A DNA stretch of 46,730 bases from Betaproteobacteria bacterium (GTDB lineage Bacteria > Pseudomonadota > Gammaproteobacteria > Burkholderiales > Rhodocyclaceae): the NCBI GenBank assembly GCA_947478755.1, contig CANJXH010000004.1, positions 1 through 46,730 of the forward strand. The letters are read 5' to 3'. The notes below the pieces were generated by a model that ran no database searches, was not told the DNA's origin, and saw only the letters and a list, made by a program, of their open reading frames with translations. Both the position numbers and the translations under genes were made by a program. Below are positions 1 through 46,730 of this stretch, piece by piece. Within the stretch, counting starts at the first letter, position 1. Each line of letters begins with the position of its first letter.

Positions 1-20
1 AGCACCACCATGTATTCGAT

Positions 21-56
21 CATGGCTTGTCCCGCCTGATGGCGGGACAAGCCATG
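21..56. repeat. Perfect 16-bp inverted repeat with 4-nt loop (CATGGCTTGTCCCGCC-TGAT-GGCGGGACAAGCCATG)
   Basis: Read directly from sequence; a second GC hairpin follows at 85-105 (CCCCCGCCC-CAC-GGGCGGGGG). Located downstream of the minus-strand gene ending at 167; REP-like element or terminator. Confidence 0.7.
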
Positions 57-166
57 CCGACGAAATAATGGGCTCACCCCCCGTCCCCCGCCCCACGGGC
101 GGGGGCGACTAATTGGGCCTCCCCTTCGGGCAGGCAACATGTCGGAGGCGCGCCGTTGTGGATTCA

Positions 167-862
167 TCACGGTTGGTTCACGAAGTTGAGCAGCACCTGG
201 CTTTCGTCACCCTGCTTCGTGCTGGTCACGCTGATTTCCCGCAAGCCGTTTTTCAGCACCAGCACGTTGCCGCGAATGCCGGGTTTTTCCATGCGGTAGT
301 TATTGACGACCTGCCAGCCGAGGCCGGTATAGGCATTGCGGTAGAAGGTGGCGTTGGTATCCGGAGAAAAGCCGTTGGAGAGCAGCACGGTGCGGCCGAT
401 CTTGCCACCGTCCCTGTGCGCAATGTCGTTGATGACATTGCTGCCGGTCATCATCGGTACCTCGTCCTTGACCAGGGCCTTGTCAGGCGGCGGTGCGCTG
501 ACGCCGAGGAAGCCGGTTGAACCGCCCCTGCCGTCAGCCATCACCTGCACGGTAAAAAAACACGACTCGCGCAGGGCGGCGATCACTTTCCAGTCGCCGA
601 GCGGATACTCGATCGGCGCATTCATTCTCTCTTTCGATGCCCACTGGCCGCGATAAAAAACGAGGATGGCTTCCGGCAGGTCCTGGCTGTCGAAGCGGCG
701 GATGTTCATCGGCACGTCGTTGAAACTCATCTGCTGCGCTACCGACTGCAGGCGCGCGGTTTTGGGCGCCGGAAAATCCGGGCAGGCGTCGGTGGGATTG
801 CTGTTTTTTGCCTGCGTGGCAAAAGAGCACAACACCAACGTGCAGACGAAGAGATATCTCAT
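167..862 (-). CDS. Secreted hypothetical protein at the end of the pseudopilin cassette
   Basis: Start MRYLFVCTLVLCSFATQA (signal peptide-like) inside the longer ORF; codirectional with the TadE/TadG-like genes. Confidence 0.7.
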   Translation of the reverse strand: MRYLFVCTLVLCSFATQAKNSNPTDACPDFPAPKTARLQSVAQQMSFNDVPMNIRRFDSQDLPEAILVFYRGQWASKERMNAPIEYPLGDWKVIAALRESCFFTVQVMADGRGGSTGFLGVSAPPPDKALVKDEVPMMTGSNVINDIAHRDGGKIGRTVLLSNGFSPDTNATFYRNAYTGLGWQVVNNYRMEKPGIRGNVLVLKNGLREISVTSTKQGDESQVLLNFVNQP

Positions 863-863
863 G

Positions 864-1790
864 TCACCGCAACCGGTCCGCAGGCACCTTGTCGACTTCG
901 ATCTTGCCGAGGTCAAGCGTGCTGAGTTCGGGGAAAAATACCAGCGCGATGGTTTGCAGAACGTCCAGCGCAGTGCGGAACGCACCGTCGGGCGGATTGA
1001 TCAGGGATGTCGGCGTCAGGCCGCGAACCTGGTTGTAGACGGTCATCTTGTACTTGTCTTTTGCCTTGTCTTTGCCAAAATCCGTGAGCGAGCCCGGGCC
1101 GTTGGCGCTCCAGCCATTGGCGACCAGCACATTCTTTTCGGCAAACGTCTGCTTGGTCCCGGTGGCAAGGAACTCGGTAGTGCAGCCCGGGCAGCCACCC
1201 AGGCCGGTATCGGGATTGAACGCCACCTGCTGCACCGAGACGCCGACATTGGCCGTGTATTGGGCGTGCGTGTCGACGGTGAAGTTCGACACCACCGAGG
1301 CGACGCTCATCACCGGCGTGAAAATGTCGTTGAATATCCCCGGCGCCTTGTCGTTTTCGTAACTGCCGGAAATGTCACCGTAGTCCGAAAGCAGGGTGTT
1401 GCCGCGGCGGTCCTGCCAGAACGGCTTGTTGCCGTTGACATAGCTGCTGCCTGTCTTGTCGTTGTCGGCAAAGCCGGTAGCGGCATCGCTGTTGGACAGA
1501 ATGCGCGCACCTATTTCAGCGCGGATGGAGTTGTCATCCTTCTCGTTGGCATCCCACTTGTTGCCAACCGCACCCAGCCCCATCAGTTCTGCCGAATCGC
1601 CGCCAAACCAGACCGTCCGCTCCCAGGCCGCATAGCGTGCCCCCTGCACGACGTGGCTGCGAATGTCGAGGTACTTGGCGATCACCGGTATGGCAAGGAA
1701 CAGGGGCACCAGCACCAGGGCTGCCGCGATCAGCGTTTCGATCATGGCCTGGCCGCGCTGACGGGATCGTTTGTGTTTGCACATGAACAT
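864..1790 (-). CDS. TadE-like pseudopilin / pilus-assembly protein
   Basis: N-terminal RQRGQAMIETLIAAALVLVPLFLAIPVIAKYLDIRSHVVQGARYAAWE, typical TadE-like; start ATG overlaps the upstream stop (TGATG). Confidence 0.75.
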   Translation of the reverse strand: MFMCKHKRSRQRGQAMIETLIAAALVLVPLFLAIPVIAKYLDIRSHVVQGARYAAWERTVWFGGDSAELMGLGAVGNKWDANEKDDNSIRAEIGARILSNSDAATGFADNDKTGSSYVNGNKPFWQDRRGNTLLSDYGDISGSYENDKAPGIFNDIFTPVMSVASVVSNFTVDTHAQYTANVGVSVQQVAFNPDTGLGGCPGCTTEFLATGTKQTFAEKNVLVANGWSANGPGSLTDFGKDKAKDKYKMTVYNQVRGLTPTSLINPPDGAFRTALDVLQTIALVFFPELSTLDLGKIEVDKVPADRLR

Positions 1791-3865
1791 CACAGCCCCG
1801 CCCGATGGGACTCCATCGAAATGTACTGCTCGATGAAATTGTTGGGCGCCAGTCGCGGCTGCCAATAGGGGTTGTAGAGACTGCCGACCTCGGTCTGAGC
1901 CGGGTCGGTACTGACGCGTTTGAACCAGGCCAGGCCGGTGTCATCGGTTGGTCGTGCGAAATACACTTCCGATTTCGACAGCGCACGCATCTTTCCCTGC
2001 GGCGCGCCATTGACCATGGCGAACTGGCCGTTGCCGGGACTCTTGGCCATATCGTCAATCGATTTTTCGATTTCCACTACCAGCGGCGGGCCGACCAGAT
2101 TGTCTTCGGTCGCATCGACATTCTTCACGTCGCGGTAGGTGGTGAGGCCGCCCAGGCTGCTGACTTTTTCCAGCGTCTTGCCCGCACCTTTGTTCTGGCG
2201 CATTTCGGCAGAGATCTTGGTGGTCCAGCTGTCCAGCACTTCGCCATAAGCCTGCGGCGCATCTGTCCCGAAATTGTTGTCGGAAGAAAGCACCGTCGGC
2301 GCCGATAGCTCCTTACCCGACTGCGCAGCGCCATGCGAGAGCGGAATCCACGGCGGGGCAAACGGAATCGGCAGTGGAATCGGCACGAAGATGACCGGGA
2401 TCACAAACCAGAAAATGTGCAGGCCCGCCCAACTCGAGGCATCCATCGCTGTCCATGTTTTCTTGCTCTTGGAACCGGCAGCGCCGCGCCCGGCCGTCGA
2501 CGAAGTGCTGGTCGTTGTCGTGCCGGGCGTCCCCTGCGGGTTTTGCGGGTTTGACGGCGGGTTGGTGGAGCCGGGGAAGGGAGAGACCCTGTTCCATGCG
2601 GTGCCATTGAAAGCATAAACGCCGGCATTGGGGCCGGGCGGATCGGTCTGGCTGTTGTTGTCGGTCACCGAGGCCGAGTCGCCGGGGCAGGCGGCGGCAG
2701 TGTAGGCCGCCAGATCGCTTTCATGGGAAACGGAAATGCCGCCGGAACCGGACGTCTGCCCCTGCACGGGATTTCCGTGGCAGTCCACACCGGTATCGCC
2801 GTTGCCGGGCGTCGGGCTGGTGGCGCCTGCCGAGTTGCCCGATGCATCGGTGAGCTTGAGTTCGGTACCACCACGATGGATGACCGGCAGAAACAGCGGG
2901 CCGAAGGTCCACGGTTGTGGAATGAAACGGGTCGGATCGATATAGGTCAGCGGCGGGGCGTAGAAAAAATAGAAGCCCCAGGCCGGCTTGGTGGAGCGGT
3001 CACGCGAAAAATCGTCGAGCGAGTCCATGGTGACCTGCGCGAAACGATCCGCCTCGGGACCATCCCCACCATCGGTATTGGGATCCTTTGACTCGGTGAA
3101 GTTGTACCACTTGTACATGTGCCAGATCAGGTAGGGGAAGCCGCCGAAGGTGGTGAGCTCGGCTTTCGGATCATTGAGATGCACGACATCGTCACCGCCA
3201 TCCAGTGACTCGAAACTGGTGAACCAGTCGACGCCGGTCAGGCTCGCCATGGCGGCACCCAGTTTGGCAAACCCTGCGCCCAGCGTTTCCGCGACTGTCA
3301 AAGCGGTGCCATAGTGATAGAAGGTCTGCATCGTTCCATAGACCTTGATCAGCCCGTCAAGCACCGTGATGGCATAACCCATGAATGTGCTGCCGGCCTT
3401 GCCCTCGTCAAAAATGCCGGTGACCTTGCCGAATGCCTTGAGAAACTTCTTGTAGATGTTCGCGATCGGCGTGCTGCCGAGTTCAAGGAAAATCTGATAC
3501 ACGTCGCGACCGGCATTGGTTGGATCGCCGTTGGCGAATGCCGACATGTTGCGGAACCACGAGGTCATGCCGACGAATTGGGCCACTGCCACCTGGTTGG
3601 CAACCATGGCGCGATTGGTATACGCGGAGAAATTGTAGTCACGCGCTTCGGCGACAGCAGCGCTGTACGCCGCAGCATCAGCCGTGTTTTGCAGCTTGAT
3701 TTTTTCGATGCTCTGCTCGCCCATGCTGAACATCGCAAACAAACCCACGATGACCAGGATGGAAGCGAACAATGCCAGCACCAAAGCCTGCCCCCGCTGA
3801 CGCCGAGGCGCAGCGGGCAGCGAGGCAATGGCGTAATCAGAACAACAGGTGCGTGGTGACTTCAC
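1790..3865 (-). CDS. TadG-like pilus-assembly protein with Pro/Ser/Thr/Gly-rich middle region
   Basis: N-terminal RQRGQALVLALFASILVIVGLFAMFSMGEQSIEKIKLQNTADAAAYSAAVAEARDYNF is TadG/TadE-like family. Confidence 0.75.
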   Translation of the reverse strand: MKSPRTCCSDYAIASLPAAPRRQRGQALVLALFASILVIVGLFAMFSMGEQSIEKIKLQNTADAAAYSAAVAEARDYNFSAYTNRAMVANQVAVAQFVGMTSWFRNMSAFANGDPTNAGRDVYQIFLELGSTPIANIYKKFLKAFGKVTGIFDEGKAGSTFMGYAITVLDGLIKVYGTMQTFYHYGTALTVAETLGAGFAKLGAAMASLTGVDWFTSFESLDGGDDVVHLNDPKAELTTFGGFPYLIWHMYKWYNFTESKDPNTDGGDGPEADRFAQVTMDSLDDFSRDRSTKPAWGFYFFYAPPLTYIDPTRFIPQPWTFGPLFLPVIHRGGTELKLTDASGNSAGATSPTPGNGDTGVDCHGNPVQGQTSGSGGISVSHESDLAAYTAAACPGDSASVTDNNSQTDPPGPNAGVYAFNGTAWNRVSPFPGSTNPPSNPQNPQGTPGTTTTSTSSTAGRGAAGSKSKKTWTAMDASSWAGLHIFWFVIPVIFVPIPLPIPFAPPWIPLSHGAAQSGKELSAPTVLSSDNNFGTDAPQAYGEVLDSWTTKISAEMRQNKGAGKTLEKVSSLGGLTTYRDVKNVDATEDNLVGPPLVVEIEKSIDDMAKSPGNGQFAMVNGAPQGKMRALSKSEVYFARPTDDTGLAWFKRVSTDPAQTEVGSLYNPYWQPRLAPNNFIEQYISMESHRAGL

Positions 3866-3881
3866 ACCGACGCCAGCAACA

Positions 3882-4148
3882 TCAGTTGCCGTAGCTGTTC
3901 ATTTTCTTGTCCTGCGTTGCCGAGGTAAACGCGTCACCTGCGGCAGTGCTGGCAGCACTGATCGCGCTGGCCGAGCCGGTACCGGCAACTTCACCGGCAA
4001 GACCGGCAACCTGCGAGCGAATGGTTTTGCCGAACAAGGAGTAGACACCGATGGCAGCGACTGCAATCAGGGCAACGATGATGATGTATTCCGTCATGCC
4101 TTGACCGCGTTGACGCAAATTGCCACGATGAACGAATGTGTTTTTCAT
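3882..4148 (-). CDS. Flp-like / type IVb pilin-like small protein
   Basis: MKNTFVHRGNLRQRGQGMTEYIIIVALIAVAAIGVYSLFGKTIRSQ: prepilin-like G|MTEY processing motif and hydrophobic helix. Confidence 0.75.
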   Translation of the reverse strand: MKNTFVHRGNLRQRGQGMTEYIIIVALIAVAAIGVYSLFGKTIRSQVAGLAGEVAGTGSASAISAASTAAGDAFTSATQDKKMNSYGN

Positions 4149-4264
4149 TTGAAACCCCCCGGGGTAATAGAACATACATTATTGAAATACGCCTCGTGAT
4201 TATGCGTCAACTTGCGTGGCTTCGGGCAGAATGCAGATTCATCTTTTGCTCTCCGGAGTTGGTC

Positions 4265-5386
4265 ATGATCGGATATCTGCGTCCCACTGCAATCGTGCTC
4301 GCGATGCTCACGGCGAGCGGCCCAGTCTGGGCGGATTTTGCTGGCGGCCGCGCCGCGCTGAAGCGCGGCGACTACGCGACTGCTCTGCGGGAATATACCA
4401 ACGCTGCACAAGCCGGCGAGGCGCGCGCCCAAAATGACCTCGGTGTACTCTACGAGCGCGGACAAGGCGTAAAGCAGGACTATGCCGAAGCCGCCAGGTG
4501 GTACCGCAAAGCTGCCGAGCAGGGCTATGCCCAGGGCGCAACCAATCTGGGTTACCTCCACGAAAGCGGCAATGGCGTCCAGCGCGACTATTCACAGGCA
4601 TTGGCGTGGTATCAAAAGGCTGCAGACAGCAACTGGGCACAGGCCCAGAACAATCTTGGCGGGCTCTACGAACGCGGTCGTGGCGTCACCCGCGACTACC
4701 AACGTGCACTGATGTGGTACCGCAAGGCGGCTGATCAGGGCCTGGCGCAGGGGCAGACCAATGTCGGTTACATGCTTGAAACCGGCCGCGGCACCGCCCG
4801 CGACGATGGGCAGGCCATGGCCTGGTACCTGAAGGCAGCGGCACAGGGCTTTGCCCAGGCCGAAAACAATATCGGCGCACTTTACGAGCGCGGGCGTGGC
4901 GTTGCGCAGAGCTCCACCACGGCCGTCACCTGGTATCGCAAGGCGGTAGCAAAAGGTCTGGCACAGGCACAGACCAACCTGGGTTTCATGCTGGCCACCG
5001 GCAAGGGTGTCGAACGCAATGATGTCGAAGCCGTGAAGCTTTATCGTGCCGCTGCAGAACAGGGATTTGCCCAAGGCCAAAACAATCTGGGATTCATGCT
5101 TGCCTATGGACGCGGTACCAAACGCGATTACCTGCAAGCGAAGTCCTGGTATGAAAAGGCCGTCGATCAGGGGCTGGCCCAGGCCATGATGAATCTGGCC
5201 GGACTGTACGAATTTGGCCGCGGTGTTGCCAAGGATCAGGCACAGGCGCTGGCGCTGTATCAGAAATCCGCCGAAGCGGGCCATCGCCCTGCTGCCTTGC
5301 GTCTGGTCGACGTATATACCAAGGGACAACTGGGCGAATCGATTGATCCCGCACGTGCCAAGTTGTGGGCTGATCGCGCCATCTGA
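4265..5386 (+). CDS. Sel1-like repeat (SLR) secreted protein, about nine 36-aa repeats
   Basis: Signal peptide (MIGYLRPTAIVLAMLTASGPVWA) then repeated A..NLG.LYERGRGV..DY..A..WYRKAA.QG units. Confidence 0.88.
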   Translation: MIGYLRPTAIVLAMLTASGPVWADFAGGRAALKRGDYATALREYTNAAQAGEARAQNDLGVLYERGQGVKQDYAEAARWYRKAAEQGYAQGATNLGYLHESGNGVQRDYSQALAWYQKAADSNWAQAQNNLGGLYERGRGVTRDYQRALMWYRKAADQGLAQGQTNVGYMLETGRGTARDDGQAMAWYLKAAAQGFAQAENNIGALYERGRGVAQSSTTAVTWYRKAVAKGLAQAQTNLGFMLATGKGVERNDVEAVKLYRAAAEQGFAQGQNNLGFMLAYGRGTKRDYLQAKSWYEKAVDQGLAQAMMNLAGLYEFGRGVAKDQAQALALYQKSAEAGHRPAALRLVDVYTKGQLGESIDPARAKLWADRAI

Positions 5387-5412
5387 GTCGATATTCCGAA
5401 AACAATCCTGTC

Positions 5413-7275
5413 TTGGCAAGTCCCCTGCGCTATCGTCGCCTGCTCCTGCTGTTGCCGGGGTGGATCGTTTTCATGGCCTATCTGCCGGCGCTGAAAAACG
5501 GATTTGTCTGGGACGACAACTACTTCATCACCGAATTGCCTTTTTTGCGCGATCCGGCGTTGTGGTGGCGGCACATCCAAGAGCCCTTGTTTGTCTCCCA
5601 GAACTATTTTCGGCCGCTGCCACTGCTCACCTTTGTGCTTGAAGCGCAGGTGGAGCCGCTCAATGCCTTTGTCTTCCACCTCAGCAACCTGCTGCTGCAC
5701 GCTCTCAACACGACACTGGTTGTTTTGCTGGCGCGAACGCTGACTGCAAAGGGCGACGCAAGTTCTCTGTTGCGACCTCTGGTTGCCGGCTTGTTGTTTG
5801 GCCTGCACCCGGTATTGATCGAAAGCGTCAGCTGGATATCGGATCGGTTCGACCTGATGATGGCAAGCTTTCTGTTGCTGGGCTTGCTCTGTGATTCGGG
5901 CCTGAAACATCGCAAATCCAGAACCATGCTGGTCGGTTTGTCCTTTTTTCTGGCGCTGCTCTGCAAGGAAACCGCCATCGTGTTCATTGCCCTCTTGCCG
6001 CTCTGGCAGTTGATGCGCAATGCCGACGAGGGCACCTCATGGCTTGGTCGCATCCGCAAGACAGCCAGCGATGCGTGGCCAATCTGGGGCAGTTTGCTGG
6101 TTGCCATCGCCATCTACCTGTACCTGCGTCACCAGGCGATTGGCGGTTTTTATCGCAGCGACACCCCGCTCGTTCCGGGTACCACGTTGCAACACCTGTT
6201 GTTGACGACCAAAACCATCGGCTGGTACCTGTTGCTGCTGTGCTGGCCTTTCGGCCAGATTGGTCCGGTACATCCCGGTACGACGCCGGTGTCGCTGAGC
6301 GATCCGCTGGCCTGGTCTGGTCTGGTGGCCACACTGGCAATGGCTGGCGCAACACTGGCAGCGCTGCGTCGCGCACCGCGTGCCGGCTTGATGATCTGTG
6401 CCGCACTGGTAGCGCTGACGCCGGTAGCCCATCTGGTACCGCTGACCATCGGCGACAATATCGTGCACGATCGCTACCTGCTGTTGCCCTTGGTATTTGC
6501 ATCATTGCTGCTGGCGACCGCTCCGGTTGGGCGTTTCCGCCGCGCAGCCATCGTCGGCACCGGATTATGGACAGCGATGTCGCTCGCCACCATCACCGCC
6601 GTCGTACCGTTCTGGGAAAGCAATCTCTCGCTCTGGGGTTGGGCCTCGGCACAGGAACCGAAATCCAATATTGCGCGCGGCAACTACGTCTCGGCGCTGG
6701 TCGACAACGGCCACCCACAGGCAGCACTGGACCTTTCGAAGGAAATCCTTACTGCCTCACCCGACAATCCCATTGCCATTTACGACATGGCACTCGCACT
6801 GATGCGGCTCGGCCGCAACGACGAGGCAAGGGAATATTGCGAACTGGCACTGAAGCACTTCGGCAACGGTGACAAAAAGGGGCGCATGGATGTTGCCGAA
6901 GTGTGGAACCTGCTCGGTTATCTCAGCCTGCATTCCGGCGATTGGGGCGGCGCGGAAAAAGCCCTGCTCGAATCTGCTCGCCTGATGCCGTACCTCACCC
7001 GTCCCCACTTCAATCTGGCGATGCTCTACTACCAAACCAATCGTATCGATGACGGAGACCGCGAGCTCGCATTTGCACTGCGCTACGATTCGCCGACGGC
7101 AGCCTTTTCGCATCGCCTGCTTGCCTGCAAAAAACGGGCAGAAGCCCTGGCCAAACGTTCGTCATTGCCGGGTGACGCTCAAGCGCCTGGCGAGAACAGC
7201 CACCCAACCAATGGTGGCAGCCATCAGGATCAGGTGAATTCTTCCAGCGTCTGCGAAGAACGCAGCGCCGGTTGA
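5413..7275 (+). CDS. Multi-spanning GT-C-like membrane protein with C-terminal TPRs (TMTC/PMT-like)
   Basis: GFVWDDNYFITE acidic loop motif, many hydrophobic helices, C-terminal TPR-like region (NPIAIYDMALALMRLGRNDEAREYCELAL). TTG start used by the ORF track. Confidence 0.7.
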   Translation: MASPLRYRRLLLLLPGWIVFMAYLPALKNGFVWDDNYFITELPFLRDPALWWRHIQEPLFVSQNYFRPLPLLTFVLEAQVEPLNAFVFHLSNLLLHALNTTLVVLLARTLTAKGDASSLLRPLVAGLLFGLHPVLIESVSWISDRFDLMMASFLLLGLLCDSGLKHRKSRTMLVGLSFFLALLCKETAIVFIALLPLWQLMRNADEGTSWLGRIRKTASDAWPIWGSLLVAIAIYLYLRHQAIGGFYRSDTPLVPGTTLQHLLLTTKTIGWYLLLLCWPFGQIGPVHPGTTPVSLSDPLAWSGLVATLAMAGATLAALRRAPRAGLMICAALVALTPVAHLVPLTIGDNIVHDRYLLLPLVFASLLLATAPVGRFRRAAIVGTGLWTAMSLATITAVVPFWESNLSLWGWASAQEPKSNIARGNYVSALVDNGHPQAALDLSKEILTASPDNPIAIYDMALALMRLGRNDEAREYCELALKHFGNGDKKGRMDVAEVWNLLGYLSLHSGDWGGAEKALLESARLMPYLTRPHFNLAMLYYQTNRIDDGDRELAFALRYDSPTAAFSHRLLACKKRAEALAKRSSLPGDAQAPGENSHPTNGGSHQDQVNSSSVCEERSAG

Positions 7276-8424
7276 CAGATAGGCGAGCCACGCCACGACG
7301 AGCGCGATTCCGATGGCCGCTGCACGGCGCGTTTCGTGCGATGCCTGCGCAACGCACAAGGCCCAAGCCGTCAGCGCAAACGGAAAAGCGACGACGAGAT
7401 CAATCAGGTAGTGCTCCCCCAACCCCAATGTGGCGAGAGCTGTGACACCGGCCACCAGCGCGAAGGCGATGCGTACAGACAGCGACAATTGACGGGCACC
7501 AAGGCAAAGTGCCAGTGCCCAGGCCATGTGCAGCGAAGGCATCGCGTTGCGATAGGCTGGCCCCAGTGGTGCAAGATCAAGGGGCATGCCTTCCACGCCG
7601 GGCATGTGCTGGGGGAACAGATCACCCACCAGATACCGTGGCCCGGCAGCGGGAAACAGAAAATAGACGGCAAAGCCGGCCAATGCAATCACCAGGAACA
7701 CTTTCAGGATATTCGCCGGTGACTCCTTGCATCTGCATTGCAGGCCGTACTGTATCGCCGCGAACAAAGGCAGGCCGGCGTAGACCACACCCGACACATT
7801 TCCAAGGAGTGGCGTTTGCGCAAACAGGCGGCCTGCGATCGCGCTGGCGTGAAAACCGAGAGAATCGTCGAAGCGATACAGGACAGCGTCGAAAGTATTT
7901 GTTCTCAACCTGTAGCTGGCCTCCAGCCATGACCAGGATGTCACGACAAAAAGCGGCAGCAGCATGCCGGCTTTGAGCGTCTCGACAAACGACGCTCCCT
8001 GCGCCGAGTGGCGGCAACGCCAGGCAAGCCAGCTCAGGATCAGGAAACTGCCTGCACCCAGATAGTAAAGACCGGTGCTGACCACCGACAGCCAGCCCTG
8101 TCTGGTCGTGAAAAACACCATCGCATGCAGGGTGGCGAGTATCAAACCGATTACAAAGGCAGCGGCAAGATGCAGCTGCCTGCCATGGAACAACGCATGC
8201 AAGGCAAACATCGCCGCCACCGCAAATGCAAAGAAAGGACTGTGGCGATTGGGGTCGAACGAGAGAAAGGAATGCGGTGAATGTACGACTTGCGTCAGCC
8301 CCAGAAGCTCGGTGAGCAAAAGCATGACCATGGCGGAGCGAAACAGCAGGCGCAGGTCCGCCCGTCTTCGATGTCGCGCTCGTTCCATCGCTAAGTCAGT
8401 GCCGAGAGTTTCAATGGCGTACAT
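7162..8424 (-). CDS. PAP2 superfamily membrane phosphatase (Aur1/IPC-synthase-like PAP2_3 type)
   Basis: FPAAGPRY...NAMPSLHMAWALAL...LGEHYLIDLVVAFPF motifs plus multiple TM segments. Confidence 0.8.
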   Translation of the reverse strand: MYAIETLGTDLAMERARHRRRADLRLLFRSAMVMLLLTELLGLTQVVHSPHSFLSFDPNRHSPFFAFAVAAMFALHALFHGRQLHLAAAFVIGLILATLHAMVFFTTRQGWLSVVSTGLYYLGAGSFLILSWLAWRCRHSAQGASFVETLKAGMLLPLFVVTSWSWLEASYRLRTNTFDAVLYRFDDSLGFHASAIAGRLFAQTPLLGNVSGVVYAGLPLFAAIQYGLQCRCKESPANILKVFLVIALAGFAVYFLFPAAGPRYLVGDLFPQHMPGVEGMPLDLAPLGPAYRNAMPSLHMAWALALCLGARQLSLSVRIAFALVAGVTALATLGLGEHYLIDLVVAFPFALTAWALCVAQASHETRRAAAIGIALVVAWLAYLSTGAAFFADAGRIHLILMAATIGWVAVLARRLSVTRQ

Positions 8425-8448
8425 ACCCTTGCCGCTTGCAGGCCGTGC

Positions 8449-9525
8449 TTACTTTCCGCCCTTGGGTACAGCTGCCGTGTCATCTGCTTCCTCAAAGTAG
8501 TTGTTGGTGGCACGTGCAAACGCCTCGTAAAGCGATGGCAGGACGAGGTGGTGCCGTGCGAGCAAGCCCGGGCGGGCGAGAACAATGTATTGGCGCGTCG
8601 TCGCCACTGCAATATCACGCGGCGAGGTACCCCGATCAATGATCTGGCGCGCCATGCGTGCCGCCGTTTCGCCCTGTTCGAACGGCGAGGTGGCGATTGC
8701 CAGCATGCCGCCGTCCTCGACGAAAAAGGCATTGGTGCCGATCACTGGCAATTGCGAATGCTGCTCGGTCCAAGCCAGCACTTCATCCGGCGGCACCAGG
8801 GTACGATCAATGTGCGAGCGGCTGAGCTTGCGATAGTTGGTGGTCATGATCACGTCGGCCTCGCCGTCAGCGGCGAGGACCGCCCGCTGCCAGTCATCGA
8901 AGGTTTCCACCAGGTGCGCGCCAACATAGCGCAGCGGCTTCCAGTCGAAAGCGGCAATTGATGCGTGATCGAGTTTCACCGTCTCGGAGGCATCACATAT
9001 CTCGACAATGCGCAGTGGGCCGTTGCGCGCAAATCCGATCTGTATCAGCGCGTCGCGAATCGCGGTGAGCGGCTTGCGCTCGAGAATGCCGGTCACGTTG
9101 TCAGCCTTGTCGTAACCATAGGGACTGATGCTGCCATTGGTACCGGCAAACACGATGCGGATATCGGGCCGATTTGCATAGTATTTGGCTGCGTACTCCT
9201 GCGCGTCGTCGTCCACCGCGATCAGCACGTCGGGCCGCCACTCGTCGATGGCGTGCCGGGCCTGGACGCCGGCAGCCATTTTCGACTCGGGCCAGGGATG
9301 GCGTTTCAGGTCCATGTAGTGCCAGCGCAGTTCATAGTTGCCGGCGACGCCGGTGTCATCGAACACGCGGCGGATTCCGACATCGACGTCGCGCGTCCAG
9401 GCGTACTCGGTGCCGTAGCTTTGCAGCACGAGGATCCGCGGGCGGGTGACGTTGTGTGCCACGATCACGATCAGCAGCAGCACCACGAACGCGCCGCTCA
9501 GCAGCCAGCTCAACTGCCTTTTCAC
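8449..9525 (-). CDS. Membrane-anchored periplasmic ABC-type substrate-binding-like protein
   Basis: VKRQLSWLLSGAFVVLLLIVIVAHN anchor then ILVLQSYGTEYAWTRDVDVGI...PDVLIAVDDDAQEYAAKYYANRPDIRIVFAGTNG, like ABC_sub_bind family. GTG start at 9525 forms a GTGA overlap with the upstream stop; the ORF track start is 9549. Confidence 0.7.
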   Translation of the reverse strand: MKRQLSWLLSGAFVVLLLIVIVAHNVTRPRILVLQSYGTEYAWTRDVDVGIRRVFDDTGVAGNYELRWHYMDLKRHPWPESKMAAGVQARHAIDEWRPDVLIAVDDDAQEYAAKYYANRPDIRIVFAGTNGSISPYGYDKADNVTGILERKPLTAIRDALIQIGFARNGPLRIVEICDASETVKLDHASIAAFDWKPLRYVGAHLVETFDDWQRAVLAADGEADVIMTTNYRKLSRSHIDRTLVPPDEVLAWTEQHSQLPVIGTNAFFVEDGGMLAIATSPFEQGETAARMARQIIDRGTSPRDIAVATTRQYIVLARPGLLARHHLVLPSLYEAFARATNNYFEEADDTAAVPKGGK

Positions 9526-11375
9526 AGCAGCCCCATCCATTTCCACCACGGTAGCGAGGCATACAGTGCGAGCAGCTTTACCCCGTTCATCAGCGCGTTG
9601 TAGCGCAGAAAGGCCTTTTCGTCATAAGCACCGTGGCGCCCGGCGATCTCGCGGAACTGTACGTAATACGAACACTGGTAGGGGAAGAACCACATTTCGC
9701 CAAGAATCAGGATCGCCATGCCGATCACCCAGCTGTTGACGCCATGCACCTCGGCCAGCGGCATGAATACCGTCGCCGCAATGACGATGGTGGCGCTGAT
9801 CGGCACCGCCAGCCGCACCACAAACAGGACAGCAAACAGCGCGAGCAGGAACAGGTCGAGATTGCCGCGCATGAAACCACCAAGACCGGTCAGGTGGGAT
9901 GCCAGCCATTTGTCCAGGCCCACTGCATTGAAGCCGCCGGTGATGCCGATCAGGCCGGCGAGGTAAATCAAAAAAGGCCAGTCGATCTTTTCCTTGAATT
10001 CGTTCTTGCGCAAGAACCCGAACAGCAACAGCGCATAGAGGATCATCAATGCCAGCCAGGGCGGCTGGATCCGGTGCAGGGTTGTTGTCGCTACCCCCGC
10101 CATGAAGACCAGAATGCCGAACAGCGCCGCCCACTCACGACCCTTCATGTGTCCGAGCAGCTGCAGTTGGGCCGCAACCTGGCGCTGCGAAAGGCGCGGC
10201 ACTTCCTCGCTGCGAAAAAACAGGGACACGGCGACCAGATGGGTCGCCAGCATCACGCCGCCCGCCACCAGCGCCGCAAAGCACCAATACAGCCACTGGA
10301 ACTGGTCTTGCCCCTGGGCCGAGAGCAGGCCGAAGACGACGAAATTCACCGACTTGCTGGTAAGGAAGATCGCCGACAGCAGCGATGCGCCGGTAAAGGC
10401 GGTTACCGCCAGTCGCGTCGCAGCGCGGCCGCCGGGACGAAAACCCAATATCTCCAGCATGTCCAGCATCAGCGGCGTCACCAGCGCGACGCGTCCATTG
10501 ATCGAAGGGACCATCGGCGTCAGCATGAAGCCGGTTGCCAACAAGCCGAGGTTCTGCCAGAAAGGATGGCTCGGCAGTCGCAGCAGCAGCCAGAGCAGGA
10601 AACGATAACTGAGACCCGACGCAACGATCACGGTGCCCAGACCGAGAATGCTCATCGCCAGAAAAAACCCGTCGGAAGCAAACCCGGCGAGCACCTGTGC
10701 CGGTGGCGCGAGGCCGAGCACCAGGATCGCAAATACGGCGAACAGACCCGGCACGTACTCGTCGACCAGATTGAATACCCACATGACCACGGTAGCAGCG
10801 AAGACGGCGAGAAACATCACCGCATTCCGTTGCAGGCCCCACTCGCTGCCAAAGAGCAGTACCAGCGCCGGAAGGAGGATCGCGCAGCTCCAGCCGCTCA
10901 CCTCGCGCCAGCTGCCGACATCCAGCGTCTTTGCTGCCCCTTGCGCCGCGGCTGGTGGTGAAAGGGATTCTCCGCGCGATCGCGCCAGCAGCAACTTTTG
11001 AATGTCAATGCGCAGTTCGGGATGCGATTCGACCAATGCCATCAGTTTCTCGCGCGGGATGGCCAGGGCACGAACACGGGTCAGGGCGATCGCGCTGCCG
11101 ATATAGGTGTGCAAGCCGGCACCGGCTTCTTCGCCACACAGGGAACTGCCAACCGTCGCGCGGCTGCCGCCGGTGAAAATCAGCTCGGCGCTGCCCTGCA
11201 GCAGCAGATACGCGGTGTCTGCCACTGCCCCTTCAATGAAAATATTCGTCCCCACGTCGAATTCACGTTCGACCAGGTGTGGCAACAGTCGCGCCAGTTC
11301 AGCATGACGGCAACGGCCGAACAATGCGTCCTGCAACAAGGGGCTGACAAAAACTTCAGCGTACGCCCCGCTCAT
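9522..11375 (-). CDS. SLC13/DASS-type permease with N-terminal cyclic-nucleotide-binding domain
   Basis: N-terminal cNMP-like domain (FDVGTNIFIEGAVADTAYLLLQGSAELIF...GSSLCGEEAG) fused to a permease with multiple TM helices. Confidence 0.83.
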   Translation of the reverse strand: MSGAYAEVFVSPLLQDALFGRCRHAELARLLPHLVEREFDVGTNIFIEGAVADTAYLLLQGSAELIFTGGSRATVGSSLCGEEAGAGLHTYIGSAIALTRVRALAIPREKLMALVESHPELRIDIQKLLLARSRGESLSPPAAAQGAAKTLDVGSWREVSGWSCAILLPALVLLFGSEWGLQRNAVMFLAVFAATVVMWVFNLVDEYVPGLFAVFAILVLGLAPPAQVLAGFASDGFFLAMSILGLGTVIVASGLSYRFLLWLLLRLPSHPFWQNLGLLATGFMLTPMVPSINGRVALVTPLMLDMLEILGFRPGGRAATRLAVTAFTGASLLSAIFLTSKSVNFVVFGLLSAQGQDQFQWLYWCFAALVAGGVMLATHLVAVSLFFRSEEVPRLSQRQVAAQLQLLGHMKGREWAALFGILVFMAGVATTTLHRIQPPWLALMILYALLLFGFLRKNEFKEKIDWPFLIYLAGLIGITGGFNAVGLDKWLASHLTGLGGFMRGNLDLFLLALFAVLFVVRLAVPISATIVIAATVFMPLAEVHGVNSWVIGMAILILGEMWFFPYQCSYYVQFREIAGRHGAYDEKAFLRYNALMNGVKLLALYASLPWWKWMGLL

Positions 11376-13240
11376 TTTGCCGCGGCTGCAGTCACCATGC
11401 CCCGCACGCCATAGACATGCACTGGCTCGACGCGGCCCTTGACTGCCAACGGCCCGAGGTCGTCAATCAACAGATCATCGCGATGTCGAATGCCTTCATA
11501 GGTGGCGCCGTTGATGAGAATGGGGTTGCCTTCGACATCCTTGGTCATCGTCTCAAGCCGTGCCGCAACATTCACCGCGTCACCGATCACGGTGTATAAA
11601 AATCTTTCCAGCGAACCGACCTGTCCTGCGACCACCTTGCCGGTACTGATTCCGATGCCGGTGGCCAGTGGCGCATCGTCCAGCGCCATGCGCCGGCGAT
11701 TGAGCGCCTCGAGACGCGCTTTCATGTCCAGCGCGGCGCCTACCGCGCTCCATTCGATTTCCGCACGACTGTCAGGGGCGCCGAACACCACCACGATGGC
11801 ATCGCCGATGAAGTTGTTCACGTAGCCACCCCATGGGCGCACGGCCTCGGTCATCTCGGTGAGGTAGTCGTTGAGCAGCGCCACCACATCCTGCGGGCTC
11901 ATTTTCTCGGACAGGGTCGAGAAGCCGCGAATATCCGAGAACAATACCGATACCCGTCGATTCTCGCCGCCAAGGCTCAGCTGACCTGACAGCAGCTTTT
12001 CGCGTACCTCGGGTGAAACGACACGGCCGAAGATGTCGCGTTCGCGCTCTCGCTCGCGCACCCCGGCGATCATGCCGTTGAATGTTTTTGCCAGGTCGCC
12101 AAGTTCATCCTGTGTAGTCGCCTCAACCTGAGCCTCTGCATAGTCGCCACGCTGTACTGCCTTCGCCGAAGCAGTCAATTGACGAATGGGACGCAGAAAC
12201 ATCTGCGCAAACCAGAGCGCGATCAGGATGAACAGGAGGCCCACTACCACCGCACTTTTCACCGCATTGGTGTAAAGGACGGTCAGTGGACGAGCGAAGA
12301 TATCCTTGTGTTCGCTGATGGCCACCACCCAGTCGTTCTGTTCCACCGGCGCGAAGCCGGCGATTTTTGCCTTCCCATCCAACGCGGAACGATAGGTCAC
12401 ATGATCCGCCCCCCGCGCCTCCTTTATCCGCTGGGCAAACTCGTCCAGGCCGAGCGAGTCGATGCGATCGACACCAAAGCGCTTTTCGTCGACGATCTGT
12501 TTCAGCAATTCCGGCGCCAGCGGCACCAGGCTGTGATACAGCGAGCGCCGATCGGGATGATGGATGATCACGCCATCGCCGTCGATGAGAAACGCCGTCC
12601 GCACTTCGGAGCGGGATGCATCGACAATCGCCGTCACTGCTTGCCCACGCATTTTCATTACTGCCACGCCGGCGATCAAACCATTGGCAGATCGTACGGG
12701 GGCGGCGAGATACAGGCCCGACTTGCCACTTGCCGTCCCGACTTCAAGATGAGAGAGAAAGTCGCGACCCGCAATGCCTTCCTTGTAGTACTCGCGGAAC
12801 GACAGGTCACGACCGATGTATTCGGGTTTGCTGGATGCCACCACGCTACCGCGTTTATCCAGCACCATCAGCAACTCGGCATCAGCGTTGGCTGTCAGCA
12901 GACGACTCATCTTGTCCATCACCCGGATCCGATCAGCTTCGCCCGGACTGGCGACGATCCTGATGACCTCGTCGCTCCAGGCGAAGTAAGCCAACAGGTG
13001 ACGCGTATCGCCGATGAACTGGTCGATGCGGCCTGCCGTGGTTGCAGCGAGTTGTTCAAGGTTGTGGGCTTCGGCTTGCTCAACCTGTATCAGGCTGGCG
13101 CGCAGATTTACATAGCCGACAATCAGCATCGGCAACAGCGCGGTGAGCACCAGCGCCACGCCAAGCTTCACGGCAATGGGCCATGCAGTCGGCCAGGCAC
13201 GCGAAGCTGGGGCGGTATCCGGGGATGTGACGTCGGTCAT
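11372..13240 (-). CDS. Receptor-type class III nucleotidyl cyclase (dCache-HAMP-CHD)
   Basis: Start MTDVTSPDTAPASRAW; TM, Cache-like ectodomain, HAMP, then VSVLFSDIRGFSTLSEKM...NNFIGDAIVVVFGAP...YTVIGDAVNVAARLE. ATGA overlap with the next gene. Confidence 0.88.
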   Translation of the reverse strand: MTDVTSPDTAPASRAWPTAWPIAVKLGVALVLTALLPMLIVGYVNLRASLIQVEQAEAHNLEQLAATTAGRIDQFIGDTRHLLAYFAWSDEVIRIVASPGEADRIRVMDKMSRLLTANADAELLMVLDKRGSVVASSKPEYIGRDLSFREYYKEGIAGRDFLSHLEVGTASGKSGLYLAAPVRSANGLIAGVAVMKMRGQAVTAIVDASRSEVRTAFLIDGDGVIIHHPDRRSLYHSLVPLAPELLKQIVDEKRFGVDRIDSLGLDEFAQRIKEARGADHVTYRSALDGKAKIAGFAPVEQNDWVVAISEHKDIFARPLTVLYTNAVKSAVVVGLLFILIALWFAQMFLRPIRQLTASAKAVQRGDYAEAQVEATTQDELGDLAKTFNGMIAGVRERERERDIFGRVVSPEVREKLLSGQLSLGGENRRVSVLFSDIRGFSTLSEKMSPQDVVALLNDYLTEMTEAVRPWGGYVNNFIGDAIVVVFGAPDSRAEIEWSAVGAALDMKARLEALNRRRMALDDAPLATGIGISTGKVVAGQVGSLERFLYTVIGDAVNVAARLETMTKDVEGNPILINGATYEGIRHRDDLLIDDLGPLAVKGRVEPVHVYGVRGMVTAAAAK

Positions 13241-13310
13241 GGGAGCAACGACAGCCAATGATGATGGCTGGATTATAGCCGGCTGAAACAACGCCCCGCC
13301 CGGGGCCGTA

Positions 13311-14276
13311 TCAGGGTGACGCCACAGTAGCCGTCGTTGCTCCCTTGATGGATTCCTCTGTCCTGTTCGCAAAGGCCTCTTCCGGTCGCGCCAGTTGCAC
13401 CGCCCTTGCTGCTGCGGCTTTCGCCTCATCGGTGCGCTTTGCATCTACCAACGCCTGTGCAAGGTTGTTGAAGGCAATCGCGGCATCCGGTCGCACAATC
13501 GTCGCACGCCGGTAGGCGTCGATCGCTGCCGTCAGATCGTGATCGGCATAGGCTGCATTGCCCTGACCGATCAGCGCCACGAAATTGTCGGGCCAACGTT
13601 GCAGCGCAGTCGCATAGCCGCGCCGCGCCGCGCCGCGCGACGTCCCCGTCTCGAGCCGCGCAACGGCTTGCACATAGTCGTCGGCGGCCACGGTTTTCGG
13701 AAGCTGATCAGGTGGCAGTGCCAGCATTGCCCAGTAGTTGCTTCGTGCCCAGGTGTGCTCAAAGGTTCTGATGGGCAACTCCTGCCGCTGCTCGGTACCG
13801 GAGCGCAGGATCACGATGTCCTTGTCGAGGTCGTAACCCACGACCACCGCGTAGTGCCAGAGGGAGTACCAGCTGAGTGCGAGGTTTTGCAGCACGACAA
13901 CCGGCTGACCAGCGGCCACTTCGGTCAGCAGATCCTTCAACTGCGGTTGCAGCGTTACCGACACCAACCCGAATCTTCGTGAAGCCGCCAGCATTTCGAT
14001 CTGCAGGCTGCCTTCACGTCCGGGGATGAATACTTCGCTGGCCAACTGGTCCGGCGTCTGTTGCACTCCGGCATGCGCGAAGACCATGGCCAGTGCTGCC
14101 GGGCCGCACTGATATTTCTCCTGCGCATAGAAGGGCACACTTTCGATCTCGACCTGCGTCGGAATGCCTGAGGTTTGGCTGCGCAGGGCGTCGTGCTGCA
14201 AGGACGCACACCCGCAAAGCACCAAAGCAAGGGCACCTGCGGCCAAAGACCGCAGGTGGCGCCAAAGCAATGTCAA
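13311..14276 (-). CDS. PA2778-family lipoprotein: C39-like cysteine peptidase with TPR
   Basis: Lipobox LVLCGC; QEKYQCGPAALAMVFAHAG (Cys), SLWHYAVVVGYD (His), C-terminal TPR. Confidence 0.82.
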   Translation of the reverse strand: MTLLWRHLRSLAAGALALVLCGCASLQHDALRSQTSGIPTQVEIESVPFYAQEKYQCGPAALAMVFAHAGVQQTPDQLASEVFIPGREGSLQIEMLAASRRFGLVSVTLQPQLKDLLTEVAAGQPVVVLQNLALSWYSLWHYAVVVGYDLDKDIVILRSGTEQRQELPIRTFEHTWARSNYWAMLALPPDQLPKTVAADDYVQAVARLETGTSRGAARRGYATALQRWPDNFVALIGQGNAAYADHDLTAAIDAYRRATIVRPDAAIAFNNLAQALVDAKRTDEAKAAAARAVQLARPEEAFANRTEESIKGATTATVASP

Positions 14277-14293
14277 GGGAATCGCCTGACGAA

Positions 14294-14689
14294 CTACTTG
14301 ATCGAGCGCGTGAATGGGTAGACCTTGGTGAAGCCGAGGATGTCCGTCACCAGCAGCACAAAGAAGATGAAGACGATTGTCCCGAAGAATCCGTCACCGC
14401 CGGCAGGCAAGCTGTCCATCTTGCCTGCCAGCGTCGTCACCTCCTCGTCGCTGAGCGAGGCAATGCGACTTTTGGCCTGCTCGTAATTGACGCCGCGCTT
14501 CTCCAGCATGTCGCGCACTTCCTGGCGAGCGAACATTGCTTCGACGTGCGTGCGGTTGGCGGACTGGCCGTGCTGCGCAATGACCTGTTCGGTCGACACG
14601 ATTTCGGCATGCGCCTGCATGGCGGGAACGCTGATGCTGGTCATGGTGACGACCAGCACGCGTGCAACGGTTTTGTTGACGATGTTCAT
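14294..14689 (-). CDS. PA2779-family protein
   Basis: MNIVNKTVARVLVVTMTSISVPAMQAHAEIVST..., C-terminal hydrophobic helix; sits directly upstream of the PA2778-like gene as is commonly seen. Confidence 0.8.
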   Translation of the reverse strand: MNIVNKTVARVLVVTMTSISVPAMQAHAEIVSTEQVIAQHGQSANRTHVEAMFARQEVRDMLEKRGVNYEQAKSRIASLSDEEVTTLAGKMDSLPAGGDGFFGTIVFIFFVLLVTDILGFTKVYPFTRSIK

Positions 14690-14860
14690 GTGATGCCTTT
14701 CTGTTGTTGGGTGCCAAAGATGTTAGTCAACAGACATGGCTGCTGCAATCAAAACCCGCCGATTCGCAACGGGTCTCGACAGCACATCCGATCGGCATAA
14801 AAGCCTTCGGTTTTTGTCGCTTTATGGCGACGCGTGCGATTGCCGATGGTCAGCGATATT

Positions 14861-17800
14861 TCAAAGCAGCACGCGTTCAATGCCGCCATTGTTGGCCGCA
14901 TAAACATAGTTTTCGATCCATTTGTCGCCGAGCAGCGACTGTGCCATTTCCACCACAATGTAGTCGGCGGTAGTGCCGGAATCGTTATCGTAACGCGAGA
15001 GCCCTTGCAGACAAGAGGGGCAGGAGGTGAGTATCTTGACGTCGCCATCAAAGCTGTCGGCGCGCAGCTGATCGGCCCCCTTCCGCATTTCCTCTTCCTT
15101 GCGGAAACGCACCTGAGTCGAGATGTCGGGACGGCTGGCAGCAAAGGTACCGGACTCACCGCAGCACCGATCATTGAGCGTCACGGTCTGTCCCATCAAC
15201 TGGTTCACGACCTTCAATGGGTTGTGCGTTTTCATCGGCGTATGGCAGGGGTCGTGGTACATGTAACGCACGCCCTTGGCACCTTCCAGCTTCATGCCCT
15301 TTTCCATCAGGTACTCGTGAATGTCGAGCAGCCGGCAGCCGGGGAATATCTTGTCGAACTCATACTTCTGCAGCTGGTCCATGCAGGTGCCGCAGGAGAC
15401 GATCACTGTCTTGATATCGAGATAGTTGAGCGTGTTGGCAACGCGGTGGAACAGCACGCGGTTGCTGGTGGTGATGGCCAGGCCTTTCTCTTCGTCACCG
15501 CTTGAGGTCTGCGGATAGCCACAGCAGAGATAGCCCGGCGGCAACACGGTAGTCGCGCCGACCTCGTAGAGCATGGCCTGTGTGGCAAGACCCACTTGCG
15601 AAAACAGGCGCTCCGAACCGCAGCCCGGAAAATAGAATACGGCCTCCGAATCCTCGGAGCTCTTTTGCGGGTTGCGGATCACCGGGATCATCTTGTCGTC
15701 TTCGACGTCGATCATCGCCCGCGCAGTGCGGACCGGCACATTGCGCGGCATCGGCTTGTTGATGAAGTGGGTCACCTGCGCCTTGATCGGCGCGCGGCCA
15801 AGGGTCGCGGCCGGCCTTTGCGTCGAACTCTGGATCAGGCCCAGTGCTCTTGCCGCCTTGTGAACAATACGCTGCACCTTGAAACTGGCCTGGATCAGGC
15901 CGGCACGAATCAGCTTGATGGTGGTCGGATCAGTGGCATTGAGAAAGGCCATCGCGGCAAAGGTGCCGGGGTTGAACTTCTTCTTGCCCTGCACGCGCAA
16001 AAAGTTGCGCATCGCGATCGACACGTTGCCGAAGTCAATATCCACCGGGCAGGGGTTGAGGCATTTGTGGCAGACCGTGCAATGGTCGGCCACGTCGGAG
16101 AATTCATCGAAGTGCTGCAGCGATATGCCGCGTCGCGTTTGCTCTTCGTAGAGAAAGGCCTCGACCAGCAGTCCAGTGCCGAGAATCTTGTTGCGCGGGC
16201 TGTACAGCAGGTTGGCGCGTGGCACATGCGTCGTGCACACGGGCTTGCACTTGCCGCAGCGCAGGCAATCCTTGATCGAATCAGAGATTCGGCCAATTTC
16301 AGACTGCTCCATGATCAGCGACTCGACACCCAGCAATGCAAACGACGGCGTATAGGCGTTAGTCAGGTCGCCAGGCGCAGTGTTCACGTCATGGCTTGCG
16401 TCATGGCGGCTGCGTAACAGCTTGCCCTTGTTGAAGCGGCCTTCCGGATCGACCTTGCGCTTGTATTCGGCAAAGGGCCGCAGCTCTTCGTCGCTGAGAA
16501 ACTCCATCTTGGTAATTCCGATGCCGTGCTCGCCGGAAATCACGCCATCGAGGGAGCGCGCCAGCGCCATGATGCGTACGACCGCCGCATTGGCGGTTTG
16601 CAGCATCGCGTAGTTGTCGGAGTTCACCGGGATGTTGGTATGCACGTTGCCATCACCGGCGTGCATGTGCAGGGCAACGAAGACGCGGCCGCGCAGCACT
16701 TCCTTCTGCACCGCTTCCATGCGCGCATGGATCGGGCGATAGATGCTGCCATCGAAGATCGCCTCGAGCGGTTCCTTGAGCTCGCGCTTCCACGACACCC
16801 GCACCGAGTAGTCCTGTAGCCGATGGAATAGCGTCGGGCTGACCGCCGTGTTGGTGAGCTTCGCTGCCTCTATGCCCATTTCGGCAAACACGGTTTCTGC
16901 CCGAGCCAGTGGCAGGTCGAGGTTGTCGAGCAGCCACTGCCAGCGCGTGCGCACTGTGGTGATCAGCTCCAGTGCCCGTTCGCGGGCGTCGCCGAGCAAC
17001 TCTTCCTTGTCAAGGCCGGTATCGCCTACCGCCACCGGCAGCTCGCCACGGAAAAACTCGCGCAGCGCATCGCACAGGTCGAGCTTGTTGCGGATTGACA
17101 GTTCGATATTGATGCGTTCGATACCGTCGCAGTAGTCACCCATGCGCGGCAGCGGGATCACCACGTCCTCGTTGATCTTGAAGGCATTGGTGTGCTTGGA
17201 GATCGCGGCCGTGCGGGCACGGTCGAGCCAGAACTTCTTGCGCGTCTCACTCGATACGGCGATGAAGCCTTCGCCACCGCGCGCATTGGCGATGCGCACC
17301 ACTTCCGAGGCAGCGGCCATCACGGCAGTTTCGTCTTCGCCAACGATGTCGCCGACCAGCACCATCTTCGGCCGGCCGTGACGCTTGGCCTTGGTCGCGT
17401 AACCAACGGCCTTTACATAGCGTTCGTCAAGGTGTTCGAGGCCGGCAAGGATGGCGCCACCGGGTTTGGTCTTCAGGTATTCGGTGATCTCGACAATCGA
17501 TGGCACCGACTCGCGCACCTGGCCAAAGAACTCGAGGCAGACCGTGCGCGTCACCGGCGGCATCTTGTGCAGGATCCATACCGCCGAGGTGATGATGCCG
17601 TCGGTACCTTCCTTCTGCACGCCGGGCAAGCCGCCGAGGAACTTGTCGGTCACGTCCTTGCCGAGGCCGACGCGACGAAAGCGCGCGCCGGGGATCTGCA
17701 ACTGTTCTTCGCGAAGCTTGTCGCCGCGATCATTGCTGTAGGTCAGGCGGAAAGTCGCGACGTCCTGGTCGTGAATCTTGCCGAGGTTGTGATTCATGCG

Positions 17801-18745
17801 CTCGACCAGCAGCCATTCGCCGTTGGGCGTCACCATTTTCCACGAGGCGAGATTGTCGAGCGCGGTGCCCCACAGCACGGCCTTTTTGCCACCGGCATTC
17901 ATCGCCACGTTGCCGCCGATGCACGAGGCATCGGCCGAGGTAGGGTCGCAGGCGAAGACGAAGCCGGCATGTTCCGCCGCATCCATCACTCGCCGCGTCA
18001 CCAGGCCGGCGCCGGTGCGCACCGTAGCGTAGGGTTTCGCATTTTCCCCAATGGCGCCGGGCAAGACGGTCTGTTCGACCGGGTCCATGTCGATCAGTTT
18101 TTCGGTATTGATCACCACCGACAGCGGCGTCAGCGGCACAGCGCCGCCGGTATAGCCGGTGCCACCGCCACGCGGAATGATGGTCAATCCCAAATCGAAG
18201 CAGCCGCGCACCAGCGGCGCGATCTCGGCTTCGGTATCCGGGCACAGCACGACCAGCGGATATTCCACGCGCCAGTCCGTGGCGTCGGTCACGTGCGAAA
18301 CGCGGGCAAGCCCATCGAAGCAGATGTTGTCCTTGCGGGTGTGCTTCGACAGCAGGCGCATGGCCTTTTTGCGCAGCGCCGCGGTATCGATGAAGTGTTG
18401 TTCGAATTTTTCAACGGCGACCGTCGCTGCGGCCAACAATTGCGCCACACGTTCATTTCCCGCGCGGCGCCTGTCGATTTCACGCAGGCGATGACGCAAT
18501 GCTTCGACCAGCGCCGCGCGCCGACCGGGGTTGGCCAGGAGATCGTCTTCCAGATAGGGATTGCGCTGCACCACCCAGATATCGCCCAGCACCTCATACA
18601 GCATGCGTGCCGACCGGCCGGTCACGCGCTCGGCGCGAAGCGTCTCAAGTACCCGCCAGGCATCGGCACCCAAGAGGCGAATGACGATTTCGCGGTCGGA
18701 AAACGAGGTGTAGTTGTAGGGGATTTCGCGCAGGCGGACGGTCAT
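14861..18745 (-). CDS. DUF3683 FAD/FMN-binding oxidoreductase fused to Fe-S / CCG domains (GlcD-GlpC-like)
   Basis: FAD_binding_4 region ([31 protein letters not shown]), 4Fe-4S motifs [11 protein letters not shown] and [15 protein letters not shown] motifs [28 protein letters not shown]. Confidence 0.9.
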
Positions 18746-18867
18746 GGCAAATTTCGGCCGTTTCTAAAGGTCGAATTGTAGGGTATTGCGCTGCAACACG
18801 CAGCCCGAAATGGCCTTACTGTCTGGAAGGTAAAGTGACTTCAGACGCCGAAAAAATGGCCCGGTAA

Positions 18868-19302
18868 TCAGCGAATGAAATGATGCCCGCCTCGCACCGC
18901 GACAAATATCTCGCGCAAAAAGAAACCCAGGCACACGATCATCGCCAGCATGGCGAGAATGAACAGGACGGCAACGATGCGCGCCAGGTCCGTCGCCAGC
19001 AAGGCGCCCAGAAATGCACTCACGACCACCAGGCAGATCATCAGCGCACTGACCACGGCAGAGAAAATGGCCTGATACACCAGTCGAATCCGTTGTCGAA
19101 GCTGGCCCAATTCCATATCGGTTTCCGCGATATCAACGCCTGCTGGATGCGCCAGCCGATCCTGTATCACCCGCCGCCGATCGACGATGCGCCCCAGCCG
19201 AGTGTTGAGCGCCGTGATCAACGTAGCGATGGCCGTTAACAGGAACACCGGCGCAACGGCCAGCTGGATGGCCTGGGTGATGTCGGTGACGTGGGTTTCC
19301 AT
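18868..19302 (-). CDS. DUF2721 family membrane protein
   Basis: METHVTDITQAIQLAVAPVFLLTAIATLITALNTRLGRIVDRRR matches the family pattern. Confidence 0.82.
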   Translation of the reverse strand: METHVTDITQAIQLAVAPVFLLTAIATLITALNTRLGRIVDRRRVIQDRLAHPAGVDIAETDMELGQLRQRIRLVYQAIFSAVVSALMICLVVVSAFLGALLATDLARIVAVLFILAMLAMIVCLGFFLREIFVAVRGGHHFIR

Positions 19303-19428
19303 GTGGATTTTTAAGCCGTTGGCTGGCGATAATTGTGCTGATTCTTGCACGAAAGTTCTTTGGCTCCAGTACCCTTGTGCCCCTAAACATATCCCCGAAC
19401 GCCTACGAGACCCAGCACATTTATTGAT

Positions 19429-20100
19429 ATGAGAATACGTACCAAAGGCACACTCACCAAATGGAATGCCAAGCGGGGTTTTGGTTTCATCGCGCCTGAC
19501 GACAGCGGTCCGGAGGTTTTTGTCCATATCTCGGCATTCCCCAAAGACGGTCCGCAACCGAAAATTGGCGAATGCATTTTCTATGAAGTGGAAACCAATG
19601 GATCAGGAAAAACGCGTGCAAGCAATTTGATATGCCCTGATCGTCAACCTGCTACTGGAAAGCTGACGATTGAAAGCGATTTTCCTAAAGCAAAATCGTG
19701 GTTTTTGAGGCCGCAGTATGTGTTGCTCGTGGTTATCGCTTTATTGGCGTATGGCTACGAACGCCACTCCCCGCGTCCGTCAGTAGACGCCGACGAGGCC
19801 GTTGGCGAAGTCGATGCCAACTATGAGCGCAGGTCTCAGCCCACGACAGTCGACGCCCAGAGCAGACAGGATGTACCAAATTCGGAACAACTCATTGAGC
19901 AATCTTCATCTGCGATCACGAAAAATTCCCCGCAAACCCTGCCAGAAAATTTTGCATGTGACGGACGCACTTCCTGCCCGCAAATGAAGTCGTGCGCCGA
20001 AGCTACCTATTTTTTGAACAACTGCCCGAACGTCAAGATGGATGGCGACTTCGATGGAATTCCATGTGAAGATCATTGGTGCGCGCACGGGGCTCATTGA
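19429..20100 (+). CDS. Cold-shock domain - TM - Excalibur calcium-binding domain protein
   Basis: N-term TKGTLTKWNAKRGFGFIAPDDSGPEVFVHISAF (CSD), TM PQYVLLVVIALLAYGY, C-term CPQMKSCAEATYFLNNCPNVKMDGDFDGIPCEDHWC (Excalibur). Confidence 0.85.
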   Translation: MRIRTKGTLTKWNAKRGFGFIAPDDSGPEVFVHISAFPKDGPQPKIGECIFYEVETNGSGKTRASNLICPDRQPATGKLTIESDFPKAKSWFLRPQYVLLVVIALLAYGYERHSPRPSVDADEAVGEVDANYERRSQPTTVDAQSRQDVPNSEQLIEQSSSAITKNSPQTLPENFACDGRTSCPQMKSCAEATYFLNNCPNVKMDGDFDGIPCEDHWCAHGAH

Positions 20101-20169
20101 ACAAGCACCGAAGTCTTGATCGCGCAATAGATTCGCGACATGCTGCCGCACATCCAAAAGGAGAACATC

Positions 20170-20787
20170 ATGGCTGACCTGACCTTGTACACCAACCCCC
20201 AATCACGCGGCCGCATGGCGCACTGGATGCTGGAAGAACTCGGCCTGCCCTACGATACGGTATGGCTGGAATACGGCGCTGGCACCAAGTCACCCGAATT
20301 CCTGGCGATCAACCCGATGGGCAAGATACCGGCGATCAAACATGGCGACACGGTGGTAACCGAGACAGCTGCAATCTGCGCCTATCTCGCTGATCGTTTC
20401 CCGGAAAAAAACCTGATACCACCCGCCGGCGAGCCGGCACGTGCAGCGTATTACCGCTGGCTGTTTTTCGCTGCGGGACCGGTGGAGATGGTGGTGACCA
20501 GTCAGGCACTGGGCTGGCAGGTGCCGAAAGATCGAAAGGGCATGGTCGGCTTTGGCAGTTACGACGATACGCTGAACGCGCTGGAAGGTGCATTGAAACC
20601 CGGGCCATATGTTTGCGGTGCGCAATTCACCGCAGCAGATGTTTACGTGGGGTCACAGCTGGGCTGGGGCATGATGTTCGGCATGCTCGAAAAACGCCCG
20701 GTGTTTGCCGACTACGTAGCACGCGTGTATGCAAGGCCGGCGGCACAGCGCGCCAGCCAGATCAACGAGGCGCGCAAGGGCGCTTGA
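20170..20787 (+). CDS. Glutathione S-transferase family protein
   Basis: MADLTLYTNPQSRGRMAHWMLEELGLPYDTVWLEYG...INPMGKIPAIKHGDTVVTETAAICAYLADRF. Confidence 0.9.
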   Translation: MADLTLYTNPQSRGRMAHWMLEELGLPYDTVWLEYGAGTKSPEFLAINPMGKIPAIKHGDTVVTETAAICAYLADRFPEKNLIPPAGEPARAAYYRWLFFAAGPVEMVVTSQALGWQVPKDRKGMVGFGSYDDTLNALEGALKPGPYVCGAQFTAADVYVGSQLGWGMMFGMLEKRPVFADYVARVYARPAAQRASQINEARKGA

Positions 20788-20821
20788 CGGCCTGCCGAAT
20801 GAAAAAACAGGCCGTCAAGCG
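20781..20821. terminator. Perfect 14-bp inverted repeat between convergent genes (putative bidirectional terminator)
   Basis: CGCTTGACGGCCTG - 13-nt loop - CAGGCCGTCAAGCG; overlaps the GST stop codon. Confidence 0.6.
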
Positions 20822-20829
20822 AGGCGAGA

Positions 20830-22227
20830 TCAACGTATGCCTGCTCCCGACATCGCATCAGGATCGAAGGTGTTTTTCGGCAGGGGAATATTGATTTCGT
20901 TCCAGCCACAGTCCTTGCAGTTCTGCGCGCCAGAGGAGGCCCATACGCCATTGTCGATATCGATGAAGAGGCTGCTGCCACCAAAACCGCCTGCGGCTTC
21001 GCCCACATAGAAGGGGTAGTAGATATTGGTCGCGTAACGAAACAGCTTGCCGTTCGCATCGTATGACTCGCTCATGCCGGCGTTGAAACCATCTTCATCC
21101 CAATAAAAGATGCGCTTTTTATAGAGGTGGCTTGCACCCGGCTTGAGCGTAGCCTTGACCACCCAGACGCGATGCAGTTCCCAGCGAATGCAGTCGGGAT
21201 CGGGAAAGCCCTTGCTGGCGAGGTACTTGTCCTTGGGGCAGGTCTGTTCGTTGGATAGCTGCCAATTGTTGTAGTAGATGAATTTCTCCTTTTTCCCTAC
21301 CAGCTCGTAATCGAAACGATCGAGCGCGCCAAGAAAGACGCGCGAATCGTCCATGGTTGCAGTGGCGCCGGAATACGGGTTCGGCGTGTCGTAGGAAAGG
21401 TTGGCGGAGAGCTTGGCCCAGCGACGTCCGGTCACATAGATGTAGGCGCGACGACCAAAAGTAAGCTGGTCGACCGGATCCAGGATCATGAGCTGACCAC
21501 CAGCCGCACGGGCCGGCTCTTCGTCCTTGCCCAGATAGCGCCAGTAGAGCTCTTCCGGCCCGCGAACACCGGGCCGGTCTTCGTCGTAATAGGGCCAATT
21601 GTTGAGAAACACGCCGCGACTTACCAGAGCGGGCGCACCGCTGGGCGGAATGACCCAGGCTTCGGCGCGGCCACGGTTGGAAATCACGTGGTAACTCACC
21701 AGATGGTTCCACATCGCCTGGTTGCCGGTCTTGGGGATGGGAAAGGGCAAGCCGCCGTAGCAGCCTTGGAGTTTCTGCTCGTTATCCACCGCCTTGCACG
21801 ATGTGGCGTTCTTGATGGCGTTGTCCTGGACGTATTTCGGCAGCACCACATCGCGATGGGTCGGGTAGATATCCATGCGGAATTTGGGGTACTTCTTGAA
21901 CAACTCGATCATGCCGTCCAGCTTGTCGGCGTATTGCGCCGCATTTTGTGCCGTGATCGAAAACAGCGGTTTGTCATGATAGGGATCAAAACGAACACCG
22001 GCCTTTTTTGGATCCCACTCGGGAGGCGCTTTCGCGCCGGTGCCGGTATAGGGCGGGATGGTACCTTCCTTGTTGCCAGCCTTTTCCGCACCGATCGTCG
22101 TCAGCGCGGGGCCGCCCAACAGGCTGGCTTCTTCGGCACTCACCTCGGCGCATGCCGGCGCAATGGTAAGCGCGGCCATTGCCGCAAGTCCGGCAATGGT
22201 GCCGGTGATTTTTTCCGCATGGTTCAT
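20830..22227 (-). CDS. DUF1329 domain-containing exported protein
   Basis: Signal peptide MNHAEKITGTIAGLAAMAALTIAPACA; ARAAGGQLMILDPVDQLTFGRRAYIYVTGRRWAKL...CPKDKYLASKGFPDPDCIRWELHRVWVVKATLKPGASHLYKKRIFYWDEDGF. Confidence 0.85.
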   Translation of the reverse strand: MNHAEKITGTIAGLAAMAALTIAPACAEVSAEEASLLGGPALTTIGAEKAGNKEGTIPPYTGTGAKAPPEWDPKKAGVRFDPYHDKPLFSITAQNAAQYADKLDGMIELFKKYPKFRMDIYPTHRDVVLPKYVQDNAIKNATSCKAVDNEQKLQGCYGGLPFPIPKTGNQAMWNHLVSYHVISNRGRAEAWVIPPSGAPALVSRGVFLNNWPYYDEDRPGVRGPEELYWRYLGKDEEPARAAGGQLMILDPVDQLTFGRRAYIYVTGRRWAKLSANLSYDTPNPYSGATATMDDSRVFLGALDRFDYELVGKKEKFIYYNNWQLSNEQTCPKDKYLASKGFPDPDCIRWELHRVWVVKATLKPGASHLYKKRIFYWDEDGFNAGMSESYDANGKLFRYATNIYYPFYVGEAAGGFGGSSLFIDIDNGVWASSGAQNCKDCGWNEINIPLPKNTFDPDAMSGAGIR

Positions 22228-22357
22228 TTTTTCTCCTCGGTTTTCCGAACGTCGGGCCAAACATGCCGACGCAATTTTATTTTGCGCCGCAATTGTGCCG
22301 GGAATGGCAGCACTTGTCGCGCAGACTGTCTTCGCCCTCACAGAGTGCCGCATCGTG

Positions 22358-22897
22358 TCACCCCGATGCGGCTGGCTGCTGCATCGTCTTGACCCGCACC
22401 AGCGTGGCCTGCAAAACGCGGGCGTCATTGCTGGCGCGATGGCGTTCGATTTTCAGTTCGTCGATCACCTGCGCCTTGGCCTCCTGCCATGCATCGGCTT
22501 CCTGCTGCGTCAGCAGCGAACGGATATCCTCAAGCTGGAAGGCCTGCACCGAATCACCGGCATCGAACAGGCGGCTGAGCCAGTTAAAGTCGTGATACCA
22601 CGAATCACAATACACGGTGGCACCGCGCAGCAAGCCATTGACTTCGCGCGCAACATGGTCAGCCGGCTTGCCGTGCGTTTGCAGAGTGTTGCGTGACACG
22701 CCATGCACCCGCTCGGCGCTGGCGTCCCAGTGTTTCCAGTCGGACGAGGGCATGATCAGGCTGCAAAAGGTATGGCCGGTCGGCAGTACCAGGCCCACTT
22801 CGATCGGATAGCTCGCCGAGCCGAAACCGGAGGCTTCGACATCGATGATCGCCGGCGGCTGAAACGCCCTGTGCTTGCCAGAATCGTCGTGACTCAT
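22358..22897 (-). CDS. DEDD-type 3'-5' exonuclease-like protein (DnaQ fold)
   Basis: AIIDVEASGFGSASYPIEVGLVLPTG start motif; HxAxxDA-like end HRASNDARVLQATL. Confidence 0.75.
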   Translation of the reverse strand: MSHDDSGKHRAFQPPAIIDVEASGFGSASYPIEVGLVLPTGHTFCSLIMPSSDWKHWDASAERVHGVSRNTLQTHGKPADHVAREVNGLLRGATVYCDSWYHDFNWLSRLFDAGDSVQAFQLEDIRSLLTQQEADAWQEAKAQVIDELKIERHRASNDARVLQATLVRVKTMQQPAASG

Positions 22898-23478
22898 GGC
22901 GCTTGATCGGCTACCCGTGGCTGCCGCAACCGTCGCCAGAATTTCCTGAGCAGCCAGACGGCAAACAGCATGAATACCACGAGCAGGGCAAGAAACACTG
23001 CGGGATGCACGAAGGCGGCAAACAAACCGCCGGCCACCAGCGCATCCTCGCCCAGCGACGTGGCGACATTCGACAAAGGTTCCGGCGAGAGGTTGATCAT
23101 GGCGCGGCTACCGGTCTTGGTGAAATGGCTGCCAGCGGAAAGTGTACCGCCCAGAATGCCCGCCGCCAGCATGATGGCCGGATCGTGGCTGCCCAGCGTC
23201 CATGCCGCCAGCAGCGCACCAGCGGGAATGCGGATGAAGGTGTGGATACTGTCCCAAAGGCTGTCCAGTGCCGGCACCTTGTCGACCAGGAACTCGATGG
23301 CAAACATGCAGCCGGAGGCTGCCAGCACCAGCGGATGTTGCAGCACGAGCAGGTCGGTTGGCAGCTGGATGTACTCGAAGCGCCCGAGCAGACCGGCGAA
23401 GAACAGCACGGCATAGAGCCGCAGCCCGCTGGCCCAGGACAGGCCGGCAGCCATCGCAACGGTGTTGAGCATCTCCAT
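22894..23478 (-). CDS. DUF4126 family membrane protein
   Basis: MAAGLSWASGLRLYAVLFFAGLLGRFEYIQLP...; 4-nt overlap with the downstream exonuclease gene. Confidence 0.75.
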   Translation of the reverse strand: MEMLNTVAMAAGLSWASGLRLYAVLFFAGLLGRFEYIQLPTDLLVLQHPLVLAASGCMFAIEFLVDKVPALDSLWDSIHTFIRIPAGALLAAWTLGSHDPAIMLAAGILGGTLSAGSHFTKTGSRAMINLSPEPLSNVATSLGEDALVAGGLFAAFVHPAVFLALLVVFMLFAVWLLRKFWRRLRQPRVADQAP

Positions 23479-23603
23479 CCGGCATTACCCCGTCCATTCA
23501 TCGACAGCACGGATATTGCCAGACAAACGCTGCGGGATGCGGTGGCCGACGGATGCGCCGCGATACACTCGCGCCCTCCCCTGCCGATACTGCATCTGCA
23601 CTC

Positions 23604-24983
23604 ATGCCTGCCACCCCCGACCGCGCCACTTCGCCCGCCCGCCAGGTGATCCACCTCGCCTTGCCGATGCTGGTAGCGCAGGTAGCGGTGATGCTGAACG
23701 GCACGGTAGACACGATCATGGCCGGCCAGATTTCGCCGCTCGACCTGGCGACCGTCGGCATCGGTGCCTCGATCTACGCCGCGATCTTCGTCTCGGCAAT
23801 GGGCGTGCTGCTGGCATTTACGCCGATCATCGCGCATCACTACGGCGCCGGCCACGCACTGGAGATCGGTGAGGAGGTGCGTCAGGGCGCATGGCTGTCG
23901 CTGCTGCTGTCGACAATCACGGTCGTGGTGATGCTCTATCCGGGCCCGCTGCTGGCGCTATCCAACCTCACGCCGGAGATGGACATGCATGTGCGCGCCT
24001 ATCTCGCCTCGCTGGCGTGGGCGGCACCAGCGGGGTTTGCCTTCCGGCTGCTTTACGGGTTCATGGCCGGCATTGCCAAGCCACGGCCGATCATGGTGTT
24101 CAACCTGCTCGGGCTCGCGCTGAAGATTGTCTTCAACTGGGTGTTCATGTTCGGCAATCTGGGTAGCCCGGCGCTGGGCGCGCTGGGCTGCGGCGTCTCG
24201 TCGGTCGCCGCGACCTGGCTGGTGGTGGTATTGGCCTGGTGGTGGTGCGCACGGGAACCGGAATATCGCCGCTTCGGCATCTTCGCGCAGTGGAGCTGGC
24301 CGCACCGTGAGCGTCTGCTCGTCGCCTTGAAGCTGGGCGTACCGATGGGCGCCACGTTCGTCTTCGATGTCACTGCCTTCACCTTCATGGCGCTGTTTGT
24401 CGCGCGACTGGGGCCGACATCTTCCGGCGCGCACCAGATCGCGGCCAACCTGTCGGCACTGATGTTCATGCTGCCGATGTCGGTCGGCAATGCGCTCAGT
24501 GCGCTGTGCGGGCAGGCACTGGGACGCAGCGATTTCGACGCCGCGCGGCAGATCGGCATCACCGGCCTCAGGCTCGGCATGGGCGTCGCCTGTGTCGTCA
24601 GCTGCCTGCTCTGGCTGGGCAATGATTTTTTGGCGGCGCTGTACACGGTGGATGTGAAGGTCAGGGCACTGGCAGCGAGCGTGATCACGCTGGTGGCGAT
24701 CTATCACCTTACCGACGCCTTGCAGGCCGTGGCCGTCAACTTGCTGCGCGGCTACAAGAAGGCCACCGTGCCGATGGTGATCTATGCCATTGCGTTGTGG
24801 GGCGTGGGGCTGCCCGGTGGTGTGTTGCTCGGACTGCACGGTATCGAAACATTGGGTATCGCGCCTCTCGGCGTGCCCGGCTTCTGGATATCAGCCATCA
24901 TCGGGCTCGGCAGTGCGGGTGTCGGCGTCACACTCTATTGGTGGAAGGTAGCCCACCAGCCCGCGCCCTGGGCTGCGGTCTGA
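23604..24983 (+). CDS. MATE family efflux transporter
   Basis: HLALPMLVAQVAVMLNGTVDTIMAGQISPLDLATVGIGASIYAAIFVSAMGVLLAFTPIIAHHYGAG; start may be 23553. Confidence 0.9.
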   Translation: MPATPDRATSPARQVIHLALPMLVAQVAVMLNGTVDTIMAGQISPLDLATVGIGASIYAAIFVSAMGVLLAFTPIIAHHYGAGHALEIGEEVRQGAWLSLLLSTITVVVMLYPGPLLALSNLTPEMDMHVRAYLASLAWAAPAGFAFRLLYGFMAGIAKPRPIMVFNLLGLALKIVFNWVFMFGNLGSPALGALGCGVSSVAATWLVVVLAWWWCAREPEYRRFGIFAQWSWPHRERLLVALKLGVPMGATFVFDVTAFTFMALFVARLGPTSSGAHQIAANLSALMFMLPMSVGNALSALCGQALGRSDFDAARQIGITGLRLGMGVACVVSCLLWLGNDFLAALYTVDVKVRALAASVITLVAIYHLTDALQAVAVNLLRGYKKATVPMVIYAIALWGVGLPGGVLLGLHGIETLGIAPLGVPGFWISAIIGLGSAGVGVTLYWWKVAHQPAPWAAV

Positions 24984-25016
24984 TAACCTTCAGGCCTTAC
25001 TGCTTCTGTCTGAACA

Positions 25017-26543
25017 ATGATGTCTACCACCAAGACCCCGAACTACCCGAAAAAAACCCGCGAAGCCCGTGTCTACGATGTCGCCATCAAGACGCCACTT
25101 GATGTCGCGCCCGCGCTTTCTGTCCGCTCGGGCAACACGGTGCTGCTGAAGCGCGAAGACATGCAGCCGGTGTTTTCGTTCAAGCTGCGCGGCGCCTACA
25201 ACAAGATGGCGAACCTGACCCTGGCGCAGAAGAAGTGCGGCGTGATCTGCGCCTCGGCCGGCAACCATGCCCAAGGCGTGGCCTTGTCGGCGAAGAAGAT
25301 GGGCATCCGCGCCGTGATCGTGATGCCGACCATGACACCGCAAATCAAGATCGATGCAGTCAAAAGCCGTGGCGGCGAAGTGGTGCTGGCCGGCGACACC
25401 TATGACGACGCCTACGCCCACGCGCTGAAGCTCGAGAAAAAGGAGAAGCTGACCTTCGTGCACCCGTTCGATGACCCCGATGTCATCGCCGGGCAGGGAA
25501 CGATCGGCATGGAGATACTGGAGCAACACCCGCAACACGTTGACGCGATTTTCTGCTGCGTCGGTGGCGGCGGGCTGATCGCCGGCATCGCGGCCTACGT
25601 AAAAAGCGTGAGCCCGAAGACGAAGATCATTGGTGTGGAAGCCGTTGATGCCGATGCGATGGATCGTTCGCTTAAGGCCGGCAAGCGCGTCAAGCTTGAT
25701 CAGGTCGGCCTGTTTGCGGATGGCGCGGCGGTAAAACTGGTGGGCGAGGAAACCTTCCGCCTCGCGAAAAAATACGTTGATGAAATGGTGCTGGTCGACA
25801 CCGACGAAATCTGCGCCGCCATCAAGGATGTGTTCGAGGACACGCGGGCCGTGCTGGAACCCGCCGGTGCGCTGGCCGTCGCCGGCCTCAAGGTCTATGC
25901 GAGGAAGCACAAGCTGAAGGGCAAGACGCTGGTGGCCATCGCCTCCGGTGCCAACATGAACTTCGACCGCCTGCGTTTTGTCGCCGAACGCGCCGAAGTG
26001 GGTGAGCAGCGCGAAGCGGTGCTGGCGGTCACCATTCCGGAAACACCGGGGTCGTTCCGCAAGTTCTGCTCGTTGATCGGCAGCCACTCGATTACCGAAT
26101 TCAACTATCGCTATTCCGACCCGCGCGAGGCACACGTCTTCGTTGGCGTGCAAGTACCGGGCCGGGCCGATGCCGTCAAGCTGGTGAAGTCGCTCAAGAA
26201 AGGCGGCTACGGCACCATCGACCTCACCGAGGACGAAACCGCCAAGTTGCATATCCGCCACCTGGTCGGCGGCCACGCGCCACATGTACCGGACGAACTG
26301 CTGTACCGCTTCGAGTTCCCCGAACGTCCGGGCGCGCTCATGAACTTCCTCAACGCCATGAGTGCTGGCTGGAACATCTCGCTGTTCCATTACCGCAACC
26401 ACGGTGCCGACTACGGCCGCGTGCTGGTCGGCATGCAGGTGCCGAAGAAGGAGATGAAGGAGTTCCGCGCCTTCCTCAAGACCCTCGGCTATCAGTACTG
26501 GGACGAGAGCAAAAATCCGGCGGCAAAGCTTTTCCTGGGCTGA
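25017..26543 (+). CDS. ilvA: Threonine ammonia-lyase, biosynthetic
   Basis: PLP Lys motif KLRGAYNKMA, SAGNHAQGVALSA, GGGGLIAGIAAYVK, two C-terminal ACT-like regions. Confidence 0.93.
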   Translation: MMSTTKTPNYPKKTREARVYDVAIKTPLDVAPALSVRSGNTVLLKREDMQPVFSFKLRGAYNKMANLTLAQKKCGVICASAGNHAQGVALSAKKMGIRAVIVMPTMTPQIKIDAVKSRGGEVVLAGDTYDDAYAHALKLEKKEKLTFVHPFDDPDVIAGQGTIGMEILEQHPQHVDAIFCCVGGGGLIAGIAAYVKSVSPKTKIIGVEAVDADAMDRSLKAGKRVKLDQVGLFADGAAVKLVGEETFRLAKKYVDEMVLVDTDEICAAIKDVFEDTRAVLEPAGALAVAGLKVYARKHKLKGKTLVAIASGANMNFDRLRFVAERAEVGEQREAVLAVTIPETPGSFRKFCSLIGSHSITEFNYRYSDPREAHVFVGVQVPGRADAVKLVKSLKKGGYGTIDLTEDETAKLHIRHLVGGHAPHVPDELLYRFEFPERPGALMNFLNAMSAGWNISLFHYRNHGADYGRVLVGMQVPKKEMKEFRAFLKTLGYQYWDESKNPAAKLFLG

Positions 26544-26547
26544 CACC

Positions 26548-27171
26548 GTGAGCCTCTACGACAAGCATGTGCTGCCACACCTGATCAACTGGGGTTGCGG
26601 CCTCGGCGCGATGACGGAGCAGCGGCAGCGCATCGTGCCACGCGCACGCGGCAAGGTGCTCGAACTGGGCGTCGGCAGCGGGCTCAACCTGCCCTGGTAC
26701 GACGCATCGCAGGTCGAGAGCGTGGTCGGCGTCGATCCGACCGAAGCGTTGCTGGTGCTGGCCGAGCCGCGCGCGGCGGCATCGCCCTTCCCGGTCCGCC
26801 TGCTGGCCGAGAGTGCCGAAAAGGTGCCGCTCGAATCGCAGAGCTTCGACACCGTGCTGCTGACCTTCACCATGTGCACCATTCCCGATCTCGATGCCGC
26901 GCTTGCTGAAATGCATCGCCTGCTCAAGCCCGACGGCCAATTGCTGTTCAGCGAACACGGCCGCTCGCCGGACGCCCACATCAGGCGTTGGCAGGATCGC
27001 ATCAACCCGCTGTGGGGCAGAGTTGCCGGTGGCTGCAACATCAACCGCCCGATCGACAAGCTGATTGACGCGGCCGGTTTTCGCATCGCCGAAATCGATG
27101 CCGGCTACTTGCCCAAGGTGCCGCTCAAAATCGCAGGCTACCAATACGTCGGCGTTGCGGTGCCGCGCTAG
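26548..27171 (+). CDS. Class I SAM-dependent methyltransferase
   Basis: GKVLELGVGSGLNLPWY...VGVDPTEALLVLAEPR...FDTVLLTFTMCTIPD; GTG start. Confidence 0.88.
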   Translation: MSLYDKHVLPHLINWGCGLGAMTEQRQRIVPRARGKVLELGVGSGLNLPWYDASQVESVVGVDPTEALLVLAEPRAAASPFPVRLLAESAEKVPLESQSFDTVLLTFTMCTIPDLDAALAEMHRLLKPDGQLLFSEHGRSPDAHIRRWQDRINPLWGRVAGGCNINRPIDKLIDAAGFRIAEIDAGYLPKVPLKIAGYQYVGVAVPR

Positions 27172-27173
27172 CC

Positions 27174-28328
27174 ATGCCGGTGTTTGATTTCGACCAGGTC
27201 ATTGACCGACGCGGCAGCGATTCGATCAAGTGGCGGCGCTATGCCGGACGCGACGTGCTACCGCTGTGGGTGGCCGATATGGATTTCGCCGCGCCACCTG
27301 CGGTGATGAAGGCCCTGCATCGACGCATTGATCACGGCGTGTTCGGTTATTCGCGGCCCTGGCCTGCGCTGAATGATGCCGTTCTCGACCACCTGCAACG
27401 CCACTATGACTGGCGGATCAAAACGGAATGGCTGGTCTGGATTCCCGGCATCGTCGCCGCCTTCAACGTCGCCTGCCGCGCGGTCGGCAAGGCGGGCGAC
27501 GCCGTGTTTACTCATACCCCGGTGTATCCGCCGTTTCTCTCGGCACCGGGATTGTCGGCACGCAAGTTGATCACAGTCGCGATGCAACGTCGGGATGCAC
27601 GCTGGCAATTCGATTCAACCCTGACCGACCAGACGCTCGCCGACAGTGCGGCGAAGTTGTGGCTGCTGTGCCACCCGCACAACCCGACAGGACGGGCATG
27701 GAGTGACGCAGAACTGGGTGAAGTGGCGCGCCTCGCCGCGAAGCACGATCTGATCGTGTGTTCGGACGAGATCCATTGCGGTCTGGTACTCGATGAAAAG
27801 CTACGCCACAAGCCCTTTGCCGCCTTATCCGAAGAGGCTGCCAATCGCAGCATCACGCTGATGGCACCGTCAAAAACCTTCAACCTTCCGGGCCTGTATA
27901 CCGGCTTTGCGATCATCCCCAATCCGGCGCTGCGCCACGATTTCGAGAAAACCATGGACGGCATCGTGCCGCATGTGAATACGCTGGGAATGGTGGCTAC
28001 CGAAGCGGCCTATCGCGATGGCGACGACTGGCGGCAGTCACTGCTGTCGTATCTGCGTGGCAATGAGCAACTTTTGAGGGAAAGGGTTGCCGCCATGCCC
28101 GGACTTGCGATGACCCCGGTTGAAGCCACCTATCTCGCGTGGATCGACTGCCGCGAGCTCTGCACCCAACGCGGGATCGACAACCCGCAACGGTTCTTTG
28201 AGGATGCCGGGGTCGGCTTTTCCAATGGCGAAGAATTCGGCCTTCCGGGATTCGTCCGTCTCAACTTCGGTTGTCCGCGATCAACGCTGACAGAGGCGTT
28301 GCGGCGAATGGAATTGGCACTCGCCTAG
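27174..28328 (+). CDS. PatB/MalY family C-S lyase (aminotransferase class I fold)
   Basis: DRRGSDSIKWRRYAGRDVLPLWVADMDFAAPPAVMKALHRRIDHGVFGYSRP; LCHPHNPTGRAWS; SDEIHCGLVLD; PSKTFNLPGL. Confidence 0.9.
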   Translation: MPVFDFDQVIDRRGSDSIKWRRYAGRDVLPLWVADMDFAAPPAVMKALHRRIDHGVFGYSRPWPALNDAVLDHLQRHYDWRIKTEWLVWIPGIVAAFNVACRAVGKAGDAVFTHTPVYPPFLSAPGLSARKLITVAMQRRDARWQFDSTLTDQTLADSAAKLWLLCHPHNPTGRAWSDAELGEVARLAAKHDLIVCSDEIHCGLVLDEKLRHKPFAALSEEAANRSITLMAPSKTFNLPGLYTGFAIIPNPALRHDFEKTMDGIVPHVNTLGMVATEAAYRDGDDWRQSLLSYLRGNEQLLRERVAAMPGLAMTPVEATYLAWIDCRELCTQRGIDNPQRFFEDAGVGFSNGEEFGLPGFVRLNFGCPRSTLTEALRRMELALA

Positions 28329-28340
28329 GGTCGTAGCCGC

Positions 28341-30713
28341 TCAGCTGCTGCCCGTTACCGGCAATACCTGCAGCCGGGTCTTGTTCAGCAACATGCGTTC
28401 AAACTCCTTCGCCGGCACGGGCGCAGAAAACAGATAGCCCTGGATTTCTTCGCAACCAAGATCGCGCATGAACTGCGCCTGCGCGACAGTTTCGACGCCT
28501 TCCGCAATCACCCGCAGCTTGAGCTGCTTGGACATGGAAACGATGGCGGCGGCAATTGCGCAATCGTCGCTATCCTCGGGAATGCCGCGCACAAAGGAAC
28601 GATCGATCTTGATCGTCTCGATCGGGAAACGCTTGAGATAGGACAGACTGGAATATCCGGTGCCAAAGTCATCCAGCGAAAGCGTAATGCCCAGACCGGT
28701 GATCTCGTCCATCATGTCGATGACCTGCTCGGCACTGTTCATCAACATGCTTTCGGTGATTTCGAGCTCCAGCCAGTGGGGGGGCAATTGGTGACGCAAC
28801 AGCAGGTTACGCACGCCATCGACCAGCCCGCTGCCGAACTGGCGCGCCGACAGGTTGGCGGCGACGCGGATGGGTGCCATACCGGCTTCATGCCACAGCC
28901 GAGCCTGGGCGCAGGTATGCTCCAGCACCCAGTTGCCAATGGCCACTATCAACCCGGACTCTTCGGCCACCGGAATGAACTCGGCCGGTGGCACCAGGCC
29001 GCGCTCGGGGTGCTGCCAGCGCACCAGTACTTCAGCGCCAATGATGCTGCCGTCAAGGAGGTCAACCTTGGGCTGATAGTGGAGCACCAGCTCATTGTTG
29101 ATCAGCGCCTGGCGCAGGCCGGCTTCAAGTTGCAATTTCTCGACCGAGCGTTGATTCATCTCGTGGCTGAAAAAGACGCAGGTGCTGACACCACCCTGCT
29201 TTGCGCGGTCAAGGGCGATCGCGGCGTTATGCAGCAGCGCCTCCACGGTGTTGCCATCCTCCGGGTAGACGCTGATGCCGACCGAAGCGCCGATCGTCAG
29301 CGCATGCCCCTCGATCATGAAGGGCTTGTCGAGCGATGCGAGCAGGCGTTGCGCAACTACGGCGGCCTTTTCATTGTGGGCATTGTCGAACAACGCCACA
29401 ACGAACTCATCGTCACCAATGCGTGCCACGACGTCGGCATCGCGCATCACGTCACGGAACCGCTCGCCGACGCCGCGCAGCAAGGCATTGCCAGCGGCAT
29501 GCCCGAGCGTGTCGTTGATCGGCTTGAAGCGATTGAGGTCAATGAACATCAATGCGCCGCTGCTCTTGTCGCGGCGCGCTTCGGCCAGTGCTTGTTCGGT
29601 GAGCTTGATCAGCAGTGATCGATTGGGAAGCCCGGTGATGGCGTCGTAGTAGGCGAGATGATGGATGCGCTCCGCCGTCAGCTTGCGTTCGGTAATGTCG
29701 GAAATGATCCAGATGGTGTTGCTCATCTCGCCATTGCCGGCAAACAGCATGCTGACACTCACATGGACGGGGTATTCCTCGCCGCCCTTTCGCTTGCCCA
29801 GTGTCTCGCCTTCCCAGCGGCCGCTCTGGCGCATGATGTTCTTCATGGCGGCCAGCTGCGTTTGCGCCGAGCCGGCACTGAGGAATTCGATCGATTGTCC
29901 AACCACATCAACGCTGCGATAACCGGCCATTTTTTCAAATGCGGGATTGGCAAGAACGATCTTCCAGTCCTTGTCGGCAATGACGATGGCCTCATCGCTT
30001 TGATCGAATATCTTTGCATGCAGCGACAGGCGGTGACGAAATTCGACGCGTTCCGATATGTCGGTCAGGTAACCGATGATGCCGAACACCTTGCCCTGCA
30101 TGTCGCACATCTTCGATAGCGCCAGTCTGGCCCAGAAAACTTCGCCAGACTTCCTGCGCCGGCGGACCTCCATCTCACGTCCACCATGCGTGAGGAATTC
30201 ATCGGCAAGGCTTTCATCGTCTTCGCCGGTGTAGAGGAACAAGATGTTGCGGCCGACCGCCTCCTCTGCGGTATAGCCGAACATGCGCTCCGCGCCGCTG
30301 TTCCAGCCGGTGATGAAACCAGACATGTCCATCACGATCACGGAATCGTAGATCTGGTTGATGATCTGCCGGTAGTAGGCTTCCTGCTTGCGTTGCACCA
30401 GAGCGGCTGCCGTATATCTTGCCAGCCCGATGAGACGCTGGCGCTGATCGGGCGTTGCGTCAAAGGCATAGCAGCCGTTGGGCACCCCTTCACAGAATAT
30501 ATTTTCCACCAGCTGATAGTGGGCAGGCGGCATGGCGCCCGGGGGATAGAAGCCGCCCTCGACCTGGCCCAATGCGCTGGCTGCGATTGATGTCAGCCGT
30601 GCGGGTAATTCGTCGTCGCCCGCTGCGCGAATGGCGAGCATCAACTCGGTGCACAGCGCGATATCGTCGCCGGGAAAGGACAAAACCCTGCTGATACTGT
30701 TGTCGTCGCTCAT
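28341..30713 (-). CDS. PAS-PAS-GGDEF(degenerate GDDEF)-EAL cyclic-di-GMP signalling protein
   Basis: Start MSDDNSISRVLSFPGDD; VVARIGDDEFVVAL, IIGAEVLVRWQHPERG, LSLDDFGTGYSSLSYLKRFPIETIKIDRSFV, AEGVET. Confidence 0.93.
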   Translation of the reverse strand: MSDDNSISRVLSFPGDDIALCTELMLAIRAAGDDELPARLTSIAASALGQVEGGFYPPGAMPPAHYQLVENIFCEGVPNGCYAFDATPDQRQRLIGLARYTAAALVQRKQEAYYRQIINQIYDSVIVMDMSGFITGWNSGAERMFGYTAEEAVGRNILFLYTGEDDESLADEFLTHGGREMEVRRRRKSGEVFWARLALSKMCDMQGKVFGIIGYLTDISERVEFRHRLSLHAKIFDQSDEAIVIADKDWKIVLANPAFEKMAGYRSVDVVGQSIEFLSAGSAQTQLAAMKNIMRQSGRWEGETLGKRKGGEEYPVHVSVSMLFAGNGEMSNTIWIISDITERKLTAERIHHLAYYDAITGLPNRSLLIKLTEQALAEARRDKSSGALMFIDLNRFKPINDTLGHAAGNALLRGVGERFRDVMRDADVVARIGDDEFVVALFDNAHNEKAAVVAQRLLASLDKPFMIEGHALTIGASVGISVYPEDGNTVEALLHNAAIALDRAKQGGVSTCVFFSHEMNQRSVEKLQLEAGLRQALINNELVLHYQPKVDLLDGSIIGAEVLVRWQHPERGLVPPAEFIPVAEESGLIVAIGNWVLEHTCAQARLWHEAGMAPIRVAANLSARQFGSGLVDGVRNLLLRHQLPPHWLELEITESMLMNSAEQVIDMMDEITGLGITLSLDDFGTGYSSLSYLKRFPIETIKIDRSFVRGIPEDSDDCAIAAAIVSMSKQLKLRVIAEGVETVAQAQFMRDLGCEEIQGYLFSAPVPAKEFERMLLNKTRLQVLPVTGSS

Positions 30714-30714
30714 G

Positions 30715-31893
30715 TCAAATCTCGCGGCTGACTTCGGCTGCCCAGGCGTGCGCGCGCAATTGCGCCGCAAGATAGGCTTCGGCAGAAATGTTCAATTCGG
30801 CAAGGCGCTCGGCCAGCACAGCACCGGACGCCGCAGTGCTGGCGACCACCACTTCCAGCATTTTCCCCAGCGTGCCGGTGTGTTTGAGCAGGGCTTTCGC
30901 GATGTCCTCTTCAAGATTGAGTGGCGCCAGCAGGCTGTCCAGCGGCGCCTTGAACAGAACATCCAGCAGTGAAAACATGCCCACCATATAGGCGCGGTCC
31001 TGCTCGTGCTGATTGCGGCCCAGAATGGCGGCAAGCTCTTCCATCAAGGCGGCACGCATCGCTGCAAGGCCCAGCAGAGGACTGACCAAGCCATCAGCGT
31101 GTTCGCCGGCATACATCAGCAATTGCAGCCAGCGCTGCAACTGGCGCCGGCCGAGGATGGTAATGGCCTGGCTGAAGCTGTCGATCCTGTGCGTCAATGA
31201 AAAGCTGACCGAATTCACCAGTTTCAACAATTGGTAGGACAGATTGGGGTCACGTTTGAGAAGGGCTTCGATCTGATGCGAATCGGCATCGGTCGCTACC
31301 AGCGCGAGAAGATTGAGCAAATTGCTACGCGTGGTCGTTTTCTGCGCCGGCTGTTCTGCATCGTTGCGCAACGCCCAGTCACCACTGAACCAGTTGAAGC
31401 CGGCACCGACGCAATGCCTGTGCGCTGCATGGCTGTCAACCCGGCTGGCCATGTGCGGGCCGGCCGTCTGACCAAGCAGCGATTCGATGCCGCCAACATT
31501 GGCGGCATTGCAGTCGGTGGCAAACGAACTCACCTCGGAAGACAGTGCAAAGGGCGGCAAATCTCTCGCCATCAATCTGGCACCCTGATTGCGCAGTGAC
31601 GTCAGCCGGTCGTGGACAGCATGGGCAGCCAGCATGGCCGGAGACAGCACCAGATAGAGGGGACGGTTGAAGCGAACAGAAACGGGCTCGCCCGGCAGCT
31701 GCTCAATGCTGTCGAGCTCGATCAACAACGGCAATTTTTGCGTGTCGCCGTCATTGGCCCCAAGCTGTTGCAGCAGATCGCCATCAAGCCTTGTTTCGCT
31801 TGCTGGGAAAACGCGCATCGCGGCCCAGCGATTGTTCGCATCGAGCACCGGCGCAATAGTTGACGGAAATGACAGTGTTGTCGTTGGGGACAT
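30715..31893 (-). CDS. HDOD domain protein with a non-canonical N-terminal region
   Basis: C-terminal LLALVATDADSHQIEALLKRDPNLSYQLLKLVNSVSFSLTHRIDSFSQAITILGRRQLQRWLQLLMYAG is HDOD; 1-nt gap to the GDDEF/EAL gene. Confidence 0.83.
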   Translation of the reverse strand: MSPTTTLSFPSTIAPVLDANNRWAAMRVFPASETRLDGDLLQQLGANDGDTQKLPLLIELDSIEQLPGEPVSVRFNRPLYLVLSPAMLAAHAVHDRLTSLRNQGARLMARDLPPFALSSEVSSFATDCNAANVGGIESLLGQTAGPHMASRVDSHAAHRHCVGAGFNWFSGDWALRNDAEQPAQKTTTRSNLLNLLALVATDADSHQIEALLKRDPNLSYQLLKLVNSVSFSLTHRIDSFSQAITILGRRQLQRWLQLLMYAGEHADGLVSPLLGLAAMRAALMEELAAILGRNQHEQDRAYMVGMFSLLDVLFKAPLDSLLAPLNLEEDIAKALLKHTGTLGKMLEVVVASTAASGAVLAERLAELNISAEAYLAAQLRAHAWAAEVSREI

Positions 31894-31912
31894 ATCCGGA
31901 CGATGCTTTTGT

Positions 31913-31928
31913 TTTAACCACGGTTAAA
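31913..31928. promoter_or_regulatory. 16-nt dyad TTTAACC-AC-GGTTAAA immediately upstream of the HDOD gene
   Basis: Read directly; ends about 20 nt upstream of the ATG at 31893. Confidence 0.4.
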
Positions 31929-31954
31929 TTGAGCGTCGAGTCCGGTCAATCAAA

Positions 31955-31974
31955 CCGGGCAATAAAATGCCCGG
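31955..31974 (-). terminator. Putative terminator hairpin downstream of 5-FTHF cyclo-ligase gene
   Basis: CCGGGCA-6 nt-TGCCCGG followed on the minus strand by TTTGATT. Confidence 0.5.
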
Positions 31975-31977
31975 CCC

Positions 31978-32577
31978 TTATGCAATCGTTTCGACACCAC
32001 TTTCGGTTACTACGGCATCCATCGGACAGTCTTGAGCGTGGGGCGTGATGGAATTCACGCGGGCAAGATCGAATCCAACCCCAATCGCATAGGGGCGAGG
32101 GGACAGGGCAGCAAGCGTACGGTCGTAATAGCCTGCGCCGTACCCAAGACGATATCCTTTAAGATCAAAGACATTGACCGGCAGCAGAATGACATCGGGA
32201 AGCAAGAGCGGCCCTTTGGTGACTGTGGGTATGCCATGTTCGCCGGCAATCATTTCACTATCGGGTCGCCAGAGACGAAACTTCAGCGCTTGATGCCGGT
32301 CGGCAATGAAGGGCAGGCAAACGCGCCAGCCCCGATCCATCAAAGTCGTCGCCAGCGGCCGGCAATCGACCTCGGCGCGGATTGGCCAGTAGCAAGCAAG
32401 GATGCCGGGGTGGCGCCGGGCCAGCAAAGCGTCGAGGTGACCCAGCACGGCGGTGGAACGACGTAAATGGTCATCAGTCGGCAATGCCTCGCGCGCGATA
32501 ATGCGTTCGCGACGCAAAGCGCTGCGAAAGGCTGCATCTTCACTGCCTTGGCTGGATGAAATATTGCTATCTTTCAT
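31978..32577 (-). CDS. 5-formyltetrahydrofolate cyclo-ligase
   Basis: LRRERIIAREALP...; LLLPDVILLPVNVFDLKGYRLGYGAGYYDRTLA signature. Confidence 0.9.
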   Translation of the reverse strand: MKDSNISSSQGSEDAAFRSALRRERIIAREALPTDDHLRRSTAVLGHLDALLARRHPGILACYWPIRAEVDCRPLATTLMDRGWRVCLPFIADRHQALKFRLWRPDSEMIAGEHGIPTVTKGPLLLPDVILLPVNVFDLKGYRLGYGAGYYDRTLAALSPRPYAIGVGFDLARVNSITPHAQDCPMDAVVTESGVETIA

Positions 32578-32614
32578 GTGCTAACTTGCCATTCGATTCG
32601 CCAGACTCTACACG

Positions 32615-34567
32615 ATGAAACGTTCACTCGTCACGCTGCTGTTCCTGCCTGCCCTCGCCCTTGCTGCGCCGGGGGACGATGCGTTTCTGGGCGCGCGCGA
32701 AGCGTATCGCGTTGCCGAGCCGGCACGGCTGGCGCGGCTGGTGGATGTACTCAAGGCTGACAAGAGCGAGCTGCAACCCTGGGCCGAATACTGGCAACAA
32801 TCATTGGCCATCAGTGACAACCGCTTCGAGGGTGTGCCGGATTTTCTCTCTCGCTACAGCGGCACCTACCTTGCCGACAAACTGCGTGCTGACTGGTTGC
32901 GGTCACTGGGCAAGCGCGCGGAATGGTCGGACTTTCTGGCGCAATATCCGCTGTTGCAGGAAACCACGACCGACCTGACGTGCTACTACTGGCAGTCGCG
33001 GCTGGCATTGAACAACGAACGCGGCGTGTTGGAAGATGCCCGGGACTTGTGGCTGTCGTCGGATGACGTTCCCGATTCCTGCATGCCGCTGATCTCGCAG
33101 CTGGTGGCGAGCAAACGCCTGCTCGCCACCGATGTCTGGCGCCGCATCCGCGAGCTGCAGGATCGCTCGCGCTACAGTCAGGCACAGGCGATTGCAGATG
33201 CCTACCTGCCCGGAAAACAACTGCCGGACGCCAAGACACTGGAGCGTATCGCGGCCAAACCCGCCAGGTATCTTGATCATCTGCCGGATGGTTTTGCCGC
33301 CAGCCGGCAGACTCGCGAAGCCACGCTGTTTGCGTTGGTCCGTCTGGCGCGCAAGGACGCCACGGAAGCGGCGACCCACTGGCGCAAAATCGAATCACGC
33401 TTCGACAGCGAAGATCGTGGCTACCTCTGGGGCCAGCTCGCCCGCCGTGCAGCCATGCTGCACATGAGCGAAGCCCTGGCCTGGTACGAGCAGGCCGGTG
33501 ACGTGCCGCTCTCCGAAGACCAGCAGGCGTGGCGCGCGCGCGCTGCGTTGCGCGCCGGCAACTGGCCCGCTGTCCTGGTCGCCATCTCGCGCATGTCCGG
33601 CAGCCTTGCCGCCAAACCCGACTGGATCTACTGGCGGGCACGGGCGCTGGCAGCCACCAGTCGCCCTGAAGAAGCGCTGGCACTCTATCGCAACATCTGC
33701 GCGCTGCCCGGCTTCTACGGCGTGCTGGCGGCCGATGAGCTTGGCCTGCCCTTGACCATGCCACCACGGGCAACGGCACCGACGCCGGAAGAAAACGCCA
33801 AAGCCGCCGCCAACCCCGGCTTGCGTCAGGCGCTGGCACTGTTTCGCCTCGACATGCGGGCGGAGGCGGTGCGCGAATGGAACTGGACGGTGCGTGGTCT
33901 CAGCGACCGCGAACTGCTCGCCGCTGCCGAGCTCGCGCGGCGCAACAACGTCTTTGATCGCACCATCAGCACGGCGGAACGAACGCTGGCTGAGCACGAC
34001 TACTCACTGCGCTATCTCGCCCCGTATCGCGACAGTGTTTCGCCCAAGGCACAGGCGCTGGCGCTTGACGACAGTTGGGTCTACGGTTTGATGCGGCAGG
34101 AAAGCCGTTTCGTGACCTCGGCCAAATCGGGCGTCGGCGCGCGCGGCTTGATGCAGGTGATGCCAGCCACCGCCAAGATTGTCGCCCGCAAACTCGGACT
34201 CACCGGATACCGGCCCGGGCATGTTGACGACATGGATACCAACATCACCCTCGGCACCAGCTACCTCAAAATGGTACTGCAAAGCCTCGACAACCATCCC
34301 GTGCTTGCCTGCGCGGCCTATAACGCCGGCCCCGGCCGCGCCAAGCGCTGGCGCGGCGACCAGGCGCTCGAAGGCGCGATCTACGCCGAGACCATCCCGT
34401 TCGCGGAAACCCGCGACTACGTCAAAAAGGTCATGGCCAACTCGGTCTACTACTCCGCGCTGTTTGAGGAAAAACCGCAAACCCTGAAATCGCGACTCGG
34501 CGTGATCAAGCCGGCCTCATCGGCCGACAAGGCAGATGCCAGCGATACCGACGAGGCAGCGCCCTGA
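32615..34567 (+). CDS. slt: Soluble lytic murein transglycosylase (Slt70-like)
   Basis: C-terminal SLT domain: VYGLMRQESRFVTSAKSGVGARGLMQVMPATAKIVARKLGL...YNAGPGRAKRWR; long alpha-helical N-terminus. Confidence 0.92.
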   Translation: MKRSLVTLLFLPALALAAPGDDAFLGAREAYRVAEPARLARLVDVLKADKSELQPWAEYWQQSLAISDNRFEGVPDFLSRYSGTYLADKLRADWLRSLGKRAEWSDFLAQYPLLQETTTDLTCYYWQSRLALNNERGVLEDARDLWLSSDDVPDSCMPLISQLVASKRLLATDVWRRIRELQDRSRYSQAQAIADAYLPGKQLPDAKTLERIAAKPARYLDHLPDGFAASRQTREATLFALVRLARKDATEAATHWRKIESRFDSEDRGYLWGQLARRAAMLHMSEALAWYEQAGDVPLSEDQQAWRARAALRAGNWPAVLVAISRMSGSLAAKPDWIYWRARALAATSRPEEALALYRNICALPGFYGVLAADELGLPLTMPPRATAPTPEENAKAAANPGLRQALALFRLDMRAEAVREWNWTVRGLSDRELLAAAELARRNNVFDRTISTAERTLAEHDYSLRYLAPYRDSVSPKAQALALDDSWVYGLMRQESRFVTSAKSGVGARGLMQVMPATAKIVARKLGLTGYRPGHVDDMDTNITLGTSYLKMVLQSLDNHPVLACAAYNAGPGRAKRWRGDQALEGAIYAETIPFAETRDYVKKVMANSVYYSALFEEKPQTLKSRLGVIKPASSADKADASDTDEAAP

Positions 34568-35787
34568 TGGAAGTGCTTTGCGTCGGTGGCGCCGTACGTG
34601 ACGAGCTGCTCGGGCTGGCGATCAAGGATCGCGACTGGGTGGTGGTCGGTGCCACACCGGAACAGATGGTGGCAAAGGGCTTTCGTCCTGTCGGCAAGGA
34701 CTTCCCTGTCTTCCTTCATCCGGAAAGCAATGCGGAATACGCACTGGCGCGCACCGAGCGCAAAACGGCGCCCGGCTACAAGGGCTTTGCCTTTCACGCC
34801 TCGCCCGATGTCACGCTGGAACAGGATCTCGCCCGGCGTGATCTCACCATCAATGCCATGGCCCGCCGTGAAGACGGCACCCTGGTCGACCCCTACGGCG
34901 GACAGCGCGATCTGGCGGCACGCGTGATGCGCCACGTGTCACCGGCCTTCAGCGAAGATCCGGTGCGCATCCTGCGCGTGGCCAGGTTTGCGGCACGATT
35001 TACCGACTTCACGATCGCACCCGAGACCCTTGCCCTGATGTCACAGATGGTGACCGGGGGAGAAGTTGACCATCTGGTCGCCGAACGCGTCTGGCAGGAA
35101 CTGGCGCGCGGCCTGATGGAAGCAAGACCTTCCCGCATGTTCGAAGTCCTCCGGGACTGCGGTGCACTGAAAACAATCCTGCCGGAAGTTGACGCCCTGT
35201 GGGGCGTGCCGCAGCGTGCCGACCATCACCCCGAGGTCGATACCGGCATTCATGTGATGCTGGTCATCGACATGGCTGCATCGCTCCAGGCCGAACTGCC
35301 CGCGCGGTTCGCCGCCCTGACCCACGATCTGGGCAAGGGCGTCACGCCGGCCGATATCCTGCCACGCCACGTTGGTCACGAGCAGGAAAGCGTCAAGCTG
35401 CTCGGCCCCTTGTGCGAACGCCTGCGCGTGCCCGCCGATTGCCGCGACGTGGCAATGCTGGTCGCCCGCTTTCATGGTGACCTTGGCAGGGTAAGGGAAT
35501 TGCGCGCCACCACCATCGTCAAGCTTCTGGAAAGCTGTGACGTGATGCGCCGGCCGGAACGCTTTGAACAGATACTCATCGCCTGCGAATCGGATTATCG
35601 TGGCCGCACAGGCTTTGAATCGCGCCGCTTCGAAGCAGCCGATCAATGGCGCACATTCTGCACCGCCATTCGCGCCATCGACGCGGCTGCCATCGCCAAA
35701 AAATGCGAAAATCCGGCGCACATTCCATCAGCCATTCACGATGCGCGCGTCGCCGCCATCAAGATGGTCATCGACCAAACCAGATAA
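34567..35787 (+). CDS. cca: Multifunctional CCA tRNA nucleotidyltransferase
   Basis: MEVLCVGGAVRDELLGLAIKDRDWVVVGATPEQM...RRDLTINAMARREDGTLVDPYGGQRDLAARVMRHVSPAFSEDPVRILRVARFAARF; HD domain ALTHDLGKG. Confidence 0.95.
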   Translation: MEVLCVGGAVRDELLGLAIKDRDWVVVGATPEQMVAKGFRPVGKDFPVFLHPESNAEYALARTERKTAPGYKGFAFHASPDVTLEQDLARRDLTINAMARREDGTLVDPYGGQRDLAARVMRHVSPAFSEDPVRILRVARFAARFTDFTIAPETLALMSQMVTGGEVDHLVAERVWQELARGLMEARPSRMFEVLRDCGALKTILPEVDALWGVPQRADHHPEVDTGIHVMLVIDMAASLQAELPARFAALTHDLGKGVTPADILPRHVGHEQESVKLLGPLCERLRVPADCRDVAMLVARFHGDLGRVRELRATTIVKLLESCDVMRRPERFEQILIACESDYRGRTGFESRRFEAADQWRTFCTAIRAIDAAAIAKKCENPAHIPSAIHDARVAAIKMVIDQTR

Positions 35788-36120
35788 ATGATCGTCATTT
35801 TCAAGTCAGCCGCTGCCGGAGACGTCATCATGTTTGGCGACGTGGCACAGCAAATGATGAAGATCATGGGCAAGGAAGCCGGCAGCAAGGGCATCGTCAC
35901 CGTCGAACAGTTGCCGGATGCCATAGCGAAACTGCGCGAAGCTGTCGCCGCCGACCGGGCGCGCCATGGCAAGACTGCGCCGGAGGACTTGCCACAAACC
36001 GAAACGGCGGCAGATGGCAGCAAGCGGCCTTTTGTCACCCTCGCGCAACGGGCGATCCCGCTGATCGAGTTGCTGGAGTATTCGCTGAAACGGGGAAAAC
36101 CCGTAGTGTGGGGCGTGTAG
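35788..36120 (+). CDS. DUF1840 domain-containing protein
   Basis: MIVIFKSAAAGDVIMFGDVAQQMMKIMGKEAGSKGIVTVEQLPDAIAKL. Confidence 0.82.
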   Translation: MIVIFKSAAAGDVIMFGDVAQQMMKIMGKEAGSKGIVTVEQLPDAIAKLREAVAADRARHGKTAPEDLPQTETAADGSKRPFVTLAQRAIPLIELLEYSLKRGKPVVWGV

Positions 36121-36174
36121 ATTTTTGATCTTGTTTGCAGGGGCAACAAGCGTAACCAGGGAGCTGCAGGTTTT

Positions 36175-36645
36175 ATGGCAAAGAGCAACATCGATTCACG
36201 AATCGAAGTCAAGGATTCGGGAATCCACGGCAAGGGCGTCTATGCAACAAAGCGCATCAAGAAGGACAAACCGATCATCGAGTACACCGGCGAGCGGGTC
36301 AGCGCCGATGAAGCCGACGAACGTTATCAGGACAATCCCAGTACCTATCTGTTCATGGTCGATGACAACATCTACATCGACGGATTATCGGACGGCAACG
36401 AAGCCCGCTTCATCAACCATTCCTGCAAGCCGAATTGCGTGGCCTACCTTGAAGACGATGGCCGCATCATGATCTATTCACGCAAGGAAATTGAGCCCGG
36501 CACCGAGCTGACCTACGACTACCAGCTCACCGACGAAGGCGACGAACCGGATTCGACGCCAACCGATTACACCTGCTATTGCGGGGCGTCGAAGTGCAAG
36601 GGCACGATGAAGGGATCGGCGAAGAAAAAAAAGAAAAAGAAATAG
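36175..36645 (+). CDS. SET domain protein-lysine methyltransferase with post-SET Cys cluster and poly-Lys tail
   Basis: IHGKGVYATKRIKKDKPIIEYTGE, ARFINHSCKPNCVAY, ELTYDYQL, CYCGASKCKGTM, GSAKKKKKKK. Confidence 0.92.
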   Translation: MAKSNIDSRIEVKDSGIHGKGVYATKRIKKDKPIIEYTGERVSADEADERYQDNPSTYLFMVDDNIYIDGLSDGNEARFINHSCKPNCVAYLEDDGRIMIYSRKEIEPGTELTYDYQLTDEGDEPDSTPTDYTCYCGASKCKGTMKGSAKKKKKKK

Positions 36646-36659
36646 CCGATTGTCGAAAC

Positions 36660-36693
36660 GCCTGAGGATTGGCATTCCCGCCAGTCCTCAGGC
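36660..36693. terminator. Hairpin (13-bp stem, one G-T wobble) between convergent genes
   Basis: GCCTGAGGATTGG - CATTCCCG - CCAGTCCTCAGGC. Confidence 0.6.
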
Positions 36694-36702
36694 TGCAGGC
36701 GG

Positions 36703-37221
36703 CTAGCGGCGCGGGCCCTTGCCGGCGAAGGCAGGGTCGATGAGGCGGGCTTCCTGTTCGATCTGGTAGCGCATGTAGGCGCGGATCAGATCGCGAATCT
36801 CGCCATAGGCCTTGGTGGCCTGTGCGTCGGCGGGCAGCTTCTGCAGGTGGGCGAGCGAGACATAGATCTGTTCGCGCAGGGCCTTGGCACGATGGACGAT
36901 GTTGTCCATTTCTTCCGGTGCCTTGGAAAGCAGCTGCGGTGCCTCTTCGATCACCGCACGCACGCTGTGCGCCAGCGCCGAGCTCTCTCCGCCCTGCGAA
37001 GCAAGATAGGTCGCGACCTTGCCGAGCAGCTCGCTGGCCTTGTCGATATCGTCGAGCAGGATGGGCTTTTCAATACTCAGGCGCAGATCCACATGGCGCA
37101 GCAAGTGACGGCTGGTAGCCAGAGTGCTTTTGATGGCCGTACGCGGCGTGTCGTCATCGGAGATGGCGGCAAGATTGCGCTCGACGCAGCGCAGGATATC
37201 GGATGCGGTGGGATAGATCAT
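36703..37221 (-). CDS. Hypothetical alpha-helical protein, translationally coupled to phosphotransferase-fold gene
   Basis: 172-aa ORF; ATGA overlap (37218-37221) with the upstream gene. Confidence 0.75.
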   Translation of the reverse strand: MIYPTASDILRCVERNLAAISDDDTPRTAIKSTLATSRHLLRHVDLRLSIEKPILLDDIDKASELLGKVATYLASQGGESSALAHSVRAVIEEAPQLLSKAPEEMDNIVHRAKALREQIYVSLAHLQKLPADAQATKAYGEIRDLIRAYMRYQIEQEARLIDPAFAGKGPRR

Positions 37222-38279
37222 TTTGCGTTCTCCACTGAGGTATTGAGTTCGGCCATGTAATTGGGGTCGGGCGAGGGCATCATGCCCATCGCGAAAGCAA
37301 GTATGTGTTTGCTGAAGTGCAGTACTTCGGTTGCCGTCCAGCCGTAGCGAATAGGGGCGCGCGGGTCGTCGTGCAGCGCGATCACCGAGTGGTGGCTGTA
37401 GACGACTGAGCGCAGCGCTCGCACCAGGCCGTAGAACTGCACCGAGGCGAGGGTCACGTCGGCGCCGCCGACGCTGCGGTAGTAGTCAATGGCGTGTTGC
37501 ATGCTCCACACCGTTTCGCCATTCCGCACCACGGTCGGTGCGAATTCCTGCATGAAGGCGAAGTCGGCCGACGGGTCACCGATGTGCGCCTCTTCCCAGT
37601 CGCTCATGGCGACCATCTCCTCGCCACGGAAGATCTCTTCGCCAAGGCCATTGGTGCCCTTGCACAGGCATATCTTTGGGGCGACCGGTGCACGCGCCTT
37701 CAGCCATTCGACGGCTTCAAGAAAGATCGGCAGCGGCTCGATGCGCAGGGCCTCGAACGATGCAGCGATCGAATCAATATAGGCGACGGTGCATTGTTCA
37801 AGGTTCGGCGCCACGAACAGGTGCTGATCGAAACTCAGTGCCTTCCAGTCGACGGAATGCACCAGGGCCAGCTTGCGCATGTGCTCCCTGGAGATGCGAA
37901 TGCGCAGCTCGTCGAACTCGGGCGAAGGGTCCTTGAAATGTGCGACGTTCCAACTGCCTTCGACCTGCTCGCGCACATAGAAGGGCCGGCTGGTGAGCGC
38001 TGCATCGTCCTCCCACCACAGGGCCTTCGCCACCGGCACGCTGGTCTTGCCCAGTTGCCGGTACATGAAGAATTCCTGCGACAGCGGCGTGTAGTCGACG
38101 CTGCCCGATACCGGGTCGCGGCGGAACACGAGGCGCTGTTCGCCGTCAGCCGAGCGGAAGCTGACGAACCAGGTTTCGCGCGAGGTGCCGCGACCGAATT
38201 TTTCGATCGCGGTAACGACGCATTCCTTCCCGAGCTTGCGCGTCAGATAGGGGCCAACAATGTCAGGCGTGAATTGCAT
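37218..38279 (-). CDS. APH/ACAD10-like phosphotransferase-fold protein, copy 2
   Basis: EKFGRGTSRETWFVSF...LVFRRDP...KICLCKGTNGLGEEIFRGEEMVAMSDWEEAHIGDPSADFAF; catalytic loop non-canonical. Confidence 0.85.
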   Translation of the reverse strand: MQFTPDIVGPYLTRKLGKECVVTAIEKFGRGTSRETWFVSFRSADGEQRLVFRRDPVSGSVDYTPLSQEFFMYRQLGKTSVPVAKALWWEDDAALTSRPFYVREQVEGSWNVAHFKDPSPEFDELRIRISREHMRKLALVHSVDWKALSFDQHLFVAPNLEQCTVAYIDSIAASFEALRIEPLPIFLEAVEWLKARAPVAPKICLCKGTNGLGEEIFRGEEMVAMSDWEEAHIGDPSADFAFMQEFAPTVVRNGETVWSMQHAIDYYRSVGGADVTLASVQFYGLVRALRSVVYSHHSVIALHDDPRAPIRYGWTATEVLHFSKHILAFAMGMMPSPDPNYMAELNTSVENAK

Positions 38280-38300
38280 GTGAGCTCAGTCAGCGCGAAC

Positions 38301-39368
38301 TCAGGCTGCGACACTCTCGACCGAGGCATTCAGCTCGGACATGTAGTTGGGGTCGATCGGCGGCATCCAGCCCATGGCGAAGGCCAGAATGTGCTTGCCG
38401 AGGTGCAACACCTCGGTGCCGGTCCACGCCTGGCGGATGGTCGCCTCGTCGGGGCTGTGTACGCAGGCCGCAGCTTGGTGGGCGAACACCACCATCTTAA
38501 GGGCGCGCACCAAGCCGTAGAACTGCACCGATGCCACCGTGACGTCGGCACCGCCGACGCTGCGGTAGTAATCGATGGCGTGCTGCAGGCTCCACACCAC
38601 CTCGCCATCCTTCTTGATGGTGGGCGCAAAGTCCTGCAGGAAGGCGAAGTCCGCCGCGGGGTCGCCAATCTGGGCTTCTTCCCAGTCGCTCATCGCCACC
38701 AGCTCCTCGCCGCGGAAGATTTCTTCGCCGAGGCCGTTGGTGCCCTTGCACAGGCAAATTTTGGGCGCCACTGGCGCCCGTGCCTTGAGCCACTCCACCG
38801 CTTCGAGCAGCACCGGGATGGGCTCGACGCGAAAGCCTTCGAAGGTCGTCTGCAGGGAGTCAATGTAATTGACGGCGCTGGTTTCGACACTGGGCGCGGT
38901 GGTCAGTACCGTGTCGAGCTCGAGCGCCTTCCAGTCAACCGCGTGCACCAGGGCCAGCTTGCGCATGTGTTCCTTCGAGATGCGGATGCGCAGGTCGTCG
39001 AACTCGGGAGAGGGGTTGGAATAGTTGGCGACGTTCCAGCTCCCTTCGATGTGCTGGCGCACATAAAAGGCCTGGTCAGTCCACTTCGGGTCTTCTTCCC
39101 ACCACAGCGCCTTGGCGACCGGCACCTGGCTGCGGCCCAGGCGTTCGTAGATAAAGTATTCCTGAGACAGCGGCGAAGGGTCGGTGCTGCCCGCTGGCGG
39201 GTCGCGGCGGAACACCAGATGCTCCTCGGCACCGCCGCCGGACTTGAAGGTCATGAACCAGGTTTCGCGCGAAGAGCCGCGGCCGAATTTTTCGATCTCG
39301 ACAACCTCGCAGGGCTTGCCCAGTTTGTGGCTCAGATAGGCCGCAACATTGCTATTCGTAAACTGCAT
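38301..39368 (-). CDS. APH/ACAD10-like phosphotransferase-fold protein, copy 1 (tandem paralog)
   Basis: EKFGRGSSRETWFMTF...LVFRRDP...KICLCKGTNGLGEEIFRGEELVAMSDWEEAQIGDPAADFAF. Confidence 0.85.
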   Translation of the reverse strand: MQFTNSNVAAYLSHKLGKPCEVVEIEKFGRGSSRETWFMTFKSGGGAEEHLVFRRDPPAGSTDPSPLSQEYFIYERLGRSQVPVAKALWWEEDPKWTDQAFYVRQHIEGSWNVANYSNPSPEFDDLRIRISKEHMRKLALVHAVDWKALELDTVLTTAPSVETSAVNYIDSLQTTFEGFRVEPIPVLLEAVEWLKARAPVAPKICLCKGTNGLGEEIFRGEELVAMSDWEEAQIGDPAADFAFLQDFAPTIKKDGEVVWSLQHAIDYYRSVGGADVTVASVQFYGLVRALKMVVFAHQAAACVHSPDEATIRQAWTGTEVLHLGKHILAFAMGWMPPIDPNYMSELNASVESVAA

Positions 39369-39406
39369 TTACCTCTCCTCACAGGTGCCTCTGGTTTTGT
39401 CGCATT

Positions 39407-40258
39407 TTATCCGAGCAGTTGCTGACGCATTATGAAGCTCATGCGGAATTTGGGATTTTTAACCGCGTGTAACGCTTTGGCGGCCAGGCTTCGCCGGGCA
39501 TCGACATCACCAACCAGCGCCTCACAGGCGTCGACGAGTTGGTCGTAAGTGACGGCCCTGATCCCGGGCAGGAGGCGAGCATCGATCTCGGTTTCATCGT
39601 TGCACTCGCTGACGACAGCCTTGCCATTGGCCATCAGATGCATCACGCGCAGCGCTTCAAAATAGCCATCTGCCTGCTGATGCATATTGAGTACCACCTT
39701 GGCCCGGGCAATCCACTTATCCCGCTCGACACCGAAGACACCACGCAATGCCATGACATTCAGCCCACGCGCTACGAGCGCCTTGATCACTGCCTGCCGC
39801 CGCTCGGTCAGCAGCCCGTAGAAAAGCACATCGACGTCCTCGCCGGCGGACGCGATATTGCTTAACTGCGGCATATAGCCAACCGGCACATGTGTCGCGG
39901 AATGGCTCACCCCTTCGCGATGCAGCCACTCGACATTGCGCGCGTGAAAATCCCAGACGCGGAAACGACGCAAGAGGTCGAGATAGCGCGGGACATGGCA
40001 GGGATAGCCCGGCAGCAACTGCTCAAGGTTGTAGATGATGGTATCGGCAGGCAGGAGGTCTTCCATGCCCGGATCGAGATGATGTGCCCCGAAAATGATC
40101 GGTGTCGGTCCAGGTTGCACACCATTCTGGACAAGCACCGCATTGATGCCAAGCTCGGCGAGGCCGAAGCGCGTGGCATCGATGGCCTCGCGCCAGGACT
40201 CCGCGTAGATGAAACCCTTCGGGCGAATCACGACTATCTGGAATTCACGACCCGCCAC
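39407..40258 (-). CDS. Glycosyltransferase-like protein (GT-B / CgeB-like)
   Basis: DVDVLFYGLLTERRQAVIKAL...RAKVVLNMHQQADGYFEALRVMHLMANGKAVVSE; GTG start 12 nt after the metH stop. Confidence 0.65.
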   Translation of the reverse strand: MAGREFQIVVIRPKGFIYAESWREAIDATRFGLAELGINAVLVQNGVQPGPTPIIFGAHHLDPGMEDLLPADTIIYNLEQLLPGYPCHVPRYLDLLRRFRVWDFHARNVEWLHREGVSHSATHVPVGYMPQLSNIASAGEDVDVLFYGLLTERRQAVIKALVARGLNVMALRGVFGVERDKWIARAKVVLNMHQQADGYFEALRVMHLMANGKAVVSECNDETEIDARLLPGIRAVTYDQLVDACEALVGDVDARRSLAAKALHAVKNPKFRMSFIMRQQLLG

Positions 40259-40270
40259 GACTTGCCGGCC

Positions 40271-43966
<3,696 letters not shown>

Positions 43967-43980
43967 GACGTTTCACGTTC

Positions 43981-44020
43981 CAAAAAACAAAAACCCGTTC
44001 GGTGCAATAACGAACGGGTT
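43981..44020 (-). terminator. Intrinsic terminator in metH leader (putative riboswitch expression platform)
   Basis: Minus strand: AACCCGTTCG-TTATTGCAC-CGAACGGGTT followed by TTTGTTTTTTG; between the SAM-II-like aptamer and the metH ATG. Confidence 0.82.
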
Positions 44021-44032
44021 TGGGTAAATCAA

Positions 44033-44092
44033 CTCGCCCGCTTTAGCCGTATTTTTTGCGCGCCCGCAAGCTGAGATTCAAATCGGCGCTTC
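44033..44092 (-). ncRNA. SAM-II (SAM-alpha)-like riboswitch aptamer upstream of metH
   Basis: Minus strand GAAGCGCCGATTTGAATCTCAGCTTGCGGGCGCGCAAAAAATACGGCTAAAGCGGGCGAG: P1 GCGCC/GGCGC and the recalled SAM-II signature GATTTGA...GCTTGC...AAA...GCTAAA. Confidence 0.75.
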
Positions 44093-44224
44093 CTGCAAAA
44101 TTCAGTGCTGACGATACGCGACAGGACCCGAAAAGTCAATCTTCACGCGGCATTTTCGGGGTTTCACGGGTATATTTCGCCCACCCATCTGATGCAAAAT
44201 TGCTCGATCTCAAAGGAGAAAACC

Positions 44225-45256
44225 ATGAGCCGCCTTGGCCTCACCATGCCCATCCTCAACCAGCCGTATTCGAACTTCCCCATCTTCGCCAATCTGGCCG
44301 ACGAAGCCGGCTTCGATTCGGTGTGGGACTACGAGTTCTATCGCAACCCCTTCATCATCCACGCCCTGTGTGCCCAGGTGACCAAGAACATCAAGCTCGC
44401 CACCGGCCTCGCCGCCGCTGTCGGCCGCTCGCCCTTCGAGATGGCAAACGCAGCGCTCGACGTCGAGGAACTTTCCAAGGGCCGCCTGATCCTCGGCCTC
44501 GGCACCGGTGGTGGCGACTGGGCCGAATATTTCAACGGCAACGACATCGATCACCCGGTCACCCGCATCAGCGAATACATCGACATCCTGCGCCTTGCCT
44601 GGAAGCATCTCGCCACCGGCGAACCTGCTTCGTACAAGGGCAAGTTCTATCGCTTCGACAATCCGCCGATGAATATCTTCGGCCTGCGCCGCGACATCGT
44701 GCGTACCGATGTCCCGATCTATGTTTCCGGCCTTCGTCCCAAGATGGCCCAGCTCGCCGGCGAAAAGGCCAATGGTTTCCTTGGCTTCCTGATGACACCG
44801 AAGTTCATCAAGGAAGTATGGGAACCCAATGTGGTTGCCGGCATCCAGAAGGCCGGGCGTCAACGCAAGGACGTAGAGACCACCGCGCTGGTGCTGTGCA
44901 GCGTATCGGACGATCGCAAGGAGGCGCTGCGCCGTGCCCGCATCAATGTCGGCCTCTACGTCTGCTATCCGGTCGGTGAAGTGGTCATCAACCACATGGG
45001 CCTGCAGGATGAACGCAACGCCGTGTTGCAGGCGCTGATGACCGAAGGCCCCGCCGCGCTCGAACGCGTGACCTCGGATGCGCTGGTCAAGGCCTTCAGC
45101 ATTGCCGGCACCCCGGCCGAGTGCCACGAGCAATACCAGCAATACAAGGAAGTGCTCGACCACGTCGTGCTGCACACGCCCTATGTGCCGCCGATCGCGC
45201 AGGCCGACAGCGAAGACGCCATCCGCAATACGATCAGGGCTTTCGCTCGCAGGTAA
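44225..45256 (+). CDS. LLM class flavin-dependent oxidoreductase (luciferase-like)
   Basis: MSRLGLTMPILNQPYSNFPIFANLADEAGFDSVWDYEFYRNPF...LILGLGTGGGDWAEYF; preceded by RBS AAAGGAGAA. Confidence 0.87.
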   Translation: MSRLGLTMPILNQPYSNFPIFANLADEAGFDSVWDYEFYRNPFIIHALCAQVTKNIKLATGLAAAVGRSPFEMANAALDVEELSKGRLILGLGTGGGDWAEYFNGNDIDHPVTRISEYIDILRLAWKHLATGEPASYKGKFYRFDNPPMNIFGLRRDIVRTDVPIYVSGLRPKMAQLAGEKANGFLGFLMTPKFIKEVWEPNVVAGIQKAGRQRKDVETTALVLCSVSDDRKEALRRARINVGLYVCYPVGEVVINHMGLQDERNAVLQALMTEGPAALERVTSDALVKAFSIAGTPAECHEQYQQYKEVLDHVVLHTPYVPPIAQADSEDAIRNTIRAFARR

Positions 45257-45286
45257 GCAGTTGACCCTGAATTGACGCTGAAAGCA

Positions 45287-45312
45287 AAAAGCCGGGGCAA
45301 CCCGGCTTTTTT
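45287..45312. terminator. Bidirectional intrinsic terminator between convergent genes
   Basis: AAAAGCCGGG-GCAA-CCCGGCTTTTTT. Confidence 0.85.
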
Positions 45313-45336
45313 GGGCGCCCGACAGCTACGCTGCGC

Positions 45337-46149
45337 TTAGTTCACAGACTTGACCATTCCGCCATCAACCCGGTAATTCGATCCGGTGATGAAGTCGGTC
45401 AGCGGGCTGGCGAGGAATGCCACCAGATTGCCGACATCTTCGCAACTACCGAGCCTTCCCGCCGGCAGGTCGAAAAATTCGGCGCAGCGCTGGTCGACCA
45501 CGGCTTCGTCGGTACCCCAGCCAAATTGTGCAGCGAGTCCGTCGACCAGTTCGCGCTTCAGCAATGCCGTCTTGATCGGGCCGGGCGATACGCAATTGGC
45601 GGTGACGCCCGTCCTCGCCAGCGCCTTGGACAGACTGACCGTGTAATTGATGATGGCGGCCTTGGTCGCGCCATAGTCAGGCATCTGCGCAATGGGCTGC
45701 GCGCCGGCGGCACTTGAGATCATGATGATCCGGCCCCACTTGCGCTGCTTCATTTGCGGCACCAGCCGGTGGATCATGCGTACGCCGGACACCACATTGT
45801 CATCGTAGATCTTGAGGAAGTCCTCTTCCGTCGTATCCATCCATTCCACTGGCCCGCGCGGATTTCCATGTCCGGCGTTGTTCACGAGAACGTCGATGGC
45901 ACCGAACGCAGCCAGCGCGGTCTCGGCAACGCGGTCGGCATCGGCTCGACTGGACAGGTCACCGACCGTCGCGACCGCTTCACCACCCGCACGACAAATT
46001 TCATCTGCAACTGCCCTGGTGCGGACTGCATCACGCCCATGCACAGCAACACGGGCGCCTTCCCTTGCCAGCGTCTTCGCAACCACTTCGCCGATGCCGG
46101 TATTGCTCCCGGTCACCAGGCAGGCCTTGCCTTTCAATTGCAGATCCAT
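45337..46149 (-). CDS. SDR family oxidoreductase
   Basis: LVTGSNTGIGEVVAKTLAREGARVAVHGRD, NNAGHG, ISSAAG, YGATK. Confidence 0.9.
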   Translation of the reverse strand: MDLQLKGKACLVTGSNTGIGEVVAKTLAREGARVAVHGRDAVRTRAVADEICRAGGEAVATVGDLSSRADADRVAETALAAFGAIDVLVNNAGHGNPRGPVEWMDTTEEDFLKIYDDNVVSGVRMIHRLVPQMKQRKWGRIIMISSAAGAQPIAQMPDYGATKAAIINYTVSLSKALARTGVTANCVSPGPIKTALLKRELVDGLAAQFGWGTDEAVVDQRCAEFFDLPAGRLGSCEDVGNLVAFLASPLTDFITGSNYRVDGGMVKSVN

Positions 46150-46211
46150 ATGTCACTCCTCCTGAATGCGTTTGTAGTTGTGTCGCGACTTGTCGTCACT
46201 CGAAATACACT

Positions 46212-46703
46212 TCAAGGTGCCGACTTCAAATCGGCCTGCCCTGTCACCGGATTGGCGGGGAAGGAGTTGTGCTCATGGACGATGATCCACTTGCCCTTGA
46301 TCTTGCGCCAGACATCCGTGCTGCGGATGGTGAACTCCATTTTCGGTCCGCCTTTCAACTGGCCCCCGGCACGCATGATCGCCATCGAATAGGCCGCGTT
46401 CTTGCCCAGCAGCACCGGCTTGATTTCAAGGTACTCGCAGATCGGCGTGCCCTCGAACATGTCCTTCACTGCCGAGTTGTCCTTTTTCAGCTGTTCGAAG
46501 TTCTTCGCGCGCGGTGGCGAGAAGTCGAAGTCCACGAAACGCGGATCATTCCACAGCGGCGCCATCATGGCCTCCGCATCTCCGGCGACAAAGGCCTTGC
46601 AACCGTCATTCAGCGCCGCCTTGATCTGATCTTCGTCAGACATCGCGGCTGGTGCATTGATCGCCCACAGGCAGGCCATTGCACAGATGATTTTTGCTTG
46701 CAT
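46212..46703 (-). CDS. Exported NTF2-like/SnoaL-like protein
   Basis: Signal peptide MQAKIICAMACLWAINAPAA; DEDQIKAALNDGCKAFVAGDAEAMMAPLWNDPRFVDFDF...RSTDVWRKIKGKWIIVHEHNSFP. Confidence 0.75.
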   Translation of the reverse strand: MQAKIICAMACLWAINAPAAMSDEDQIKAALNDGCKAFVAGDAEAMMAPLWNDPRFVDFDFSPPRAKNFEQLKKDNSAVKDMFEGTPICEYLEIKPVLLGKNAAYSMAIMRAGGQLKGGPKMEFTIRSTDVWRKIKGKWIIVHEHNSFPANPVTGQADLKSAP

Positions 46704-46730
46704 CTTCTCCTCCTTTTGATGTGACTAATG

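Follow-up and report, generated by a model that had tools for sequence, protein, structure and literature searches.

The leader of metH in the 46,730-nucleotide betaproteobacterial stretch analysed here (the window) raises the question of whether the gene is controlled by a riboswitch, of which class, and through what mechanism. The gene, which encodes a cobalamin-dependent methionine synthase of 1231 aa on the minus strand (40271–43966, ATG at 43966), is identified by its matches to the NCBIfam profiles NF007024 (PRK09490; 2075 bits) and TIGR02082 (1670 bits). Judged from its sequence, the leader is a SAM-II riboswitch and a new member of this known class, and we consider it highly probable that it turns metH off at high S-adenosylmethionine (SAM).

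Identity and fold of the aptamer

The first-pass annotation had read the leader as SAM-II-like and proposed a SAM_alpha covariance search as a check. That search, over 501 bases, gave a significant match of the whole model (RF00521, positions 1–79 of 79) to minus-strand positions 44022–44099, with 33.5 bits and an E-value of 7.1e-6. Across the 2.63-Mb genome the E-value is 8.9e-6, and the match, the best by four orders of magnitude, is the only one below E 0.2. The score lies 2.5 bits under the Rfam gathering score of 36 bits, and at gathering thresholds no Rfam family was found in the entire window; this is no warning against the assignment, since most of the clear copies in relatives also score below 36 bits. 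A covariance model built from 41 relatives' copies (R2), from which the window and its same-genus copy were left out and in which one row (L154) was shortened to remove an insert, matched 44090–44028 with 71.2 bits and E-values of 4.7e-16 over 1.03 Mb and 1.2e-15 genome-wide. A further model (R1), whose training set included the window, is not counted as evidence. The match to SAM-II in the metH leader is not due to chance.

Read along the minus strand from 44090 to 44028, the aptamer has the order AGCGCC-GATTTGA-ATCTCAGC-TTGC-G-GGCGC-G-CAAAAAATACG-GCTAAA-GCGGGCGAGTTGAT. The blocks quoted in the first-pass annotation are all present where it placed them, namely GCGCC at 44089–44085, GATTTGA at 44084–44078, CAGC plus TTGC at 44073–44066, GGCGC at 44064–44060 and GCTAAA at 44047–44042, with an AAAAAAT block between the last two. 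GATTTGA (44078–44084), the conserved L1 core, is invariant or nearly so in the alignment of relatives. The copy resembles the SAM-II type found before metA in A. tumefaciens (Corbino 2005, PMC1273637) in its P1 stem, its GAUUUGA, GCUUGC, AAAU and GCUAAA blocks and its predicted short pseudoknot, as well as in having a promoter right before P1, a terminator behind and a methionine-pathway gene as its target. It differs in the nearly fixed betaproteobacterial P1 (GCGCC:GGCGC) and CAGCUUGCGGGCGC, in its metH target and in scoring under the Rfam cut-off.

The P1 stem, formed by GCGCC (44085–44089, minus strand) and GGCGC (44060–44064, minus strand), is backed by covariation in relatives, a check that the first-pass annotation had also proposed. 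Among 52 aligned relatives, 96.5% of P1 cells are paired and double changes occur at two pairs: the outermost, which appears as CG, AU, UG, GC or GU and has both sides changed in 18 sequences, and one inner pair that changes from C-G to U-A, the other inner pairs being almost fixed. In all, 19 cells have both sides changed (0 of 500 shuffles), and 59 of 74 copies have a standard outer pair, against 32 ± 4 after shuffling. The P1 of a Burkholderia copy (GCGUC:GACGC) provides a further compensatory change. In the window copy, the sixth, outer pair is an A-G mismatch.

The first-pass annotation also proposed a pseudoknot involving the segment after GCTAAA. A conserved core is indeed kept in relatives, but it pairs CAGCUUGC with GCUAAAGCG and not CTCAGCTTGC with GCGGGCGAG as originally drawn. 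Its 5' strand, CAGCTTGC, occupies 44066–44073 and its 3' strand, GCTAAAGCG, 44039–44047 (both minus strand), where GCTAAA is invariant; the latter is also the candidate antiterminator strand. The core is formed in 95.7% of cells and is mostly or nearly invariant, and it therefore carries little covariation evidence. No covariation was observed in the variable P2 extension when own partners were compared with swapped ones. A P1a pair adjoining the P2 core changes from G-C to A-U in one row, and a pair of this kind had been predicted from mutual information (PMC2258182). The P2 pseudoknot is thus consistent with the data, by conservation alone, rather than proven.

SAM-II binds SAM and not SAH (PMC1273637). 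It is very unlikely that the window copy has decayed or been re-specialised, such that it no longer binds SAM or recognises another ligand. Such a change is suggested by the sub-threshold Rfam score and the outer P1 mismatch, and is made conceivable by a sister element with a changed core (GAGTTAA) before metK, whereas all conserved core positions of the betaproteobacterial consensus are intact in the window copy and its R2 score is mid-range among the metH copies.

Promoter, terminator and proposed switching mechanism

On the minus strand, the elements follow one another in the order promoter, aptamer, terminator and metH ATG. The sigma-70-like promoter, TTGACT-17 nt-TATCGT (44111–44139, minus strand), lies ∼20 nt 5' of P1, has 9 of 12 matches and is the only promoter-like site in 43940–44260, where shuffled sequences would be expected to give 0.2; TTGAC-like boxes are also visible in the leaders of relatives. 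The intrinsic terminator comprises an 11-bp hairpin, AAACCCGTTCG-loop-CGAACGGGTTT (43991–44021, minus strand; −15.1 kcal/mol in the scan), and a T-tract, TTTTGTTTTTT (43982–43992, minus strand), and T-runs are found behind the hairpins of relatives too. Folded alone, 44020–43982 gives −14.2 kcal/mol with a z-score of −3.9. A hairpin with a T-tract before metH had been noted in the first-pass annotation, but it has 11 rather than 10 bp, starts ∼20 nt rather than ∼13 nt past GCTAAA and ends ∼25 nt before the ATG. Plain minimum free energy folding of the whole leader, a method that cannot model the pseudoknot, was unremarkable (z −0.5) and did not prefer the aptamer. Relatives show this promoter–aptamer–terminator–gene order as well, at metH, metX and metZ.

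The divergent neighbour of metH (44240–45256, plus strand) belongs to the luciferase-like-monooxygenase family (F420/FMN type), with scores below curated cut-offs, and shares an intergenic region of roughly 250 bp with the riboswitch. Elsewhere in the window, a protein of 156 aa (36175–36645, plus strand) matches the SET-domain effector family NF043024 with 45.6 bits against a cut-off of 550 and looks like a small SET-domain protein.

The metH leader is probably an OFF switch acting through transcription termination; we infer both binding and switching. When SAM is scarce, the free GCUAAAGCG strand and the GGG behind it would base-pair with the terminator's 5' half, allowing the polymerase to read into metH. 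Binding of SAM would close the P2 pseudoknot and lock the GCUAAAGCG strand, and with this strand held the terminator would form and transcription would stop. This is in keeping with the increased protection of P2 once SAM binds (review PMC10907184), and with the predicted transcription termination at the SAM-II riboswitch of S. meliloti metZ, where a short RNA rises at high SAM (PMC9373788).

The strand that would act as antiterminator is indicated by the homologues. Terminators of the gammaproteobacterial type, whose leaders were obtained from the survey of the whole class, begin with CCTGCTTTAGC or CCCGCTTTGGC, a near-exact complement of the aptamer segment GCUAAAGCGGG. Within the terminator 5' half, a complement of GCUAAAGCGGG occurs in 27 of 36 gamma-type and 21 of 67 beta-type leaders, compared with 31 of 1185 unrelated terminators, in a post hoc test on whole 5' halves that was devised after the gamma sequences had been inspected. 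In the beta set, a CCC at the arm's base accounts for part of the signal, and a scrambled control probe also gave p 1e-9. No covariation was detected between the 12 nt past GCTAAA and truncated terminator arms, the truncation having removed the part of the loop that bears the complement. The 3' strand of P1 (CAGCTTGCGGGCGC; GCGGG) was also considered as an antiterminator and rejected, being no different from 751 control terminators (p 0.09–0.8). The complementarity of the GCUAAAGC core of the aptamer to gamma-type terminators suggests that it serves as a general antiterminator, the predicted rule being that SAM-bound P2 holds GCUAAAGC so that the terminator forms, whereas GCUAAAGC, once free, captures the 5' half of that hairpin.

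The OFF-switch mechanism is well supported in the SAM-II family and only plausible in the window's own copy, because 17% of control terminators do as well as the best pairing of the latter (AGCGGGCG/CGUUCGUU, −12.8 kcal/mol, several pairs being G-U). The proposal in the first-pass annotation that the strand after GCTAAA opposes the terminator 5' arm is therefore right in its geometry, and has its complement in gamma-type homologues, but the pairing is weak in the window leader. This weakness, shared by the beta metH leaders generally (median rank 0.39 for the set as a whole), would also be expected if a SAM-II aptamer were coupled to a different platform, with a terminator that is constitutive or responds to another signal and with partial control by SAM, acting for instance on RNA stability or the promoter. 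A precedent exists in S. meliloti metA, where no response to the aptamer is predicted for the terminator behind SAM-II and part of the regulation comes from the promoter (PMC9373788). We regard such an arrangement as unlikely, as 69 of 74 related aptamers are followed by a terminator (hairpin plus T-run, −10 kcal/mol or better), compared with 22 of 148 random stretches, and the antiterminator complement is evident in homologous leaders. For the preferred OFF switch, the complementarity between aptamer core and terminator opens the mechanism of SAM-II termination to direct testing.

SAM-II in related genomes and in published elements

A second SAM-II copy in the window's genome lies before metX (G000:C19:12128–12199, L161; R2 32.2 bits, E 2.3e-5). 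Its P1 and AAAT segment are separated by an inserted hairpin, CAGGGTTTTCCCTG; the copy has its own terminator behind and is missed by RF00521. The only SAH riboswitch (RF01057) in this genome precedes ahcY. With these two elements and the metH copy, SAM would set methionine synthesis, and SAH would set its own recycling.

Of 101 related genomes, 67 contain RF00521 matches, most of which score under 36 bits, and the copies examined lie mainly before the methionine genes metX, metH and metZ (examples confirmed with NCBIfam). In 369 genomes of the class, 30 have a copy above the Rfam cut-off, while at E 1e-4 matches occur in 95 with RF00521 and in 176 with R2; metF, metK and metN are among the targets. 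With the standard cut-off, most SAM-II copies of these bacteria thus go unseen. A search for DNA similarity to plasmids returned short matches to Legionella and Paracoccus only.

Several unusual forms were observed. Three metH leaders (L072, L096 and L108) have SAM-II copies in which the loops are long and an additional insert lies past P1, and their model scores fall sharply. Tandem SAM-II-like elements, in which the second P1 is CCGCC:GGCGG, occur in class members (L192, L193 and L198; genomes G409 and G521), and G409 has ten R2 matches; tandem SAM-II has been described previously (PMC9481103). A SAM-II-like element with an altered core, GAGTTAA...ACAACTTGCGA..CGG...AAATNTCGCTAAAGCGTCG, lies before metK in Massilia, Herbaspirillum, Herminiimonas, Polynucleobacter and other relatives (L210, L211, L212, L213, L214, L217, L218, L219, L220, L223 and L225). 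Its P1 changes from CCGCC:GGCGG to CCGUC:GACGG, and it scores below every Rfam cut-off, with only L218 listed at E 1 (SAM_alpha, 22 bits). This element is a candidate specificity variant.

SAM-II had been described as best known from Alphaproteobacteria in the first-pass annotation and hence as unusual here. This holds only in part, as SAM-II was already known in Betaproteobacteria (Corbino 2005, PMC1273637; Barrick & Breaker 2007, PMC2258182), where its association with terminators was reported in 2007 (PMC2258182). What does appear to be undescribed is the target: no paper naming metH as a SAM-II target was found in the searchable literature, most subscription journals lying outside it. Our results add metH to the SAM-II targets, which is useful for annotation and for the study of riboswitch evolution.

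Two published elements can be reinterpreted in this light. In an Rfam scan of 199 genomes, Leyn 2014 reported that SAM_alpha was confined to Rhizobiales and Rhodobacterales, and described as new a ‘metXZ’ element, reported from beta-proteobacterial metX and metZ only and with Nitrosospira multiformis metZ named as an example (PMC4239095). As described there, the element lies in metX/metZ leaders and has six conserved blocks, a pseudoknot (1–4 and 2–6) and a terminator behind, an architecture in keeping with that of SAM-II. The N. multiformis metZ leader matches SAM-II (RF00521 25.0 bits, R2 73.0 bits), and SAM-II precedes metX in many beta genomes. From gene, position and architecture, it is very probable that the metXZ element is SAM-II.

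The second is the sRNA Bp2_Cand287 near metZ/metX (Khoo 2012, PMC3521395), now RF02424. Its strongest match (203 bits; L154 1501–1674, G156:C4:90579–90752) reads, in reverse complement, as a SAM-II riboswitch and terminator before metZ. By sequence, Rfam RF02424 (Bp2_287, ‘Burkholderia sRNA’) represents the strand antisense to these two elements; it shares their locus upstream of metZ/metX and differs in modelling the strand opposite the riboswitch. The same identity bears on the window, where RF02424 matches the plus strand with 24.7 bits and an E-value of 0.0014, as would be expected if the locus were a plus-strand antisense or small RNA gene of the Bp2_287 kind and not a riboswitch. This is extremely improbable, since that score is far under the gathering score of 70, the best RF02424 locus is itself opposite a SAM-II riboswitch, and promoter, terminator T-tract and gene order all point to the minus strand. 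The two separately published RNA elements, metXZ and RF02424, probably reduce to one known riboswitch.

Alternation of SAM-II and SAH riboswitches before metH

In the 39 genomes with the closest metH, the leader of this gene carries a SAH riboswitch in 21 and SAM-II in 12; 6 leaders have neither class, and no leader has both. One of the 12, L072, is assigned to SAM-II from its motif together with a weak R2 score. The SAH riboswitch (RF01057) occupies the same position before metH in many sister lineages; it differs in having an unrelated fold and ligand and in being expected to act as an ON switch, and no match to it was found in the metH leader of the window (43900–44400, up to E 10). Genomes with SAM-II at metH keep a SAH riboswitch elsewhere. 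On the MetH protein tree, the SAM-II and SAH labels require at least three changes, and the supported group of five that contains the window includes three leaders with a SAH riboswitch. It may be that metH was transferred together with its leader. We found no description in the searchable literature of an exchange of SAM-II and SAH riboswitches at metH in close relatives.

We are inclined to favour an interpretation in which, in Rhodocyclales and their relatives, the orthologous metH leader has repeatedly been re-equipped with either SAM-II, expected to switch off with SAM, or the SAH riboswitch, expected to switch on with SAH, and never with both. In this interpretation, the beta- and gammaproteobacterial SAM-II riboswitches would form a large and mostly unannotated branch with terminators constructed so as to pair with the core of the aptamer, and the GAGTTAA variant in metK leaders may have changed its specificity. 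The clean alternation of SAM-II and SAH riboswitches at a single gene in sister lineages provides a natural experiment on riboswitch-class replacement.
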